Part shown: piece by piece, positions 1 to 64,000 of the stretch
Layout of the letters: the number at the start of each line of letters is the position of its first letter
Position numbering within the stretch: position 1 is the first letter of the stretch
Source of the DNA: Azospirillum sp. TSO22-1
Lineage (GTDB): Bacteria; Pseudomonadota; Alphaproteobacteria; Azospirillales; Azospirillaceae
Length of the DNA stretch: 64,000 bases
Direction of reading: 5' to 3'
Assembly: GCF_003116015.1 (NCBI RefSeq)
Contig: NZ_LGQZ01000077.1
Location: 1-64,000 of the forward strand
Position numbers and translations under genes: made by a program
The notes under the pieces: model-generated
Database searches by the model: none
Seen by the model: only the letters and a program-made list of their open reading frames with translations
What the model was told of the DNA's origin: nothing

Positions 1-191
1 ACAACACCGTCGGCTTCAACGACGACACCCGCGCCTTCTGCTCGATCCCGGCCCGCCACGACGTGGCGCGGCGCATCGACTGTGCCTTCCTGGCCCGTCT
101 GGTCGCCGAGCACCGCCTGGACGAGGACGAGGCCGCGGAGCTCGCGGTCGACCTCGCCTACACCCTGGCCAAGAAGGCGTACAAGCTGTGA
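1..191 (+). CDS. uxaC: Glucuronate isomerase, C-terminal end (partial)
   Basis: Only the last 62 codons are present; the gene begins before the window. The tail contains GFNDDTRAFCSIPARHDVAR followed by RIDCAFLARLVAEHRL, which I recognise as the C-terminus of UxaC, the cytoplasmic isomerase that turns D-glucuronate into D-fructuronate and D-galacturonate into D-tagaturonate. Its TGA overlaps the GTG start of the next gene, a mannonate oxidoreductase, so the two are translationally coupled and act in consecutive steps. The family call rests on a short piece and on this neighbour. Confidence 0.75.
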   Translation, partial: NTVGFNDDTRAFCSIPARHDVARRIDCAFLARLVAEHRLDEDEAAELAVDLAYTLAKKAYKL

Positions 192-1672
192 CCCGCCTGC
201 ATCCCGAGGGACTGTCCACCCTGCCCGCCGACGTCGCCCGCCCCGGCTACGACCGCGCGGCTCTGACCACCGGCATCGTCCACCTGGGCATCGGCGCCTT
301 CCACCGCGCGCACCAGGCGGTCTACACCGAGAACGCGCTGACCCGAAGTTTCGGCCCCTGGGGCATCTGCGGCGTCAGCCTGCGCAGCCCCGACACCCGC
401 GACGCGCTGGCGCCGCAGGGCGGGCTCTACACCGTCGCGGTGCGCGACGCCGGGGGCGCCCACCTGCGCGTCGTCGGCGCGATCACCGAGGCGCTGGTGG
501 CGCCCGAGGATCCCGAGGCGGTGCTGGAGCGGCTGACCCGCCCCGCCGTCCGCGTCGTCACGCTGACCGTCACCGAGAAGGGCTACTGCCACGACCCGGC
601 GACCGGCGCCCTCAACGAGGACCACCCGGGCATCCGCCACGACCTGGAGACTCCACAGCGGCCGGAGACCGCGGCGGGCTTCCTGGTGGAGGCGCTGGAC
701 CGCCGCCGCAAGGCCGGCGTGCCTCCCTTCACCGTGCTGTCCTGCGACAACCTGCCGAGCAACGGCGACACCCTGGCCGGCATCCTGCGCCGCTTCGCCG
801 CGCTGCGCGACCCGGAGTTCGGGCGGTGGGTGGCCGATAATGTCGCCTGCCCGAACAGCATGGTCGACCGCATCGTCCCGGCCACCACCGAGGACGACCG
901 TGCCGCCGTCACCCGCGCCCTCGGCTGCGAGGACGCGTGGCCGGTGATGACCGAGCCCTTCTCGCAATGGGTCATCGAGGACCGTTTCCCCGCCGGCCGG
1001 CCGGCGTGGGAGCTGGAGGGCGCCGAGCTGGTCGCCGACGTCCACCCCTACGAGACGATGAAGCTGCGCCTGCTGAACGGCAGCCACTCGACGCTGGCCT
1101 ACCTCGGCTACCTCGCCGGCTACCAGACGGTGTCCGACGCCATCGCCGACCCGGCCTACGCCCGCCTGATCCGCGGCCTGATGGACGAGGAGGTGACGCC
1201 GACCCTCAAGGTCCCGCCCGGCGCCGACCTCGGGCGCTACAAGGCGGCGCTGCTGGAGCGCTTCGCCAACCCGGCGCTGAAGCACCGCACCTGGCAGATC
1301 GCCATGGACGGCTCGCAGAAGCTGCCGCCGCGCCTGCTCGCCCCGATCCGCGAGCGTCTGGCCATCGGCGCCCCCATCGACCGCATGGCGCTGAGCGTCG
1401 CCGCCTGGATGCGCTACGTCGCCGGCCGCGACGAGCAGGACCAGCCCATCGACGTCCGCGACCCGCTGGCCGGGCGCCTCGCCGCCGTCACCGCGCCGGC
1501 GGGGATGGACGCGGAATCGCTCGCCCCCGCCCTGCTGTCGGTGCGCGAGGTGTTCGGCGACGACCTGCCGCAGAACGAAATCTTCCGCGCCGCCGTCACC
1601 GCCGCCCTGGGCCGCCTGTTGAAGGACGGTGCCCGCCGCACCGTGGAGGCCCTATCGGGAGCAAAATCATGA
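188..1672 (+). CDS. uxuB: Fructuronate reductase / mannitol dehydrogenase family oxidoreductase
   Basis: A 494-residue NAD-dependent polyol dehydrogenase. The N-terminal nucleotide-binding segment reads GIVHLGIGAFHRAHQAVYTE (about 29-48). The C-terminal catalytic domain has the family pattern K292-x4-N297-x2-H300 (KLRLLNGSH). In hexuronate breakdown UxuB reduces D-fructuronate to D-mannonate. The start is GTG, overlapping the uxaC stop; the stop overlaps the ATG of uxaA in an ATGA. The neighbours favour UxuB over mannitol dehydrogenase. No separate tagaturonate reductase is visible here, so this enzyme might accept both ketouronates; that is inference. Confidence 0.87.
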   Translation: MTRLHPEGLSTLPADVARPGYDRAALTTGIVHLGIGAFHRAHQAVYTENALTRSFGPWGICGVSLRSPDTRDALAPQGGLYTVAVRDAGGAHLRVVGAITEALVAPEDPEAVLERLTRPAVRVVTLTVTEKGYCHDPATGALNEDHPGIRHDLETPQRPETAAGFLVEALDRRRKAGVPPFTVLSCDNLPSNGDTLAGILRRFAALRDPEFGRWVADNVACPNSMVDRIVPATTEDDRAAVTRALGCEDAWPVMTEPFSQWVIEDRFPAGRPAWELEGAELVADVHPYETMKLRLLNGSHSTLAYLGYLAGYQTVSDAIADPAYARLIRGLMDEEVTPTLKVPPGADLGRYKAALLERFANPALKHRTWQIAMDGSQKLPPRLLAPIRERLAIGAPIDRMALSVAAWMRYVAGRDEQDQPIDVRDPLAGRLAAVTAPAGMDAESLAPALLSVREVFGDDLPQNEIFRAAVTAALGRLLKDGARRTVEALSGAKS

Positions 1673-3204
1673 GCACCGTCGCCGCCCTCTCCCCGGTCAT
1701 CCGCCTCAACCCCGCCGACAACGTGGTGATCGCCCGCGCCGAGCTGCCGGCCGGCACCGCCCTGCCCGGCGAGGGCATCACCACCCGCGACGCCATCCCG
1801 GCCGGCCACAAGGTGTCCACCGCGGCAATCCGCGCCAGCGAGCCGGTGCGCCGCTACAACCAGATCATCGGCTTCGCCACCGAGGACATCGGCCCGGGCG
1901 AGCACGTGCACGTCCAGAACCTCGGCCTGCACGCGTTCGAGCGCGACTACGCCTTCGGCGCCGACGCCCACCCGACCCCCTTTGTGCCGGAGGAGGGGCG
2001 CGCCACCTTCCGGGGTTTCGTCCGCCCCGACGGGCGGGTCGGCACGCGCAACTTCATCGGCGTGCTGACCAGCGTGAACTGCTCGGCCACCGTCGCCCGC
2101 ATGATCGCCCAGACGGCGGAGCGCGAGCTGTTGCCGCACTTCCCCAACGTCGACGGCGTGGTGGCGCTGACGCACGGCACCGGCTGCGGCATGGCCGGCA
2201 GCGGCGAAGGCTACGACATCCTGCAGCGCACGCTGTGGGGCTATGCCCGCAACCCGAACTTCGCCGGCGTGCTGATGGTCGGCCTCGGCTGCGAGGTCAA
2301 CCAGATCGACTTCCTGCTCGACGCCTACGGCATCACGCCGGGGCCGCTGTTCCAGGTGATGAAGATCCAGGACAGCGGCGGCACCCGCACCACCGCCCAG
2401 GCCGGCGTCGCGATGGTCCGCGAGATGCTGCCGCACGCCGACAAGGCGCGCCGCACCACGGTGCCGGCCAGCGGCTTGGTGGTCGGGCTGCAGTGCGGCG
2501 GCTCCGACGGCTATTCCGGCGTCACCGCCAACCCGGCGCTGGGCGCCGCGGCCGACCTACTGGTGTGCAACGGCGGCACCGCCATCCTGTCCGAGACGCC
2601 GGAGGTCTACGGCGCCGAGCACCTGCTGACCCGCCGCGCCGTCAGCCGCGCCGTCGGCGAGAAGCTGGTCGACCGCATCCGCTGGTGGGAGGAGTACACC
2701 GAGCGCCAGGGCGGCGAGATGAACAACAACCCCTCGCCCGGCAACAAGAAGGGCGGCCTGACCACCATCCTGGAGAAGTCGCTGGGCGCCGTCGCCAAGG
2801 GCGGCACGACGAACCTCGTCGATGTCTACAAGTATGCCGAACCGGTGACCGCCAAGGGCTTCGTGTTCATGGACACGCCGGGCTACGACCCGGTGTCGGC
2901 GACCGGGCAGATCGCCGGCGGGGCGAACCTGGTGTGCTTCACCACCGGCCGCGGCTCGGTCTCCGGCTTCAAGCCGGCGCCGTGCCTGAAGCTGTCCACC
3001 AACACCGAGATGTACCGCCGCCTCAGCGAGGACATGGACATCGACTGCGGCCCGATCATCACCGGCGAGGCGGACATCGAGACGATGGGCCGGCGCATCT
3101 TCCAGCTGATGCTCGACACCGCGTCGGGCAAGCAGACCAAGAGCGAGGCGCTGGGCTTCGGCGACAACGAGTTCGTGCCCTGGCAGCTCGGCGCGGTGAT
3201 GTAG
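1669..3204 (+). CDS. uxaA: Altronate dehydratase
   Basis: A 511-residue UxaA-type dehydratase that removes water from D-altronate to give 2-keto-3-deoxygluconate. An N-terminal SAF-like domain (about 10-95) precedes the core. Visible core motifs are RPDGRVGTRNF, LTHGTGCGMAG, VGLQCGGSDGYSG, NNNPSPGNKKGGL and the Cys- and Gly-rich FTTGRGSVSGF region, all typical of the family. The start is fixed by a 4-nt ATGA overlap with uxuB. Length matches the usual about 495-510 residues. Together with uxaC and uxuB it forms one transcription unit. Confidence 0.92.
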   Translation: MSTVAALSPVIRLNPADNVVIARAELPAGTALPGEGITTRDAIPAGHKVSTAAIRASEPVRRYNQIIGFATEDIGPGEHVHVQNLGLHAFERDYAFGADAHPTPFVPEEGRATFRGFVRPDGRVGTRNFIGVLTSVNCSATVARMIAQTAERELLPHFPNVDGVVALTHGTGCGMAGSGEGYDILQRTLWGYARNPNFAGVLMVGLGCEVNQIDFLLDAYGITPGPLFQVMKIQDSGGTRTTAQAGVAMVREMLPHADKARRTTVPASGLVVGLQCGGSDGYSGVTANPALGAAADLLVCNGGTAILSETPEVYGAEHLLTRRAVSRAVGEKLVDRIRWWEEYTERQGGEMNNNPSPGNKKGGLTTILEKSLGAVAKGGTTNLVDVYKYAEPVTAKGFVFMDTPGYDPVSATGQIAGGANLVCFTTGRGSVSGFKPAPCLKLSTNTEMYRRLSEDMDIDCGPIITGEADIETMGRRIFQLMLDTASGKQTKSEALGFGDNEFVPWQLGAVM

Positions 3205-3207
3205 GGC

Positions 3208-4122
3208 TTATGCCCCCACCCGCACCCGCCTCTGCTCCCGGTACACGATGTACACCCCGCTGGCGACGATCATCAGCGCGCCGGCGATGGTCGTCGCGGC
3301 GGGCACCTCGCCGAACAGGACGACGGCGCACAGCGCCGCCCACACCAGCGTCGTGTAGTTGAACGGCGCCACCGTCGCCGCGGGTGCTGCGGTGAAGGCG
3401 CGGATCATGCAGAAGTGGCTGAACGCCCCGAGGCTGCCCAGCAGCGCCATCAGCGCCGCCGACACGAGGTCCGGCGTCACCCACACGAACGGCAGCGCGG
3501 CCGAGCACACCAGCGTGCCGACCGAGCTGGTGTAGAAGAAGGTCGTCATCGTCGGGTCGCTGGCCTGCAGCTGGCGCGTGACGATCTGATAGAAGGCGTA
3601 GGCCGTCGCCGAGGCCAGCGGCAGCAGCACCGCCCATTGGAACATGCCGCTCGCCGGCCCGACGATCAGCATGGCGCCGGCGAACCCCGCCGCCACCGCC
3701 ATGCCGCGCCGCCAGCCCACCTTCTCGCCCAGCATGGGGATGGAGAGCAGCGTCACCAGAACCGGCGTGACGTTGACGATGGCCGCCAGATCGACGAAGG
3801 GCAGGATGCCCAGCGCCGTCGTCGACAGCAGCGTGACCGACAGCAGCAGGCCCGACCGCACGAGCTGCAAGCCCGGCCGTGCCGACACCATCAGCCGCGG
3901 CGAGCGCAGGCCGAGCAGCACCGCCGCGATGGCGAAGTGCACGGCGAAGCGCGCCCACGCCACCTCGGCCACCGGGAAGCTCTTCACCAGGACGCGGGCC
4001 ACCGCGTCCTGGGTGACGAACAGCAGGGTGGCGAACACCATCCAGGCGATGCCGGCCCGCGCCGACCGCCGCGCCTCCGCGGCCGCGACGGCCGAAGGCA
4101 TCACTCGTTCCAGGGAGTCCAT
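3208..4122 (-). CDS. EamA/DMT-family transporter
   Basis: A 304-residue polytopic inner-membrane protein with about ten hydrophobic helices arranged as two EamA repeats (roughly 25-155 and 165-295). The second repeat includes FNYTTLVWAALCAVVLFGEVP and ends with a positively charged tail. DMT proteins usually export small metabolites; no substrate can be read from the sequence. It converges on uxaA with three bases between the stops. The start is the ATG at 4122; an internal Met at codon 8 is an alternative because neither has a strong Shine-Dalgarno sequence. No regulator is adjacent. Confidence 0.85.
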   Translation of the reverse strand: MDSLERVMPSAVAAAEARRSARAGIAWMVFATLLFVTQDAVARVLVKSFPVAEVAWARFAVHFAIAAVLLGLRSPRLMVSARPGLQLVRSGLLLSVTLLSTTALGILPFVDLAAIVNVTPVLVTLLSIPMLGEKVGWRRGMAVAAGFAGAMLIVGPASGMFQWAVLLPLASATAYAFYQIVTRQLQASDPTMTTFFYTSSVGTLVCSAALPFVWVTPDLVSAALMALLGSLGAFSHFCMIRAFTAAPAATVAPFNYTTLVWAALCAVVLFGEVPAATTIAGALMIVASGVYIVYREQRRVRVGA

Positions 4123-4264
4123 TGTACCGATGTTCCGCGGCGTGCGCCGTCCGATATATCAGTTGGACAGCGTACCGGGTGATTCGCCCACCCAACAACC
4201 CCCGGCATCGGGACGCTGCATCGCGGAACGGTCATGGCCCCGTCCGGAGTCAGGGATCTCGGAG

Positions 4265-4984
4265 TCAGGGCTCGTCGATGCGCCACTCCACCAGGGCGGC
4301 GATGGCGGCCAGCCGCCGCTCGGCCAGCCAGACCGCCGACAGCAGGTCGGCGGCCACCACGCAGAACGCCAGGATGGTGACCGACCCGGTCAGCAGCGGC
4401 ACCGTCACCCCGGCGATGGCGATCACCAGCGCGACGACGATGGCGTCCGCCGCGGCGCCGTGCGCGAAGGTGGCGACGGCCACCGCCGACGGCCGCCAGG
4501 AGCGCGGGCGCAGCGTGAAGGGAAAGCCCTGCGCGGCGCGCATCAGCTCGCCCAGGAACTCCACCGCCTCGGCGGCGCGCACCGAGACGCGGCCCTGCCG
4601 CTGCGTGCGCCGGCGCAAATCGTTGTTGATGGCGTCGGCGACAGGCTGGAGCCGCCCGCCGATCTCCCGCCGTGCGGCGGCCAGCGCGCGGTCCGGCGCG
4701 TTGGCGCGGCTGCGCGGCCACAGCCGGTAGGCGATGTGCCAGAACAGCTTGAGCCCCAGCGACAGCCCGATCGGGAACCACAGCCAGTCCACCGGCACCA
4801 CCGCCTCGAACGCGACGGCGAGGCCGATCATCAGGAAGACCAGCCACGTCGCCGCCATGCCGAGATACGCGGTGCGGCGCTGCTGGCGCGCCAGCCGCTC
4901 GCGCAGCTGGCGCTGGCCGCTGGTCGCCGCCGCGTGGCGGACGTCGTCCCATGGACCCGCATGGGTGCCGGCCGGACCCTGCAT
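4265..4984 (-). CDS. Membrane protein of unknown function
   Basis: I do not recognise this protein. As started here it has 239 residues. It has two hydrophobic hairpins: about 38-80 (AATWLVFLMIGLAVAFEAVV and a second helix) and about 170-215 (ADAIVVALVIAIAGVTVPLL and a second helix), separated by a basic soluble stretch containing NNDLRRRTQRQGR. The reading frame is open to 5047, but the Met at 4984 has a purine-rich GAGGCGG close upstream and the extra N-terminus is low-complexity. It stands alone between the EamA transporter and the tartrate dehydratase. Confidence 0.65.
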   Translation of the reverse strand: MQGPAGTHAGPWDDVRHAAATSGQRQLRERLARQQRRTAYLGMAATWLVFLMIGLAVAFEAVVPVDWLWFPIGLSLGLKLFWHIAYRLWPRSRANAPDRALAAARREIGGRLQPVADAINNDLRRRTQRQGRVSVRAAEAVEFLGELMRAAQGFPFTLRPRSWRPSAVAVATFAHGAAADAIVVALVIAIAGVTVPLLTGSVTILAFCVVAADLLSAVWLAERRLAAIAALVEWRIDEP

Positions 4985-5083
4985 CGCACCGCCTCGGCGC
5001 CGTTGGTGACCCGCCCATGAAACGCCCGCCGCGGGCGCGAGGTCCATGGCAACTCGGGGCCACCCCGTTCGGCGGGGTAGGCG

Positions 5084-6253
5084 TCACTCCATCAATTCAC
5101 GCGTCAGCAGCGCGTGCAGTTCGCCCTTCGCCTCGAAGCCGATGCCCGGCACGTCCGGCAGGCGGACCCAGCTGTCCTCCACCGCGATGCCGTCGGCGAA
5201 GCCGCCGAACGGCTTGAAGACGTCGGGGTAGGACTCGTTGCCGCCCAGGTGCAGGCCGGCGGCGATGTTCAGCGACATCTGGTGGCCGCCGTGCGGCACC
5301 ACGCGCCGGCTCGACCAGCCGTTCTCCTCCAGCACCTTGAGCGTGCGCATGTACTCGACCAGCCCATAGCTCAGCGCGCAGTCGAACTGCATGAAGTCCT
5401 GGTCCTGCCGCATGCCGCCGTAGCGCACGAGGTTGCGCGCGTCCTGGTGCGAGAACAGGTTCTCGCCGGTGGCCAACGGGTTGCCGTAGGCCTCGGCCAG
5501 CTCGTTCTGGATGACGTAGTCCAGGGGATCGCCCGCCTCCTCGTACCAGAACAGGTCGTAGCGCTCCATCGCCTCGGCGTAGTCCAGCGCGGTGTTCAGG
5601 TCGAAACGGCCGTTGGCGTCGACGCACAGGTTGCGCCCCTCGCCGACCACGTCGATGACCGCCTCGATACGCTCCAGGTCCTCGGCCAGCGAGGCGCCGC
5701 CGATCTTGATCTTGACCACCTTGTAGCCGCGGTCGCGGTAGCTCTTCATCTCGTCCTTGAGCTTGTCCACGCCCTTGCCCGGGTAGTAGTAGCCGCCCGC
5801 CGCGTAGACCCACACCTTGTCGTCGGCCTGCCCGCCGCGGTAGCGGTCGGCGAGCAGGCGGTAGAGCGGCTTGCCCTCGATCTTCGCCACCGCGTCCCAC
5901 ACCGCCATGTCGATGGTGCCGACGGCGACCGAGCGCTCGCCGTGTCCGCCCGGCTTCTCGTTGATCATCATGCGGTCCCAGATCCTGAAGGGATCCAGGG
6001 TGCCGTTGGCCTCGTCGATCAGGCTGTCGGGCCTGGCCTCCATCAGGCGCGGGATGAAGCGCTCGCGCATCAGGCTGCCCTGGCCGTAGCGGCCGTTGGA
6101 GTTGAAGCCGTAGCCGACCACCGGCCTGCCGTCGCGGATCACGTCGGTGACCACGGCCACCACCGAGCAGGTCATCTTGGAGAAGTCGATGTAGGCGTTG
6201 GCGATGTCCGAGGCGATGGACACGGTCTTCTCACGGATCTCGACGATGCGCAT
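5084..6253 (-). CDS. tarD: D(-)-tartrate dehydratase, enolase superfamily
   Basis: A 389-residue mandelate-racemase-type enolase. Active-site residues line up with the characterised Bradyrhizobium TarD as I remember it: the KIK lysines at 181/183, metal ligands D212 (VDANG), E238/E239 (WYEE) and E264 (ATGEN), and H321 (VPHGGHQ). The N-terminal NAYIDFSKMT and GYGFNSNGRYGQG segments also match that subfamily. TarD dehydrates D-tartrate to oxaloacetate. A GGGAGG Shine-Dalgarno lies before the ATG. It diverges from a LysR gene across 111 bp holding a perfect palindrome. A related aldarate dehydratase specificity is possible. Confidence 0.85.
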   Translation of the reverse strand: MRIVEIREKTVSIASDIANAYIDFSKMTCSVVAVVTDVIRDGRPVVGYGFNSNGRYGQGSLMRERFIPRLMEARPDSLIDEANGTLDPFRIWDRMMINEKPGGHGERSVAVGTIDMAVWDAVAKIEGKPLYRLLADRYRGGQADDKVWVYAAGGYYYPGKGVDKLKDEMKSYRDRGYKVVKIKIGGASLAEDLERIEAVIDVVGEGRNLCVDANGRFDLNTALDYAEAMERYDLFWYEEAGDPLDYVIQNELAEAYGNPLATGENLFSHQDARNLVRYGGMRQDQDFMQFDCALSYGLVEYMRTLKVLEENGWSSRRVVPHGGHQMSLNIAAGLHLGGNESYPDVFKPFGGFADGIAVEDSWVRLPDVPGIGFEAKGELHALLTRELME

Positions 6254-6321
6254 GGGGGCTTCCTCCCGTTGGTGCGCGCAATGGGGAGATGGAGTGTGGC
6301 GGTGGACGGACAACCGCGCGA

Positions 6322-6336
6322 ATGCCAAGTTGGCAT
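6322..6336. promoter_or_regulatory. Perfect 7+1+7 palindrome, candidate LysR operator
   Basis: ATGCCAA-G-TTGGCAT is a perfect inverted repeat in the short space between tarD and the divergent LysR gene. It lies 69 bp from the tarD start and 28 bp from the regulator start, where a LysR protein would control both promoters. The assignment to this regulator is inference from position. Confidence 0.6.
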
Positions 6337-6364
6337 CGCTCAATGCGGGAACGGCATCACTTCC

Positions 6365-7240
6365 GTGGACATCACCTGGCTCGACGATTTCCTGGCGCTG
6401 GCCGAGTGCGGCAGCTTCTCGCGCGCCGCCGAGGCGCGGCACCTGACGCAGCCGGCCTTCAGCCGCCGCATCCGCGCGCTGGAGGACTGGGTCGGCGCGC
6501 CGCTGTTCGACCGCGCCGTCCAGCCGGTGGCGCTCACGCAAGCCGGCGTCCGCTTCCGCCCCGCCGCCGACGAGACGCTGCGCCGCCTGCACCAGGGCCG
6601 CGACGAAGCCCGCCACGCCATGGACGCCGCGGCGACGACGCTGCGCTTCGCCGCCACGCACTCGCTGTCGCTGACCTTCTTCCCGGAATGGCTGCGCGCG
6701 CTGGAGGCGCAGGCGCGGGTCGGCGCGGTCCGGCTGGATTCCGACACCACGGCGGCGTGCGAGCAGCTCCTGCTGTCCGGGCAGAGCCAGTTCATGCTCT
6801 GCCACCAGCACCCGGCGGCGCCCGGCCGGCTGGACGCCCGGCAGTTCCGCTCGGTCCGCGTCGGCGAGGATGTGCTGGTGCCGGTGACGGCGCCGGACGC
6901 CGGCTTCCGCCTGCCCGGCCGGCCCGGGGCGCCGCTGCCCTACCTCGCCTACGCCGAGGGCTCGGCGCTTGGCCGCGCCGTGGACGTGGCGCTGGCGGCG
7001 CGCGCGGCGTGGCTGACCCCGGTGTTCATGGCCCGCCAGGCGGTCCTGCTGCGCGGCATGGCGCAGGAGGGCCGCGGCGTGGCGTGGCTGCCGCGCACGC
7101 TGGTCCGCGACGACCTGGAGCGCGGAACCCTGGCCGCGGCCGGCGGCGAGGAGTGGACCGTCGCCATCGAGGTCCACCTGTTCCGCCCCCGCAGCCGCAT
7201 GAGCCCGGCCGCCGAGGCGTTCTGGAAACTCGTGGCATGA
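6365..7240 (+). CDS. LysR-family transcriptional regulator of the tartrate locus
   Basis: A 291-residue regulator with an N-terminal winged helix-turn-helix (about 3-62; DFLALAECGSFSRAAEARHL, then TQPAFSRRIRALE) and a C-terminal effector domain. I chose GTG at 6365 because the LysR fold starts at once (DITWLDDFL); no closer ATG exists in frame. It is divergent from tarD, and its stop overlaps the start of the TauE/SafE permease, so regulator and permease are co-transcribed. A role in sensing tartrate or a product follows from context only. Confidence 0.85.
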   Translation: MDITWLDDFLALAECGSFSRAAEARHLTQPAFSRRIRALEDWVGAPLFDRAVQPVALTQAGVRFRPAADETLRRLHQGRDEARHAMDAAATTLRFAATHSLSLTFFPEWLRALEAQARVGAVRLDSDTTAACEQLLLSGQSQFMLCHQHPAAPGRLDARQFRSVRVGEDVLVPVTAPDAGFRLPGRPGAPLPYLAYAEGSALGRAVDVALAARAAWLTPVFMARQAVLLRGMAQEGRGVAWLPRTLVRDDLERGTLAAAGGEEWTVAIEVHLFRPRSRMSPAAEAFWKLVA

Positions 7241-7986
7241 TGGGCTTCGGGTGGCCGCTGATCGCCTGGGCGCTGGCGGTGTTCACGCTGGCCGGCGTGG
7301 TCAAGGGGGCGGCCGGCTTCGGCTTCCCGATGGTGTCGGTGCCGCTGCTGGCGCAGGTGATGCCGGTGCCGCAGGCCATCGCCTGGGCGCTGGTGCCGAC
7401 CTTCGCCGCCAATCTCGTGCAGATGGTCGAGACGCGGGCGCACGCCGCGGTCGTCCGCTCCATCTGGCCGCTGCTGGCGGCGCTCTACCCGGTGATGCTG
7501 GCCACCGTGCGGCTGATGCCGTCCATGGACCCGAAGGCGCTCTACCTGATGGTCGGCGTGATGATCGAGGTGGTGGCGCTGATGCAGCTGACGGGCCGCA
7601 TCCCGCGGGTCGAGGGCCGCATGCGGCTGCCGCTGCTGCTGGCCGCCGGGGCGATAACCGGCGTGCTGGGCGGCATGACCTCGTTCTACGGCTTCCCGGC
7701 GCTGCAGGCCTTCCTGGCCATCGGGCTGGGCGCGCACGCCTTCGTCTTCGCCGCCAGCGTGATGTTCCTCGTCGGCACGCTGGTGCTGGGGGCGGGGCTG
7801 TCGACGCTGGGCATCCTCGGGCTCGACGACCTGCTGGTCTCGGCGCTCGGCCTGCCGGCCGTGGCGCTGGGCCTCGCCATCGGACAGCGCATCCGCCACC
7901 GCGCCTCGCCCGCGCTGTTCCGCAACCTCGTGCTGGCGACGCTGTTCGTCATGGGGATCAGCATGATCGCCAAGGGGCTTGCCTGA
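7237..7986 (+). CDS. TauE/SafE-family membrane permease
   Basis: A 249-residue protein with about eight hydrophobic helices. The signature AGVVKGAAGFGFPMVSVPLL near the N-terminus and GAITGVLGGMTSFYGFPAL in the middle are the two pseudo-symmetric TauE/SafE repeats. Family members move sulfur-containing or other organic anions across the inner membrane. Its ATG overlaps the stop of the LysR gene, so tartrate or a related organic acid is a reasonable substrate guess, not shown by the sequence. Two Met codons are adjacent; the first gives the ATGA overlap. Confidence 0.85.
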   Translation: MMGFGWPLIAWALAVFTLAGVVKGAAGFGFPMVSVPLLAQVMPVPQAIAWALVPTFAANLVQMVETRAHAAVVRSIWPLLAALYPVMLATVRLMPSMDPKALYLMVGVMIEVVALMQLTGRIPRVEGRMRLPLLLAAGAITGVLGGMTSFYGFPALQAFLAIGLGAHAFVFAASVMFLVGTLVLGAGLSTLGILGLDDLLVSALGLPAVALGLAIGQRIRHRASPALFRNLVLATLFVMGISMIAKGLA

Positions 7987-8009
7987 GCGAACGCCGGTAA
8001 AATTGGTCA

Positions 8010-8052
8010 GGCCACTTGGCCCCTTGACAGGATTATGTTTGGCACACTAACA
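8010..8052 (+). promoter_or_regulatory. Candidate promoter with upstream inverted repeat for the ABC operon
   Basis: A TTGACA at 8024-8029 is followed 17 bases later by a weak -10 (CTAACA, 8047-8052). Directly upstream, GGCCA-CT-TGGCC (8010-8021) is a perfect 5-bp-arm inverted repeat that could be an operator, for example for the GntR regulator encoded in the same operon. The -35 match is exact; the -10 is poor. Confidence 0.45.
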
Positions 8053-8083
8053 TTCCCGCAACGAAATCATGGGGAGGACGGCC

Positions 8084-9268
8084 ATGCTCACGGGCAAGGG
8101 ACGGCGTATGGTGTTGGCGGGTCTGATGTCGGCGGGCGTGCTGGCGGCGATGCCGGCGGGTGCGCAGGTTCCCGCCTTTCCCAAGGACCCGGTGACGATC
8201 AACGTCATCGACGTCGCCGGCAATCTGGCGCTGACGCAGAAGGCCATCGAGAACTACCGCAAGGCCAACCCGAACCGGGTCGCCCGCTTCACCTTCACCA
8301 AGGCACCGGCGCCCGAGCTGGCCGGCAAGGTCAAGGCGCAGCAGAACGCCGGCCGGGTCGACATCGACCTCGTGCTGACCGGCACCGACGGGCTGGCGGC
8401 GGGCATCGAGCAGGGGCTGTGGCAGCCGCTGCTGCCGGCCTACGCCGGGAAGTTCCCGAACCTGGAGGCCGGCTACCTGCCGGCGGCGGCGAAGATGCAG
8501 ACGCTGGCGTCCAACCAGGGCATCGTCGTCACCTACTACCCCTCCGGCCCGCTGCTGGAGTACGCGCCGGAGCGCGTCAAGAATCCGCCCAAGTCCGCCG
8601 ACGAGCTGCTGGCGTACTGCAAGGCCAACCCCGGCAAGTTCATGTACGCCCGCCCGGCCAATTCCGGCCCCGGCCGCACCTTCCTGATGGGCCTGCCCTA
8701 CCTGCTGGGCGACAAGGACCCGAAGGACCCGGTGCAGGGGTGGGAGAAGACCTGGGCCTACCTGAAGGAGCTGAACTCCTGCATCGAGTACTACCCGTCC
8801 GGCACCACCGCGACCATGAAGGAGCTGGGCGAGGGCTCGCGCGACATCGTCGCTTCGACCACCGGCTGGGACATCAACCCGCGCGTGCTCGGCACCGTGC
8901 CGAAGTCGGCGCAGGTGACGACGCTGAAGGGGTTCCATTGGGTGGCCGACGCCCACTACATGGTGGTGCCGAAGGGGCTGGCGCCGGAGCGGCTGGCGGT
9001 CGTGCTCGACCTCATGGCGTTCCTGCTGAAGCCCGAGCAGCAGGCCTACGCCTACGACGAGGGCTACTTCTACCCCGGCCCGGCGGTGAAGGACGTGACG
9101 CTCGCCATGGCCCCGGCCGAGAGTCAGGCCGCCATCAAGGAGTACGGCCGGCCCGAGTACGAGCAGCTGATCGCCGACAACCCGATCGAGCTGCCGCTCG
9201 ACGCCAAGGGGCTGGTCGACGCCTTCCGCCTCTGGGACGAGCGCGTCGGCGCGGCGAAGACGAAGTAG
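8084..9268 (+). CDS. ABC transporter periplasmic substrate-binding protein
   Basis: A 394-residue extracellular solute-binding protein (iron/polyamine/sugar-type fold). It has a signal peptide of about 32 residues: basic start MLTGKGRRM, hydrophobic core VLAGLMSAGVLAAM, then AGAQ as the likely signal peptidase I site. The mature part begins with the first lobe (VTINVIDVAGN). A GGGGAGG sits six bases before the ATG at 8084, so I prefer it to the ATG at 8069. ATPase, two permeases, a GntR regulator and uxuA follow, suggesting uptake of a uronate, aldonate or oligouronide. Confidence 0.87.
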   Translation: MLTGKGRRMVLAGLMSAGVLAAMPAGAQVPAFPKDPVTINVIDVAGNLALTQKAIENYRKANPNRVARFTFTKAPAPELAGKVKAQQNAGRVDIDLVLTGTDGLAAGIEQGLWQPLLPAYAGKFPNLEAGYLPAAAKMQTLASNQGIVVTYYPSGPLLEYAPERVKNPPKSADELLAYCKANPGKFMYARPANSGPGRTFLMGLPYLLGDKDPKDPVQGWEKTWAYLKELNSCIEYYPSGTTATMKELGEGSRDIVASTTGWDINPRVLGTVPKSAQVTTLKGFHWVADAHYMVVPKGLAPERLAVVLDLMAFLLKPEQQAYAYDEGYFYPGPAVKDVTLAMAPAESQAAIKEYGRPEYEQLIADNPIELPLDAKGLVDAFRLWDERVGAAKTK

Positions 9269-9276
9269 GCGGCCAA

Positions 9277-9385
9277 TAAGCCCCTCTCCCTTGACGGGAG
9301 AGGGGTTGGGGAGAGGGTGGCGCCGCGCAGCGGCCAAGTCACCCCCTCTCCCCAAACCCCTCCCCCGCGAGGGGGGAGGGGCTTA
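9277..9385. repeat. Intergenic imperfect palindrome, family A
   Basis: The left half (9277-9319, with AGCCCCTCTCCC and GGGAGAGGGG) is nearly the inverse of the right half (9340-9385), making a long GC-rich stem-loop between the binding-protein and ATPase genes. The left half recurs almost unchanged at 53141-53185, with about 43 of 45 bases the same by eye. It may lower expression downstream or stabilise the binding-protein mRNA. Confidence 0.8.
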
Positions 9386-9399
9386 GACGGGAGACCCAC

Positions 9400-10476
9400 A
9401 TGGCAAAGGCCGACCACACGTTCGGCGAGATCCGGCTGGACCGCGTCAGCCGCGGGTTCGACGGCGTCATGGCGCTGCAGGACCTCACCCTGACGATCCG
9501 GCGCGGCGAGTTCATCGCGCTGCTCGGCCCGTCGGGCTGCGGCAAGTCGACGGCGCTCAACTGCCTCGCCGGGCTGCTGCCGCTGACCGGCGGCAGCATC
9601 TGGCTGGACGACCGCCGCATCGACGAGCTGCCGCCGGAGCGGCGCGGCTTCGGCATGGTGTTCCAGAACTACGCGCTGTTCCCGCACATGACCGTGCGCC
9701 GGAACATCGGCTTCGGCCTCGCCATGCGCGGCGTGCCCAGGCACGAGGCCGACCCGCGCATCGACGACGCGGTCCGCATGGTGCAGCTGGAGGCGCACGT
9801 CGGCAAGCTGCCCGGCCAGCTCTCCGGCGGCCAGCAGCAGCGCGTCGCCATCGCCCGCGCCATCGTCGTGCAGCCGCCGCTGGTGCTGATGGACGAGCCG
9901 CTGTCCAACCTGGACGCCCGGCTGCGCCTCGACATGCGGCACGAGATCCGCCGCATCCACAACGAGCTGGGCCGCTCCACCGTCTACGTCACCCACGACC
10001 AGGACGAGGCGCTGTCGCTGGCCGACCGCATCGTCGTGCTGCGCGACGGCCGGGTGCGCCAGATCGGCACGCCGGAGGAGCTGTACGCCCGCCCCGCCGT
10101 GCTCGACGTCGCCCGCTTCATGGGCTACCGCAACGTCTTCGAGGGGCGCGTCGAGGACGGCGGCGCCGAGCGCGCCATCGTCGTGCGCGACGGCATCCGG
10201 CTGGCCGGCACGCCGCGCGGCGCGCTCGGCTCCGGCCGGGCGTCCGTCGCCATCCGGCCGGAGGAGCTGATCCCCGGCGAGGACGGCCCCGGTGCCATCC
10301 CCGGCGTGGTCGAGAGCGTCGAGTTCGTCGGCCGCGAATACGCCGCCACCGCGCTGACCGCCGACGGGCTGCTGCTGCACTTCCGCTCGCACCAGCGCCT
10401 CTCCCTCGACGAGCCGGTGCACCTGCGGGCATCTCCCGAGCGCGTGCTGCTGTTCGCCGCCGAGGAGGGCGCATGA
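9400..10476 (+). CDS. ABC transporter ATP-binding protein
   Basis: A 358-residue ATPase of the PotA/FbpC type. Walker [10 protein letters not shown] is at 43-51, the ABC signature LSGGQQQR at 141-148, Walker B LVLMDEP at 161-167, and the switch histidine lies in [11 protein letters not shown]. The C-terminal about 110 residues form a TOBE-like regulatory domain (VAIRPEEL). GGGAG precedes the ATG. Its stop overlaps the first permease start (ATGA). It powers import of the solute bound by the upstream binding protein. Confidence 0.93.
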
Positions 10477-11384
10477 CCAGCCAGACCGCCCTCTCGGGCT
10501 CCGCCGCCGACCGGCCCAACCTGCGCCGCCGCCTCGCCGCGGCGGGGTGGGACCGCATCACCCTGCTGGTGCTGCCGGCCGCGGCCTTCGTCGTGCTGCT
10601 GTTCATCTACCCGTTCGCCTACGGGCTGGTGCTGTCGTTCCAGCCGGCGGCGGGCGGACTGTTCGCCAACTACGCCAAGTTCTTCAGCGACCCGTACCTG
10701 TACGACACCATCGGCACCACCATGTGGCTGGGCCTGCCGGCGACGCTGATCAACATGGCGCTGGCGCTGCCCATCGCCTTCCAGGTCCGGCACTTCCGCT
10801 GGCAGCGGATCCTCACCACCATCCTGGTGATCCCGATCACGCTGGGCACCGTGCTGGTCGCCGAGGGGCTGCTGACCTACCTGGGGCCGCAGGGCTGGCT
10901 GAACCGCACGCTGATCGAGCTGGGCGTCATCGGCTCGCCGGTGCGCCTCATCCACAACTACTGGGGCGTCTTCCTGTCGCTGGTGATCACCGGCTTCCCG
11001 TTCGTCTTCCTGCTGACGCTGTCCTACGTCACCGGCATCGACCCGGCGCTGCCGCAGGCGGCGGCGACGCTGGGCGCCGGGCCGGCCTCGCGCTTCCGCC
11101 ACATCTTCCTGCCGCTGCTGGTCCCCGGGTTGGCCGTCGCGTTCTGCCTCGCCTTCGTGCAGGCGTTCTCGGTGTTCCCGTCGGCGGTGCTGCTGGGCGC
11201 GCCCGCCGGCCCGACCCGCGTCATCTCCATCGCCGCCTACCAGGCCGCGTTCGAGCAGTACGACCACTCCATGGCCTCGGCCATCGCCATGATCATGGGC
11301 GCGGTGCAGCTGGTCGTCGTCGTGGCGGTGCTCGGCGCCCGCACCCTCTTCTACCGCGGCCCGATGGGCAGCGGGAAAGGCTGA
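10473..11384 (+). CDS. ABC transporter permease, first subunit
   Basis: A 303-residue inner-membrane subunit with about six helices; helix 1 is VLPAAAFVVLLFIYPFAYGL. The cytoplasmic coupling (EAA) loop appears around AAATLGAGPASRFRHIFLPL, the standard contact with the ATPase. Start ATG overlaps the ATPase stop. The second permease begins four bases after the stop. Both belong to the PotB/PotC-like BPD class, forming a heterodimeric channel. Confidence 0.9.
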   Translation: MTSQTALSGSAADRPNLRRRLAAAGWDRITLLVLPAAAFVVLLFIYPFAYGLVLSFQPAAGGLFANYAKFFSDPYLYDTIGTTMWLGLPATLINMALALPIAFQVRHFRWQRILTTILVIPITLGTVLVAEGLLTYLGPQGWLNRTLIELGVIGSPVRLIHNYWGVFLSLVITGFPFVFLLTLSYVTGIDPALPQAAATLGAGPASRFRHIFLPLLVPGLAVAFCLAFVQAFSVFPSAVLLGAPAGPTRVISIAAYQAAFEQYDHSMASAIAMIMGAVQLVVVVAVLGARTLFYRGPMGSGKG

Positions 11385-11388
11385 TCCC

Positions 11389-12225
11389 ATGCGCAGCGTC
11401 GACAGTCTGCCCGCGAAGCTGTGGAACAGCCTGATCTGGCTGGTCATCGGCTTCTTCCTGCTGAACCTCTTCGGCCTGATCTCGGCGGTGGGGGTGAACT
11501 CCTTCGCCACGCGCTGGCTCGGCACATGGTTCCCGGCCGGCTACACCACGCGCTGGTACTTCTCGGCGTGGGACGAGTTCCAGCTCTGGGACGTGCTGCT
11601 GGTCACCATGGAGGTGGTGCTGGCGGTGGTCGTGCTCTCCCTGCTGCTCGGCGTGCCGGCCGCCTACGCGCTGGCCCGGCGCGAATTCAGCGGCAAGAAG
11701 CTGCTGACCCTGCTGTTCGTGCTGCCGCTGCTGGTGCCGCCGATCACCTACGGCATCCCGCTGGCCACCGTGCTCTACCAGGTGCACCTCGCCGGCACCA
11801 TGACCGGCGTGATCCTGGCCAACCTCGTGCCCACCGTGCCCTTCGTCATCCTGGTGATGACCCCATTCATCGAGCAGATCGACCCCAGGCTGGAATCGGC
11901 GGCCCGCGTCTTCGGCGCCAACACCTTCAAGGTGTTCGCCTACGTGCTGGTGCCGCTGCTGGCGCCGGGCATGCTGGCGGCCGGCCTCCTGGTGCTGGTG
12001 CGCACGGTGGCCATGTTCGAGCTGACCTTCCTGACCGCCGGCCCCAGCAGCCAGACGCTGGTGGTGGCCTTGTACTACTCGGTGTTCGCCGCCGGCGTGC
12101 GCGCCGGGCAGTCGGTGGATGCCATGGCGATGATCTACATGGCGACGACGCTGATCTGGCTGTTCATCGCGCTGCGCTTCGTCGATCCGACGCAGCTCGT
12201 CACCCGCGTCAAGAAGACCTCCTGA
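11389..12225 (+). CDS. ABC transporter permease, second subunit
   Basis: A 278-residue PotC-like permease with six predicted helices. The EAA coupling motif is ESAARVFGANTFKVFAYVLVPLL read in part (about 165-185). An N-terminal hydrophobic segment (IWLVIGFFLLNLFGLISAV) leads into the BPD domain. It pairs with the gene just upstream. A GntR gene starts 13 bases after the stop, after a GAGGGGAG ribosome-binding site at the end of this gene, so the transport and regulator genes form one operon. Confidence 0.9.
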   Translation: MRSVDSLPAKLWNSLIWLVIGFFLLNLFGLISAVGVNSFATRWLGTWFPAGYTTRWYFSAWDEFQLWDVLLVTMEVVLAVVVLSLLLGVPAAYALARREFSGKKLLTLLFVLPLLVPPITYGIPLATVLYQVHLAGTMTGVILANLVPTVPFVILVMTPFIEQIDPRLESAARVFGANTFKVFAYVLVPLLAPGMLAAGLLVLVRTVAMFELTFLTAGPSSQTLVVALYYSVFAAGVRAGQSVDAMAMIYMATTLIWLFIALRFVDPTQLVTRVKKTS

Positions 12226-12238
12226 GGGGAGCCGACCC

Positions 12239-12934
12239 ATGCCCTTCCAGGCCATCGAGAGCCAACGCCTCTACCAGCAGATCGCCGGGCAGATCGGCGC
12301 CCTGATCCGCCGGGGCGAGTTCGCCCCCGGCGACCGCCTGCCGCCGGAACGCGACCTCGCCCGCAGCCTGGGCGTCAGCCGCCCGGTGCTGCGCGAGGCG
12401 ATGGTGGCGCTGGAGATCGCCGGACTGGTCGAGGTGCGCACCGGCTCCGGCATCTACGTCCAGCCGCCGCAGGACTCCGAGGCGCCGCCCGACCCGACGC
12501 AGAACCCCCTCGACCTGATCCGCGCCCGCCGGATGATCGAGGGCGAGATCGCCGCCGCCGCCGCCGGGAACGCCACGGCGGAGGATCTGGCCGGCATCGC
12601 CGGGGCCATGGCGATGATCGAGGCGGCGGTGGCCGACGGGCGGGACACCCTGCAGTCCGACCGGTTGTTCCACGTGCGCATCGCCGCGGCGACCGGCAAC
12701 CCGGTGCTGGTGTCGGTGATCGAGGAGCTGTGGGCGCGCATGATGGCCGCCCCGGTGTTCGTCACGCTGCGCCGCCGCACCGGCCTGACCGACTACGAAC
12801 CCTCGATGGTCACCGACCACTCCCGCATCCTCGACGCCCTGCGCCGCCGCGACCCCGCCGCCGCCCGCGACGCCATGCACGCCCACCTCGCCCAGGTGGA
12901 GGAGGTGATGCTGTGCGGCGACAGCAGCGGCTGA
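12239..12934 (+). CDS. GntR/FadR-subfamily regulator, UxuR-like
   Basis: A 231-residue regulator. The N-terminal winged helix (about 1-75) has the GntR hallmark GDRLPPERDLARSLGVSRPV and LREAMVALEIAGLVEVRTGSG. The C-terminal all-helical FCD domain (about 85-225) carries metal- and effector-binding candidates D143 and H147 (DRLFHVRIA) and a histidine in VTDHSRIL. UxuR/ExuR belong to this subfamily. Sitting between a transporter and uxuA, it probably represses the hexuronate operon until a uronate or mannonate binds. That role is inferred from context. Confidence 0.88.
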   Translation: MPFQAIESQRLYQQIAGQIGALIRRGEFAPGDRLPPERDLARSLGVSRPVLREAMVALEIAGLVEVRTGSGIYVQPPQDSEAPPDPTQNPLDLIRARRMIEGEIAAAAAGNATAEDLAGIAGAMAMIEAAVADGRDTLQSDRLFHVRIAAATGNPVLVSVIEELWARMMAAPVFVTLRRRTGLTDYEPSMVTDHSRILDALRRRDPAAARDAMHAHLAQVEEVMLCGDSSG

Positions 12935-12956
12935 CCCTTCAAGGAGACTTGCCATC

Positions 12957-14153
12957 ATGGAACAGACCTGGCGCTGGTTCGGCCCGAACGACGTGATCCA
13001 GCTCAACCACATCCGGCAGGCGGGCGCCACCGGCGTCGTCAACGCGCTGCACGAGATCCCCTACGGCGTCGTCTGGCCGGTGGCGGAGATCGAGAAGCGC
13101 AAGGCGATGATCGAGGGCGACAAGAGCCTCGACCTGCGCTGGAGCGTGGTGGAGAGCCTGCCGATCCACGAGGACATCAAGATCGGCGAAGGCGACCTGA
13201 CGCCGCTGTTCGACAACTACCGCCAGTCGATGCGCAACCTCGCGCAGTGCGGCGTCACGATGATCTGCTACAACTTCATGCCGGTGCTGGACTGGACGCG
13301 CACCGACCTGCGCGCGCCCTTGCCCGGCGGCGGCACGGCGCTGCGCTTCAACGCCTTCGAGCACGCCGCCTTCGACGTCCACATGCTGGAGCGCCCGGGC
13401 GCCGAGGCCGACCACAAGCCCGAGGTGCTGGCCCGCGCCAGGGCGTGGTTCGACAAGGCCTCGGAAAGCGACAAGAAACAACTGCTGTCCAACATCATGT
13501 CCGGCCTGCCCGGCGCCTTCGACCGCTACGACATCCCCGGCCTGCGCCGGATGATCGCGCGCTTCAAGGGCATGGACGCCGCCGGCCTGCGCGAGCGCCT
13601 CGCCCGCTTCCTGCGCGAGGTGATCCCGACCGCCGAGGAGGTCGGCATCCGCATGGGCATCCACCCCGACGACCCGCCGCGCCCGCTGTTCGGCCTGCCG
13701 CGCGTGGTCAGCACCGAGGACGACCTTGCCCACCTGCTGGACGCCGTGAAATCGGAGGCCAACGGCCTGACCTTCTGCACCGGCTCGCTGGGCGCCGGGG
13801 TGAACAACGACGTGCCGGCGATGGCCAAGCGCTTCGCCGACCGCGTCCACTTCGTCCACCTGCGCAACGTGACGAAGGAGCCGGACGGCTCCTTCCAGGA
13901 GGCCGAGCACCTGGGCGGCGACGTCGACATGGTGTCGGTGGTCACGACGATGCTGGAGGAGCAGAAGCGCCGCAAGGACGCCGGCGACCCGCGCTGGCGC
14001 CTGCCCTTCCGCCCCGACCACGGCCACGAGCTGCTGGACGACGTCGGCAAGAAGACCCACCCCGGCTACCCTGCCATCGGCCGCCTGAAGGGCTTGGCGG
14101 AGATCCGCGGCGTGATGACCGCCGTGGCCAGCATAAAGGGGCTGCCGGTGTAA
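12957..14153 (+). CDS. uxuA: Mannonate dehydratase
   Basis: A 398-residue TIM-barrel dehydratase, close to the about 394 residues of known UxuA. Typical segments are WRWFGPNDVIQLNHIRQAGA, ALHEIPYGVVWP, NFMPVLDWTRTDL, GIHPDDPPRPLFGLPRVVS (substrate- and metal-binding His and Asp), VHFVHLRNVTKE and RPDHGHELLDD. It turns D-mannonate into 2-keto-3-deoxygluconate. A clear AAGGAG Shine-Dalgarno precedes the ATG. It ends the transporter/regulator operon and supplies the step after UxuB, encoded about 11 kb upstream. Confidence 0.95.
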   Translation: MEQTWRWFGPNDVIQLNHIRQAGATGVVNALHEIPYGVVWPVAEIEKRKAMIEGDKSLDLRWSVVESLPIHEDIKIGEGDLTPLFDNYRQSMRNLAQCGVTMICYNFMPVLDWTRTDLRAPLPGGGTALRFNAFEHAAFDVHMLERPGAEADHKPEVLARARAWFDKASESDKKQLLSNIMSGLPGAFDRYDIPGLRRMIARFKGMDAAGLRERLARFLREVIPTAEEVGIRMGIHPDDPPRPLFGLPRVVSTEDDLAHLLDAVKSEANGLTFCTGSLGAGVNNDVPAMAKRFADRVHFVHLRNVTKEPDGSFQEAEHLGGDVDMVSVVTTMLEEQKRRKDAGDPRWRLPFRPDHGHELLDDVGKKTHPGYPAIGRLKGLAEIRGVMTAVASIKGLPV

Positions 14154-14189
14154 GGAAGGTTGCCGTGAGTCCCCTCCCCCTGCTCCGCA

Positions 14190-14288
14190 GGGGGCGTGGA
14201 GCCGGTGCCGAAGGCAACGAGCGCCGAAGGCGATCGTAGGCGGAGCGCGGTCGCCCGACTTGCGGACGACCTGTGGTTGGGTGGGGGC
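14190..14288 (+). repeat. Dispersed intergenic repeat, family B, copy 1
   Basis: The block starting GGGGGCGTGGAGCCGGTGCC and running through GCGGTCGCCCGACTTGCG recurs in inverse orientation at 29793-29892 with only a few differences by eye over about 82 bases. It sits downstream of uxuA. A short non-autonomous or REP-like element is the simplest reading. Confidence 0.8.
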
Positions 14289-14400
14289 AACGGCCTCCCC
14301 GGCCAGCGGAAATCCTTGCTGGATTCGGCCAGCCATGCTAGGAATTAAGTCTGATACACCTTAAGGCCACCCCCCCACGAACTGAACACGCCCCGCACAC

Positions 14401-14427
14401 TGTTCCATAGTGTTCCACGGTGTTCCA
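14401..14427 (+). repeat. Three TGTTCCA direct repeats, 10-bp period
   Basis: TGTTCCA occurs at 14401, 14411 and 14421, each ten bases apart, so the copies lie on one DNA face. They are about 80 bp upstream of a possible rpoH -35 box. This looks like an array of regulator half-sites; the protein is unknown. Confidence 0.55.
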
Positions 14428-14505
14428 TCCGCCACCGGGCGAAGCCGCTGCCCCCACCCTTCCCTCCCCCCGCGGAGCGGGGGGAGGGACCCCAGGTCCG
14501 CCCCC

Positions 14506-14535
14506 TTGATTTGTAGGGCTACGGACACCAGATAA
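14506..14535 (+). promoter_or_regulatory. Possible rpoH promoter
   Basis: TTGATT (14506-14511) and AGATAA (14530-14535) are 18 bases apart. Both match the sigma-70 consensus moderately. The start codon is about 150 bases downstream. No good heat-shock (sigma-32) box is apparent. Confidence 0.3.
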
Positions 14536-14687
14536 GGGTCCTTCCCGACATCCCTTTTCCTTGACGACGGCTGGCCCCGAGCCACCCTCCGGTCCCGTGC
14601 TTCGCCCCTCTGGCCTGCAGCTGGCCATGGCGACCCGGACGGATTTTTGACGGGGCGTTTCGCAGATGTCGGATCAGGAGACGTGCA

Positions 14688-15569
14688 TTGGCCGAAACGC
14701 TGGTATCCGCCGACCCTCTGAACCTCTATCTCAAGGACGCCCGCAAGTACGAGTACCTGACCCCGGCCCGCGAGCAGGAGCTTGCCATCCGCTGGCGGGA
14801 CCATCAGGACGCGCGGGCGCTGGACGCCCTGGTGGGCAGCCACCTTCGCCTGGTGTTCAAGATGGCGAAGGGTTTCCAGGGCTACGGGCTGCCGCTGTCC
14901 GACCTCGTTGCCGAGGGCAATGTGGGGCTGATGACGGCCGCCCGCAAGTTCGACCCCGACAAGGGCTTCCGCTTCGCCACCTACGCCTCGTGGTGGGTGC
15001 GCGCGGCGATCCAGGAATACGTGCTGCACAACTGGTCGCTGGTGAAGATCGGCACCACCGCGGCGCAGAAGAAGCTGTTCTTCAGCCTGCGGCGCCTGCG
15101 CGCCCGCATGCAGGAGCTGGAGAGCGGCGACCTCTCGCCCGAGGCGGTGGCCGCCATCGCCACCGAGCTGGACGTCCCGGAGGCCGAGGTGGTCGAGATG
15201 AACCGCCGCCTGGGCAGCGACCGCTCGCTCAACGCCGCCCTGACCGAGGACGGCGACGGCGAGTGGCAGGACATGCTGGTCGATGAGCGCTCCAGCCAGG
15301 AGACGCTGCTGGCCGAGTCCGAGGAGCGCCAGCAGCGCGTGCGCTTCCTCAAGCTCGGCCTCGACGCGCTGAACGACCGCGAGCGGCAGATCCTCGTCGC
15401 CCGCCGCCTCAGCGACGAGCCGGTGACCCTGGAGGAGCTGAGCCAGCGCTTCCACGTGTCGCGCGAACGCGTCCGCCAGCTCGAGGTCCGCGCGTTCGAG
15501 AAGGTGCAGAAGGCGGTGATGGCGCAGCACCGCGCGCTGGTCACCGCCACGACGCAGCGGACGATGTAG
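14688..15569 (+). CDS. rpoH: RNA polymerase sigma-32-type factor (RpoH paralogue)
   Basis: A 293-residue group 3 sigma factor. Region 2 spans about 45-115 (DLVAEGNVGLMTAARKFDP, FATYASWWVRAAIQEYVL). The RpoH box QKKLFFSLR at 127-135, diagnostic of heat-shock sigma factors, follows. Region 4.2 is at about 235-280 (VTLEELSQRFHVSRERVRQLE). The start is TTG at 14688 with CAGGAG seven bases upstream. Alphaproteobacteria often carry several RpoH copies with partly separate stress regulons; which one this is cannot be told from this window. A LigD-type gene follows 76 bases later. Confidence 0.9.
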   Translation: MAETLVSADPLNLYLKDARKYEYLTPAREQELAIRWRDHQDARALDALVGSHLRLVFKMAKGFQGYGLPLSDLVAEGNVGLMTAARKFDPDKGFRFATYASWWVRAAIQEYVLHNWSLVKIGTTAAQKKLFFSLRRLRARMQELESGDLSPEAVAAIATELDVPEAEVVEMNRRLGSDRSLNAALTEDGDGEWQDMLVDERSSQETLLAESEERQQRVRFLKLGLDALNDRERQILVARRLSDEPVTLEELSQRFHVSRERVRQLEVRAFEKVQKAVMAQHRALVTATTQRTM

Positions 15570-15645
15570 AGCCGGGCCCTCGATCTGACCGGGGAGCGAA
15601 TGCCGTGGTGCGGCGTTCTTCCGCTGAAGCAGCTGGAGACCGCCC

Positions 15646-16497
15646 GTGCCCAAGGCCGACACCATCGACATCGCCGGAGTCACCCTCAGCCACCCCGACA
15701 AGGTGCTGTGGCCGGAGCAGGGCGTCAGCAAGCGCGACCTCGCCGCGTACTACGTCTCGATGGCCGGGCGCATCCTGCCGCACGTGGCGAACCGGCCGCT
15801 GACGCTGGTGCGCTGCCCGTCCGGCCGCCAGGGCGCCTGCTTCGTGCAGAAGCACCCCTGGCCCGGCCTGCCCAAGGCGGTGCGCCGGCTGCGCTGCGGC
15901 GACGAGGAGTGGGTGGGGGTGGACGACCTCGCCGGCATCGTCGCGCTGGTGCAGGCCGGCGTGCTGGAGCTGCACCCCTGGGGCGCCACCGCCGACGACC
16001 TGGAGCGGCCGGACCGCGTCGTCCTCGACCTCGACCCGGCCGAGGGCGTGCCGTGGGCGCGCGTGGTGGAGGGCGCGCGGACGCTGCGCACGGGTCTGGA
16101 GGGCATGGGCCTGCGCGGCTTCGTCAAGACGACCGGCGGCAAGGGCCTGCACGTGGTGCTGCCCATCGAGCCCGCCGCGGACTGGGAAGCGGCGAAGGCC
16201 TTCGCGCACGACGTGGCGGCGCGGCTGGCCGGGCGGGAGCCGGACCGCTACACCACCAACCCGCTGAAGGAGGCCCGCAAGGGACTGATCTTCCTCGACC
16301 ACCTGCGCAACAGCCGCGGCGCGACGGCGGTGGCGGCCTATTCGACGCGGGCACGGCCGGGCGCGCCGGTGGCCACGCCCCTGACGTGGGAGGAGCTGAG
16401 CGAGGATCCCCAGGTGAACCGGCGCACGCTGGCGGACCCGCCGCGGGGGGACGCGTGGGAGGGGTTCTTTTCGATGAAACAGCGGTTGCCGGGGTGA
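15646..16497 (+). CDS. LigD-type polymerase/primase domain protein, stand-alone
   Basis: A 283-residue protein equal to the archaeo-eukaryotic-primase (PolDom) module of LigD. Visible family motifs are LSHPDKVLWPEQGVSKRDLA near the start, DLDP (128-131) carrying the metal-binding aspartates, KTTGGKGLHVVLPI (161-174) and KEARKGLIFLDHLRNSRG. Such proteins insert nucleotides or ribonucleotides at breaks in non-homologous end joining. No ligase or nuclease domain is fused and no Ku gene is nearby, so partners must lie elsewhere. GTG start with GGAG upstream. It may be co-transcribed with rpoH. Confidence 0.88.
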   Translation: MPKADTIDIAGVTLSHPDKVLWPEQGVSKRDLAAYYVSMAGRILPHVANRPLTLVRCPSGRQGACFVQKHPWPGLPKAVRRLRCGDEEWVGVDDLAGIVALVQAGVLELHPWGATADDLERPDRVVLDLDPAEGVPWARVVEGARTLRTGLEGMGLRGFVKTTGGKGLHVVLPIEPAADWEAAKAFAHDVAARLAGREPDRYTTNPLKEARKGLIFLDHLRNSRGATAVAAYSTRARPGAPVATPLTWEELSEDPQVNRRTLADPPRGDAWEGFFSMKQRLPG

Positions 16498-16501
16498 CTC
16501 G

Positions 16502-16601
16502 TGCCCCCACCCCTGACCCCTCCCCCGCTTCGCAGGGGAGGGAGTCTGTCGCCGCGTTTCCCCTCCCCTGCGAAGCGGGGGAGGGGTCAGGGGTGGGGGC
16601 A
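16502..16601. repeat. Perfect 41-bp inverted repeat
   Basis: Bases 16502-16542 are the exact inverse complement of 16561-16601, with an 18-base spacer. The arms contain CCCCTCCCCCGCTTCGCAGG. It fills the gap between convergent genes, starting five bases after one stop and ending 12 before the other, so it may act as a bidirectional terminator, although there is no T run. Perfect arms suggest a recent or actively maintained element. Confidence 0.92.
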
Positions 16602-16612
16602 AGCAGCCTCCG

Positions 16613-17137
16613 CTACGCCCGCGCCCGCCTCCGCCCGTGCTCCTCGACCCGTTCCATCAGGTCCGCCACGCCCAGCGCGTCGTCGAACTCCCCCTGCTGC
16701 AGCAGGGTCCGGCCGAAGACGGCGAGCGTGCCGAGCACCGCCTCCTCGTCGGTCACGCCGTGCGCCGGGCGCTCGTCGCGGTCCACTAACAGCACACCGA
16801 GCACCGCCAGCTCCTCGGCCACCGCGTTGATCGCCCGGTCGAGCGCCGCCTCGTCGCCCGGCGGCACGGTCAAAATCGGGTGCAGCAGCGCGTCGTAGCA
16901 GAGTTCGCCCCAAGGCTCGGCCGCGTTGGGGAAGAGGGAGCAGCCGGCCACCAGCATCATGGCCCGCTCCTGCGCGCCCGACAGCTCCGGGCAGCGCGCC
17001 ATGCGGCGGCCGTTCACCAGCACGTCCCAGCCCTCGTCCGTGTCGCTGGCGACGAAGCGCAGCTCGACGCGGCGCCCGCGGCCTTCCAGGAACACCCGGC
17101 GCGGCGTCTCGAACCGCCACGTCATCGATGGTCGCAT
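16613..17137 (-). CDS. Protein of unknown function
   Basis: I do not recognise this 174-residue soluble protein. It begins MRPSMTWRFETPRRVFLEGR and contains a strand-rich first half (VELRFVASDTDEGWDVLVNG) and a helical second half ending in an Arg-rich tail. The start at 17137 has GAGGAGG just upstream, better than the Met at 17173. It lies alone, convergent with the LigD-type gene. Confidence 0.65.
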   Translation of the reverse strand: MRPSMTWRFETPRRVFLEGRGRRVELRFVASDTDEGWDVLVNGRRMARCPELSGAQERAMMLVAGCSLFPNAAEPWGELCYDALLHPILTVPPGDEAALDRAINAVAEELAVLGVLLVDRDERPAHGVTDEEAVLGTLAVFGRTLLQQGEFDDALGVADLMERVEEHGRRRARA

Positions 17138-17277
17138 GTCGCCCTCCTCGGCGCGGCAGCGCGCCCGGTTCAAAACGCCGGTGACAGGAGTGGAAGCGGT
17201 CTCGGGCGGATGGAATCCGCAGCTCTGTCAAAGCCATATGGGCGCGGTTCGCGGCGCATCAAGCGAGGCCCGCCGTC

Positions 17278-18711
17278 TCATTCGGCTGGGGCGACGCTGC
17301 ACAAGGGGGTGGCGACGCTCTCCAGCGGCCGGCGCTCGGCCCGCACGCCGATCCACAGCTCGATGCCCGCGGCGATCACCATCAGCGCCGCGGCGATGCC
17401 GTAGCCCATCATGATCTGCGCGCGGTCGCCGGTCTCGATCAGCCGCCCGAAGAACCACGGCGCCGCCACGCCGCCCAGCAGCGTGCCCAGCGCGTAGAAC
17501 AGCGAGATCGCCGTCGCCCGCGCCTCCAGCGGGAAGCTCTCGCTGACCGTGAGGTAGGCGGAGCTGGCGGCGGCCGAGGCGACGAAGAAGATGACGCTCC
17601 AGGCGACGGTCTGCGTGGTGGCGGTCAGCAGCCCGTGCAGGAACAGCCAGCCGGTGCCGAACAGCAGCACGCCCGACAGCGCGTAGGTCGCCGCGATCAT
17701 CGGCTTGCGTCCCCACGTGTCGAACAGCGGCCCGAGCAGCAGCGGCCCGGTGAAGTTGCCCAGCGCGAAGGGCAGCACGTACCAGCCGACGTCGCTGTTC
17801 GGCACGCCGTAGAACCTGGTCAGGATCAGCACGTTGGTGAAGAAGATGGCGTTGTAGAAGAACGCCTGCGCGATCATCAGCGACAGCCCCAGGAAGGACC
17901 GCCGCTTGTACCGGGTGAACAGCACCCGCGCGACGGCGGCCATCGAGGTGTCGCGCCGCAGGTCCAGCGTGATGCCCGGCCCCGCCACCGGCGCCAGCGC
18001 GCGCCCGTGGGCGGCGCGCACCCGGCCCTCGATGCCCTCGACGATGGCCTCCGCCTCGCCGATGCGGCCCTTGACCATCAGCCAGCGCGGGCTCTCCGGC
18101 AGGAAGCGGCGCAGGAAGATGATGAACAGCGCCAGCACCCCGCCGATGCCGAACGCCATCCGCCAGCCGACGTCCGGCCCGAGGAATCCCGGCGCCAGCA
18201 GCACCACGGCGCCCAAGGCACCCAGCGCCGCCCCCACCCAGAAGCTGCCGTTGATGGCGAGGTCGGTGCGGCCGCGGTAGCGGCACGGGATCAGTTCCTG
18301 GATGGCGGAGTTGATGGCCGCGTACTCGCCGCCGATGCCGGCGCCGGTGAGGAAGCGGAACGCCGCGAAGCTCCAGTAGTCCCAGGCGAAGGCGCTGGCC
18401 AGCGTGGAGACCGCGTAGACGGCCAGCGTGATGTAGAAGAGCTTCTTGCGCCCCCAGCGGTCGGTCAGCCAGCCGAACAGCAGGGCGCCGATCACCGCGC
18501 CGAGGATGTAGGCGCTGCCCATGTCGCCGATGTCGGCGTCGGTGAAGCGCAGGGTCGGGCTGTCCTTCAGCGCCCCGGCCAGCGAACCGGCCAGCGTGAC
18601 CTCCAGCCCGTCGAGGATCCAGGTGATGCCCAGCGCCACCACCACCAGCCAGTGGAACCGGCTCCAGGGGAGCCGGTCCAGCCGGTGGGGGATGTCGGTG
18701 CTGTGGATCAC
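17278..18711 (-). CDS. MFS transporter, sugar-porter-like
   Basis: A 477-residue inner-membrane carrier with about 12 helices. Features are D34 in helix 1 (WILDGLEVTL), the loop 2-3 motif DRWGRKK (84-90), TGAGIGGEYAA in helix 4-5 and PESPRWLMVKGR at the start of the central loop, all typical of sugar or organic-acid MFS porters. The central loop carries about 60 extra charged residues. It ends 20 bases before the aldolase gene begins on the same strand, downstream of it, so the two may be co-transcribed. Substrate unknown. Confidence 0.88.
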   Translation of the reverse strand: MIHSTDIPHRLDRLPWSRFHWLVVVALGITWILDGLEVTLAGSLAGALKDSPTLRFTDADIGDMGSAYILGAVIGALLFGWLTDRWGRKKLFYITLAVYAVSTLASAFAWDYWSFAAFRFLTGAGIGGEYAAINSAIQELIPCRYRGRTDLAINGSFWVGAALGALGAVVLLAPGFLGPDVGWRMAFGIGGVLALFIIFLRRFLPESPRWLMVKGRIGEAEAIVEGIEGRVRAAHGRALAPVAGPGITLDLRRDTSMAAVARVLFTRYKRRSFLGLSLMIAQAFFYNAIFFTNVLILTRFYGVPNSDVGWYVLPFALGNFTGPLLLGPLFDTWGRKPMIAATYALSGVLLFGTGWLFLHGLLTATTQTVAWSVIFFVASAAASSAYLTVSESFPLEARATAISLFYALGTLLGGVAAPWFFGRLIETGDRAQIMMGYGIAAALMVIAAGIELWIGVRAERRPLESVATPLCSVAPAE

Positions 18712-18730
18712 CCGCTCCCCCGTCCTCCGT

Positions 18731-19825
18731 TTACGAGGCCGCCAGCGACTTGCCGGTGGCGCCCAGGTCGGCGAAGGCCTCGTCCAGGCGGGTGGCGATG
18801 CCCTTCTCGCCCTCGCGCAGCCAGACGCGCGGGTCGTAGAGCTTCTTGTAGGGCTTGCCGGTGTCCGGATCGATCTGGTGCTTGAACGCCTTCTCGTTGG
18901 TGAAGACGAAATTGCCGATGGTCGAGGCGAAGGCGAACTGCGTGTCGGTGTCGATGTTCATCTTGAACACGCCGTAACGCACCGCCTCCTCGATCTTCTC
19001 CTTCTCGGAGCCGGAACCGCCGTGGAACACCAGGGCGAGCGGCTTCTCGCCGCCGCCGTGCGTCTTCGCCACGAGGTCCTGCGAGTTCTTCAGGATCTCC
19101 GGGCGCAGCTTGACGTTGCCCGGCGCGTAGACGCCGTGCACGTTGCCGAACGACGCCGCCACCGAGAAGTGGCCGATGGAGGAGAGCACCTCATAGGCGC
19201 GCAGCACGTCCTCCGGCTGGGTGTAGAGGTGGGCGTTGTCGGCGCTCAGGTCCTCCGAGCCGACACCGTCCTCCTCGCCGCCGGTGACGCCCAGCTCGAT
19301 CTCCAGGCTCATGCCCATGGGGGCGAGGCGCTTGAGGATGCGGGCGCACTCCGCCAGGTTCTCCTCCAGCGGCTCCTCCGACAGGTCCAGCATGTGCGAG
19401 CTGAACAGCGGCTTGCCGGTGCGGCGGAACTCCTCCTCCGAGTGGGCGATCATGCCCTCGACCCAGGGGACCAGCTTCTTGGCGGCGTGGTCGGTGTGCA
19501 TGACGACGCACACGCCGTACTCCTTGGCCAGCAGGTCCACGTGGCGGGCGGCCGAGACGGCGCCCAGGACGCGCGCCTGCGCCGAATCCTTCATGCCCTG
19601 GCCGGCGTAGAACTGCGCGCCGCCGCTGGACAGCTGGATGATGACGTCGGACTTGTTGCGGGCCGCGGACTCCAGCACGGCGTTGATGGTGCTGGTGCCG
19701 ATCACGTTGACCGCCGGCAGGGCGTAGCCGCCGTCGCGGCAGGCCGCCAGGAGGGTGCGGTAGTCCTCGCCGGTGACGACGCCGGGTTTCAGCGTGCTCC
19801 GGGTGGGGGCCGTGGTCGTGCTCAT
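18731..19825 (-). CDS. fbaA: Class II fructose-bisphosphate aldolase
   Basis: A 364-residue zinc aldolase of the long (FbaA) type, which splits fructose 1,6-bisphosphate into dihydroxyacetone phosphate and glyceraldehyde 3-phosphate. HTDH at 110-113 supplies the catalytic Asp and a zinc ligand. LEIELGVTGGEEDGV, GNVHGVYAPGNVKL (zinc His) and VFHGGSGSEKEKI (zinc His and phosphate binding) follow. The C-terminal YDPRVWLREGE is typical. The ATG at 19825 has AAAGGCGG upstream; longer in-frame starts give no homologous sequence. It serves glycolysis and gluconeogenesis. Confidence 0.95.
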   Translation of the reverse strand: MSTTTAPTRSTLKPGVVTGEDYRTLLAACRDGGYALPAVNVIGTSTINAVLESAARNKSDVIIQLSSGGAQFYAGQGMKDSAQARVLGAVSAARHVDLLAKEYGVCVVMHTDHAAKKLVPWVEGMIAHSEEEFRRTGKPLFSSHMLDLSEEPLEENLAECARILKRLAPMGMSLEIELGVTGGEEDGVGSEDLSADNAHLYTQPEDVLRAYEVLSSIGHFSVAASFGNVHGVYAPGNVKLRPEILKNSQDLVAKTHGGGEKPLALVFHGGSGSEKEKIEEAVRYGVFKMNIDTDTQFAFASTIGNFVFTNEKAFKHQIDPDTGKPYKKLYDPRVWLREGEKGIATRLDEAFADLGATGKSLAAS

Positions 19826-20050
19826 GCGTTTCCGCCTTTCACTTTTGTCGGTTGGGGTTCGGCCAAGGGCCAGCCGACGGCAAGCCCAACAGCGTTTGGG
19901 GCGGGACGTTGCCCCACCGCGCGCATTTCCGCAACCGAACCGATCGGGTGAGACGTTTCGTCCACCCGGATTGGGCCTCTCTCCCGTCCCGGAGCGCCTC
20001 GGAACGATGTCCCAATTCTGCCCCCGCCCGGCCACAGCCATCTCACACCT

Positions 20051-20068
20051 ACCCCTTTCGATAGGGGT
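20051..20068. repeat. Small hairpin before the HisKA_2 kinase
   Basis: ACCCCT-TTCGAT-AGGGGT is a perfect 6-bp stem with a 6-base loop, 34 bases before the kinase start. It may be an operator or part of the leader. The rest of the 277-bp gap shows nothing clear. Confidence 0.4.
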
Positions 20069-20102
20069 GCACCATGGGCGAAAGCACGTGAGGACCACGA
20101 CC

Positions 20103-20891
20103 ATGTGGCGAGACCTTCTCCGGCGCGCCGTCGCTCCCTTCCCGCTGCCGGCCGCGGCGCCGGCGGGCACCGCCGGGTCGGCCTGGGCGCTGGCCTGCGC
20201 CGCCGCCGGGAACGGCGGGGACGACGAGTCCGAGACCGCCGCGCTGCGCGCCCGCGTCGCCGCGCTGGAGGCCGAGCTGGGCCGCGCCGAGCTGCTGCTG
20301 CGCGAGACCAACCATCGCGCCAAGAACGCCTTCGCCACCATCGCCTCGCTGGTCGCCATCGAGCTGGCCGACATCCGCGACCCGAAGGCGCGCGAGGTCC
20401 TGCAGCTGACGCAGGAGCGGCTGTCGGCGGTGGCCCTGGTGCATCAGGCCCTGCAGGGGAGCAGCGAGGACGCGGTGCTCGACCTCGGCGCGCTGCTGAA
20501 GCGCCTGGGCGGCGCCGTCGCCTTCTCCATGGGCGCGGAGGAGCGCGGCATCGAGGTGCGCATCGCCACACAGCCGGTGCCGGTGGAGGCCGGGGCGGCG
20601 CTCACCCTCGCCCTCGTCGCCAACGAGTTGCTGACCAACGCCCTGAAGTACGCCTTCACCGGGCGCAGCGGGGGCTGCGTCGAGCTGACCCTGCGCCGCC
20701 GCGCCGGCCGGCTGCTGCTGCGGGTGAAGGACGACGGCATAGGCTCCGCGCCCGCACCCGGCCGCCGGGGCGCGGCCGGCACCGGGCTGACGCTGGTCCG
20801 CCGTCTGGCCGAGCAGCTCGGCGCGCGGGTGCGCTTCGGCGGGCGCGACGGCACCTCGGTCACCGTCTCCATCCCCTGCGGCGCGCTCTGA
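20103..20891 (+). CDS. HisKA_2-type sensor histidine kinase, soluble
   Basis: A 262-residue kinase with no membrane span. The H-box is RETNHRAKNAFATIASLVAI with phospho-acceptor H71, the HisKA_2 pattern. It is followed by the N-box LVANELLTNALKYAF and glycine-rich loops DDGIGSAPAPG and GTGLTLV. The N-terminal 45 residues are low-complexity, then a short coiled coil (AALRARVAALEAELGRAELL). Such kinases often act in the alphaproteobacterial general stress or light response. It is followed at 97 bp by a SiaA-like phosphatase gene. No sensor domain is visible. Confidence 0.85.
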   Translation: MWRDLLRRAVAPFPLPAAAPAGTAGSAWALACAAAGNGGDDESETAALRARVAALEAELGRAELLLRETNHRAKNAFATIASLVAIELADIRDPKAREVLQLTQERLSAVALVHQALQGSSEDAVLDLGALLKRLGGAVAFSMGAEERGIEVRIATQPVPVEAGAALTLALVANELLTNALKYAFTGRSGGCVELTLRRRAGRLLLRVKDDGIGSAPAPGRRGAAGTGLTLVRRLAEQLGARVRFGGRDGTSVTVSIPCGAL

Positions 20892-20988
20892 GGCGCCTCC
20901 TTCCTCGGTTTGTCCCTGCGCAATTCCGTTTGCATCGCGTAAAAGAGATCGGGATGCTGATGCCGCTGGATTGTCGGAAGGGATAGAC

Positions 20989-23085
20989 ATGCCCCGCACG
21001 GGAACGCCGCGCCTGCGGCTTGGTGTCGCCGCCCGGCTGACCGCCGGTCTGGTCGGGCTGACGGTCCTCACCATCCTGGCGGCCTCGGTGGCGCTGTACG
21101 GCACGCAGGCGTTCCGCGACGGCTTCGACCGCATCGCGCTGAGCCGCTTCGGCCAGCTGGTCGCCATGGCCCACCTGACGCAACAGAGCCACAGCGTCAC
21201 CTCCGCCGGCCCGCGCATGGTCGGCGCCACCGACCGCCGCGACCTGGAACAGCAGGTCGCCAACACCCGCGACCTGTTCCGCCGGTTCGACGCGGCGGCC
21301 GGCAACCTGGTGGCGTCCGGTGCCGATCCCACGGTGGTGGCCGGTCTCACGGCCATGCGCACGCATCTGCAGGACAGCCTGAACCGGCTGGCGGCGCTGG
21401 TCGCCGACCGGCAGGACGCCGACGCCGCGCTCGCCCGCGCCATGGACGACCTCGACCGGCAGGCGCAGGATTCGCGCCGCGTGCAGAGCCGGCTCGCCGA
21501 AGTGATCACGGCGCTGACCGAGATCAACGCCAGCCAGGGCGACATCGTCGCCATCGAGGCGCAGGTGCGCAACGGCGACGTCATCCGCCGCATCACCGAC
21601 GACATGGCGCGCGCCGTCAACGTCATGCTGCGCGTCCCCAGCGTCCGCTACCCCGGCCAGCTGGCGCCGATGCTGGACGAGGTGCGCCGCCTGATCGCCC
21701 GCGTCCGGCGGGATTCGCAGGAGCTGCCGGGCGCCTTCGCCGACGGCTACGTGGCGCTGGGCAACCAGCTGAACGCCCAGGCCGAGGGCCCCGCCAGCGT
21801 CTTCGCGCTGCGCCTGCGCCAGATCGAGGTGACCGAGCAGGTCATGGCCGTGCTGAACGCCAGCAAGGAGGACCTGGACCGCTTCATCGCCAGCGTCACC
21901 CGTCAGTACGAGGCGCTGGAAGCCGACATCGCCGAGGAGCGCGGCGACTTCACCGCCTTCATCGCCAACATCTTCAACGGCCTGTTCGCCATCGCCGCGG
22001 CGGCGGTGACCGGGGCCGCGGTGATCTTCCTGTTCCTGCGCCGCCGGGTGATCGGCCGCCTGACCGGGCTGCAGCACTGCATGGTGGCGAACGCCGAGGG
22101 GCAGGCGGTGCCGATCCCCGCCGACGGCCACGACGAGATCGCCGACATGGGCCGCGCCTTCGGCTATTTCGTCGGCGAGGTCGGCCGGCGCGAGACCGCG
22201 TTGCGCGCCGCCAAGGACGAGGCCGAGCGCGCCTACGCCCAGCTGGCCTCCGCCAACGCCTCGATCCGCGAGGGCATGCGCTACGCCCAGCGCATCCAGC
22301 AGTCGCTGCTGCCCGACGTGGACGCGCACGGTGGCCTGCTGGAGGATCTGGCGGTGGCGTGGCAGCCGCTCGACGCGGTGGGCGGCGACTATTACTGGAT
22401 CGGCGCGCAGGACGGGCGCTGCATCATCGCGGTGATGGACTGCACCGGGCACGGCGTACCCGGCGCCTTCATGACCGCCATCGTCGCCTCGGCGCTGGCG
22501 CGCATCCTACAAGACCATGCCCAGGATCACGCGCACGACGACCCGGCCGGCATCCTGGCAACGCTCAACACGCTGGTGCGCGGCGCGCTGCGCCAGGATC
22601 GACCCGAGGCCACCTCGAACGACGGGCTGGACGCCGCCATCGTCGTCCTCGACCCCGCCGCCCGCCGCCTGTCCTTCGCCGGCGCCAACATGCCGCTGCT
22701 CCACGACGACGGGCAGGCGCTGCACCTGATCAAGGGCGACCGGCACAGCCTGGGCTATCGCGAGTCGCGCCCGGATTTCGAATTCCAGCGCCACGACCTC
22801 GATCTGACACAGGGCATGCGCTTTTATCTGATGACCGACGGCGTCACCGACCAGATCGGCGGCCCGACGCGCCGGCTGTTCGGCCGGCGCCGCGTGCAGG
22901 AGCTGCTGCGCGCCGGCGCGCACCTGCCGATGCAGGCGCAAGTGCGGCAATTGCTGGATGCGCTGGCCGAATACCGCGGCGAAGAGCCGCGGCGCGACGA
23001 CCAGACCTTCATCGGCTTCGTGCCGTGCCTGGTCCCGGCCGACGGTTCGGCGGAAGCCCGGCCGGCCGACGCGGTGCCCGCCTGA
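20989..23085 (+). CDS. SiaA-like membrane PP2C (SpoIIE) phosphatase with HAMP
   Basis: A 698-residue membrane protein. TM1 about 17-40, a helical periplasmic sensor about 40-325, TM2 about 330-352, HAMP about 352-405, a short coiled coil, then a SpoIIE/PP2C domain from about 430. Metal-binding motifs are AVGGDYYW (about 462-469) and VMDCTGHGVPGAFMT (about 482-496), with DGVTDQIG and RRDDQTF near the end. In Pseudomonas, SiaA dephosphorylates SiaC. SiaB and SiaC homologues lie 2 kb away, so this is the likely partner phosphatase. GGAAGGG precedes the ATG at 20989. Confidence 0.87.
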   Translation: MPRTGTPRLRLGVAARLTAGLVGLTVLTILAASVALYGTQAFRDGFDRIALSRFGQLVAMAHLTQQSHSVTSAGPRMVGATDRRDLEQQVANTRDLFRRFDAAAGNLVASGADPTVVAGLTAMRTHLQDSLNRLAALVADRQDADAALARAMDDLDRQAQDSRRVQSRLAEVITALTEINASQGDIVAIEAQVRNGDVIRRITDDMARAVNVMLRVPSVRYPGQLAPMLDEVRRLIARVRRDSQELPGAFADGYVALGNQLNAQAEGPASVFALRLRQIEVTEQVMAVLNASKEDLDRFIASVTRQYEALEADIAEERGDFTAFIANIFNGLFAIAAAAVTGAAVIFLFLRRRVIGRLTGLQHCMVANAEGQAVPIPADGHDEIADMGRAFGYFVGEVGRRETALRAAKDEAERAYAQLASANASIREGMRYAQRIQQSLLPDVDAHGGLLEDLAVAWQPLDAVGGDYYWIGAQDGRCIIAVMDCTGHGVPGAFMTAIVASALARILQDHAQDHAHDDPAGILATLNTLVRGALRQDRPEATSNDGLDAAIVVLDPAARRLSFAGANMPLLHDDGQALHLIKGDRHSLGYRESRPDFEFQRHDLDLTQGMRFYLMTDGVTDQIGGPTRRLFGRRRVQELLRAGAHLPMQAQVRQLLDALAEYRGEEPRRDDQTFIGFVPCLVPADGSAEARPADAVPA

Positions 23086-23177
23086 GTTGCTGTATCACAC
23101 AATCCAATGGCGCACACGGGAGGATGCTTCTAGTATCGTGTCACAGACGGTGACGTATCGGCGGGAGCACGGAAAGC

Positions 23178-23897
23178 ATGGTGTCGGCGGTGATAGCCGT
23201 GGTGGAGGACGAGGCCTCGCTGCGCCGCGACATGGTGGAGTACCTGCGCGGCTGCGGCTTCGACGCCATGGGCGCCAAAACGGGCCGCGAGCTGAACGAC
23301 ATCCTGGCCGCCAAGCCGGTCTCCGTCGCCATCCTCGACGTCAACCTGCCGGGTGAGGACGGCTTCACCATCGCGGCACGGCTGCGCGAGACCCCGGGAA
23401 TCGGCGTCATCATGGTGACGGCGCGCGGCACGACGGTGGACCGCGTGGTCGGGCTGGAGATCGGCGCCGACGCCTACATGGTGAAGCCGGTCGAGATGCG
23501 CGAGCTGGAGGCCCAGGTGAAGTCGCTGCTGCGCCGCCTGGAATCGGCGCCGGCGCACGCCCCGGCCGCCACCGCCCCGCCCGCCGCCGACGAGGAGCAC
23601 TGGACGCTGCATTCCACCGACTGGTCGCTGACCAGCCCCGGCGGCGTGCGCGTGTCGCTGACCAGCACCGAGATGAAGCTGGCCTCCTTGCTCGCCGCCC
23701 AGGCCCGCCAGCCGGTGTCGCGCGACCAGATCTCGCTGGCGCTCTACAACCGCCGCTGGGACCCGCAGGACCGCACCATCGATACGGTGGTCCGCCGCCT
23801 GCGCAACAAGCTGGAAAAGGCCATCGGCGAGACCCCGCCGCTCAAGTCGGAGCACGGCGTGGGCTACGTGTTCTCGGCGCCGGTGCGGACCGTCTAG
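23178..23897 (+). CDS. OmpR/PhoB-family response regulator
   Basis: A 239-residue regulator. The receiver domain (about 4-118) has acidic residues E10/D11, phospho-acceptor D54 (AILDVNLPGEDG), T81 and K103 (MVKPVEM). An Ala/Pro-rich linker (about 120-140) joins it to a winged-helix DNA-binding domain (about 143-237; LTSTEMKLASLLAAQ, then IDTVVRRLRNKLE). It follows the SiaA-like gene by 92 bp and converges with the kinase at 23901 with three bases between stops. The upstream gap has GTCAC-AGACG-GTGAC (23140-23154), a possible autoregulatory site. Confidence 0.9.
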   Translation: MVSAVIAVVEDEASLRRDMVEYLRGCGFDAMGAKTGRELNDILAAKPVSVAILDVNLPGEDGFTIAARLRETPGIGVIMVTARGTTVDRVVGLEIGADAYMVKPVEMRELEAQVKSLLRRLESAPAHAPAATAPPAADEEHWTLHSTDWSLTSPGGVRVSLTSTEMKLASLLAAQARQPVSRDQISLALYNRRWDPQDRTIDTVVRRLRNKLEKAIGETPPLKSEHGVGYVFSAPVRTV

Positions 23898-23900
23898 GGA

Positions 23901-24920
23901 TTACCCCGGCGCGACCCTCGGGAACGTCAGCGCGAACGCCGCCCCCTGCCCCGGCGGGCTCTCCACCGTGATGGAGCCCTTCAGCGGCCCGACCGCCAGG
24001 TTGTGCACGATGTGCAGGCCCAGCCCGCTGCCGCCCTCGCCGCGCCGCGTGGTGAAGAACGGCTCGAAGACGTGCGGCAGGTTCCCGGGCGGGATGCCGG
24101 CGCCGTCGTCGGCGTAGGTCAGGCACACCGTCTCCGGGTCGGGCTGCGTCACCGCGATGCGCAGCCGCCCCGCCCGCCCGTCGCCGTAGCCGTGCGTCAG
24201 CGAGTTCATCACCAGGTTGGTGAGGATCTGCGACAGGGCGCCCGGATAGCCCTCGACCATCAGGCCCGGCGGACAGTCCACCGTCACCGTGTGGTTGCCG
24301 CGCTTCAGGTTGGGCTGCAGGCTGAGCAGCGTCTCCTGCACGTAGGCGCGCAGGTCGAAGCCGCGGCGCTCGGCGCTCGCCCGGTCGACCGCCACCTGCT
24401 TGAAGCTGTTGATGAGCTGCGCCGCGCGCTCGCAGTTGGCGAGGATCAACGCCGTGGTGTCGGTGGCGGTGGCGAGGTAGCGGTTGAAGTCGCCGCGCCC
24501 CAGCTCCCCCTTCTCCACCATCGCGGTGAGCCGCGCCGTGGCGTCGGACAGGTGCGAGGCGCAGGAGACGGCGATGCCGACCGGCGTGTTGATCTCGTGC
24601 GCCACCCCGGCCACCAGGGCACCCAGCGAGGCGAGCTTCTCCTGCTGCACCAGCACGTCCTGGGCCTCGCGCAGGCGCTCGAGCGCGTCCTCGGCCTCAC
24701 GGCGGCGGCGTTCGGCCTCCTGGTTGGCGGTGGCGAGCTGCCCTTGCAGGCGGTCGCTCACCCGCACCAGCCGGCGCTGCTCGCGGTAGCTGCGCTTGAA
24801 GCCGTCCACCAGTTCGGCCAACTCCGCGCCGACCTCCGGCGCCAGCGCCGTCAGCCGGGCTTCCAGCGCCTGGGCCCGCTCGATGACCTGCTCCTCGGCA
24901 TCGAACAGATTGAAGTTCAT
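23901..24920 (-). CDS. Soluble sensor histidine kinase of the Sia-linked operon
   Basis: A 339-residue cytoplasmic kinase. An N-terminal coiled coil (about 5-100) leads to the H-box LVAGVAHEINTPVGIAV with H108. The ATPase domain has N-box TNLVMNSLTHGYG, G1 YADDGAGIP, F-box FEPFFTT and G2 GGSGLGLHIVHNL. There is no sensor or membrane segment, so input probably comes from a partner. Its ATG overlaps the siaC stop, and siaB is just upstream. In Pseudomonas this position holds the SiaD diguanylate cyclase, so here the output seems to be phosphotransfer. It resembles the kinase at 37983 closely. Confidence 0.9.
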   Translation of the reverse strand: MNFNLFDAEEQVIERAQALEARLTALAPEVGAELAELVDGFKRSYREQRRLVRVSDRLQGQLATANQEAERRRREAEDALERLREAQDVLVQQEKLASLGALVAGVAHEINTPVGIAVSCASHLSDATARLTAMVEKGELGRGDFNRYLATATDTTALILANCERAAQLINSFKQVAVDRASAERRGFDLRAYVQETLLSLQPNLKRGNHTVTVDCPPGLMVEGYPGALSQILTNLVMNSLTHGYGDGRAGRLRIAVTQPDPETVCLTYADDGAGIPPGNLPHVFEPFFTTRRGEGGSGLGLHIVHNLAVGPLKGSITVESPPGQGAAFALTFPRVAPG

Positions 24921-25318
24921 GAGTCGCGGTCCGCCGCCTCGCGCAGGCTGAAGGCCACGTGCTCGAGGTCCTCCGAGAAGTCCTCGCCGAACTCGCGCAT
25001 GGTCTCGTCGTCGGGATCGCAGTACCAGTCGACGGTGACCGGACGGCCCTGGCGCGCCGCCGCCTCCAGCAGCTGGAAGATGGTCATCAGCACCTTGGCG
25101 CTGGAGCTGTTGAAGTAGACCAGCTCGATGGCGACGTGCAGCGGCGCGTCCGACGGCTCGGCCAGATGCTCGCGCAGCGCCGCGACCACCGGGCCGAACA
25201 GCGTCGCCACGTCGTCGGGATAGGATTCGCCGCGCAGCGCCAGCCGGCCGGAGGCAAAGTCGAAGTCGATCTCGGGCGTCCGCGGGGTCGCCGGGATGGT
25301 CAGCCGTTCCGTGGCCAT
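24917..25318 (-). CDS. siaC: SiaC-family regulatory phosphoprotein (DUF1987)
   Basis: A 133-residue protein of the DUF1987/SiaC family. Hallmarks are the N-terminal TPRTPEIDFDF, GESYPDD and VYFNSSSAKVLMTIFQLLE. The known SiaC phosphorylation site is a Thr in a similar LNTSS motif (from memory); here the equivalent appears to be Ser71. SiaC is phosphorylated by SiaB, dephosphorylated by SiaA, and in its unphosphorylated state activates its target. It lies one base after siaB and overlaps the kinase downstream, so a kinase target is plausible. Confidence 0.87.
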   Translation of the reverse strand: MATERLTIPATPRTPEIDFDFASGRLALRGESYPDDVATLFGPVVAALREHLAEPSDAPLHVAIELVYFNSSSAKVLMTIFQLLEAAARQGRPVTVDWYCDPDDETMREFGEDFSEDLEHVAFSLREAADRDS

Positions 25319-25319
25319 G

Positions 25320-25880
25320 TCAGATGCGAACCTTGAGGCAGAAGAAGGTCTTGTCGGTGTCGGTGGCGGCGAAGTCGTACTCGATCGGCTCGCTGGCGCG
25401 CCGGGCGATCTCGATCAGGCCGATGGTGGCGCCGCGGCTGCCCTCGTCCGGCGCCTCGCGCAGCTGCTCGCGGTAGTGCGCCTTGATGCCGTCCTTGTCG
25501 AGGCCCTTCAGGAAGTCCAGCCGCTCGCGCAGGCGCGGCACGTCGCCGTTGCGCACGGTGTTGCCGCAGACGATGAAGAACTTCCCGCCCTCCATGCCGA
25601 TGGTGACCATGCCGGCGCTCAGCTCGATGGTGCGGCCGTCGTTGGCGACGATCTTCTCTGCCGAGTAGCGGATGATGTTCTGCATCTGCTCGACGAACAC
25701 CGAGAAGACGCGGCGCACCGTCGGGCCGTCCGCATCCTCCAGCGTCATCTTCTCACGTAAAGCCTCGCCGAGGGAGAACAGGATCCCCTCCGACAGATAG
25801 CCGCTGAACGAGAAGATGATGCCCTTGGAATCCAGCTCGCGCTTGAACGCGGCGTATTCCTGACCGAGCGTCGCTGCCAT
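25320..25880 (-). CDS. siaB: SiaB-family protein kinase
   Basis: A 186-residue protein with a GHKL-like fold. FVEQMQNIIRYSAEK contains the Asn of the N-box, and a glycine-containing segment EGSRGATIGLIEIAR serves as the ATP-lid region. SiaB phosphorylates SiaC in Pseudomonas. Length and IFSFSGYLSEGILFSLGEAL near the start match the family. The ATG at 25880 has AAGAGG nine bases upstream; the TTG at 25889 has no spacing for it. It heads the three-gene operon siaB-siaC-kinase. Confidence 0.85.
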   Translation of the reverse strand: MAATLGQEYAAFKRELDSKGIIFSFSGYLSEGILFSLGEALREKMTLEDADGPTVRRVFSVFVEQMQNIIRYSAEKIVANDGRTIELSAGMVTIGMEGGKFFIVCGNTVRNGDVPRLRERLDFLKGLDKDGIKAHYREQLREAPDEGSRGATIGLIEIARRASEPIEYDFAATDTDKTFFCLKVRI

Positions 25881-25936
25881 TTCCGACAACCTCTTGCCCC
25901 GACAACCCTTTGCGATGTGCGCCGACTATCTCACCA

Positions 25937-27706
25937 TCACCGGCGGCCGTCCACCGGCGGCTCCAGCGGCAAAAGGATGCGGAAGGTGGAGCCCTCGCCC
26001 ACCGCGCTCTCCACCGTGATGGCGCCGCCGTGCAGCTGCACGATCTGCTGCACCGTGTGCAGGCCGATGCCGGTGCCCGGATGCCCGCCGGCGTTGCTGC
26101 CGCGGAAGAAGCGGTCGAAGACGCGCCCGACCTCGTTGGCCGGGATGCCGCAGCCGCGGTCGCCCACCTCCAGCACCGCCAGCGGGCCGTCGCGCCGGCC
26201 GCGGATGGTCACCTGCGCCGTCCCGTCCGAATACTTGACCGCGTTGCCGATCAGGTTGGCCAGCACGAGGCCGAGCAGGTCCGCGTCCCCCGACACCGAT
26301 CCCGGCAGGTCCGCCACGTCCAGCGCGATGGTGCTTTCCGGATGCGCGGCGCGGTGCATCTCCGCCGTGGTGCGCACCAGGGCGGCGAAATCCACCGGCC
26401 GGCGGTCCAGCGTCAGGTTGCCGGCCTGCAGCCGCTCGTCGGTCAGGTAGGAGTCGATCAGGCCGGTCAGCCGCTGCACGGCGGTGCGGATGACGCCCAG
26501 CCGCTCCAGCCGCGCCGCCTCCCCGCTCTCGACCCGCAACGCCAGCAGCTGCGCGGCGCTGTCGATCACCGCCAGCGGCGTGCGGAACTCGTGCGACACC
26601 ATGGTGAGGAACTGGCGCTGCTGCGCCTTGGCCTCCAGCTCGCGTTCCAGCGCGCGCTCCACCCGCTCCTTGGCGGCGAGCAGCGCCTTCTGGTTGGCGG
26701 CCAGTTCGGCCGTCCGCTCGGTCACGCGCTGCTCCAGCGAGCGGTTCAGCGCCAGCAGGTCCTCGTAGAGGCAGACGTTGTCGAAGCCGATGGCGACGCG
26801 GGCACAGAACAGCTCCAGCAGCCGGTGGTCGTCCTTGCCGTAGGGCTCCGGCCGCTCCAGGACGAAGGCGGTGGCGCCGTGCTCCAGTGTACGGAACATC
26901 AGCACGCAACGCTCGGCCCCAAGGACGCTGCGCTCCGTCGCGAAGGCCTCGGCCACCGCGGCGGCGAGGTCCGGTGGCAGGGCGGCCTCGGCCGGCTGGC
27001 CGATTGCGGCGCCGTAACGGCCGCTGCCGGCGACCACGGTCAGTACCCGCGCTCCGTCGCCGCGCTCGGCCGGCCGGCAGGCGACCACCGAACCACCGGC
27101 GTTGTCGACCACCCGGCCCAGCTGCTCGACCAGCCGCTCGACCAGCGTGCGCATGGAGCGCGTCTCGAACAGCGGCGGCGTGGCGTTGACGATCCGCTCC
27201 AGGCCCTGGCGGTGCCGCTCGATGGTGACGATGTCGCGCCACGAGCGCAGCGCGCCGACCAGCGCGGTGAACAGCTTCTGCGCCGTCAACTCGCTCTTGG
27301 CCTTGTAGTCGTTGACGTCGTAGGCGATCACCACCTCGCGCTCCGGCGCCTGCCCGGGCTGGCCGGTGCGCAGGATGATGCGCATGCGGGCGTTGCCCAG
27401 CTCCTCACGGATGTGGCGCACCAGCTGCAACCCTGCATCGTCGGTCTCCATCACCACGTCGAGCAGCGCCACCGGGATGTCCGGCCGCCCGGCCAGCACG
27501 GCGCGGGCGTCGGCCGCCGACAGCGCCTTCACCATCTCGAACGGCCGCCCGTCGAACTCGAAGTCGCGCAGCAGGACCGAGGTCATCTGGTGCACCTGCG
27601 GGTCGTCGTCGACGACCAGCACCGGCCACGGCACCGCCGCCGGGCGCCCGGCCACCGTGAGGTCGGCCGCCTCGTCGTCGAAAAACAGGGGATCCTCGAT
27701 CGCCAT
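25937..27706 (-). CDS. Receiver-DUF3369-histidine kinase
   Basis: A 589-residue cytoplasmic protein. The receiver domain (about 27-150) has D33-D35, phospho-acceptor D83 (LLDVVMETDDAG) and K135 (DYKAKSEL). A DUF3369 GAF-like domain (about 165-315) follows, then a coiled coil (about 318-365), the H-box FLTMVSHEFRTPLAVI with H372, and an ATPase domain with NLIGNAVKYS, GDRGCGIP and GTGIGLHTVQQ. The order means another kinase can phosphorylate it and alter its own kinase activity. It ends 57 bp from siaB, on the same strand, and diverges from an unknown operon. Confidence 0.9.
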   Translation of the reverse strand: MAIEDPLFFDDEAADLTVAGRPAAVPWPVLVVDDDPQVHQMTSVLLRDFEFDGRPFEMVKALSAADARAVLAGRPDIPVALLDVVMETDDAGLQLVRHIREELGNARMRIILRTGQPGQAPEREVVIAYDVNDYKAKSELTAQKLFTALVGALRSWRDIVTIERHRQGLERIVNATPPLFETRSMRTLVERLVEQLGRVVDNAGGSVVACRPAERGDGARVLTVVAGSGRYGAAIGQPAEAALPPDLAAAVAEAFATERSVLGAERCVLMFRTLEHGATAFVLERPEPYGKDDHRLLELFCARVAIGFDNVCLYEDLLALNRSLEQRVTERTAELAANQKALLAAKERVERALERELEAKAQQRQFLTMVSHEFRTPLAVIDSAAQLLALRVESGEAARLERLGVIRTAVQRLTGLIDSYLTDERLQAGNLTLDRRPVDFAALVRTTAEMHRAAHPESTIALDVADLPGSVSGDADLLGLVLANLIGNAVKYSDGTAQVTIRGRRDGPLAVLEVGDRGCGIPANEVGRVFDRFFRGSNAGGHPGTGIGLHTVQQIVQLHGGAITVESAVGEGSTFRILLPLEPPVDGRR

Positions 27707-27893
27707 CCGCCGCCGCTCCGCGCACCACGTCCGTGACAGCAGGGAACCACTGCACACCGGCCCGGTCAAAGGCGATTTTTCGGAAATGCTTAGGTTTCGA
27801 CACATGGTGACGCATACCGTCGCATTTGATCGGTGGAGCCTTGTGCGCCGCACTCCTACCCTGACTGTAGAAAAAAGGCGGGGGCCGGGCGCC

Positions 27894-28604
27894 ATGGAGA
27901 ACATCGAAAGCCTGATGGCCATGCGGGTCGAAACGGTGCGGGAATTGCTGCGCCACCTCGACCGCCCCACCGTCCTGCGCATCTTCGACCGCATGTCCAG
28001 GACGCCGCCGCGCAATGGCCAGCTGGCCTCCCGTCTGATGTCCGTGGTGCTGGAGCTGCTGAACGGCGGCCGGCGCGAGCACGCCCGCCGGCTGTGGACC
28101 TCGTGGCTGGAGCCGGTGCTGGTGCGCGACCACCTCGGCCCGGCCAGCGGCCGCCCGCTGCCCGGCACGGTGAACGCCGCCGACGCCGCGGCGTGGTGGG
28201 CGGTGCTGGCCCCGCACATGGCGGAATTGGTGGCCGACGTGCAGGAGCGCGTGGCCGAGCGCGCCCGCCACGTCCCGCTCGACCGCATCCTGGAGTCGGA
28301 GGAGGCGGAGCGCTGGGCGGAGACGCTGCGCCGCCGCTCGGTGATCGCGTTGCGCACGGCGCGCGACAACCCGCAGGTCCTGGACGCGATGCTGAACGCC
28401 GCCAACGCCGAGCGCTCGCGCCTCGCCGGCGTGCCGCTGGAGCGGCTGCGACCGCTTGACGTGCGCGACCTCGACACGCTGCTGGCGGTGCTGGAGGCGA
28501 TGCCGGCGTGGTACGCCGCCGACTGGCGCGAGCGCGAGCACGACCACCTGCTCGTCTCGGTGCGCGGCGCCCTGCATGCGGAGCGTCAGGCGGGGACCGC
28601 ATGA
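27894..28604 (+). CDS. Soluble protein of unknown function, first gene of a three-gene operon
   Basis: I do not recognise this 236-residue, helical, Arg-rich protein. It begins MENIESLMAMRVETVRELLR and has no signal peptide or membrane span. Notable segments are ADAAAWWAVLAPHMAELVAD and LEAMPAWYAADWREREHD. The start at 27894 has GGCGGGGG upstream; an earlier in-frame GTG/ATG lacks this. Its TGA overlaps the ATG of the next gene, a single-pass membrane protein, so they are translationally coupled. It diverges from the REC-DUF3369 kinase across 187 bp. Confidence 0.7.
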   Translation: MENIESLMAMRVETVRELLRHLDRPTVLRIFDRMSRTPPRNGQLASRLMSVVLELLNGGRREHARRLWTSWLEPVLVRDHLGPASGRPLPGTVNAADAAAWWAVLAPHMAELVADVQERVAERARHVPLDRILESEEAERWAETLRRRSVIALRTARDNPQVLDAMLNAANAERSRLAGVPLERLRPLDVRDLDTLLAVLEAMPAWYAADWREREHDHLLVSVRGALHAERQAGTA

Positions 28605-29218
28605 GCACCGAAGCCGGCTTCGCCGTCCTCCTGGTGCTGCTGGGAATCGGCGCGCTGGGCGGCATGGTGGTGATGGAGGTGTCGCGCCTGGGCCTGCTGT
28701 CGGCGCGCCGGGCGCTGGTGCAGAAGCGCATCGAGGCCCTGCGCTCGGAAACCGAGCGGGCGCGCGAACGGGCCGCCCAGCTCGACGCCGCCATCGAGCG
28801 CGGGCAGGCGCAGCTGGCGCATCTCGCCGCCGAGGTGCAGCGCCTGGCCTCCCTGCTGCGCACCGTCGAGGCCGACCGGGTGGAGCTGGTGCACGACCTC
28901 GGCGCGCCGGACGGACGGACGGCGCCGTTCCGCTGCGTGCTGCGCACGGTGCCGGATTTCGCCCGCCTCGATCAACGCCATGTCGTCTTTTCCCGCGACA
29001 TCTGGCAGCGCAAGAACGTCGCCCACGTCTGGGCCGACGCGCCGGAGCTGGCGCACGCCCTGCTGCTGCGCGCCTTCCCCGCCCGCTCCGGCGTGCTGGC
29101 CGGCGCCATCGAACGGGTGGCCGAGCGGGTGGCCGAGCGCGCCGCGCCGCCCAGACCCGCGCCCGTCCCGGAGGCGCCGGACGACACCATCCCCGACGCC
29201 GCACTGGTGGCCGCATGA
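28601..29218 (+). CDS. Single-pass membrane coiled-coil protein, unknown
   Basis: A 205-residue protein. One hydrophobic helix (about 6-25, FAVLLVLLGIGALGGMVVME) is followed by a long coiled coil (about 35-90, with ALRSETERARERAAQLDAAI) and a small C-terminal domain (about 100-175) containing PFRCVLRTVPDFARL. The tail is Pro-rich. The end of that domain (HALLLRAFPARSGVL) resembles the end of the next gene's domain (ERVMTRYPRSSGFEV), so the two look like paralogues. ATGA overlaps join all three genes. No known family recognised. Confidence 0.72.
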   Translation: MSTEAGFAVLLVLLGIGALGGMVVMEVSRLGLLSARRALVQKRIEALRSETERARERAAQLDAAIERGQAQLAHLAAEVQRLASLLRTVEADRVELVHDLGAPDGRTAPFRCVLRTVPDFARLDQRHVVFSRDIWQRKNVAHVWADAPELAHALLLRAFPARSGVLAGAIERVAERVAERAAPPRPAPVPEAPDDTIPDAALVAA

Positions 29219-29793
29219 GCGTCTTTCTCGCCTACGCCGCCGTCGGGCTTCTGGTGATCAGCGTCATCCTGGGCCGAATGGCGCGCCGGCAGTTCGAGAC
29301 GGCGCGCAAGGCGCTGGCCGCCGACGAGGCGGTGCTGGCCACCGCCGGCCAGGCGCTCCAGGAGGCGCTGCGCGTCCGCAACGACGCCGAGCAGCGCCAC
29401 GCCGGCCTCGACGGCCGGCTGGAGCAGGCACAGGCCGAGGGGCGCGCCGCGCAACAGGCGCTGGAGACCGCGCGCGAGGCGCCGGTCGAGCGCTTCCACG
29501 TCTTCGACCGGCTGGAGCCGCGCCCCGGTTCGCTGTGGTCGGTGACGGTGGTGCGCCGCCCCGATGCCCCCGGCGGCCCGGCGCCCTGGACCGGCGAGCG
29601 CACGCTGATCGTTGCCGCCAGCGGCCAGAGCGAGGCGCTGGAGCGCGTCATGACGCGCTATCCCCGCAGTTCCGGCTTCGAGGTGCGCGACGCGACGCCG
29701 TGTCCGCTGTTCGATCAGAACGCCCTCCCCCGACCGGGTCGGGGACCCGCTCAGCGGGAGGGTGGGGGCAGCGGCCCAACCCGGAAGCCGTAG
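29215..29793 (+). CDS. Single-pass membrane coiled-coil protein, unknown, paralogue of preceding gene
   Basis: A 192-residue protein with one N-terminal membrane helix (FLAYAAVGLLVISVILGRMA), a coiled coil (about 25-95, AGQALQEALRVRNDAEQR) and a C-terminal domain (about 98-170) starting ERFHVFDRLEPRPGSLWSVT. The domain order copies the gene before it. The last about 20 codons run into GC-rich repeat DNA just before repeat copy 29793-29892, so the natural C-terminus may have been replaced by the insertion. Function unknown. Confidence 0.7.
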   Translation: MSVFLAYAAVGLLVISVILGRMARRQFETARKALAADEAVLATAGQALQEALRVRNDAEQRHAGLDGRLEQAQAEGRAAQQALETAREAPVERFHVFDRLEPRPGSLWSVTVVRRPDAPGGPAPWTGERTLIVAASGQSEALERVMTRYPRSSGFEVRDATPCPLFDQNALPRPGRGPAQREGGGSGPTRKP

Positions 29794-29892
29794 CCCCCAC
29801 CCCGCCCACCGGTCGCCCGCAAGTCGGGCGACCGCGCTTCGCCTACGACCGCCTTTGGCGCTCGTTGCCTTCGGCACCGGCTCCACGCCCCC
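29793..29892 (-). repeat. Dispersed intergenic repeat, family B, copy 2
   Basis: Inverse-oriented relative of 14190-14288: CGCGCTTCGCCTACGACCGC and GGCACCGGCTCCACGCCCCC are shared in inverse complement with a few changes. It has its own small palindrome GGTCGCCCGC-AAGTC-GGGCGACC near one end. It lies between the operon end and the chemoreceptor's 3' end, perhaps as a terminator. Confidence 0.8.
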
Positions 29893-29921
29893 ATCGGGGA
29901 TGGGGGAGGGAGAAATACCCC

Positions 29922-31319
29922 TCACGCATGCCGGTAGTTCAGCCGCACCGCGCCCCAATGCCGGCCGCGGACGCGGATCGGCACGGCGACCTCCTTGATG
30001 GTGACGAACTGCCCGCCGCCCATGTCACGGCGGTAGGTCTGCAGCAGGAAGGGCTTCGTCGTGCGTGCCGAGGCCAGCCCGGTGCGGTCGTTGAACAGGC
30101 GCCGGTTGCGGCAGTTCGCGGTGTTCCAGGCCACATCGCCGGAACGCTGCGCCGCCGCGTACCTGGCGTTGTGCGTCGGCAGGTAGCCGTTGCGGTCCAC
30201 CGGCACGCAGGACACGGTGCGCGGGTCGGCGGCGAAGGCCGGCTCGACGATCGGCGGCACCATGCGGTCGGTGAAGTCGGTGAAGCGGGTGCGGTGCTGC
30301 ACCGGATCGGTGCCGGGGACCGGCCGGTAGTCCTCGTCGAACAGGTCGGCCTCGCTCAGCTCGCCGCGCTCCAGCGCCGCCTCGAAGGCGGAGGACAGGC
30401 GGACGGCGACGTCCTGCGCGCGGTGGACGAAGGGGGTGTCCGCCGTCTCGATGCCCATGGCGGCGGTCGCCTCGATCAGCCCCTCGCCGAGCGTCAGCAG
30501 CGACGCCGCCTGCCCCTTGGCGCGCGCGATGTCCTCGCTGGAGGAGGCGACGTCGGCGGCGATCTGCGCCAGCCGGCCCTCCATGTCACGGCAGTGGTCG
30601 TGGATGCCGGCGGCGTCCGCGTCGATGCGCCCGGCCTCGGCGTCGATCCGGGCCATGGCGCCGCCGACCGTGGCGAACACCCCGGCGATGCGGTCGGTGC
30701 CGTCGCGCACGCCGGCGGCGCGCCGGGCACCGACCGCGCCGTGGTCGAGCAGCGTGTTCACCCGGCTGTCGAGGACGCGCAACGTGCCCTCGATCTCGGT
30801 GGTCGCCTCAGCGGTCTTGCGCGACAGCGCCTTCACCTCGCCGGCCACCACGGCGAAGCCGCGCCCGGCCTCGCCCGCCCGCGCCGCCTCGATGGTGGCG
30901 TTGAGCGCCAGCAGGTTGGTCTGCTTGGCGATGGCGGCGATCTCCTTGGCCACCTTGCCGACCGCCTGCAGCGCCTCGCGCAGGTCGCCCAGGCCGTTCT
31001 CGATGTCGCCGACGGTGCCGACCAGCGCCTGGATCTCGCCGAGCGCCTGCGCCAGCGTGCCCTGCGAGCGGTCGACCTCGGCGCGGCCGTGGCGCACCTC
31101 CTGCACGGTCACGCGGGCCGAGCCGGCGATCCGCCCGCCGGCCGCCGCCATGGCGATGGAAGCCTCGTGCAGGTCGCCCAGCGTCGCGGCGCTGCGGTCC
31201 ATGCGCGCGGAGATGTCCTCGATGCGGCCGGTGATCTCGGCGATCTCCACCGACACGCCGCCCGCGGCGTCGGCGATGCGGCCGACATGGTCGAAGGCGA
31301 GGCTCGACGATCCGTCCAT
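29922..31319 (-). CDS. Cytoplasmic methyl-accepting chemotaxis protein with C-terminal sensor-like domain
   Basis: A 465-residue receptor without membrane helices. The signalling tip [20 protein letters not shown] with [18 protein letters not shown] lies at about 130-175, unusually near the N-terminus. The long helical rod returns to about 290. The C-terminal about 130 residues ([55 protein letters not shown]) resemble a PAS/Cache-like sensor. It would join the CheA/CheW array and sense an internal signal. GGGAGGAAG precedes the ATG. No che genes are near. Confidence 0.87.
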
Positions 31320-31721
31320 GGGTGACTTCCTCCCTTTGCGTTCTTCGTTGCTTAGTTGAGAGAGCAAACCATGTGCCACGCTCGGGTATTCGTCTCAAAC
31401 CCACGGAATCCCTGCGAGGCCGCCCGGCCGGCGCGGCACAGGGTGTCTGCGCCCGAGGACAGGTGTCGGGAAATCCGGCGCAGTCGAGGATGAGGGGAGT
31501 CCCCGAAAGCGCGGCCGGACGGGGGAAGGCCCGGCCGCGAAGTTCGGGAAGAAACGAAAGCCGATGCTCTCTGCCCGTTCATCAGCAATCGCTGTGCCAA
31601 CACCGCCGGGCCGCAGAAAACCTGGAGTTTCACCGCACGCCGCCGCGCCGGTGTCGGATCCGCCGACAGCAACGTGTCAAGAAACGTTGACACCGCCACC
31701 TCCCACGCCAAGCTCTGGGAC
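31320..31721. other. Intergenic region between the chemoreceptor and DUF488 genes
   Basis: These 402 bp show no convincing gene. There is a 9-bp-arm palindrome (CGCGGCCGG at 31510-31518 with its inverse at 31531-31539) and the GTGTCAA palindrome listed separately. Promoters for both divergent genes must lie here; no strong one is obvious. Confidence 0.6.
31674..31693. promoter_or_regulatory. Perfect inverted repeat upstream of DUF488 gene
   Basis: GTGTCAA-GAAACG-TTGACAC has perfect 7-bp arms around six bases and lies 28 bp before the start codon. The size suits a dimeric repressor site close to the transcription start. The right arm includes TTGACA, which could also be a -35 box hidden by a repressor. 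Confidence 0.5.
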
Positions 31722-32195
31722 ATGGCCGGCACACCCACCATCTGGACCATCGGGTACGAGAAGGCGTCGCAGGACTCGGTGATCGCCGCCCTGCGCGCGG
31801 CGGGAATCCGGACGCTGCTCGACGTGCGCGAGCTGCCGCTGTCGCGCCGCGCCGGCTTCTCCAAGAGCCCGCTGCGCGCCGGGCTGGCCGAGGCGGGGAT
31901 CGGCTACGTGCACCTCAAGGGCCTGGGTACGCCGGCCGAGGGCCGCATGGCCGGGCGGATGCACGACCACGAGCGCTTCTGGGCCATCGTCGAGCGCCGC
32001 ATGGAGACCCCGGAGGCCGAGGCCGACCTGCAGCGCGCCGCCGCGATCGCCCGCGAGGAGCCCGCCTGCCTGCTGTGCGTCGAGGCCGACCCGTGCGTCT
32101 GCCACCGCCTGCGCGTGGCGCAGCTGCTGGCCGAGCGCTTCGGCTTCGCGGTCGAGCACCTCCATCCGGTGCTCTCCGACGGAGCCCGCCGCTAA
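31722..32195 (+). CDS. DUF488-family protein
   Basis: A 157-residue protein with the DUF488 pattern: TIWTIGYEKASQDSVIAALR at the start, LLDVRELPLSRRAGFSK, a long helix AGIGYVHLKGLGTPAE, and a Cys-rich end (ACLLCVEADPCVCHRLRVAQ). The latter resembles the family's C-x-E-x(5)-C-H motif. Function is unknown for the family. I chose the ATG at 31722; a GTG at 31674 would include the palindrome in the coding region. A phosphoesterase gene follows 49 bases later. Confidence 0.82.
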   Translation: MAGTPTIWTIGYEKASQDSVIAALRAAGIRTLLDVRELPLSRRAGFSKSPLRAGLAEAGIGYVHLKGLGTPAEGRMAGRMHDHERFWAIVERRMETPEAEADLQRAAAIAREEPACLLCVEADPCVCHRLRVAQLLAERFGFAVEHLHPVLSDGARR

Positions 32196-32244
32196 CCCCG
32201 ATCCCCCCGTGCCGGCCGCCGGCCGCCGGGGGATAGTGCGCGTC

Positions 32245-33087
32245 ATGAAGATCGCGATCCTGTCGGACATCCACGCCAACGGCCCGGCGCTGCGCGCCGC
32301 GCTGGACGCGATCCGCGCGCGTGGCGCCGACCGCGTCGTCTGCCTGGGCGACATCGTCGGCTACAACACCGACGTGGCGGAGTGCATCACTCTGCTGCAC
32401 GAGGCGGGCGCGCTGTGCGTCGCAGGCAACCACGACCGCGCGGTGACCGGGCAGATCCCGGTGGAGGGGTTCTGCAACACCGCCATCCGCGCCATCGCCT
32501 GGACCCGGCGGCGGATCGAGCCCGAGTCGCTGGCCTTCCTGCGCGCCCTGCCGCTCAAGGCGGCCGTCGGCGGCCACCTGGTGGCGGTGCACGGCGCCCT
32601 GCATGTGGACGAGGGCTGCGAACTGCTGCGCCTCAACACGCCGGAGCGGCGGCGGCTGAGCGCCGACGCGCTGGCGGCGCACCCCTCCGGCGCGCGGGTC
32701 TGCGCCTTCGGGCACACGCACCGGTTGGGCGTCTACGAGATCGGCGCGGACGGCGCGGAGCGCGAACTGACCCGCGAGGCCGACGAGGTCCCGCTGCGCG
32801 ACGGCTGCCGCTACCTCGTCAACCCCGGCACCATCGGCGAGCCGCGCACCGAGGAGACCCGCGCCACCTTCCTGCTGCTCGACACCGGGCGGCGCGTCAT
32901 CGAGGTGGGCCGCGCTGCCTACGACGGGGCGGCGGTCGCGGCGCGGACGCGCGGCGCCGGGTTGGGGCGGCGCCTCGATTTCCTGCCGAGGACAGTGCGC
33001 ACCACGCTGTGGCGCGGGGTCCAGCGGATGCGGCTGGCGGGGCTGGTGCGCCGTCTCAACGGCGTAGGCCCCGGGTCCGGGTGGTAG
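32245..33087 (+). CDS. Calcineurin-like metallophosphoesterase
   Basis: A 280-residue cytoplasmic phosphoesterase. Metal-binding motifs in order are LSDIHAN (D and H, about 6-12), CLGDIVGYN, AGNHDRAV (N and H), HLVAVHGAL and AFGHTHRLG (GHTH), the standard two-metal site. PGTIGEPR near the end is common in the YfcE-like/serine-threonine-phosphatase-like group. Substrate unknown. The start MKIAILSDIHAN is the natural N-terminus; GGGGGA lies upstream. Probably in one unit with the DUF488 gene. Confidence 0.88.
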   Translation: MKIAILSDIHANGPALRAALDAIRARGADRVVCLGDIVGYNTDVAECITLLHEAGALCVAGNHDRAVTGQIPVEGFCNTAIRAIAWTRRRIEPESLAFLRALPLKAAVGGHLVAVHGALHVDEGCELLRLNTPERRRLSADALAAHPSGARVCAFGHTHRLGVYEIGADGAERELTREADEVPLRDGCRYLVNPGTIGEPRTEETRATFLLLDTGRRVIEVGRAAYDGAAVAARTRGAGLGRRLDFLPRTVRTTLWRGVQRMRLAGLVRRLNGVGPGSGW

Positions 33088-33389
33088 GAGACACCCGTTC
33101 TTTCGGATATCCCCAGAAAGTGTGGATAAGCTTGTGGGCGAATCTGAGGGCAACGCCACGCCACCCCGGAGATGACAGGCTCGTAACACCATTGCCCACG
33201 AATTAGGCATCCCCATCCGACCCCGGAGACCTTGATTTCCCTATGGCTGCCCATTCCAGGGGCAGTCCGGTCGCGGTTGCCGGGGCCGGCGGGAAGAGTC
33301 AAGCGAACGTCCTGGCAACCTGTGCACATCCCCTGCGGCGCCCCGCCGCAGAAACTAGGCCAAGGTCATAGAACGCCCGCTTGAGATCC
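33088..33389. other. Intergenic region with a DnaA-box match
   Basis: No gene is visible in these 302 bp between convergent genes. TGTGGATAA at 33121-33129 is the inverse of the perfect DnaA-box TTATCCACA. A partial second match (TGTGCACAT) lies near 33320. There is no cluster of boxes or AT-rich unwinding tract, so an origin is not supported. Confidence 0.5.
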
Positions 33390-33737
33390 TCACTTGGCGG
33401 CGATCACCTGGATCTCAACGAGGTATTCCGGGGCCGCCAGCTTGGCCTCGACGGTGGCGCGGGCCGGGGTGTTGCCGAGCTCGACCCAGGCTTCCCAGGC
33501 CTTGTTCATAGCGCCGAAGGTGGCGATATCGACCAGGTAGATGGTGGCCGAGAGGATCTTGCTCTTGGAGGTGCCGGCCTCGGCCAGCAGGGCGTCGATC
33601 TGGCCCAGGATCTCGCGGGTCTGCGCCTCGACATCGGGGCTCGGGGTGTTGGCGACCTGGCCGGCGAGATAGACGGTGTCGTTGTGGACGACCATCTGGC
33701 TCATGCGCGGGCCGCCGTGAAAGCGCTGGATCGACAT
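33390..33737 (-). CDS. RidA/YjgF-family protein
   Basis: A 115-residue small trimeric protein of the RidA family. Motifs are VVHNDTVYLAGQVAN, TREILGQIDALLAEAGTSKS, ATIYLVDIATFGAMNKAWEA and PARATVEAKLAAPEYLVEIQ, where the Arg in PARATVE is the catalytic residue of deaminating members. RidA removes reactive enamines made by PLP enzymes. An AGGAG Shine-Dalgarno lies just before the ATG. It diverges from a small unknown gene across 128 bp. Confidence 0.92.
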   Translation of the reverse strand: MSIQRFHGGPRMSQMVVHNDTVYLAGQVANTPSPDVEAQTREILGQIDALLAEAGTSKSKILSATIYLVDIATFGAMNKAWEAWVELGNTPARATVEAKLAAPEYLVEIQVIAAK

Positions 33738-33865
33738 GGGAATCTCCTGAAAAGGCTGGTGTGAAGGACCGGGGCTTGGTAGTCGGCGGGCACGAGTCCG
33801 CGCAAGGGTTTCTTCTTGCGCCGCTTCGCGCCACACTGCGGCCCGCTCCATCCCGAGAAGACACC

Positions 33866-34270
33866 ATGAACGACGACACCAAACGCCGGCCCCTGGAAAC
33901 CCCGTTCAAGCGCGGCGACCGCGTCACCATCCACACCGGCGAGAAGGGCCCGCAGAGCCTCACCCGCGTCGAGGGCTTCAAGAGCGAGGGCCGCTGCATG
34001 GAGCTGTCCGACGGCTCGCTGTGGCGCGCCGACGGCAAGCGGCAGTGGCACTTCAAGGGCGGCTTCTACAAGGGCCCCTGGGTCGAGCGGGAAGCCCCCG
34101 GCGACGCCGACCACATCGCCAAGCGCCGCACCATCGGGCACCTGCGCAAGTGGGCGCACGACCTGAGCATGGACAGCCCGCTCGGCGGCCCGGCGCTGCG
34201 GCGGATCCTGGATCTGGTGGAGAAGGAGACCGCGGCGGCGCAGCGCGAGGAGGAGGCGGAGGAAAAGTAA
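33866..34270 (+). CDS. Small protein of unknown function
   Basis: A 134-residue charged, soluble protein that I do not recognise. The first half looks like a small beta-barrel: PFKRGDRVTIHTGEKGPQSL and ELSDGSLWRADGKRQWHFKG. The second half is helical and ends in an acidic tail (AAAQREEEAEEK). CGAGAAG precedes the ATG. It converges with the GGDEF-EAL gene 35 bp away. Confidence 0.7.
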   Translation: MNDDTKRRPLETPFKRGDRVTIHTGEKGPQSLTRVEGFKSEGRCMELSDGSLWRADGKRQWHFKGGFYKGPWVEREAPGDADHIAKRRTIGHLRKWAHDLSMDSPLGGPALRRILDLVEKETAAAQREEEAEEK

Positions 34271-34305
34271 AAGTCCCTCCCCCGCCGGGGGCGAGGAAGG
34301 GTGAT

Positions 34306-36864
34306 CTACTCCGCCGGCAGCAGGTCCTGGTTGAACAGGGTCTCCAGGTCGGCGGGCGACACGGCGCGGCTGACCAGGTGGCCCTGGATCTCGTCGCAGT
34401 TGGCCTGCTGCAGCACCTTCACCTGCTCCACCGTCTCCACGCCCTCGGCCACCGCGCGCATGCCGAGCGCGTGGCACAGGCCGATGATGGCGCGCACCAG
34501 CTCGCCGTCCTGGGTGGCGCCGCGCAGGCCGGCGATGAAGCTGCGGTCGATCTTCAGCGCGTGGATCGGCAGCTTGCGCAGCGCGCTGATGCAGGAATGG
34601 CAGGTGCCGAAATCGTCGATCGACACCGCCACGCCCAGCCGGTGCAGCCGCTCGATGGCGTCCGCCACCTCGGCCGGGTGGTCGAGCAGCGCCGCCTCGG
34701 TCAGCTCGATCTCCAGGTGCTGCGGCGCCAGGCGCGTGTCGGACAGCACGCGGCCGACCACGTCCACCAGCTCGGCGGTGGCGAACTGCCAGGGGGAGAC
34801 GTTGACCGACATGCGGATCGGCGGCAGCCCGCGGTCCTGCCAGCTGCGGTTCTGCCGGCACGCCTCGGTCAGCACCCACTCGCCGATGGCCGGCATCAGG
34901 CCCATGCGCTCGGCCGTCGGCAGGAAGGACGCCGGCAGCAGCACGCCCATCTCCGGATGGTTCCAGCGGATCAGCGCCTCGGCGCCGATCATCCGGCCCG
35001 AGGTCATGTCCACCTTGACCTGGTAGGCCAGCGTGAACTCCCGGTTCTCCAGCGCGGCGCGCAGCCGGCTCTCGGCGACCAGCAGCTCGTGGCTGCGCGC
35101 GTTGAGCTGCGGCGAGTACACCTGGAAGCCGTTCCGCCCGCCCTGCTTGGCCTGGTACATGGCGAGGTCGGCGCACTTCAGCAGCGCCTCGGGGCTGTCG
35201 CCGTCCTCCGGATAGACGGCGATGCCGACGCTGGTGGTGACGTTGACCCGCCGCCCGCCGATCTCCACCGGGCGCTGGACGGCGCCGATCGCGCGCTCCG
35301 CCACCTTGGCGGCCTCGGCCGGGTCGGCCAGTTCGGAGAGCACCAGCACGAACTCGTCGCCGGCGATGCGGGCCACCGTGTCGCCCTCGCCGACGCAGCC
35401 GGACAGGCGGCGCGCCATCTCCGCCAACACACGGTCGCCCGCGTCGTGGCCCAGCGTGTCGTTGATGCGCTTGAACAGGTCGAGGTCGAGGAACATCACC
35501 GCCAGCGGCTTGCCGTGCCGGTGCGCGTTGGCGATCGCCTGCCCCAGCCGGTCCATCAGCAACCGGCGGTTCGGCAGCCCGGTCAGGCTGTCGAAGTAGG
35601 CGAGGTTCTTCACCTCCTCCTCGTAGCGCTTGCGCTTGGTGATGTCGGAGAAGATGGCAGCGTACTTGGTGATGCGCCCCGCGGCGTCGCGGATGGTGTT
35701 GATGCTCAGCCACTCGGCGTACAGCTCGCCGTTCTTGCGGCGGTTCCAGATCTCGCCCTGCCAGTGGCCGCGGTCGGTCAGCTCCTGCCACATGCGGCCG
35801 TAGAACGCCTCGTCGTGCAGGCCGGACTTCAGGATGCGCGGGCTCTTGCCCAGCGCCTCCTCCGCCGTCCAGCCGGTCAGGCGGGTGAAGGCGGGGTTGA
35901 CGTATTCGATGACGCCGCCGGCCTCGACGATGATGACGCCCTCCAGCGACGCCTCGATCACCTGCCGGGCCAGGAACAGATCCTGGTGCGAGCGCATCAG
36001 CGCCTCGTCGCGCTCGCGCAGCGTGGCGTTGAGCTGGGCGATGTACTCGTACTGCAGCGTCGTCAGGATGTCGGCGAAGGACAGCAGACCGACGAAGCCG
36101 CCGCCCTCGTCGCGCACCGCCAGATGGCGGATGCCGTGCTTGGCGAACAGGTTGCGCGCGGTCAGCAGCGGCGCGTTGGCCTTCACCGAGACCAGCGGCC
36201 GGCTCGCCACGGCGCCGACGGTGCCGGCGTGCCGGCGCTTCGCGGCGAGGCGGACAAGGTCACGCTCGGTCAGCATGCCGGCGCCGTGGTCGGCGTCCTC
36301 CAGCACGATGGCGGCGTCGGCGCCGGCCGCGCGCATCCGCCGCGTCGCCTCGGCCAGCGGGATTCCCGGCGGCAGCAGCGTCGCCTCGCGCGTCATCACC
36401 GAGCGCACGTCGCGCAGCGTCAGGTACTGCTCGACCCCGTGGTTCAGCACGATGTCGGTCTGGCTGAGCATGCCCGTCGGCAGCCCCGCGTCGTCCACCA
36501 CCAGCAGGTGGCGCACCCGCTCGTTCTTGAAGGCCAGGCCGGCTTCGCCGACGCTGGCCGACGCGGCGATGGTGCGCACCGGGCTGGCCATCGCCTCGCG
36601 GATCGGCCGCTCGAAGCCGGCGGGGCTGGAGAAGTCTATGGCCAGCGCGTCGCGCTCGGTCCAGATGCCGACGGCGTGCCCGTCCTCGACGACGATGATC
36701 GAGCTGAGATGCGCCTCGGCCATGCGCTGCGCGGCGTCGCCGACCGGGGTGTCCGACGCGCACGACAGCAGCTCGCGCGACGCGATGTCGCCGACGCTGC
36801 GGCCGGGCACCCCGCCCACCGCGTCGTCCACCGAATCCGCCGCCGCATCCACCATGTCCGACAC
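34306..36864 (-). CDS. CBS-PAS-GGDEF-EAL cyclic-di-GMP signalling protein
   Basis: An 852-residue soluble protein. Two CBS pairs (about 22-145 and 155-275) precede a PAS domain (about 300-410), GGDEF (about 425-590) and EAL (about 600-850). The active-site motif is AGDEF at 501-505, a form seen in active cyclases. The EAL domain keeps EALIRW (629) but departs in loop 6: DDFGTCHSC where DFGTGYSSL is usual; YQVKVD replaces YQPKVD. Phosphodiesterase activity may thus be weak or lost. CBS pairs suggest control by an adenine nucleotide. Confidence 0.92.
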   Translation of the reverse strand: MSDMVDAAADSVDDAVGGVPGRSVGDIASRELLSCASDTPVGDAAQRMAEAHLSSIIVVEDGHAVGIWTERDALAIDFSSPAGFERPIREAMASPVRTIAASASVGEAGLAFKNERVRHLLVVDDAGLPTGMLSQTDIVLNHGVEQYLTLRDVRSVMTREATLLPPGIPLAEATRRMRAAGADAAIVLEDADHGAGMLTERDLVRLAAKRRHAGTVGAVASRPLVSVKANAPLLTARNLFAKHGIRHLAVRDEGGGFVGLLSFADILTTLQYEYIAQLNATLRERDEALMRSHQDLFLARQVIEASLEGVIIVEAGGVIEYVNPAFTRLTGWTAEEALGKSPRILKSGLHDEAFYGRMWQELTDRGHWQGEIWNRRKNGELYAEWLSINTIRDAAGRITKYAAIFSDITKRKRYEEEVKNLAYFDSLTGLPNRRLLMDRLGQAIANAHRHGKPLAVMFLDLDLFKRINDTLGHDAGDRVLAEMARRLSGCVGEGDTVARIAGDEFVLVLSELADPAEAAKVAERAIGAVQRPVEIGGRRVNVTTSVGIAVYPEDGDSPEALLKCADLAMYQAKQGGRNGFQVYSPQLNARSHELLVAESRLRAALENREFTLAYQVKVDMTSGRMIGAEALIRWNHPEMGVLLPASFLPTAERMGLMPAIGEWVLTEACRQNRSWQDRGLPPIRMSVNVSPWQFATAELVDVVGRVLSDTRLAPQHLEIELTEAALLDHPAEVADAIERLHRLGVAVSIDDFGTCHSCISALRKLPIHALKIDRSFIAGLRGATQDGELVRAIIGLCHALGMRAVAEGVETVEQVKVLQQANCDEIQGHLVSRAVSPADLETLFNQDLLPAE

Positions 36865-37175
36865 GCCCGATCATTCCTCGCCGCGAACAGCCCGGCATTG
36901 GCAAAGTATAGCCTGGGCTGGGTTAACAGTGTGCTAGCGGCATTTCCTATGGCCGGTCAAGATGACGCAGGCAGTCGGCCGGATTCCGCGCGCCCGGGGC
37001 TTTGCGAAAATTTGCCGGTTTGCCGCCGAAGGCGACGCGATGGACGTGCAAATCCATTGAACGCCCCAACCATCGGTGTTAACCCCTCTCGACGGGCAGG
37101 TGTTGGCGAGCACGTCGCATTGACGAAGCTCGATTGCTTTCCTTAGCTGGCGGTTCAAGTCGAGGAAACCACGGC
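36865..37175. other. Intergenic region before the solute-binding gene
   Basis: No gene is visible in these 311 bp between divergent genes. A TTGACG at 37120-37125 is followed after 17 bases by a poor -10. CCGCCGAAGGCGACGCG-type GC-rich motifs occur, but I see no long repeat. Confidence 0.5.
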
Positions 37176-37970
37176 ATGCGGCGGACTCTCGGGCGGATCG
37201 GCCTGGGATCACTTGATCGGCGCCTGTGGGCCGCGCTGCTCGCCGTCGTGCTGACGGCGGCGCCGGCCCGGGCCGGCCCGACGATCCGCGTGGCGGTGAT
37301 GGAGGGGGCGCCGCCCTTCAGCCACCGCGCGCCGGACGGCACCCTGACCGGCTTCAACGTCGACATCATGCGTGCGCTGTGCCGGGCCATGGCCGCCACC
37401 TGCCGTTTCGAGGAGCTGCCGTTTCCGGACGTGCTGGAGGCGGTGGCCGCCGGCCGGTACGAGGTCGGGCTCGCCAACTTCCTGCGCACGCCGGAGCGTG
37501 AAGCGCGGGTGGCGTTCTCCGCGCCCTACTGGCGCTCCAGTTCCAGCGTCGTCGGCCCGGCGGCGGAGACCGACCGGGCGGTGCCGCAGGCGCTGGCCGG
37601 GCGCCGCCTCGCGGTGATCCGCGACTCGCGCCAGCACGCCTACGCCGCGCGCATCGCCGGCACGCTGGCGGCGCTGGTCGAGGCGCCGCACCTGGGCGGC
37701 GTCTGGGAGGCGCTGCGCGACGGCCGCGCCGAACTGGCGCTGGTATCGACGCTGGCCGCCTTCGGCTTCCTGATGTCGGAGGAGGGCAAGGCGTTCTCCA
37801 CCGTCGGCACGCCGCTGACGGACGACGGCCTGGGCGGCACGGCGCACATCATCCTGGCCAAGGGCCGGCCCAACCTGAAGACCGCGGTGGACAGCGCCAT
37901 CGCCGCCATCCGCGCCGACGGCTCCTACCAGGAGATCAACCGGCGCTACTTCCCCTTCGACGTCTACTGA
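37176..37970 (+). CDS. Periplasmic solute-binding protein (SBP_bac_3 family)
   Basis: A 264-residue exported protein. The signal peptide is about 1-33 (RLWAALLAVVLTAAPARAG with ARA as cleavage site). The SBP_bac_3 fold follows: IRVAVMEGAPPFSHRAPDGT, LTGFNVDIMRALCRAM, VGLANFLRTPERE and INRRYFPFDVY at the end. There is no permease or ATPase nearby; a membrane histidine kinase starts 12 bases after the stop. It may therefore deliver a ligand signal to that kinase rather than serve transport. GAGGAAA precedes the ATG. Confidence 0.87.
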   Translation: MRRTLGRIGLGSLDRRLWAALLAVVLTAAPARAGPTIRVAVMEGAPPFSHRAPDGTLTGFNVDIMRALCRAMAATCRFEELPFPDVLEAVAAGRYEVGLANFLRTPEREARVAFSAPYWRSSSSVVGPAAETDRAVPQALAGRRLAVIRDSRQHAYAARIAGTLAALVEAPHLGGVWEALRDGRAELALVSTLAAFGFLMSEEGKAFSTVGTPLTDDGLGGTAHIILAKGRPNLKTAVDSAIAAIRADGSYQEINRRYFPFDVY

Positions 37971-37982
37971 GGCTCCCGACCC

Positions 37983-39623
37983 TTGGCCGCCGCCGCGCCC
38001 ACCGACACCCTTCCCGCCGCCCGCGCCCCGACGCGACGCCCGATTCGCCGCCCGATTCGCCTGGGCCCGCTGATCCTGGCGGTCAGCGTGCTGATGCTGA
38101 CCGTGGTGGGGGTGCTGTTCCTGGTCATCGCCCACCAGCAGCGCGCCATGCAGACGGCGGCGCAGGACGCGCACGACCGCGTCGCCCCGATGATCCTGGA
38201 ACGCCAGCGCGCCGCGGTGAACCTGGAGCGCTTCAAACGCTACGGCGCCGTCACCGTCAACGCCGACCAGCCGCGCCAGCGGCGCGAGGCGCTGCTGGCG
38301 GCGCAGGCACTGGCCTACCACCCGTCCTTCCTGGTCGATCCGGCGCTCAGCCGGCAGATGACCGAGGCCTACGGCGTGCTGCGGCGGGCCAACGCGCTGC
38401 AGGACGAGGCCGACCGCCTGCGCGCTGGCGCCGCCCCGGCGCACGCCGACCTCGGCCCCGAGGCCGCCGCGGCGCTGCGCCGCGAAGCGGAAGCGCTCGA
38501 CGAGCGGGCGGAGGCGATGTGGCAGGAGACCATCGCGGCGCTGGACGTCACCGCCGACCGGCTGTCGGTGGACGTCTCGCTGCTCACCGCCGGCCGCTTC
38601 GCCGAGATCCGCGACACCGCGCAGGGCGTGTCGGCGGTGCTGTCGGCCGGCTTCGTGACGGTGTTCGCGCTGCTGGCGCTGGCGGTGTGGCTGGCGCGCC
38701 GGCACATCGTGCGCCCGGTGCAGCGCGCGGCGCGGGCGCTGACGGCCATCAGCGACGGCGAGCGCGGCGTGCGCCTGCCGCCCGGCGGCACCGTGGAGAC
38801 GGACACCATCTTCCGCGCCGTCGAGAGTCTGGACCGCACCATCACCGACCTGCGCACGGCGCAGAGCCATCTGGTGCAGACCGAGAAGATGGTGGCGCTG
38901 GGCTCGCTGGTGGCCGGGGTGGCGCACGAGATCAACTCGCCGCTCGGGGTGGCGGTCACCGCGTCGTCGCTGCTCGCCGACCGCACGCAGGCGATGGCGG
39001 AGCGCGTCGCCGCCGGCCCGATCCGCCGCGCCGACTTCGACGACTACCTGCACACCGCTACCGAGGTGACCGCCAGCGTGCAGGCCAACCTGGACCGCGC
39101 CGCCCGGCTGATCAGCAGCTTCAAGCAGGTCGCCGTCGACCAGACCAGCGAGGACCACCGCGCCTTCCCTCTCGCCGCCTACATCGGCGAGGTGATGCAG
39201 AGCCTGTCGGTCAGCCTGCGCAAGGCCAAGCTGGAGGTCGCCGTCGATTGCCCGGACGACATCGTGGTCGAGGGCTACCCCGGCGCCTTCGGGCAGCTGC
39301 TCACCAACCTCGCCATGAACTCGATCCTGCACGCCTTTGAACCGGGCCGGGGCGGCCGGCTGTCGGTGGCGGTGCGGGCGGAAGGCGATCAGGTGGAGCT
39401 GCGCTTCGCCGACGACGGAAAGGGCATTCCGCCCGAGTTGCGCGACCGCGTCTTCGAGCCGTTCTTCACCACCGCCCGCGGCCAGGGCAGCACCGGCCTC
39501 GGCCTGCACATCGTGTTCAATCTGGTGACCCAGCGCCTGAAGGGCCGCATTGCCCTGGAGAGCGAGCCGGGCCGCGGCACCACCTTCGTCATCCGCTTTC
39601 CGCGCAGCGTGCCGCCGGAGTGA
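37983..39623 (+). CDS. Membrane sensor histidine kinase
   Basis: A 546-residue kinase. TM1 about 27-50 (LGPLILAVSVLMLTVVGVLF), a helical periplasmic region about 50-215, TM2 about 217-240, a HAMP-like linker, the H-box LVAGVAHEINSPLGVAV with H315, then N-box LTNLAMNSILHAF, G1 ADDGKGIP, F-box FEPFFTT and G2 GSTGLGLHIVFNL. Its kinase core shares long stretches with the Sia-linked kinase at 23901. The start is TTG at 37983 with GAGG about nine bases before. The preceding solute-binding protein probably modulates its periplasmic region. Confidence 0.88.
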   Translation: MAAAAPTDTLPAARAPTRRPIRRPIRLGPLILAVSVLMLTVVGVLFLVIAHQQRAMQTAAQDAHDRVAPMILERQRAAVNLERFKRYGAVTVNADQPRQRREALLAAQALAYHPSFLVDPALSRQMTEAYGVLRRANALQDEADRLRAGAAPAHADLGPEAAAALRREAEALDERAEAMWQETIAALDVTADRLSVDVSLLTAGRFAEIRDTAQGVSAVLSAGFVTVFALLALAVWLARRHIVRPVQRAARALTAISDGERGVRLPPGGTVETDTIFRAVESLDRTITDLRTAQSHLVQTEKMVALGSLVAGVAHEINSPLGVAVTASSLLADRTQAMAERVAAGPIRRADFDDYLHTATEVTASVQANLDRAARLISSFKQVAVDQTSEDHRAFPLAAYIGEVMQSLSVSLRKAKLEVAVDCPDDIVVEGYPGAFGQLLTNLAMNSILHAFEPGRGGRLSVAVRAEGDQVELRFADDGKGIPPELRDRVFEPFFTTARGQGSTGLGLHIVFNLVTQRLKGRIALESEPGRGTTFVIRFPRSVPPE

Positions 39624-41070
39624 GGGCCGGCGCGGCGTCCGGGCGCCGGGCAACCGCGATGCCCACCGCCATCGCCGCCAGCGGCAGCAGCCAGACCACC
39701 CGGTTCTGGTAGCGGTCGTGCACCGCCGACAGCCCCCCAGCGAAGCCCGCGTTCAGCACCAGCCCCAGCAGCATCACGCCGAGCAGCCCCCGCACCCGCC
39801 CGCCGAGCCGCCTTCCGAAACGCCGCCCGCGCGCCAGCCCCAGCCCGACCAGCGCCGCCCCCGCGACGCCCAGCACCGCCGCCTGCACCGCGTTCAGCGC
39901 GTCCAGCGGCAGCGCCTGCCGGAACTGCCGGGAGCCCAGGAACGCCTCGTACACCGGAGCGCCGAAGCGGCTGACGAACTGCCGCGTCCATGGCTTCACC
40001 GGCGCGTTCAGCGTCGGGTCGAGACCGGCGCGGACGAACTGCCGCGCCCCGTTCGCGACGACGTGGCCGAGGACGTCCAGCGGCCGGGTCCGCACCGTCT
40101 CGCGGACGATCTCCGACGCTTCAGCCAGGAAGCGCGGCGTGTCGCCGAAGGCATGCCGGGCGCCCTGCCGGTGCCAGAGGAAGTAGTCGGACACCGGGTA
40201 GCCCGGCGCCGCGCGCCCCAGGTCGTCGAGCCTGCCGCACAGCAGGTAGCCGCGCTCCGGGCAGGCTTCGGCGAGGTAAGCGCGCGCCGGCCCGTCGCCG
40301 ATCAGCCGCGCCAGCAGGAACACCGGCGAGCTTTCCGACAGCACCGCCCGCCCGGCCAGCGCCAGATTGGCCGCCATCAGCACCACGGAAGCCAGCGCCA
40401 GCGGCGCGCCGAGCCCGAGCGCCACCGCCGCAACATCCCGCCGCCGCACCAGCGCCACCCCGCCCAGCACCACGATCAGCCCGGCGAGGATGGCGACGTG
40501 GCTGAGATGCACTGCCGTCAGGAAGGCCAGCAGCGCGCCGTCCCACAGCCGCCCAGGCCACCCCCGTTCCGCCCAGCCCAGCACGGTGGCCCCGGCGGCG
40601 AGAATCAGCAGGCCGGTGAACACATCCGGCATGACGTGGCCGGCGTGCACGGCCAAGCTGGTCAGCAGCGCCAGCGCCAGGATCACCCCGGCAAAGGCGG
40701 GCGGCCGCAGCGCCAGCCCGGCGGCGTCGAGTGCCCGGCGGATCACCAGCGCCGCCAGCACGCCCTGCGCCGCCGGAATCAGCCAGATCCCCCAGTCGCC
40801 GGCGAACGGCAGCAGGAAGACCGCGTATGGAAACGGCCGCAGAAAGAAGACGTTGTCGGAGAACGGCACGCCCGCGGCGGGCTCCGGAGGGCGCAGCCAC
40901 GCGGGCGGGGCGTGCGGATGCAACAGGTTGAAGGCCGGCTCGAAATAGCCCGGACTGTCGTCGAACAGCAGCGGAAAGCCGTTGAGCAGCAGCACCGGCA
41001 GGCCGATCAGCAGCCCGCACGCCGCGATCAGCGCGATCTCCGTCCACAGCCGTTCCCGACCATGCGCCAT
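39589..41070 (-). CDS. Polytopic membrane protein of unknown function
   Basis: A 493-residue integral membrane protein with about ten hydrophobic segments. After helix 1 (IALIAACGLLIGLPVLLLNG) comes an acidic DDSPGYFEPAFNLLHPH loop, reminiscent of the first periplasmic loop of GT-C glycosyltransferases. A large soluble loop with three Cys (ACPERGYLLCGRLDD) lies about 260-300, and a helical tail follows. I cannot assign a reaction. GGGGAG precedes the ATG at 41070. Its last 35 bases overlap the kinase 3' end on the other strand. It diverges from another polytopic protein. Confidence 0.75.
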   Translation of the reverse strand: MAHGRERLWTEIALIAACGLLIGLPVLLLNGFPLLFDDSPGYFEPAFNLLHPHAPPAWLRPPEPAAGVPFSDNVFFLRPFPYAVFLLPFAGDWGIWLIPAAQGVLAALVIRRALDAAGLALRPPAFAGVILALALLTSLAVHAGHVMPDVFTGLLILAAGATVLGWAERGWPGRLWDGALLAFLTAVHLSHVAILAGLIVVLGGVALVRRRDVAAVALGLGAPLALASVVLMAANLALAGRAVLSESSPVFLLARLIGDGPARAYLAEACPERGYLLCGRLDDLGRAAPGYPVSDYFLWHRQGARHAFGDTPRFLAEASEIVRETVRTRPLDVLGHVVANGARQFVRAGLDPTLNAPVKPWTRQFVSRFGAPVYEAFLGSRQFRQALPLDALNAVQAAVLGVAGAALVGLGLARGRRFGRRLGGRVRGLLGVMLLGLVLNAGFAGGLSAVHDRYQNRVVWLLPLAAMAVGIAVARRPDAAPALTPAARCAESG

Positions 41071-41292
41071 GCGGCCGGCTCCCCGTCGTTGCGACGCAGC
41101 AACATGCGCCCTTCCCGCGGGGTGCCCATCCCCCGACGGGGGTACGAACCGTTTCCCCAGGCATCCCCGAATGCACCCCGGCGCACGCCGAACGTGGATT
41201 TTGGCCCTCCTGAGGGACAGCGAAGGAAGACTTGCCGCTCCCGGACGCTGTTGTGCAGCGCGTTCAGGGATCCCCGGGCGAGGAGAGAGGCA

Positions 41293-42927
41293 TTGGCGTC
41301 GCAGAACGAAGCCTCGTTGCCATCGGAGACCGGGCTGGCGCTCGGCCCCGCCATCGCACGCTCGCGTGAGCGGATGCTGTTCAACGGCGCCGTGCTGGTT
41401 CTGGTGCTGGCGCTGTGGAGCATCCCGCGCCTCAGCTTCGCCGACGGCGGCGTGCACATCGCCATGGCGCACCTGCTGACCGCGCTGCTGGACGGCTCGG
41501 CGCACACGGTGCTGGCCCGTTATTTCGAGCTGAACCTGCAGACCGAGCCGAACTGGTTCATCTACCCGGTCCTGGCGCTGCTGCTTCAGGTGTTCGAGCC
41601 ACACACGGCAGAGAAGGCGCTGCTGACCGGCTACGTCCTCGGCCTGCCCTTCGCCTTCCGCTACGCGGTCACCGCGCTGCGGCCGGAGAACGCGCCGCTG
41701 TCGTGGTTCGCCCTGCCCTTCGTGTTCTCCTGGCCGCTCAACCTCGGGCTCTACAACTTCATCTTCAGCCTGCCCTGGCTGTTCGTGGCGCTGGGCTACG
41801 CGCTGCGCCACCGCGACGACCTGACGCCGAAGCGCGCCGCCGTCCTGGCGCTGCTGGCGGTGGGCACCTATTTCGCCCACGTCACCTCGGTGATCGTGCT
41901 GGTGCTGGTGCTGGGCGCGCTGGGCGGCTGGCGGCTGTGGCGCGAGGGGGCGCGGGCGTGGCCGCCGGTGCTGGCGAGCGCCGCGGCGCTGCTGCCGGTG
42001 CTGGCGCTGACCGCGGCGTTCGCGCTGCGCAACGCCGGGCAGGAGATCGGCTACGGCCCCGACCCGTGGTACCGCACCAAGATGCTGCTGTACGGCAACC
42101 CGCTGCTGTCGCACACCCGGTGGGAGGGGCTGTTCACCACGCCGCTGGCGCTGCTGCCCTTCGCCGCGGCCGGGCTGCTGCTGTGGCGGCGGCGCGGCGG
42201 CGGCTGGACGGCGGCGGACGGGCTGCTGCTGGGCGCCGCGGGCGTGACGCTGTTCAGCTACGTCATCCCGAACAACACGTCCGGCGGCGGGCTGGCGGTG
42301 CAGCGCCTCCAGATCTACCCGTACCTGCTGGTCATGCTGTGGCTGGCCGCGACCACCGACTGGCCGGCGCTGCGCCGGGCGACGGTCGCCGTGGCCGGCG
42401 TGGCCGCGGCGGGGCTGCTGGCGGTCAACCTGGTCTACAACCACCTGCACAGCCGCTACGTGGCGGAGTTCGAGACGGCGGCGAGCTACCTGGAGCCGGG
42501 CAGCACCATGCTGCTGCTCGACTTCACCGGCTGGAACCACAGCCCGGACGGGCGGTACGACAGCTTCCGCATGAACTTCATCGGCCATCCGCAGTCGCGC
42601 TTCGTCGCCGGCCGGCCGGTGGTGGACCTGAACCTCTACCAGGCATCGACACCCAACTTCCCGGTCAGGTACCGGTATTGGAACGACCCGTACCTGCACG
42701 TGCGCGGCAACGGCGCGCATCCCGAGGCGCCGCCGTCCGACGAATTCCTGATGGCCGGCACGCGCAGCGACGTCCAGGTGGACTACGCGCTGGTCTGGGG
42801 CCTGACGCCCGAGCGCGCCGCCGCCGACCGCGCCAGCCTGACGCTCGACCAGCTGGCCGAGGGCTACGAGCTGCTGCACGTGTCGGAGAACGGGTGGATG
42901 CGGATCTACCGGCGCAAGGGGCGGTGA
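41293..42927 (+). CDS. Polytopic membrane protein, GT-C-like, unknown
   Basis: A 544-residue protein with about ten to twelve membrane helices and a C-terminal soluble domain of about 140 residues (AEFETAASYLEPGSTMLLLD onward). After helix 1 comes RLSFADGGVHIAMAHLLTAL, with an acidic residue in the first outer loop as in GT-C glycosyltransferases. YKVHTPFDPRT-like diagnostic motifs are absent, so no specific family is claimed. Start is TTG at 41293 with GAGGAGAGAGG directly before it. It may work with the divergent gene at 39589, since both are membrane proteins of similar layout. Confidence 0.75.
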   Translation: MASQNEASLPSETGLALGPAIARSRERMLFNGAVLVLVLALWSIPRLSFADGGVHIAMAHLLTALLDGSAHTVLARYFELNLQTEPNWFIYPVLALLLQVFEPHTAEKALLTGYVLGLPFAFRYAVTALRPENAPLSWFALPFVFSWPLNLGLYNFIFSLPWLFVALGYALRHRDDLTPKRAAVLALLAVGTYFAHVTSVIVLVLVLGALGGWRLWREGARAWPPVLASAAALLPVLALTAAFALRNAGQEIGYGPDPWYRTKMLLYGNPLLSHTRWEGLFTTPLALLPFAAAGLLLWRRRGGGWTAADGLLLGAAGVTLFSYVIPNNTSGGGLAVQRLQIYPYLLVMLWLAATTDWPALRRATVAVAGVAAAGLLAVNLVYNHLHSRYVAEFETAASYLEPGSTMLLLDFTGWNHSPDGRYDSFRMNFIGHPQSRFVAGRPVVDLNLYQASTPNFPVRYRYWNDPYLHVRGNGAHPEAPPSDEFLMAGTRSDVQVDYALVWGLTPERAAADRASLTLDQLAEGYELLHVSENGWMRIYRRKGR

Positions 42928-42930
42928 GCG

Positions 42931-43251
42931 TCACCCCCGGTAATGCACCGCCAGCCACACGGTCGGCCGGTCCGGGTCGGTCCAGGCGACCCGGTGCCGG
43001 GCGTGCGCCGGGATGACCAGCCAGTCGCCGGGGGCGAGGGTGCGCACCGCCGCGCCCTCCATCTCCAGCCCGGCCGATCCGGCGACCAGCAGGACGAACT
43101 CCGCCCACTCCTGATCGTACCAGAAGCCCGCGGGCGAGGCCTGCCCGGTGGAGACGATGCGCTCCACCCGCGCGCCGTCGGCCTCGGCCAGCACGGTGAA
43201 CAGCTCGTCCGGCAGGTTGGCCGGCAGCGCGGCGAGCAGGTTGCCGCTCAT
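42931..43251 (-). CDS. Cupin-domain protein
   Basis: A 106-residue single-domain cupin. Strands include AEFVLLVAGSAGLEMEGAAV, TLAPGDWLVIPAHARHRVAW (PGDW-x2-IP-x4-H of cupin motif 2) and WLAVHYRG at the end. Motif 1 histidines are poorly kept (WYDQEWAEF), so metal binding is uncertain. The ATG at 43251 overlaps the stop of the dipeptide epimerase, so both are made from one message. Confidence 0.85.
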   Translation of the reverse strand: MSGNLLAALPANLPDELFTVLAEADGARVERIVSTGQASPAGFWYDQEWAEFVLLVAGSAGLEMEGAAVRTLAPGDWLVIPAHARHRVAWTDPDRPTVWLAVHYRG

Positions 43252-44246
43252 CCCCACAGCTCCGGCTGCGGCGGGTGGACCAGGGCGCCGTCGTAGCGCA
43301 GGCCGGGCGTGCGGTCCTCGGCGAGCAGCAGCGGGCCGTCCAGGTCGACGAACGCCGCCCCCTGCCCGGCCAGCACCGCCGGCGCCATCGCCAGCGAGGT
43401 CGCCACCATGCAGCCGACCATCACCTTGAAGCCCGCCGCCTCGGCCGCCGCCTTCATCAGCAGCGCCTCGGTCAGGCCGCCGGTCTTGTCCAGCTTGATG
43501 TTGACGACCTGGTACAGCCCCCGCAGCCGCTCCAGCGACGCCAGCCCGTGGCAGGACTCGTCGGCGCCCAGCGGCACCGGACAGCGGTAGCCGCGCAGCG
43601 CCTCGTCGTCGCCGGCGGGCAGCGGTTGCTCGATCAGTTCAACGCCCAGCGCCGCGAAGGCCGGGGCGTAGCGGGCGAGGTGGTCGAGCGTCCAGCCCTC
43701 GTTGGCATCGACGATCAGCCTCGCCCCAGGAGCGGCCTCACGCACCGCGTGCACGCGCTCCAGGTCGCCGTCGCCGGTCAGCTTCATCTTCAGCAGCTCG
43801 TGCCGCGCGGCGGCCTGGCGGGCGGCGGCGGCCATGATCTCCGGCTCCTCCAGGCTCAGCGTGAAGCAGGTGGCGAGCGCCCTGGGCTCGACCGGCAGTT
43901 CGGCGAGGATCCAGGCGGGGACGCGGGTGCGCTTGGCCTCCAGGTCCCACAGCGCGCAGTCCAGCGCGTTGCGCGCCGCCCCCGGCTTCATGGCGGTGCG
44001 CAGCGACAGCCGGCCGAGCCCGTCGGCGACGCGGTCGGCCATGGCCTCCAGCTCGCCGACCACCGCGTCCACGCTCTCGCCGTAGCGGGCGTAGGGCACG
44101 CATTCGCCGCGGCCGGCGAAGCCGTCGTCGTCCCGGACCTCGGCGACCACCACCTCGGCGGCGGTCTTCGAGCCCCGGGAGATCCGGAAGGCGCCGCGGA
44201 TCGGGAAGCTCTCGCGGCGGACGAGCAGGCGGCGGGTCGGGGGCAT
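43248..44246 (-). CDS. dgcA: L-Ala-D/L-Glu (dipeptide) epimerase
   Basis: A 332-residue enolase-superfamily enzyme that inverts the Glu centre of Ala-Glu from peptidoglycan turnover. The catalytic lysines are KMK at 153-155 and the KLDKTGG segment (251-257). Metal ligands are D180 (VDANEGW), E206 (IEQPL) and D229 (GADES). RGSKTAAEVVVAEV and RYGES near the start are typical. The cupin gene overlaps its stop. It diverges from no gene; the next gene upstream is a chemoreceptor on the same strand, 82 bp away. Specificity for Ala-Glu is by family resemblance. Confidence 0.88.
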   Translation of the reverse strand: MPPTRRLLVRRESFPIRGAFRISRGSKTAAEVVVAEVRDDDGFAGRGECVPYARYGESVDAVVGELEAMADRVADGLGRLSLRTAMKPGAARNALDCALWDLEAKRTRVPAWILAELPVEPRALATCFTLSLEEPEIMAAAARQAAARHELLKMKLTGDGDLERVHAVREAAPGARLIVDANEGWTLDHLARYAPAFAALGVELIEQPLPAGDDEALRGYRCPVPLGADESCHGLASLERLRGLYQVVNIKLDKTGGLTEALLMKAAAEAAGFKVMVGCMVATSLAMAPAVLAGQGAAFVDLDGPLLLAEDRTPGLRYDGALVHPPQPELWG

Positions 44247-44328
44247 GGCGGGCCTTCGGCGGCTGCGGTTCAGCGAAAGATACCCGCCCCCTCCCCCGGA
44301 TCAAGGCCCCCGGATCAAGGTCGGTGTG

Positions 44329-45372
44329 TCAGGAAAGGCCGGCGCCCTTGCCCTGCACGATCACCCCGTACCAGCCCAGCCCGCGGTAGGTTTCGTAGCC
44401 GGGGGTGAGCGCGAAGGCGACGTGGCGGCCGTCGGGCTCCAGGTAGTGGCCCATGGTGCGCCCCTCGGTGCGCAGCGGCACCACCTCCGACAGCAGGCCG
44501 CGGCCGTCGGACGAGGCGATCACCCGGTGCCGGGCGTCCACCAGCAGGCAGCGGCTGTGCTCGCGCTCGCCCTCCTCCAGCCGCACGCCCTCGACGACGG
44601 CGCGGGCCTGCGGCTCCCAGTCGAAGAAGATGCCCAGCACGCCGACCGGCTCGCCGCCCGCCTCGCCGTCGCGGCGGATGGCGGTGGCGTAGGTGGCGAC
44701 CACGCGGTCGTCGAGCCGGCGGTTGCGGCCAACGTCGCCCACCGTGAACTCGCCGCCGTCGCGGGTCGCCAGCGCCTGGCGGAACCACGGCTCGTCGGTC
44801 ACCAGCGCGCCGATGGCGCCGGGGTACATGTTCGGCCGGCCGGTGGCGATCACCTCGCCCGCCCTGTTGCAGATCCACAGGTCAAGATAAACGGTGTAGG
44901 ATTCCAGGATGACGCCGAGGCGGTGCGCGGCGTGCTTGCGCGCCGCCGCGGTCGGGTCGGCGGCGCAGTTGACCACCGCGCTGTCCGTCGCCCACCATCG
45001 CACGTCGCACGAGCGTTCGTACAGGTTGCGGTCGATGATCTCGATCATGTTGAGCGACAGGTCGGCCAGCCGCTTGCCCTTCATCTCGCGCACCATGTCG
45101 GTGCCGGCGTTCATCAGGTGATCGACGCGCGCCACGATCTCCGAGCGCAGGTCGCGGGTGACGACGTTGACCTGCTTGGAGATCTCCGACACCTCGTTGG
45201 CGACGACGGCGAAGCCGCGGCCCGCCTCGCCGGCGCGCGCGGCCTCGATCAGCGCGTTCATGGCCAGCATCTTGGTGCGCCGGGTGATATCCTCGATCAA
45301 CGTGACCTTGCGCGAGGCGACGTCGAGCACGTCGCGGGACAGGTCGAACAGCGGGTTGCCTGCAACGCTCAT
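44329..45372 (-). CDS. Short cytoplasmic chemoreceptor with C-terminal Cache-like domain
   Basis: A 347-residue protein. The chemoreceptor tip ([36 protein letters not shown]) lies at about 32-68, with a very short helical rod. The rest (about 120-340) looks like a Cache-type ligand domain: [60 protein letters not shown]. There is no membrane helix. GAGAGGG precedes the ATG at 45372. A perfect FNR-type site lies 88 bp upstream, suggesting oxygen-linked expression. Confidence 0.85.
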
Positions 45373-45824
45373 GAATTTCCCTCTCCCGGAATCGTTTGTG
45401 CGGTGCACATCAAATCCCGTGCCAGAAAGAGCGCGCGGCGGACGTTGTCACACAAATACTTGATAATGATCAATTTGAAACAATCAGCGCAAAGATAACC
45501 ATAATAAAATTAAGTGTTTCGCCAGAGGACTTTGCCGCAAACATCGGCAGGTCGCGCACCGCGGGGGCACCGTGCGGCCCGAACGATGTCCTGGCTGTAA
45601 CAATACCGCCGGGTTGCGCAATCGCATTGCGCACAAGTTGCGGTTTCGTGTCTGAACTTGCGAACGCGAGCCTTCGTCTGCCCAAAACACGGGCATCCAT
45701 CGCGCGGCCATGCAGCGGACGCTGGGCGTCCCGTCCCGGCTATACCATCAGCGCAGTGTCACGCGGCGCCGGGATGTGCCACCCTTTGGACCATCGGTTC
45801 AACAAACGGAAAGGAGGTGATCCA
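45373..45824. other. Intergenic region with an AT-rich tract
   Basis: No gene is seen in these 452 bp, apart from weak short frames. Roughly 45445-45520 is strikingly AT-rich for this genome (TACTTGATAATGATCAATTT, ATAACCATAATAAAATTAAG) and carries an FNR-type site. It probably holds the promoters for the divergent chemoreceptor and small secreted protein genes. Confidence 0.75.
45460..45473. promoter_or_regulatory. Perfect FNR/Anr/FixK-type binding site
   Basis: TTGAT-AATG-ATCAA matches the FNR/FixK consensus TTGAT-N4-ATCAA at every defined base. Its centre is 94 bp from the chemoreceptor start (minus strand) and about 360 bp from the small-protein start (plus strand). Activation from position -41.5 would put the chemoreceptor transcript start near 45425. 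Confidence 0.75.
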
Positions 45825-46004
45825 ATGTCTCATGGAGCCAAGCCGGTCATCGCTGCGGCGTTCGGCGTTGCGGTTCTGCTGACGGCGGGGATCGCCGTTG
45901 CCGACTGCGGGCCGTCCCACAAGACCGTCAGCCTTCCGCAGGCGCCGTCGACTGACACGGTCGCCAAGCCGCCCGTTTCCACTCCGGGCAGCACCCGCGG
46001 CTGA
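45825..46004 (+). CDS. 59-residue secreted or membrane-anchored small protein
   Basis: It begins MSHGAKPVIAAAFGVAVLLT and has a signal-peptide-like N-terminus with AVADCG after the core; the sole Cys follows the hydrophobic part but lacks a proper lipobox. The remainder is Pro-, Ser- and Thr-rich (KTVSLPQAPSTDTVAKPPVS) and unstructured. The ribosome-binding site AAGGAGGTGA (45811-45820) is fully complementary to the 16S tail, and a strong terminator follows 23 bases after the stop. Tight gene borders make it likely real and well translated. Function unknown. Confidence 0.72.
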   Translation: MSHGAKPVIAAAFGVAVLLTAGIAVADCGPSHKTVSLPQAPSTDTVAKPPVSTPGSTRG

Positions 46005-46027
46005 AGACCGCTCGCACCATGCACGAC

Positions 46028-46076
46028 GGGCCGCCCCGCAGGGGGCGGCCCGTTTTCTTTTGGCCCGTTTTCTTTT
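46028..46076 (+). terminator. Intrinsic terminator with duplicated tail
   Basis: GGGCCGCCCC-GCAG-GGGCGGCCC(C) forms a perfect 10-bp stem with a 4-base loop (46028-46051), followed by GTTTTCTTTT. The segment GGCCCGTTTTCTTTT is repeated exactly in tandem (46047-46061 and 46062-46076). It ends the small-protein transcript. Confidence 0.9.
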
Positions 46077-46098
46077 GAATGGCAGGGACGAAGCGACG

Positions 46099-47409
46099 TC
46101 ACGCCACCTTGTGGATCTCGTCCAGGAAGACCTGAACCTCGCGGGTCAGGCGGTCGGCCTGGGCGGCCATCTGCTCCGAGGCGGAGAACACCTCATGCGC
46201 GGTGCCGCTGGTCCGCGTTGCGGCGTCGGTGACCTCGCGGATGTCGTCGGACACCGCGCGGGTGCCGGCGGCCGCGTGCTCCATGTTGTGGACGATCTCG
46301 CGGATGGCGCCGCCCTGGTGCTCGATGGCGTCGGCGATGCCGCCGGCGATGCTGTTGATCGACTGGATGGTGCGGCCGATGCCCATGATGGCGCCCACCG
46401 CCTGCTCGGTGGAGGACTGGATGCCGGAGATCTGCTGGGCGATCTCGCCCGTCGCCTTGCCGGTCTGGTCGGCCAGCCGCTTGACCTCCTGCGCCACCAC
46501 GGCGAAGCCCTTGCCGGCCTCGCCCGCCCGCGCCGCCTCGATGGTGGCGTTCAGCGCCAGCAGGTTGGTCTGCGACGCGATGTCGTTGATCAGCGTCACC
46601 ACGTCGCCCACGGTGCGCGCCGCGCCCGACAGGTTGCCGACCAGGCCGTTGGTGCGCTCCGCCTCGTCGGCCGCCTCGGCGGCGACGCTGGCGACCTGCC
46701 CGACCTGACGGGCGATCTCGCCGATGGAGGTCGACAACTCCTCGGTGGCCGCCGCCACGCCGCCGACGCTGGAGCCGGTCTGCGCCGCCGCCGCGGCGAC
46801 CGAGGACGCCTTGCCGGTGGCGGTCTGCGCGTCGGTCTCCATGGTGCGGGCCGACATTTCCAGCTGGTGCGCGGTGCTGGCCACCTCGGCGCAGACCTGC
46901 CGGATGTGCCCCTCGAAGCGCTCGGTCACCCCGGCGAAGCCCTTGACCTTCTGCGCCATGGCGTCGGTGGCGGCGTTGATGGTGCCGCTGGCGCGCAGGA
47001 AGCTGCCCTGCATGCCCCTCGCCACGATGCGGCGGAAGTACTTGTTGGCGGAGACGTGGCTCATCGACGCCGCCGCCTCGCGCACGAAGGCGTCGGTTCG
47101 GTCGATCAGGTCGTTCAGCTCGTGGAACAGCTCGCCCAGGTCGCCGCCCTCGCGGATGTGGACGACGCGCACCTCGAAGTCGCCGCGGGCGACGGACCGG
47201 CACACCGCGCCGGCCTCGCGCACCGCGCGCGCGGCGCGGCCCAGGCTCAACACCACGCCGGCCAGCGCCGCCAGCGCCAGCCCACCCAGCGCCAGCCGCA
47301 GCCACGCCCCGCCAAGGTTGGCGAGATCCACCGCCACGCCCGCCACCAGCAGCGCACCGGCCAGCAGCGCCAGCCCCGACGCCCTAGAGAGAGAAGACGA
47401 ATTCGTCAT
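46099..47409 (-). CDS. Methyl-accepting chemotaxis protein, receptor half of a split Aer-like sensor
   Basis: A 436-residue receptor. Two close hydrophobic helices at about 11-52 ([39 protein letters not shown]) form a membrane hairpin with almost no periplasmic part, then a HAMP-like segment and the methyl-accepting domain with tip [20 protein letters not shown] and [17 protein letters not shown]. The 26-bp overlap with the upstream PAS gene and the missing periplasmic sensor show it takes input from that PAS protein, like Aer cut in two. No pentapeptide tether is present. Confidence 0.9.
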
Positions 47410-47908
47410 ACCCGATCCCCTTCTCCGTCAGGAGCGCGACGACGGCGGCGAACGCCGCCTCCATGCCCTGTTTGCGGTCGGCGTGCCTGTCCTCGATCTC
47501 CAGCAGCGTGCGGTAGAGCGGTACCACCTTCTCGATGGCCGAACGCTCCGGAACCCGGCGGCTGGAATGGTAGCCGATGACCCGCCCGGAGTCGTCGTAG
47601 CTGGGGGTGACGTGCGCGAAGACCCAGTAATGGTCGCCGTTGCGCGCCCGGTTGATGACGTAGGCGAAGATCTCCTGGCCAGCGCCCAGGGTGTCCCACA
47701 GCAGCTTGAAGACGCAGCGCGGCATGTCCGGATGGCGCACGATGGAGTGCGGCTGGCCGAGGAGGTCCTCCTCGCCGTAGCCCGCCACGCGCTGGAACAC
47801 GCGGTTGGCGTAGGTGATGCGCCCCTTGAGGTCCGTCTTGCTGACGATCACCTCGTCAGGCTCGAAGAACCGCTCCACCCCGGTAAGGGGAACGTCGCGA
47901 CGTGCCAT
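47384..47908 (-). CDS. Aer-type PAS domain protein, sensor half of a split receptor
   Basis: A 174-residue cytoplasmic PAS protein. [35 protein letters not shown], and [20 protein letters not shown]-like text ([20 protein letters not shown]) match the FAD-binding PAS of Aer, including the conserved W of HYWV. A helical tail (about 130-174) would dock on a receptor. The gene overlaps the chemoreceptor gene by 26 bp, indicating coupled synthesis. It probably senses redox state or oxygen through flavin; flavin binding is inferred. Confidence 0.87.
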
Positions 47909-48072
47909 GCGATGCCTCGATGGTCCCGTGGTCGGCGCCCGGGACTCATTGTTTCAAAATTGTCATCTCTCCAGGCTGGCTTTCCCAAAGGAAATGCACG
48001 GCCTGCGGCACAATAGGTGGGGCCCACGGTCGAAAAAAGATTAATATTTATAACCGAACTGAAATATCACAG

Positions 48073-49449
48073 TCACTCGGGCGGGTGCGGCACGGTGAGG
48101 ACGCGGCCGACCGGCGGGTTCTCGATGATGGCGGCCATGCCGCTGGGCCAGCGCACCTCGACCCGCTCCACCGCATCGGCGCTGCCCAGCCCGAAATGCG
48201 CCACCGGCTCCATCTGGCAGAGATAGCCGGACCCGGCGCAGACCACCCGCGTCTGCCGCCGCCCGCGCGCGGTGCAGATGACCAGTGCGCCGCGCGCCGG
48301 CGCACCGTAGGGGGTGAGCGGCTGCACGCGCAGCCAGTGGTTGGCGTTGGGCAGCGTGCGGTAAAAGGACAGCGGCTGCGCCTCCGACTCGCCGTGCGCG
48401 ATGATGAGTTCCAGACGGCCGTCGCCGTCCAGGTCGGCCACCGCGGCGCCGGTGCCGGTCCCCCGGGGCTCCGCCGCGTCGCCCAGATCCACCTCGGTCC
48501 AGGCGTCGTCGCGCCAGGCGAACAGCCGGTTGGGCTCGCCGAAATTGTTGAAGAACAGCTCCTGGTGGCCGTCGTTGTCGAAGTCGGCGGCGATCACCGT
48601 GCGCACCCGCGAGGGCAGCGACAGGTCGCCGTTCGCCGCATCGACGAAGCCGCCGCCGGCCCGCTGCTGGTAGAGGCGGTGCGGCCCCTCCCAGTTGCCG
48701 ACCAGCAGGTCGAGCAGCCCGTCGCCGCCGGCGTCCAGCACCGCGACGCCGCGCGCCGCGTTGCGCGAGTCGGCGATGCCGCGCTCGCCGGCAATCTCCT
48801 CGAAGGTGCCGTCGCCGAGGTTGCGGAACAGGAAGTTGGGGCCGGCCTCGTTGACCGCGACGATGTCCATGCGGTCGCCGAGCAACGGGGCGGCGAGCAG
48901 CCCGCGGCCGATCCCGATGAGGTCGATGCCCGCCTCCTCCGCCGTGTCGATCAGCCGGCCGCGGCGGCTCAGCTCATAGAGGCGCAGCGGTGCCTCCTCG
49001 GTGGCGATGACGAAGCCGTAACGCCCGCGCCCCTCGCGGTCGATGGCGGCGACCGAGCGGCCGGGCAGCCGGTTGGCGGCGGACGCGTTCTCCGACTGGC
49101 TCAGCAGGTCGAGCCAGCGCTTGCCGAAGCCGGCGAACAGCCGGTCGCAGGTCTCGTCCGGCTGGCCGCCGCAATCGGCGTTGAGGACGTAGATCTCCTC
49201 GCGCCCGTCGCCGTCCATGTCGGCGGCGGCGACGCCCACCGCCTTGCGCGACGGATCGGCGAGCACCGGGTCGGCGATGTCGGAGAGGGTCTTCCCGTCC
49301 CACTTGAGCACGAGGTTGGCGGTGCCGTAGCCGGCGACGAACACCTCGAACGCGCCATCACCGTCCACGTCGGCCACCGCGACGCCGTTCGACAGGCGCG
49401 GCTCGTTGCCGGCGATCTGGTCCGAGCAGTCCAGGAACATCGGCGCCAT
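48073..49449 (-). CDS. FG-GAP/VCBS repeat protein with ASPIC/UnbV C-terminus
   Basis: A 458-residue predicted beta-propeller. Calcium-loop motifs DVDGDG, DMDGDG, DAGGDG, DFDNDG and DLDGDG mark five or more FG-GAP blades. The last about 60 residues (VAHFGLGSADAVERVEVRWP and the end) fit the ASPIC/UnbV domain. Such proteins are usually secreted, yet no signal peptide follows the ATG at 49449 (MAPMFLDCSDQIAGNEPRLS). It may be exported another way or act inside. It stands alone between min genes and the split Aer locus. Confidence 0.85.
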   Translation of the reverse strand: MAPMFLDCSDQIAGNEPRLSNGVAVADVDGDGAFEVFVAGYGTANLVLKWDGKTLSDIADPVLADPSRKAVGVAAADMDGDGREEIYVLNADCGGQPDETCDRLFAGFGKRWLDLLSQSENASAANRLPGRSVAAIDREGRGRYGFVIATEEAPLRLYELSRRGRLIDTAEEAGIDLIGIGRGLLAAPLLGDRMDIVAVNEAGPNFLFRNLGDGTFEEIAGERGIADSRNAARGVAVLDAGGDGLLDLLVGNWEGPHRLYQQRAGGGFVDAANGDLSLPSRVRTVIAADFDNDGHQELFFNNFGEPNRLFAWRDDAWTEVDLGDAAEPRGTGTGAAVADLDGDGRLELIIAHGESEAQPLSFYRTLPNANHWLRVQPLTPYGAPARGALVICTARGRRQTRVVCAGSGYLCQMEPVAHFGLGSADAVERVEVRWPSGMAAIIENPPVGRVLTVPHPPE

Positions 49450-49552
49450 CCCTTCCCCATGTTTATCTGAGGAATACCCCCGGACGGGCCGGGCGTAAAC
49501 CCGGACGGAAGCGTAGGCGGCGGTGGAAAGCGGCGAAGCGTGACACCCTTTA

Positions 49553-49650
49553 TACCGTCATGGCCGGGCCTGTCCCGGCCATCCACGTGCCCGAACGCCC
49601 ACAAACGTCCGGGTGCGTGGATGACCGGGACAAGCCCGGCCATGACGGTA
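49553..49650. repeat. Alphaproteobacterial palindromic repeat element
   Basis: Bases 49553-49587 and 49616-49650 are inverse complements at 33 of 35 positions, with a 28-base loop that is itself partly palindromic. Read as protein it gives MAGLVPVIHA and DRPGHDG, the well-known spurious peptides of intergenic palindromes in Rhizobiales and Rhodospirillales. It lies downstream of minE. Confidence 0.9.
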
Positions 49651-49677
49651 CATGGGGAAAAGGTGCAAAAGCGCGGC

Positions 49678-50076
49678 TCACCGCCGCTTCGACACGCCGC
49701 CGTTGGTGAGCACGCTGGCCGCCGACTTGATCGGCACGGCCTTGTCGTCGTCCTCGTCCTTGGCGACGCCGTTGGCCGGCTTGGACGGGACGGCGTCCTT
49801 GACCGCCGACGGCGCCTTGATCTGGTCGCGGCCCGGCAGCTCGATGTTGACCTCCAGCGTCGAGCAGTCGCCGCCGCGGTCGAGCTTCACCTCGACCTTG
49901 TTGGCGTCGATGTCCACGTACTTGGCGATCACCGCCAGCAGCTCCTGCTGGAGCATCGGCAGATAATCCGGCCCGGACCGCCCGACCCGCTCGTGCGCCA
50001 TGACGATCTGCAGGCGCTCCTTGGCCTGGACGGCCGAGGTCTTCGGAGCGGAGCGGAAGAAGCTGAAGATGCTCAT
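49678..50076 (-). CDS. minE: Cell division topological specificity factor MinE, extended
   Basis: A 132-residue MinE. The membrane-targeting start MSIFSFFRS and the anti-MinCD helix VQAKERLQIVMAHERVGRSG are clear, followed by YLPMLQQELLAVIAKYVDID and the dimer strand LEVNIELPGRDQIK. MinE is usually about 85-90 residues; here about 40 extra, charged and disordered residues follow (KDEDDDKAVPIKSAASVLTN). It drives MinD oscillation so that division occurs at midcell. Its ATG overlaps the minD stop (ATGA), in the order minC-minD-minE. Confidence 0.93.
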   Translation of the reverse strand: MSIFSFFRSAPKTSAVQAKERLQIVMAHERVGRSGPDYLPMLQQELLAVIAKYVDIDANKVEVKLDRGGDCSTLEVNIELPGRDQIKAPSAVKDAVPSKPANGVAKDEDDDKAVPIKSAASVLTNGGVSKRR

Positions 50077-50888
50077 GCGCTCCTCCGCAGGAGGCGGCTG
50101 AACAGCCCCTTCTTCTGCACGGTGGTGAAACGGTGCTCGACGTCCTCGCCCAGGAAGCGGCCGACCGCGTCCAGATAGGCCTGCCCGGCGTTGGAGTTCT
50201 CGTCGAGGATCACCGGCATGCCGATGTTGGAGGCGCGCAGCACCGCCTGGCTCTCCGGGATCACGCCCAGGAGCGGGATCGCCAGGATCTCCAGCACGTC
50301 GTCGACCTTCAGCATCTCGCCCTTCTCGACGCGCTCCGGATCGTAGCGGGTGAGCAGGAGCTGCTGGGTGACCGGCTCCATGCCCTGCTCGGCCCGGCGC
50401 GACTTGGCGCTCAGCACGCCCAGGATGCGGTCGCTGTCGCGCACCGAGGAGACCTCGGGGTTGGTCACGATGATCGCGTGGTCGGCGAAGTACAGCGACA
50501 TCAGCGCGCCGCGCTCGATGCCCGCCGGGCTGTCGCAGACGATGTAGTCGAACTCCTTGCACAGCTCGTTCAGGATGCGCTCGACCCCCTCCTTGGTCAG
50601 CGCGTCCTTGTCGCGCGTCTGCGAGGTGGGGAGGATGTACAGGTTGTCGACCCGCTTGTCCTTGATGAGCGCCTGGTTGAGCTTCGCCTCGCCGTTGATG
50701 ACGTTGATGAAGTCGAACACCACGCGGCGTTCGCAGCCCATCACCAGGTCGAGGTTGCGCAGGCCGACGTCGAAGTCGATGACGACCGTCTTGAAGCCGC
50801 GCAAGGCGAGTCCGGTCGCGAAAGCGGCTGACGACGTCGTCTTGCCGACGCCGCCCTTGCCGGAAGTCATGACGATGATCTTGCCCAA
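50073..50888 (-). CDS. minD: Septum site-determining ATPase MinD
   Basis: A 271-residue MinD. The deviant Walker A SGKGGVGKTTSS (9-20) includes the signature lysine K11. VIDFDVGLRNLDLVMG is the switch region, and VCDSPAGIE is Walker B. The C-terminal amphipathic helix KKGLFSRLLRR binds membrane when ATP is bound. It recruits MinC and is displaced by MinE. GAGAGG lies upstream of the ATG; minC ends 31 bases earlier. Confidence 0.97.
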   Translation of the reverse strand: MGKIIVMTSGKGGVGKTTSSAAFATGLALRGFKTVVIDFDVGLRNLDLVMGCERRVVFDFINVINGEAKLNQALIKDKRVDNLYILPTSQTRDKDALTKEGVERILNELCKEFDYIVCDSPAGIERGALMSLYFADHAIIVTNPEVSSVRDSDRILGVLSAKSRRAEQGMEPVTQQLLLTRYDPERVEKGEMLKVDDVLEILAIPLLGVIPESQAVLRASNIGMPVILDENSNAGQAYLDAVGRFLGEDVEHRFTTVQKKGLFSRLLRRSA

Positions 50889-50919
50889 CGAGCCTCTCCT
50901 ACGAAGCTAGAGTTTCAAA

Positions 50920-51663
50920 TCACAGCAGTGCGATGTGCAGAAAGCCGTCGTCCAGTCGGATCTGCACGGCCTTCTTGAGAAGCGACGGGTCCAGGTCCTC
51001 GCTGACGCGGTAGAGGCCGGCGATCGACACCACCTCGGCCTCCAGGCTCTGGCAGAAGATGCGGGCGCCGCTGTCGCCCGAGATGCCGGCCAGCGCACGC
51101 CCGCGCAGCGCGCCGTAGACGTGGATGTTGCCGTCCGCCAGCACCTCGGCGCCGTGGCTGACCGACGCGGTGACGATCAGGTCGGTGCCCTGCGCGTAGA
51201 GCTGCGTGCCGGAGCGCACCGGCTCGGTGACCACCAGGGCGGGGCGGAACACCGGCTCCGGCGGCGGCGCCACCGGCTGACCCGAGCTGTCCACCGGCCG
51301 CGCCAGTTCCAGCTTCGCGGCGCGCCCGGTCGGCATCGGCACCAGTCCGCAGGCCAGCGACTGCTCCTGCACCGCGGCCGGGCCGCCGTGGAAGCCGATG
51401 GGCAGCAGGTACTGCTCGCGCACCCTGCCGACGAAGGCGGCGACGTCGAACGCCACCGCGTCCGGCAGCTCGTCGAAGTCCAGCACGATCGGCGCGTGGC
51501 GGAAGAAGTTGGGCGCCTGGCGCACCTTGCCGGCCAGCGCCGGGAAGAAGTTCGCCGATGCCGGGTCGAGCACCTTCAGCACCATCATGGTGAAGGAGTT
51601 GCCCCGCAACTGGAACGGCGCGTCCCGTTCGCTCACCTGACCGGCGCTGCTCACCGCCACCAT
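50920..51663 (-). CDS. minC: Septum formation inhibitor MinC
   Basis: A 247-residue MinC. The N-terminal FtsZ-inhibiting domain (about 10-110; FQLRGNSFTMMVLKVLDPAS) is joined by a Pro-rich linker to a C-terminal beta-helix (about 145-240; SGTQLYAQGTDLIVTASVSH, GAEVLADGNIHVYGALRGRA), which binds MinD. The frame stays open up to 51795, but the Met at 51663 gives a family-like N-terminus; the longer form would add 44 Gly- and Trp-rich residues of no likeness. Confidence 0.93.
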   Translation of the reverse strand: MVAVSSAGQVSERDAPFQLRGNSFTMMVLKVLDPASANFFPALAGKVRQAPNFFRHAPIVLDFDELPDAVAFDVAAFVGRVREQYLLPIGFHGGPAAVQEQSLACGLVPMPTGRAAKLELARPVDSSGQPVAPPPEPVFRPALVVTEPVRSGTQLYAQGTDLIVTASVSHGAEVLADGNIHVYGALRGRALAGISGDSGARIFCQSLEAEVVSIAGLYRVSEDLDPSLLKKAVQIRLDDGFLHIALL

Positions 51664-52108
51664 CCTGACCGCCCTGCCGTATCCAAGTCGCCCGCGAAAA
51701 CCATCCACGCCGTGCGGGCGGCCGGCGAGCCAGCCCCCTTCTAGCCATGCGTGCCAGCCCGGTTCAAGTGCCACCGCGCCGGAAAGGAGTGACAACGATC
51801 AGCCCTGCACACACGGCATAGGCCCCATCGGGCGGGCCGCCCGCCTTCCCAGGCCGGGCAATCCGTCGGAGGCGCCAATGTGTTGGGCTGAGGATGCTCC
51901 TCACCACAAAGTATAGTAACTTAACCCGATATTGTGGGTAAAGCGTTTCCTGCGGCAAGATCCGCCGCGATTTCGCGTGGAAAGGCGGGGACTTCCCCAA
52001 CCGGGGCACGCCGCCCGCGCCGCCGGCGCACCCCCAGCGGCAACACGCCGCACCTGGGTCCTATCCACAACATCTTGTATGAAATTTTTACGTAGGCCGC
52101 AACTTCGG
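51664..52108. other. Intergenic region upstream of minC
   Basis: No gene is recognised in this stretch, which separates minC from the leader RNA. On the minus strand a TATACT (51910-51915) could be a -10 for the min operon, with only a weak -35. Near 52061 CTATCCACA differs by one base from a DnaA box. The segment 51895-51940 is less GC-rich than its surroundings. Confidence 0.5.
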
Positions 52109-52138
52109 CTGACAGCGGCCGTTCCCCTCGGGTATGGT
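52109..52138 (+). promoter_or_regulatory. Promoter for the leader or small RNA before phoH
   Basis: CTGACA (52109-52114) and TATGGT (52133-52138) are 18 bases apart; five of six and four of six bases match the sigma-70 consensus. The same -10 sequence occurs in the ATP synthase promoter at 56453. Transcription would start near 52145. Confidence 0.6.
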
Positions 52139-52144
52139 TCGTCA

Positions 52145-52333
52145 TGCGAGGCACACTTCCGGACGAGGAAACTGGCTTGCAGCGATCTCTGCCCTCGACG
52201 CCCCCACCGATCATCGCGGCCTTTCACGGCTTCGGCGGTACGGGCGTCGGCCTCGCAGCGGCAAGCCGACGTCGGGCACGCATCATCACGAACACGCACG
52301 TTGCCGTGACCTCCCCCTGCGGGAGGTTTTTTT
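52145..52333 (+). ncRNA. Candidate structured small RNA or phoH leader
   Basis: About 190 nt between a promoter and an intrinsic terminator without a convincing gene. Long-range pairings found by eye: ATGCG (52144-52148) with CGCAT (52279-52283), GGCTTGC (52174-52180) with GCAAGCC (52261-52267), CTGC (52189-52192) with GCAG (52255-52258), CGACGCCC (52196-52203) with GGGCGTCG (52242-52249), and ACCG (52206-52209) with CGGT (52236-52239). Together they form one long rod with internal bubbles, as in 6S RNA. Identity as 6S is unproven; a transcription-attenuating leader is equally possible. Confidence 0.5.
52309..52333 (+). terminator. Intrinsic terminator upstream of phoH
   Basis: ACCTCCC-CCTGC-GGGAGGT forms a 7-bp stem with a 5-base loop, followed by six more T residues. 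Only 45 bases separate it from the phoH start codon, leaving little room for a separate phoH promoter, so phoH may depend on read-through. Confidence 0.85.
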
Positions 52334-52378
52334 GTGCCCGGCGCAAACCGCCCATCCCCCTGACGTGAGGAGAGCGAC

Positions 52379-53131
52379 ATGGCCAAGCGACAGACCAAAG
52401 GCAGCCCGGCCGCGCAGGTGTCCGACGCGAAGATCCACCCGCTGTTCCCCAACGGCGCCTGGGATCCGCTGACCGGCTCGACGGCCGGGGACGACCGCCG
52501 CGACCAGAGCTACCTGCGCAAGGTCAAGCCGCAGAGCCCCAACCAGAAGGCGCTGCTGGACGCCATCCAGGAACACAACCTCGTGGTGGCGCTCGGCCCG
52601 GCCGGCACCGGCAAGACCTATCTGGCCATCTCCTCCGCCGTCGAAGCCCTGGACGGCGGCAAGGTCGACCGCATCGTGCTGTCCCGTCCGGCCATCGAGG
52701 CAGGCGAGAGCATCGGCTACCTGCCCGGCGACATGCACGAGAAGATGGCGCCCTTCCTGCGCCCGCTCTACGACGCGCTGTCCGACCGCCTGGGCGGCAA
52801 GCGGCTGCGCCAGCTGATGCAGGACGGCACCATCGAGATCGCCCCCGTCGGCTTCATGCGCGGCCGCACGCTGAACAACGCCTTCGTGGTGATCGACGAG
52901 GCGCAGAACTGCACCTACGCGCAGATCAAGATGCTGCTGACGCGGCTGGGCTGGCACTCGACCATGGTGCTGACCGGCGACCCGGACCAGACCGACCTGC
53001 TCGACAACCTCTCCGGCCTCGCCGACATCGCGCGGCGGCTGGAGGCAGTGGACGGCATCGCCGTGGTCCGCCTCAGCGAGACCGACATCGTCCGCCACCC
53101 GCTGGTGGCCAGCATGCTGACCGTGCTGTAG
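52379..53131 (+). CDS. PhoH-family ATPase
   Basis: A 250-residue cytoplasmic P-loop ATPase. Walker A GPAGTGKT is at 73-80. [40 protein letters not shown] (Walker B) and [10 protein letters not shown] (sensor region) are classic PhoH motifs. PhoH proteins are RNA-helicase-like and linked to RNA processing or phosphate stress; the exact job is uncertain. It lacks the N-terminal domain of the YbeZ type, so it resembles the shorter PhoH form. GAGGAGAGCGAC precedes the ATG. An intrinsic terminator lies 45 bp upstream. Confidence 0.9.
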
Positions 53132-53140
53132 ATGGAGCCT

Positions 53141-53258
53141 TAGCCCCTCTCCCTCAACGGGAGAGGGGTTGGGGAGAGGGTGGCGAACGTTGCGTCCTGC
53201 GCGCTACCGCGCGCTGCCCCCTCTCCCTACCCTCTCCCGCGAGGGGAGAGGGAGCAAA
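53141..53258. repeat. Intergenic imperfect palindrome, family A, second copy
   Basis: The left part (AGCCCCTCTCCCTCAACGGG and on to 53185) nearly repeats 9277-9321. The right part (53215-53258) is its rough inverse. It starts nine bases after phoH and probably folds into a long hairpin that ends or stabilises the phoH message. The rest of the gap to 53429 shows nothing else clear. Confidence 0.8.
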
Positions 53259-53429
53259 GACACTTTCGAACCATACGCCACCGTAACGTGGTCACACCAC
53301 CTGCATCGCTCCACCACTGCGACAGGTTGCCTCTTCCCCAATCGTTCGAGCTCTGCCATAAAGATTGCAAAAATTTTAATGGAATTGCCGTCTATCGGCG
53401 GCGTCCGCAATCTCGGGGGGAGCGCGGCG

Positions 53430-55565
53430 ATGTTCGAGCGCATCAGCATCAAGGCGAAGATTTCCGTCATCCTGGCCGTGTCGGCGGTCGGGCTGGTGCT
53501 CGTGCTGGCGCTGAGCCTGTTCAGCCTCAAGGCCGAGATGATGAAGGACCGCCAGGACAAGACGCGCAGCGTCGTCGAGACGGCCCACACCATGATCGCG
53601 CACCACGAGGCGCAGGCGCGCAAGGGCGCCGTCACGGTCGAACAGGCGCAGGCCGCCGCCAAGGACGCGCTGCGCGCCATGCGCTACGCCGGCGACGAGT
53701 ACTTCTTCGTCAGCGACCTCAACGCGCGCATGGTCATGCACCCGATCAAGCCGGAGCTGGACGGCCAGGACCAGTCGCAGAACGCCGACCCCAACGGCAA
53801 GAAGCTGTTCATCGCCTTCGCCGACACCGTGCGCCGCGACGGCGCGGGCTTCGTCGACTACCTGTGGCCGAAGCCGGGCTCGTCGGCGCCGGTGCCGAAG
53901 CTGACCTACGTCAAGGGCTTCCAGTCCTGGGGCTGGGTGGTCGGCTCGGGCATTTACATCGACGACGTCGAGGCGGCGTTCTGGTCGGCGGCGCTGCGCC
54001 TGGGCGGGCTGGGGCTGCTGGTGACGGCGCTGGGCGTGTCGGTCGGGCTGCTGATCAGCCGGGGCATCGTGCAGCCGGTGCGCGCCACCACCGCCATCAT
54101 GCAGCGCCTCGTCGGCGGCGACACCGACTTCGAGGTGCCGGGCCAGGGCCGCGGTGATGAACTGGGGGTCATGGCCCGCGCGGTGGAGGTGTTCCGCGGT
54201 CACCAGGTGGCGCTGAAGGAGCACTGGGAGCGCCAGCAGGTGGAGCACCGCGTGACCGAGCAGCGCGCCCGCGCGCTGGAGCGGCTGACCGACCACTTCG
54301 ACGCCACCGTCACCAGCATGATCGCCGCCGTCACCCAGGCGGTGGGGGGGCTGGAGCGCACCGCCGAGAGCCTGTCGAACACCGCCGACCGCAACATGCA
54401 GCAGGCCGCGTCGGTGGCCGGCGCCTCGCAGCAGGCGACCGCCAACGTGCAGACCGTGGCCGCGGCGGCCGAGGAGCTGTCCGGCTCGATCGCGGAGATC
54501 AGCGGCCAGGTCGCCGTCAACGCGCGGATCTCCGCCCAGGCGGTGCAGGCGTCGGAGCGCGCCAACGCGCAGATCGCCAACCTGGGCGAGGCTGCCCGCC
54601 GCATCGGCGAGGTGGCCGACCTCATCACCTCGATCGCCAGCCAGACCAACCTGCTGGCGCTCAACGCCACCATCGAGGCGGCGCGGGCGGGCGAGGCCGG
54701 CAAGGGCTTCGCCGTGGTCGCCGGCGAGGTGAAGAACCTCGCCAACCAGACGGCGCACGCCACCGAGGAGATCGCCCAGCAGATCACCGGCGTGCAGCAG
54801 GCCACCGACCACGCGGTGACCGCCATCCGCGAGATCACCGCGATCATCGGCCAGAGCGACCAGATCGGCACCTCCATCGCCACGGCGGTGCAGCAGCAGG
54901 GCGCCGCCACCGGCGAGATCGCCCGCTCCGCCAGCGAGGCGGCGATGGGCACCGAGCAGGTCTCGGCCAACATCAGCCACGTCTCGGACTCCGCGCTGGA
55001 GACCGAGAACGCCGCCAAGACCGTGTTGACCGCGGCACAGAGCCTGACCACGCAGGCGGACTCGCTGAAGTCGGTGGTGGACAGCTTCCTGATCAGCGTC
55101 GAGGCGGTGAACGCCGCCGGCATCGGCGACCTGTTCGCCGCGTCGGGGCACGAGCTGTACATGCCCTGGTCGAAGGAGCTGATCATGGGCAACGACGACA
55201 TCGACAACGACCACATGATCCTGGTCGGCCTCATCAACCGCGTGAACGACAACGTCCGCAAGGGCCGCTCGGCCGCCGTGGTCGGCGAGGTGGTGGAGCA
55301 GCTGATCGCCTACACCGCCCTGCACTTCGGCCACGAGGAGCAGATGATGCGGGACTCCGCCTACTCCGGCCTCGCCGAGCACCACGCCCAGCACGAGGCG
55401 CTGAAGACCCGCGCCGCGGAACTTGGCCAACGCATCAAGTCCGGCGCCACCACCGCCGGCGACGAGTTGCTGCGGCTGGTGCGCGACTGGCTGGTGGAGC
55501 ACATCCGGGAGCACGACAAGCGTTTCGCCGACCACTTGGCGCGCACCGCGGCGAAGGCGGCATAG
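53430..55565 (+). CDS. Methyl-accepting chemotaxis protein with Cache domain and C-terminal hemerythrin
   Basis: A 711-residue receptor. TM1 about 10-31, a single-Cache periplasmic domain about 35-185 ([34 protein letters not shown]), TM2 about 190-213, HAMP about 213-265, the signalling domain with tip [20 protein letters not shown], and a bacteriohemerythrin domain from about 575. The latter has the di-iron pattern DNDHM (H595), [19 protein letters not shown] and [11 protein letters not shown]. The domain could bind oxygen at the receptor's cytoplasmic tail. GGGGGGAG lies seven bases before the ATG at 53430. Confidence 0.93.
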
Positions 55566-55710
55566 GCTGGCTTGAGCGCCGCGACGCCCGGCATCTCCTG
55601 TCTCGCCGGCAGGCCGGGCTTCGGTGTCGCCTCGACCTGACCGACAAGACTGACGGCCATGCCGCCGCACCCCCTTGACCTTGGCCGTGCGACACCCTTC
55701 ATTGGGCGGT

Positions 55711-56310
55711 ATGAAGGCCCGCATCCTGCGCATCGCGCTCGCTTCCCTCGTCGGACTCGCCATCGCCGCCGGCATCGCCTGGTGGCAGGTGCGGCACGCC
55801 ACCCAGCAGGTGGCGACCTCGGCCGCCGCCGTCGGCGGGCCGTTCCGCCTGACCGACCACACCGGCAAGGCAGTCACGGACGCCGACTACCGCGGCAAGT
55901 ACCTGCTGATCTACTTCGGCTACACGTTCTGCCCCGACGTCTGCCCGACCGAGCTGAGCACCATGGCCGCCGCACTGGACAAGCTCGGCCCGACCGCCGA
56001 CACGGTGCAGCCGCTGTTCATCACTATCGATCCGGAACGCGACACGGTGGCGCACATGGCCGACTACGTGCCGCTGTTCCACCCGCGGCTGGTCGGCCTG
56101 ACCGGCACGCCGGACGAGGTGCGCACGGTCGCCAGGGAGTACCGCGTGTACGCCGCCAAGGCCCCCGGCAGCAGCGGCGAGGCGTACCTGATGGACCACT
56201 CCAGCTTCGTCTATCTGATGGGACCGGACGGGAAATTCGTCGCCGTGTTCCCCGGCGGCACCGGCCCCGAAAAGATGGCCGCCGACATCAAGAAACGCAC
56301 CGGCGGTTGA
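55711..56310 (+). CDS. SCO1/SenC-family copper chaperone or thiol protein
   Basis: A 199-residue protein anchored by an N-terminal helix (LRIALASLVGLAIAAGIAWW). The thioredoxin-like domain has the copper-binding CPDVC with C74 and C78 (GYTFCPDVCPTE) and H163 (MDHSSF), plus ITIDPERDT. Sco proteins deliver copper to the CuA centre of cytochrome oxidase or act in thiol-disulfide exchange, on the outer face of the inner membrane. No oxidase gene is adjacent. The ATG at 55711 lacks a strong ribosome-binding site. Confidence 0.92.
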   Translation: MKARILRIALASLVGLAIAAGIAWWQVRHATQQVATSAAAVGGPFRLTDHTGKAVTDADYRGKYLLIYFGYTFCPDVCPTELSTMAAALDKLGPTADTVQPLFITIDPERDTVAHMADYVPLFHPRLVGLTGTPDEVRTVAREYRVYAAKAPGSSGEAYLMDHSSFVYLMGPDGKFVAVFPGGTGPEKMAADIKKRTGG

Positions 56311-56429
56311 CGCGGGCTTGACGGATTCCGCACCAGCGAAGGCTCGACCGCGTTGAATCCTCGTCCAAAACCGGCCGGAGAATCCGGAATCGCCGGCTTT
56401 TCAAGCACTTGCCTCAAGGGTTTTGCTTC

Positions 56430-56458
56430 TTGACAGGGTAGTGCCCTGTCCGTATGGT
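56430..56458 (+). promoter_or_regulatory. Promoter of the ATP synthase F0 operon
   Basis: TTGACA (56430-56435), 17 bases, TATGGT (56453-56458). The -35 is a perfect consensus and the -10 matches four of six. It lies about 60 bp upstream of atpI with no other gene between. Confidence 0.8.
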
Positions 56459-56517
56459 CTCGCCGCTTTCGCGTGGTGGCGAGCGAACGGGGAAACGCAA
56501 CGGGGCATGACAACGGC

Positions 56518-56880
56518 ATGACCGACCCAAAGCGTCCTCCATCGCTTGAAGAGCTCGACGCCCGATTGCGCAAGGCGCGGGAAAGCCAGGAGCAACGCTC
56601 CGGGCCCAGCCGGTTCGCCGGCACCCCGCAGGGCCCCATCGGGGTCGCCTGGCGGATCGGGGTGGAGCTGGTCGCCGCGATGATCGTCGGCGTCGGCGGC
56701 GGGTGGCTGATCGACCGCTGGCTTGGTACGGCACCGTGGGGCCTGATCGTCATGTTCTTTTTGGGCTCCGCGGCGGGAATTATGAACGTCTACCGGGCCA
56801 TCTCCGGGCTCGGCTTGGCTCCCGGCTATCGCCGGAACGACACAGAAGACCCAGAGCGCCCGAACGGCGACGGACATTGA
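56518..56880 (+). CDS. atpI: ATP synthase protein I
   Basis: A 120-residue AtpI, a small membrane protein that helps assemble the c-ring. A charged N-terminus (PPSLEELDARLRKARESQEQ) is followed by two helices about 42-64 and 72-95 (LVAAMIVGVGGGWLIDRWLG, GLIVMFFLGSAAGIMNVYRA); D/R in helix 1 and N in helix 2 are typical. ATG at 56518 is the first sensible start. Its stop overlaps an in-frame TTG of the a-subunit frame. Confidence 0.9.
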   Translation: MTDPKRPPSLEELDARLRKARESQEQRSGPSRFAGTPQGPIGVAWRIGVELVAAMIVGVGGGWLIDRWLGTAPWGLIVMFFLGSAAGIMNVYRAISGLGLAPGYRRNDTEDPERPNGDGH

Positions 56881-56894
56881 GCGAGGACGCGACC

Positions 56895-57638
56895 TTGGAT
56901 CCGCTGCACCAATTCCAGATCAACCCCATCATGCAACTGGTCATCGCCGGGTACGACGTGTCGTTCTCGAACTCGGCGCTGTTCATGGTCGTCGCCGCGC
57001 TGCTGGTGTACGGCCTGCTGGTGCACGGGATGAAGGCGCGCGCGCTGGTCCCCGGCCGCCTGCAGTCGCTGGCCGAGATGTTCTACGAGTTCGTCGCCGG
57101 CATGGTGCGCGAGAACGCCGGACATGACGCGAAGCCGTACTTCCCGTTCGTCTTCACGCTGTTCATGTTCATCCTGTTCGGCAACATGCTGGGCATGATC
57201 CCCTACACCTTCACCTTCACCAGCCACATCATCGTGACTTTCGCGCTGGCGCTGACGGTGTTCGTGTTCGTGACGGTGCTGGCGCTGATCAAGCACGGCC
57301 TGCACTTCTTCTCCTTCTTCATGCCGCACGGCGCTCCGGTGGCGCTTGCCCCGATCCTGATCCCGATCGAGGTGATCTCCTACGTGATGCGCCCGGTCAG
57401 CCTCTCGATCCGACTGTTCGCCAACATGATGGCGGGCCACACCATGCTGAAGGTGTTCGCCGGCTTCACGGTCCTGATGATCGGCGGGCTCGGTTCGGTC
57501 GGCTTCCTCGCCGGTCTGGTTCCCATCGCGATCAACATCGCGCTGACCGGCTTCGAGTTCCTGGTCGCGTTCCTGCAAGCGTACGTCTTCTCGATCCTGA
57601 CCTGCCTGTACATCCGCGACGCCCTCGAGCTGCACTAA
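56895..57638 (+). CDS. atpB: ATP synthase F0 subunit a
   Basis: A 247-residue subunit a with five to six helices. [20 protein letters not shown] carries the essential arginine (R173) that meets the c-ring glutamate, and the last helix has [21 protein letters not shown] chose TTG at 56895 because GAGGA lies seven bases before it and the protein then starts [11 protein letters not shown], like other alphaproteobacterial AtpB. A TTG at 56877 overlapping atpI is the alternative. Confidence 0.95.
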
Positions 57639-57712
57639 GCGCACCGAGTTCCGACCGGACGTGTCCTGAGTTACCCATCACCAGTTCACCCTTCAGAAGA
57701 GGAATGAGTACA

Positions 57713-57937
57713 ATGGAAGCTGAAGCCGCAAAGTTCGTCGGCGCTGGTCTGGCCGTCATCGCCCTCGCCGGCGTCGGCATGGGCATCGGCAACATCTTCT
57801 CGACCCTGATCGGCTCGATCGCCCGCAACCCGGCGGTGCAGCCGAAGGTGTTCCCGATCGGCATTCTGGGCTTCGCGCTGACGGAAGCCGTCGCGCTGTT
57901 CGCCCTGCTGATCGCGTTCCTGATCCTGTTCGCCTAA
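57713..57937 (+). CDS. atpE: ATP synthase F0 subunit c
   Basis: A 74-residue proteolipid. Helix 1 has the glycine pattern [19 protein letters not shown], the loop is ARNPAVQPK with R38-N39-P40, and helix 2 carries the proton-binding E58 ([18 protein letters not shown]). The ring of c subunits turns with proton flow. The ATG at 57713 has AGAAGAGG at proper distance; the ATG at 57704 is too near it. A stable hairpin follows the gene. Confidence 0.97.
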
Positions 57938-57998
57938 GGCTCGTCCAGACGCGACTTTCGCTTCTGAAGCGGCGCCGGCTCCAGTTCCGGATCGACGG

Positions 57999-58064
57999 GC
58001 TTCCGTGGGCACCCGCCCACGGAAGCTTCCGTTGAAACCGGGCGGTCCCAAAGGGTTCTTTGGG
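57999..58064. promoter_or_regulatory. Two intercistronic hairpins after atpE
   Basis: GCTTCCGTGGGC-ACCC-GCCCACGGAAGC (57999-58026) is a perfect 12-bp stem. CCCAAAG-GGTT-CTTTGGG (58047-58064... stem 58047-58053 with 58058-58064) is a 7-bp stem. Neither has a T run. They probably protect or partly terminate atpE mRNA, giving the excess of c subunit the complex needs. Confidence 0.7.
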
Positions 58065-58103
58065 GGGCTTTCGGCGCCGTACCTTTGCCTTGGGGGACCG
58101 ATC

Positions 58104-58733
58104 ATGTCGAACCTGTTGGCCAAGGGACGGCTGGCCCGCTGGTCGGGCGTTGCGGGCACCTCGCTCGCCACGCTGACCATGATGGCCGCCCCCGTCCTCG
58201 CGGCGACCGCCGAACACGGGGGCGAGCACGCCAAGGGTGGCCTGCCGCAGCTCAATCCCGGCACCTTCCCGACCCAGATTTTCTGGCTGGCGCTCACCTT
58301 TGGCGCCCTCTACTACCTGCTGTCCAAGAAGGCTCTGCCGGTGGTGGCGCAGGTCCTGGAAGAGCGCCAGGAGCGCATCTCCCGCGACCTCTCCAAGGCT
58401 GCCAGCCTCAAGGAAGAGGCGGAGGCCGTGATGGCCACCGTGGACAAGGCGATGGCCGACGCCCGCGCCCAGGCCCAGGCGGTGATCGCCGAGACCGTGG
58501 CCGCCTTCGAGGCCGAGAACCAGGCCAAGCAGTCCGCGCTGAACACGCAGATCGCCGACCGCCTGCGCGAGGCCGAGACCCGCATCGCCGCCGCCAAGGA
58601 ACAGGCCCTGGCCAACGTCCGTGGCGAGGCCGTCGGCATCGTCCGCGAGATCGCGTCCAAGCTGGCCGGCATCGACGCCGACCCGGCCCAGGCCGAAGCC
58701 GCCGTCGCCGCCGTCATGGAGGAGCGTCGCTGA
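58104..58733 (+). CDS. ATP synthase F0 subunit b'
   Basis: A 209-residue b'-type stalk subunit. An N-terminal region with hydrophobic TLTMMAAPVLAATA resembles a cleavable leader, then the membrane anchor TQIFWLALTFGALYYLLSKK (about 53-72) and a long Ala/Glu-rich coiled coil. b and b' form the heterodimeric stator in alphaproteobacteria and cyanobacteria. The usual names are atpG or atpF2, so I give no symbol. The stop and the next start share one base (TGATG). Confidence 0.92.
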   Translation: MSNLLAKGRLARWSGVAGTSLATLTMMAAPVLAATAEHGGEHAKGGLPQLNPGTFPTQIFWLALTFGALYYLLSKKALPVVAQVLEERQERISRDLSKAASLKEEAEAVMATVDKAMADARAQAQAVIAETVAAFEAENQAKQSALNTQIADRLREAETRIAAAKEQALANVRGEAVGIVREIASKLAGIDADPAQAEAAVAAVMEERR

Positions 58734-59215
58734 TGCTGAAAGCCCCTGAATTCTGGGTTGCGGTCGCCTTCGTCATCTTCATGGCGCTGATCTGGAAGAA
58801 GGCGTCGGCCGCCATCGGCTCGATGCTCGACGCCCGCGCCGAGAAGATCCGCGCCGAACTCGACGAGGCCCAGCGCCTGCGCGAGGACGCCCAGGCCACC
58901 CTGGCCGCCTACCAGAAGCGTCAGTCCGACGCCCTGAAGGAGTCGGAGGCCATCGTCGCCCACGCCCGCGAGGAGGCCGCGCGCATCCGCGCCCAGTCCA
59001 CCGCGGACCTGGAGGCGGCCCTCAAGCGCCGCGAGGCCCAGGCCATGGACCGCATCGCCCAGGCCGAGGCCCAGGCGATCGCCGAGGTCCGCAACCTGAC
59101 GGTGGACATCGCCATCGCCGCCAGCCGCCAGCTGCTCAGCCAGGGCATTCAGCCCGCCCAGGCCGACAAGCTGATCGACGCGTCGATCGCCGACCTGCCC
59201 CGGCACCTGCACTGA
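58733..59215 (+). CDS. atpF: ATP synthase F0 subunit b
   Basis: A 160-residue subunit b. The membrane helix is at the very N-terminus (PEFWVAVAFVIFMALIWKKA) and the rest is a long coiled coil (EKIRAELDEAQRLREDAQAT), ending with a helix that binds the delta subunit (AIAASRQLLSQG). It overlaps b' by one base. A strong terminator follows, so the operon holds only F0 genes; F1 genes lie elsewhere as in many alphaproteobacteria. Confidence 0.95.
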   Translation: MLKAPEFWVAVAFVIFMALIWKKASAAIGSMLDARAEKIRAELDEAQRLREDAQATLAAYQKRQSDALKESEAIVAHAREEAARIRAQSTADLEAALKRREAQAMDRIAQAEAQAIAEVRNLTVDIAIAASRQLLSQGIQPAQADKLIDASIADLPRHLH

Positions 59216-59245
59216 TTGTTGTCGCCCCGGCAACGCTGTTTCGAG

Positions 59246-59276
59246 AAGCCCCGGCCTTTGGCCGGGGTTTTTCTTT
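59246..59276 (+). terminator. Terminator of the F0 operon
   Basis: CCCCGGCC-TTT-GGCCGGGG is a perfect 8-bp stem with a 3-base loop (59249-59267), flanked by AAG and followed by TTTTTCTTT. It begins 31 bases after the atpF stop. Confidence 0.95.
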
Positions 59277-59312
59277 GGCCATATTGGTCTCTGAACACCT
59301 GGAGACCACGCC

Positions 59313-60098
59313 ATGCCCACACCCTTCCCCACCGTCTTCGTCTCGCACGGCTCGCCCACGCTGATCCTCGAGGATTCGCCCGGCCGCGCCTTCCTCGCCG
59401 GATTGGGCGAGCGGCTGGGCCGCCCCTCGGCGGTGCTGGCGGTCTCCGCGCACTGGACGACGCCCGAGCCGGCGGTCAGCAGCGCCGCCCGCCCCGAGAC
59501 GGTGCACGACTTCTACGGCTTTCCGCGCGCGCTGTTCGAGATGCGCTACCCCGCCCCCGGCGCGCCGGAGCTGGCGGAGCGCGTGCTCGGCCTGCTGCAG
59601 GCGCAGGGCATCGCCGGCAGCGCCGACCCGGAGCAGGGCCTCGACCACGGCGCCTGGGTGCCGCTCAAGCTCATGTACCCGGAAGCCGACATCCCCGTGG
59701 CGCAGCTCTCGGTGATGCCCCGCCATGACGCGGCCGACCACGTGGCGCTCGGCCGCGCGCTGGCGCCGCTGCGCGACGAGGGTGTGCTGATCCTCGGCAG
59801 CGGCGGCGCGGTGCACAACCTGCGCGACTTCCGCTTCGGCGCCACCGGCACCGCACCCTGGGCGGACGCGTTCGCCCGCTGGCTCGACGCGACGCTGATG
59901 GCCGGCGACGTCGAGGGCATCGCCCGCTGGACCGAGCGCTGCCCGGAGGCCCGCGTCGCCCATCCGACCGACGAGCATTTCCTGCCGCTGCCGGTGGCGC
60001 TCGGTGCCGCGGGGCCGATTCCGCGCGCCGAACGGCTGCACGACGGCTTCGAACACGGCAGCATCGGCATGCAGGCCTACGCCTTCCACGCCGGCTGA
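59313..60098 (+). CDS. DODA-type extradiol ring-opening dioxygenase (LigB/YgiD family)
   Basis: A 261-residue single-domain member of the LigB superfamily. Metal-ligand candidates are the histidines of FVSHGSPT (about 9-16), VSAHWTT (about 44-50) and HPTDEHFLPL near the C-terminus; VHDFYGFP and DHGAWVPL are further signatures. Family members open catechol rings such as 4,5-DOPA using zinc or iron. Natural substrate unknown. It starts 37 bases after the atp terminator and has a GGAGACC ribosome-binding site. Confidence 0.9.
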   Translation: MPTPFPTVFVSHGSPTLILEDSPGRAFLAGLGERLGRPSAVLAVSAHWTTPEPAVSSAARPETVHDFYGFPRALFEMRYPAPGAPELAERVLGLLQAQGIAGSADPEQGLDHGAWVPLKLMYPEADIPVAQLSVMPRHDAADHVALGRALAPLRDEGVLILGSGGAVHNLRDFRFGATGTAPWADAFARWLDATLMAGDVEGIARWTERCPEARVAHPTDEHFLPLPVALGAAGPIPRAERLHDGFEHGSIGMQAYAFHAG

Positions 60099-60140
60099 GC
60101 CTGGGGTGTATCAAGTCGCGGATTGTCCCGTACTTGTCTG

Positions 60141-60169
60141 TTTCTTAACCGCTCCCGTACCGCTACAAT
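60141..60169 (+). promoter_or_regulatory. Possible promoter of the kinase-like gene
   Basis: TTTCTT (60141-60146) and TACAAT (60164-60169) are 17 bases apart. The -10 matches five of six; the -35 is weak. It lies about 38 bp before the chosen GTG start. Confidence 0.45.
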
Positions 60170-60206
60170 CCGCGGCGCGTTTTTGACTGCCCGTATGGGA
60201 GCTGGT

Positions 60207-62195
60207 GTGACTCGGTTCCGCGCCCTGCGCGACCTCAAGGTGGCGACTCGGATCACCCTCGGCTTCGGGATCGCCTTCGGGCTGCTCCTCGTGCTGGCGG
60301 TGATCGGGCTGCTCTCGCTGCGCGCGGTGACGCAGAACGTCGGCACCTACTCGGCCTCGGCGGGTGCCGCGCAGATCGCCGCCGACGTCGACATCGGCAT
60401 GCGCGATCTGGAGGTCGCGGTCCGCGACCACTTCGGCATGGACGACGAGGCCAGCCTCGCCACCGTGCGCCAGCAGCACGAGGCGCTGCGCGCCCGGCTC
60501 GCCGCGCTGGCCGAGGCGACCGCCGACACCCCCGACTCCGCCGCCGTCGCCGAGACGCGCACCGCGCTCGACTCCTACCGCGACGGCTTCGAGCGACTGG
60601 TGAGCCTGCGCGGCGAGCGCGCCCGCCTGCTGACCGGCGTGCTCGACCCGATGGCCGAGCAGATGCAGGGCAAGCTCGCCCAGCTCCGGGAGGCCGGCGG
60701 CGTCGACTCGGCCGCGCTGGCGGCGGACGCCGCCGCCGCGGTGCAGGCGATGGCCGACCACGCCGCGCGCTTCGCCTCCAGCCGCGATCCCAAGGAGGCC
60801 GAGGCAATGCGCGCCGCGGTCGAGACGGTGCGCGGCCGCCTGCAGGAGATCAACCGCTACGTCTGGGTGCAGGGCACCCGCCAGCTGATCTTCGACACCC
60901 GGCACATGCTCACCGCCAGCGCCGGCGTGCTCGACCGGCTGGAAGAGGTGGTGAACGACGAGGACCAGCTGCGCTTCCAGGCGCTCGACCCCAACGCCGG
61001 GCTGATCAGCGCCCGCGCCGCCGAGGTGCGCAAGCGCAACGACGGCTTCGCCTCCAGCCTGCGCCGCGGCCTCGCCGAGGGGGCGGAGCGCTGGGTGGAG
61101 ACGGCGCTATGGCTGGGCGGCACGCTGCTGGTGCTCGGGCTGCTGGGCGCCTGGCTGGTGGTGCGCAGCGTCGCCCGCCCGGTGGACGCGGTGGCGGGCG
61201 CCATGGCCGCGCTGGCCGCCGGCAGGACCGACGCCGCGCTGGTGCCGGCCGTCGCCGGCCGCGACGAGCTGGCGACCATGGCCCGCGCCGTCGAGACCCT
61301 GCGCGCCAACGCCGCCGAGGTCGAGGAGCTGAAGCGCGAGGCGGCCGAAGCGCACGCCGGGCTGCTCGAGGCCAAGCAGCAGGCCGAGGCCAAGGACTTC
61401 GCCAAGACCAACTTCCTGGTCAACATGGGGCAGGAGCTGCACCGCCCGCTCAACGACATCATCCACCACAGCCAGTCGCTGATGAGCGAGCTGCACCGCG
61501 TCGGCGCCGGCGAACTGGCCACCGACGTGGAGATGATCCAGTGGTCGGGCGAACAGCTGGTGGGTCTGGTCGACGCCATCCTCGACTACGCCAAGATCGA
61601 GGCCGGCACCGTGGACGTCGAGCTGCAGGACTTCGACGTCGCCCGCTTGCTGGCCGAGCTGCGCGAGCGCATGCTGCCGGTGGCCGACCTCAACGGCAAC
61701 ACGCTGACGGTGCTCGGGGCGGCGTCGCTCGGCGCCATGCACCAGGATTTCGGCAAGGTGCGGCAGATCCTGCTGAACCTGCTCGACAACGCCTGCAAGT
61801 TCACCCGTGGGGGCAGCATCGCCTTGTCGGTGGAGCGAGCCGACCGCGACGGCCGCGCCTGCATCCGCTTCACGGTGTCGGACACCGGCGCCGGCTTCCC
61901 GCCGTCGCAGGCCGGCCGGCTGTTCCAGCCCTTCGCGCAGGGCCCCGCGCCGGCCGGCGGCAAGGTGCCGGGCGCCGGGCTGGGCCTGACGCTGGTCGGG
62001 CACTACACGGCGATGCTCGGCGGCGACCTGGAGCTGTCCAGCGAGCCCGGGCACGGCACCCGCATCATCCTCACCCTGCCCGCGGTCTACGAGCCGCCCG
62101 CCGAGGACCGCCCGCTGATCGCCAAGGAGGGACGCGACGTCCGCCCCCTGCTGACCGTCGCCGAACCCCGCGCCCTACCGCAGCCGGCGGAATAG
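60207..62195 (+). CDS. Histidine-kinase-like membrane protein lacking the usual acceptor histidine
   Basis: A 662-residue protein. TM1 about 14-36, a helical periplasmic domain about 40-295, TM2 about 298-320, HAMP about 320-375, a coiled coil, a HisKA-like helix pair and an ATPase domain. The H-box reads VNMGQELHRPLNDII: the usual His (NMSHELRTPLN) is Gln409, and a His sits at 412, three residues later. N-box LLNLLDNACKFT, G1 DTGAGFP and G2 GAGLGLTLV are intact. Autophosphorylation at the usual site is therefore impossible. GTG start with GGGAG upstream. Confidence 0.88.
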   Translation: MTRFRALRDLKVATRITLGFGIAFGLLLVLAVIGLLSLRAVTQNVGTYSASAGAAQIAADVDIGMRDLEVAVRDHFGMDDEASLATVRQQHEALRARLAALAEATADTPDSAAVAETRTALDSYRDGFERLVSLRGERARLLTGVLDPMAEQMQGKLAQLREAGGVDSAALAADAAAAVQAMADHAARFASSRDPKEAEAMRAAVETVRGRLQEINRYVWVQGTRQLIFDTRHMLTASAGVLDRLEEVVNDEDQLRFQALDPNAGLISARAAEVRKRNDGFASSLRRGLAEGAERWVETALWLGGTLLVLGLLGAWLVVRSVARPVDAVAGAMAALAAGRTDAALVPAVAGRDELATMARAVETLRANAAEVEELKREAAEAHAGLLEAKQQAEAKDFAKTNFLVNMGQELHRPLNDIIHHSQSLMSELHRVGAGELATDVEMIQWSGEQLVGLVDAILDYAKIEAGTVDVELQDFDVARLLAELRERMLPVADLNGNTLTVLGAASLGAMHQDFGKVRQILLNLLDNACKFTRGGSIALSVERADRDGRACIRFTVSDTGAGFPPSQAGRLFQPFAQGPAPAGGKVPGAGLGLTLVGHYTAMLGGDLELSSEPGHGTRIILTLPAVYEPPAEDRPLIAKEGRDVRPLLTVAEPRALPQPAE

Positions 62196-62198
62196 GCG

Positions 62199-62888
62199 CT
62201 ACCCCCGCCGCCGCGGCGCGTCCGGATCGGGCTCGCCGCCCCCGCCCTGCCCGTACTTCATGCTGCGCATCTTCTCCGCCACGCGCTCGATCTCCTCGGG
62301 CGGCAGGATGGTCGGCTGGCCGAGCATCAGCGCGTGGACGTACTGCCGCGCCAGCGCCTCCACCTCCACCGCCAGCGCCAGCGCGCCCTTGAGGTCGTTG
62401 CCCAGCACGATCATGCCGTGGTTGGCCAGCAGGCAGGCGCGCCGGCCCTCCAGCGCCGCCAGCGCGTGGTCCGACAGCTCCTGGGTGCCGAAGGTGGCGT
62501 AGGGGGCGCAGCGGATGCTGTCGCCGCCAGCCAGCGCCACCATGTAGTGGAAGCTCGGGATCGGCCGGCCGTGCACCGCCAGCACCGTGGCGAAGGTGGG
62601 ATGGGCGTGCAGCACCACCTGCGCGTCGGGCCGCGCCGCCAGGACGTCGCGGTGGAAGCGCCATTCCGACGACGGCCGCCGCTCGCCGGCGTAACTGCCG
62701 TCGAAGGCCATCTCGACGATGTCCGCCGGCTCCGTCTCGTCGTAGGGCATGCCCGACGGCGTGATCAGGAAGCCGCCGTCGACGCGCGCCGACAGGTTGC
62801 CCGAGGCGCCCTGGTTGACGCCCAGCCGGTTCATGGCGAGGCAGGTGTCGATGATGGCGCGGCGAAGCTCGATGTCGGGCAGGCTCAT
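62199..62888 (-). CDS. Class II aldolase/adducin family protein, fuculose-phosphate-aldolase-like
   Basis: A 229-residue zinc aldolase. Residues fit L-fuculose-1-phosphate aldolase as remembered: NQGASGNLSARVDGGFLITP, catalytic E75 (SSEWRFH), zinc ligands H94 and H96 (VLHAHPTF) and H157 (LANHGMIVLG). It would split a 1-phosphorylated ketose or a related sugar acid into dihydroxyacetone phosphate and an aldehyde. The start at 62888 gives a family-like N-terminus; the frame opens up to 62921. It converges on the kinase-like gene with three bases between stops. Confidence 0.87.
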   Translation of the reverse strand: MSLPDIELRRAIIDTCLAMNRLGVNQGASGNLSARVDGGFLITPSGMPYDETEPADIVEMAFDGSYAGERRPSSEWRFHRDVLAARPDAQVVLHAHPTFATVLAVHGRPIPSFHYMVALAGGDSIRCAPYATFGTQELSDHALAALEGRRACLLANHGMIVLGNDLKGALALAVEVEALARQYVHALMLGQPTILPPEEIERVAEKMRSMKYGQGGGGEPDPDAPRRRG

Positions 62889-62942
62889 GGACGGGCACTC
62901 CGAGGGTGGTTCGCCGAGCACGCCACGGCGGGCCGGCTCCTG

Positions 62943-63899
62943 TCAACGCCGCTCCGGCAGGGTCCACTCCTTGACCACCGCGTCGTAGCCGGCGGACAGC
63001 GCGTGCCGGCCGTCCGGCGTGTAGGTCACCGCCCACACCGGCTTGGCGTGCCCGCTGAACTCGGCCAGCTGGCGGCCGGTCGCCGCGTCCCACAGGCGCA
63101 CGGTGCGGTCGCCGCCGCCGCCGGTCAGCAGCGTCCGCCCGTCCGGCGCGAAGGCGACCGAGGTGATGAAGCCGGTGTGTCCGGTCCAGGCGCGCAGCTG
63201 CCTGAAGTCCGCGAGGTCCCACAGCCGCACCGTCTCGTCGCTCGACACCGTGGCGGCGGTGCGGCCATCGGGCGAGACGGCAACGCCGTTGACGCTGCCC
63301 TCGTGCCCCTCCAGCACCGCGAGTTCACGCCACGTCGCGGCGTCCCAGACGCGGACCTGGAAGTCGTAGCCGGCGCTGACCAGCCGCGCGCCGTCCGGCG
63401 TGAAGGCGACCGCGTTGACGTTGGCGGTGTGGCCGGTCAGCGTGGCCAGCAGCGCGCCGCTCTCCACGTCCCACACCTTGACCGACGGGTCCCAGCCGGC
63501 CGAGGCGAAGCGCCGGCCATCGGGCGACACCGCGAGGCCGACGATGTTGCCGGTGTGCCCCTCGAAGCTGCGCAGCAGGGCGCCGCTCTCCAGGTCCCAC
63601 AGCTTGATGGTGGAATCGCGGCTGCCGGTCAGCGCCCGCCGGCCGTCCGGCAGGAAGGCGACGGCGTTGACGCCGCCCGTGTGGTCCTGGAAGGCGTGCA
63701 GTTCCTTGCCCGCCGCGAGGTCCCAGCAGATCGCCGTGTAGTCCCAGCTGCCGGTCAGCGCCCGCTGCCCGTCCGGCGACACGGCGACGGCGTTGACCAT
63801 GGCGCCGTGGCCGATCAGGTCGGCGGCGTGGACGGGAGCGGCGAGGAGGATGGTGCCGAGAAGCAGCGCCGCCCATGTCCTGTTGGACAAGGCCGGCAA
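62943..63899 (-). CDS. Exported WD40-repeat protein
   Basis: A 318-residue protein with a signal peptide (WAALLLGTILLAAPVHAADL, cleavage near VHA) and seven WD40 blades of about 41 residues, each with GH, then VNAVAVSPDG or similar, and ending WD (for example STIKLWDLESGALLRSFEGH). It forms a full seven-blade propeller and nothing else, so it is likely a periplasmic scaffold or sensor. The start codon is uncertain: only TTG codons exist (63899 or 63890). It diverges from a gene that runs off the window. Confidence 0.85.
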   Translation of the reverse strand: MPALSNRTWAALLLGTILLAAPVHAADLIGHGAMVNAVAVSPDGQRALTGSWDYTAICWDLAAGKELHAFQDHTGGVNAVAFLPDGRRALTGSRDSTIKLWDLESGALLRSFEGHTGNIVGLAVSPDGRRFASAGWDPSVKVWDVESGALLATLTGHTANVNAVAFTPDGARLVSAGYDFQVRVWDAATWRELAVLEGHEGSVNGVAVSPDGRTAATVSSDETVRLWDLADFRQLRAWTGHTGFITSVAFAPDGRTLLTGGGGDRTVRLWDAATGRQLAEFSGHAKPVWAVTYTPDGRHALSAGYDAVVKEWTLPERR

Positions 63900-63939
63900 G
63901 ACAAGTGTATGCTTGATCCACGCGATAAAGGGACCGCCG

Positions 63940-64000
63940 ATGCCACCGGAACGCGACCCGGAGCTGCTGTCGAAGATCGACCTGCTGATCGATATGGTTC
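63940..64000 (+). CDS. Start of an unknown gene (partial)
   Basis: An ATG at 63940 opens a frame that reads MPPERDPELLSKIDLLIDMV to the window end. AAAGGGACC lies upstream as a possible ribosome-binding site. It is divergent from the WD40 gene across 40 bp. Too short to identify. Confidence 0.45.
   Translation, partial: MPPERDPELLSKIDLLIDMV

Follow-up and report, generated by a model that had tools for sequence, protein, structure and literature searches.

The window, a 64,000-nucleotide stretch of the Azospirillum sp. TSO22-1 genome, probably encodes a Sia-type partner switch in which the output enzyme is a histidine kinase (HK), this kinase being both a client of SiaC and a two-component output, by one route or the other. 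That the HK is a client of SiaC is, as judged from sequence comparison, very probable. It carries a helical site of the kind gripped by SiaC in Pseudomonas, where the phosphorylation switch turns on a second-messenger enzyme, and thus in Azospirillum and its relatives the switch appears to plug into the kinase.

Genes for a SpoIIE/HAMP phosphatase, an OmpR-type regulator, a soluble HK, SiaC and SiaB were all found in the cluster, in agreement with the original prediction, which had placed SiaA-like, SiaB and SiaC homologues together. The SiaA-like membrane phosphatase (20989..23085, plus strand; ATG start, alternative TTG at 20971) scored 92.1 bits with Pfam SpoIIE and 17.5 bits, under the cut-off of 25, with HAMP. 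With the NCBIfam SiaA equivalog (cut-off 700) it reached 239.3 bits over its C-terminal half only. Two hydrophobic stretches lie at about residues 25 and 338 (numbering of the TTG-started protein), and the SpoIIE/PP2C domain contains the motifs GGDYY, DCTGHG, TDGVTD and RRDDQT. Among Magnetospirillum-type loci a SpoIIE gene lay within the fetched stretch in 3 of 31, most being without one. The SiaB-family protein kinase (DUF6272; 25320..25880, minus strand; ATG at 25880, TTG at 25889 also possible) scored 210 bits with NCBIfam family NF038262 (cut-off 85) and 148.8 bits with Pfam DUF6272, and 111.3 bits with the narrower equivalog NF038264, below its cut-off of 225. The response regulator (RR) gene that had been noted after the phosphatase encodes an OmpR-type protein (23178..23897, plus strand; Response_reg 76.3 bits, Trans_reg_C 64.2 bits).

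SiaC, a DUF1987 protein structurally related to STAS (PMC8457831), is encoded at 24917..25318 on the minus strand, and is the product of a single siaC gene in the source genome. It scored 137.3 bits with PF09345 (cut-off 24.5) and 99 bits with the narrower NCBIfam equivalog (cut-off 150), and aligned to the solved P. aeruginosa SiaC structures 6k4f/6kko with an E value of 1.5e-23. Its predicted phospho-site is Ser71, within YFNSSSAK, the P. aeruginosa equivalent being T68. The serine had been pointed out as a departure from threonine; the residue was seen, and its status as an oddity was not upheld. The position is Ser in 148 of 166 de-duplicated loci and Thr in the other 18, so a Thr phospho-site is not defining for the wider family, and Ser, as the family norm, was ruled out as a sign of rewiring.

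The place of siaD had been said to be taken by a soluble, sensorless HK overlapping siaC. This description was borne out: the HK gene (339 aa; 23901..24920, minus strand) overlaps siaC by 4 nt (ATGA), and a Pfam search of the window proteins found no GGDEF gene in the Sia cluster. The protein scored 85.5 bits with HATPase_c and 19.2 bits, under the cut-off of 26.9, with HisKA. Its H, N and D/G boxes are present, the motifs comprising SDRLQ at residues 55-59, HEINTP from residue 108, NLVMNSL, DDGAGIP, FEPFFTT and GSGLGL; H108, N235, N239, D271, G273, G275, G297, G299 and G301 are invariant in an alignment of 47 members. No 19-residue stretch is strongly hydrophobic (best mean Kyte-Doolittle value 1.23). 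Pfam detected no domain upstream of the N-terminal stalk, which occupies the sensor position. In the AlphaFold2 model a single helix spanning residues 28-136 runs from the stalk into the DHp region, with pLDDT of 87-88 in the stalk blocks and weaker values, about 52-59, at residues 90-120.

The predicted SiaC-docking stalk (residues 33-72; 24705..24824, minus strand) matched the stalk profile with an E value of 1.1e-14. Its motif RRLVRVSDRLQ corresponds, by sequence comparison, to the SiaC-binding motif of SiaD, with S55, D56, R57 and Q59 corresponding to SiaD S82, D83, R84 and Q86. The SiaD residues reported to contact SiaC are K77, V78, R80, I81, S82, D83, R84 and Q86; of these, S82 and Q86 are the pair seen gripping T68 of SiaC in the crystal structure (PMC8457831). 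SiaD contacts R74 and D91 are not conserved in the HK, and SiaC contacts D79 and R103 are replaced by Q82 and T107 in the window protein. The earlier suggestion that SiaC may switch the kinase on and off thus gains a predicted docking site. Covariation between the published SiaC-SiaD contact pairs was not enriched for the set as a whole (p = 0.27, Neff 64), and no natural SiaC-client fusion was seen among annotated ORFs.

The motif SD[RKQM]xQ occurs in 33 of 35 single HKs adjacent to SiaC in the first 101 loci. A profile built from 37 GGDEF stalks, with operons having both an HK and a GGDEF gene excluded, matched the window HK (E 6.2e-14). It found 74 of 75 HKs adjacent to SiaC, adjacency being defined by position alone, against 3 of 94 other HKs, those three all in SiaC loci; the training stalks of this hold-out were located using profile A1, which contains HK rows. 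That separation speaks against the stalk being a generic coiled coil or S-helix whose likeness to SiaD is convergent, a reading that we regard as highly improbable. Signalling domains are known to be linked by portable helices, one being the S-helix, which like the stalk is ~40 residues long and is placed upstream of HK, cyclase, GGDEF, HD-GYP and PP2C domains (PMC1592074). However, the S-helix described there is flanked by a domain on either side and is marked by an ERT signature, whereas the stalk bears SDRxQ or SDRx[QE], is N-terminal in the HK and tracks SiaC. Of 82 family genomes, 45 have SiaC and exactly those 45 have the stalk, which is absent from all 37 lacking SiaC, profile A1 containing rows from some of the genomes against which it was searched; an order-level search gave the same 82 genomes. 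Among 398 genomes of the phylum, 59 have both, eight SiaC only, one the stalk only (E 9e-4) and 330 neither, that is, one stalk match in 331 genomes lacking SiaC.

This distribution bears equally on whether the HK is merely a neighbour and the true target of SiaC a diguanylate cyclase elsewhere. The genome does offer 46 GGDEF matches, and SiaD is the one proven partner of SiaC, but none of the 46 carries the stalk, and the window HK is the one stalk match in the genome. A SiaD elsewhere in the genome, which would have weakened the original prediction, was hence ruled out. The stalk-HK moreover adjoins SiaC in 36 of 41 family loci (24 with the HK alone, 12 with a GGDEF protein too), and with the shared presence of stalk and SiaC these observations leave the bystander reading very little probability. 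The family set consists of the window and 40 of the 63 other family matches. Rarity of kinase neighbours of DUF1987, the other point on which the prediction might have foundered, was found in the phylum-wide draw (60 loci out of 82 other matches, 2 of them with an HK client) and not in the family, where the survey of DUF1987 neighbourhoods showed such kinases to be the rule. Predicted HK clients of SiaC are common in Rhodospirillales and rare across the phylum. A further 80 loci, the best matches to a Ser-type SiaC query, over-represent relatives of the window. A stalk client was lacking in 18 of 166 loci, 17 of these in the phylum draw.

Two receivers are encoded near the HK, the OmpR-type RR and a REC-DUF3369-HisKA-HATPase kinase (589 aa; 25937..27706, minus strand; Pfam) directly upstream of siaB. 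The latter, with REC motifs VVDDDP, LLDVVM and YKAK and the HisKA motif SHEFRTP, is a sixth conserved gene of the locus and lies outside the interval covered by the original prediction. An RR orthologue (at least 45% identity) is present in 65 of 74 HK-type loci against 0 of 92 non-HK-type loci. The RR gene is convergent with that of the HK, with 3 nt between their stops, and 28 of the 30 HEINTP loci in the family retain this order. This arrangement would suit a direct pair, in which the stalk-HK, controlled by SiaC, phosphorylates the RR while the REC-DUF3369 kinase provides a second, independent input. So would type-2 loci, which show no REC-DUF3369 kinase: there the stalk-HK is itself the kinase of the locus, and 11 of 12 such loci have an RR orthologue close by. 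In five genomes with syntenic flanks, however, the RR stays convergent with the REC-DUF3369 kinase at the same locus, with SiaA missing on one side of the RR and SiaB-SiaC-stalk-HK on the other. Moreover, the type-2 stalk-HK core is of the type of the REC-DUF3369 kinase, its best matches outside type 2 being REC-HK (48.9%) and REC-DUF3369-HK (44.3%) cores, and it therefore sets no precedent for a HEINTP core. We consider the direct pair doubtful. Since the constant companion of the RR is the REC-DUF3369 kinase, a relay is suggested rather than a two-protein pair, and transfer through that kinase is moderately favoured. The two-component wiring of the original prediction thus stands as to the presence of HK and RR, and not as to the RR being simply the partner of the HK.

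In the proposed mechanism, SiaA and SiaB would decide whether Ser71 of SiaC is phosphorylated. When it is not, SiaC would bind the sensorless HK at its N-terminal coiled-coil stalk, using the motif that it recognizes on SiaD, and so act as the sensor of the HK. It would thereby switch the kinase, most likely by holding in place the parallel coiled coil leading into the DHp helices. The HK would then most likely pass phosphate to the REC-DUF3369 kinase receiver, which would drive the OmpR-type regulator, as gene gain and loss suggest. By analogy with SiaD, which SiaC activates by stabilizing the dimer (PMC8457831), we lean towards activation of the HK. SiaC might instead inhibit the kinase, for instance by locking a phosphatase state, and the different helix registers needed by HEINTP and GGDEF outputs (53 residues versus multiples of 7) would fit such a sign change; given the SiaD precedent, inhibition seems unlikely.

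Those registers were measured from the stalk serine. The phospho-accepting His lies 53 residues from it in all 61 HEINTP-type HKs and 23 residues from it in 12 HEFRTP-type HKs and one HDLRNP-type HK. The distance to DxLT is divisible by 7 in every one of 55 GGDEF clients, once a spurious earlier match is passed over in two of them. The stalk was found on three dissimilar HK cores (24-34% identity among cores), and on GGDEF, class III cyclase and GAF/HD-GYP proteins. It is fairly likely that SiaC is a general plug-in regulator of five kinds of enzyme (diguanylate cyclases, histidine kinases, hybrid kinases, class III nucleotide cyclases and HD-GYP proteins), gripping the same transplantable stalk in a fixed helical register, and that new catalytic cores acquired the stalk on several occasions, among them an HK and a diguanylate cyclase encoded in a single operon, where one switch would have two outputs. 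Similarity of SiaC proteins and of stalks, compared between HK and GGDEF clients, was correlated (r 0.77, none of 5000 shuffles as high; r 0.59, none of 3000, for Ser-type only). Between HK and cyclase or HD-GYP clients it was uncorrelated (r 0.03 and 0.13; reached in 2087 and 644 of 5000 shuffles). The HK-GGDEF correlation could also stem from shared descent.

Soluble sensorless HKs are common in Azospirillum (PMC4618731), and one of them would here gain a definite proposed input, with Ser/Thr partner switching joined directly to two-component signalling. What the SiaC-SiaD structure paper offered as a remark, that neighbouring proteins may be modulated by DUF1987 proteins (PMC8457831), becomes a testable rule, namely that an SDRx[QE] stalk marks a SiaC client. 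Nature would also have supplied signalling enzymes with a collection of coiled-coil inputs that can be exchanged.

The locus shares with SiaABCD of P. aeruginosa a PP2C phosphatase, the SiaB kinase, the SiaC phosphoprotein and an output enzyme directly after siaC with a SiaC-binding stalk motif. It differs in that an HK replaces the GGDEF enzyme as output, a single stalk motif rather than two was found in it, the predicted phospho-site of SiaC is Ser, the receiver-kinase and OmpR regulator belong to the locus, and gene order is split around the regulator. In HsbRA-HsbD and BgrSTUWV-BgrR a phosphorylated STAS-like protein likewise sets the activity of a signalling enzyme, but the outputs described are diguanylate cyclases (PMC8457831). 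Within the window, a HAMP-containing HK (37983-39620) resembles the stalk-HK in its catalytic core (54% identity over 256 residues), and carries a hydrophobic N-terminus and HAMP at the position of the predicted SiaC-docking stalk.

As the original prediction had described, genes for a SiaA-like phosphatase, SiaB, SiaC, a soluble histidine kinase (HK; 23901-24920, minus strand) and an OmpR-type response regulator (23178-23897) were all found in the cluster, together with one further gene, encoding a REC-DUF3369-HisKA-HATPase kinase (27706-25937, minus strand). The latter lies on the same strand as siaB, siaC and the HK gene, which encodes 339 residues and overlaps siaC by 4 nt; the phosphatase and the regulator are encoded on the plus strand, convergent with the HK. 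A HisKA_2/HWE-type kinase gene (19773-20891, from the longest ORF start) is located immediately upstream of the SiaA-like gene. The genome (7.35 Mb in 250 contigs, listed as 100% complete) holds a single SiaC copy, and the named relatives with the same locus are Azospirillum species. Among the papers listed by literature searches, preprints excluded, no title or displayed abstract described a SiaC-controlled HK.

According to the description of the SiaC-SiaD crystal structure in PMC8457831, SiaC T68 is bonded, between two stalk helices, to SiaD S82 and Q86, and K77, V78, R80, I81, D83 and R84 of SiaD also contact SiaC. The N-terminal helix of the window HK (residues 33-72, hereafter the stalk) contains RRLVRVSDRLQ, with S55 and Q59 at the places of S82 and Q86, and lacks counterparts of the SiaD contacts R74 and D91. 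Among the first 101 loci, 35 single HKs adjoin SiaC, and 33 of them contain the motif SD[RKQM]xQ; the remaining two carry divergent forms of the stalk, detected by profiles. Covariation showed no enrichment at the published contact positions.

A 40-column profile, A1, built from 52 rows taken from SiaC neighbours, matched in 45 of 82 genomes of the family, exactly those with SiaC, and in none of the 37 SiaC-less ones. Among 398 genomes of the phylum, 59 had both A1 and SiaC matches, 330 neither, eight SiaC only (three with weak or partial SiaC matches) and one the stalk only (E 9e-4). The window HK was the sole A1 match in its genome, despite 46 GGDEF matches. Because A1 rows were drawn partly from genomes on which the profile was run, weight is placed on its near-absence from SiaC-less genomes and from the rest of the window's genome. 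A hold-out profile made exclusively from 37 GGDEF stalks, excluding operons with both HK and GGDEF enzymes, matched 74 of 75 HKs picked purely by position beside SiaC and three of 94 other HKs, all three within SiaC loci. The 46 GGDEF matches include a stalkless CBS-PAS-GGDEF-EAL protein (34306-36864).

The distance from docking Ser to catalytic His was 53 residues in 61/61 HEINTP-type HKs, and 23 in 12 HEFRTP-type HKs and the single HDLRNP-type one. In GGDEF clients the docking Ser lay 21, 28, 35, 49 or 56 residues from DxLT (55/55, skipping a spurious earlier match in two). An AlphaFold2 model of the HK (mean pLDDT 80, pTM 0.56) gave a single helix over residues 28-136, with pLDDT of 87-88 in the stalk, dropping to about 52 around residues 90-110. 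The fixed spacings and the modelled continuous helix fit signal transmission along a coiled coil. A natural comparison for this enzyme is a HAMP histidine kinase (37983-39620) with a 54% identical core, in which a membrane sensor occupies the position of the stalk.

In 166 de-duplicated loci, the stalk proteins beside SiaC were HK (62), GGDEF (43), HK plus GGDEF (12), HD-GYP (18) and class III cyclase (13) clients, with Pfam searches run on samples of them; in 18 loci none was found. HK clients occurred in 36 of 41 family loci, 2 of 60 from the phylum draw, and 36 of 65 retrieved as best matches to Ser-type SiaC, a set over-representing relatives of the window; the HK form is therefore frequent among Azospirillum and Magnetospirillum-type bacteria and seldom seen in other groups. 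Stalk-bearing HK cores were of three dissimilar kinds (24-34% mutual identity). The SiaC tree grouped by client class (21 changes versus 66.8 in shuffles; 120 columns, many weak forks), and the similarity of HK stalks to those of cyclase or HD-GYP clients did not track SiaC similarity.

A second Azospirillum Sia locus, type 2 (gene order SiaA-SiaB-SiaC-HK-GGDEF), has a Thr-type SiaC that clusters with Pseudomonas-type SiaC, and an HK and a GGDEF protein of a single operon, each bearing a SiaC stalk (L091, L093, L095-L097, L099, L101, L103, L104, L107, L119, L123). SiaC-linked stalks on GAF/HD-GYP proteins (L109, L142, L163) and class III nucleotide cyclases (L118, L156, L164, L181, L182) mostly read SDRxE, replacing SDRxQ. 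Two stalk proteins of unlike kinds lie near a single SiaC in L304 (Magnetovibrio blakemorei) and L125, and a divergent stalk hybrid kinase near SiaC in L132. Two divergent SiaC copies were seen: one terminates a 426-residue ORF lacking a recognised SiaB (L169:5089-6369), and the other is in genome G056 (L335:800, 56 bits).

A regulator orthologue (at least 45% identity) was present, in three gene orders, in 65/74 HK-type loci and 0/92 others. Five family genomes (G014, G027, G028, G030, G045) retain the regulator at 68% identity or more (79% in G030) and have no window-like SiaC locus. At the corresponding locus, the regulator is convergent with the REC-DUF3369 kinase, the FtsH-like flank is conserved, as is the HWE-kinase flank in four, and SiaA and SiaB-SiaC-stalk-HK, which lie on opposite sides of the regulator in the window, are both absent. 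The joint absence of these two separate blocks links SiaA with SiaB-SiaC-HK; the retained pair points to the REC-DUF3369 kinase as the regulator's likely partner. No SiaC was found anywhere in G030; a type-2 locus was read in three of the other four, and G045 had one SiaC and two stalk matches.

Outside type 2, the type-2 HK core best matched REC-HK (48.9%) and REC-DUF3369-HK (44.3%) cores, other matches, shorter or weaker, reaching at most 38%; this likeness suggests that a SiaC stalk has taken the place of the receiver. On the basis of this apparent origin and the retained pair we propose a relay in which SiaC would act on the stalk-HK, and this in turn through the REC-DUF3369 kinase on the regulator; type 2 would be a short cut in the same relay. 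The HK and regulator could instead form a direct pair, and type 2 could equally be read in support of this pairing. Another possible receiver of the HK signal is a REC-GGDEF protein, encoded downstream of the HK in 10 of the 31 HEINTP loci from outside Azospirillum.
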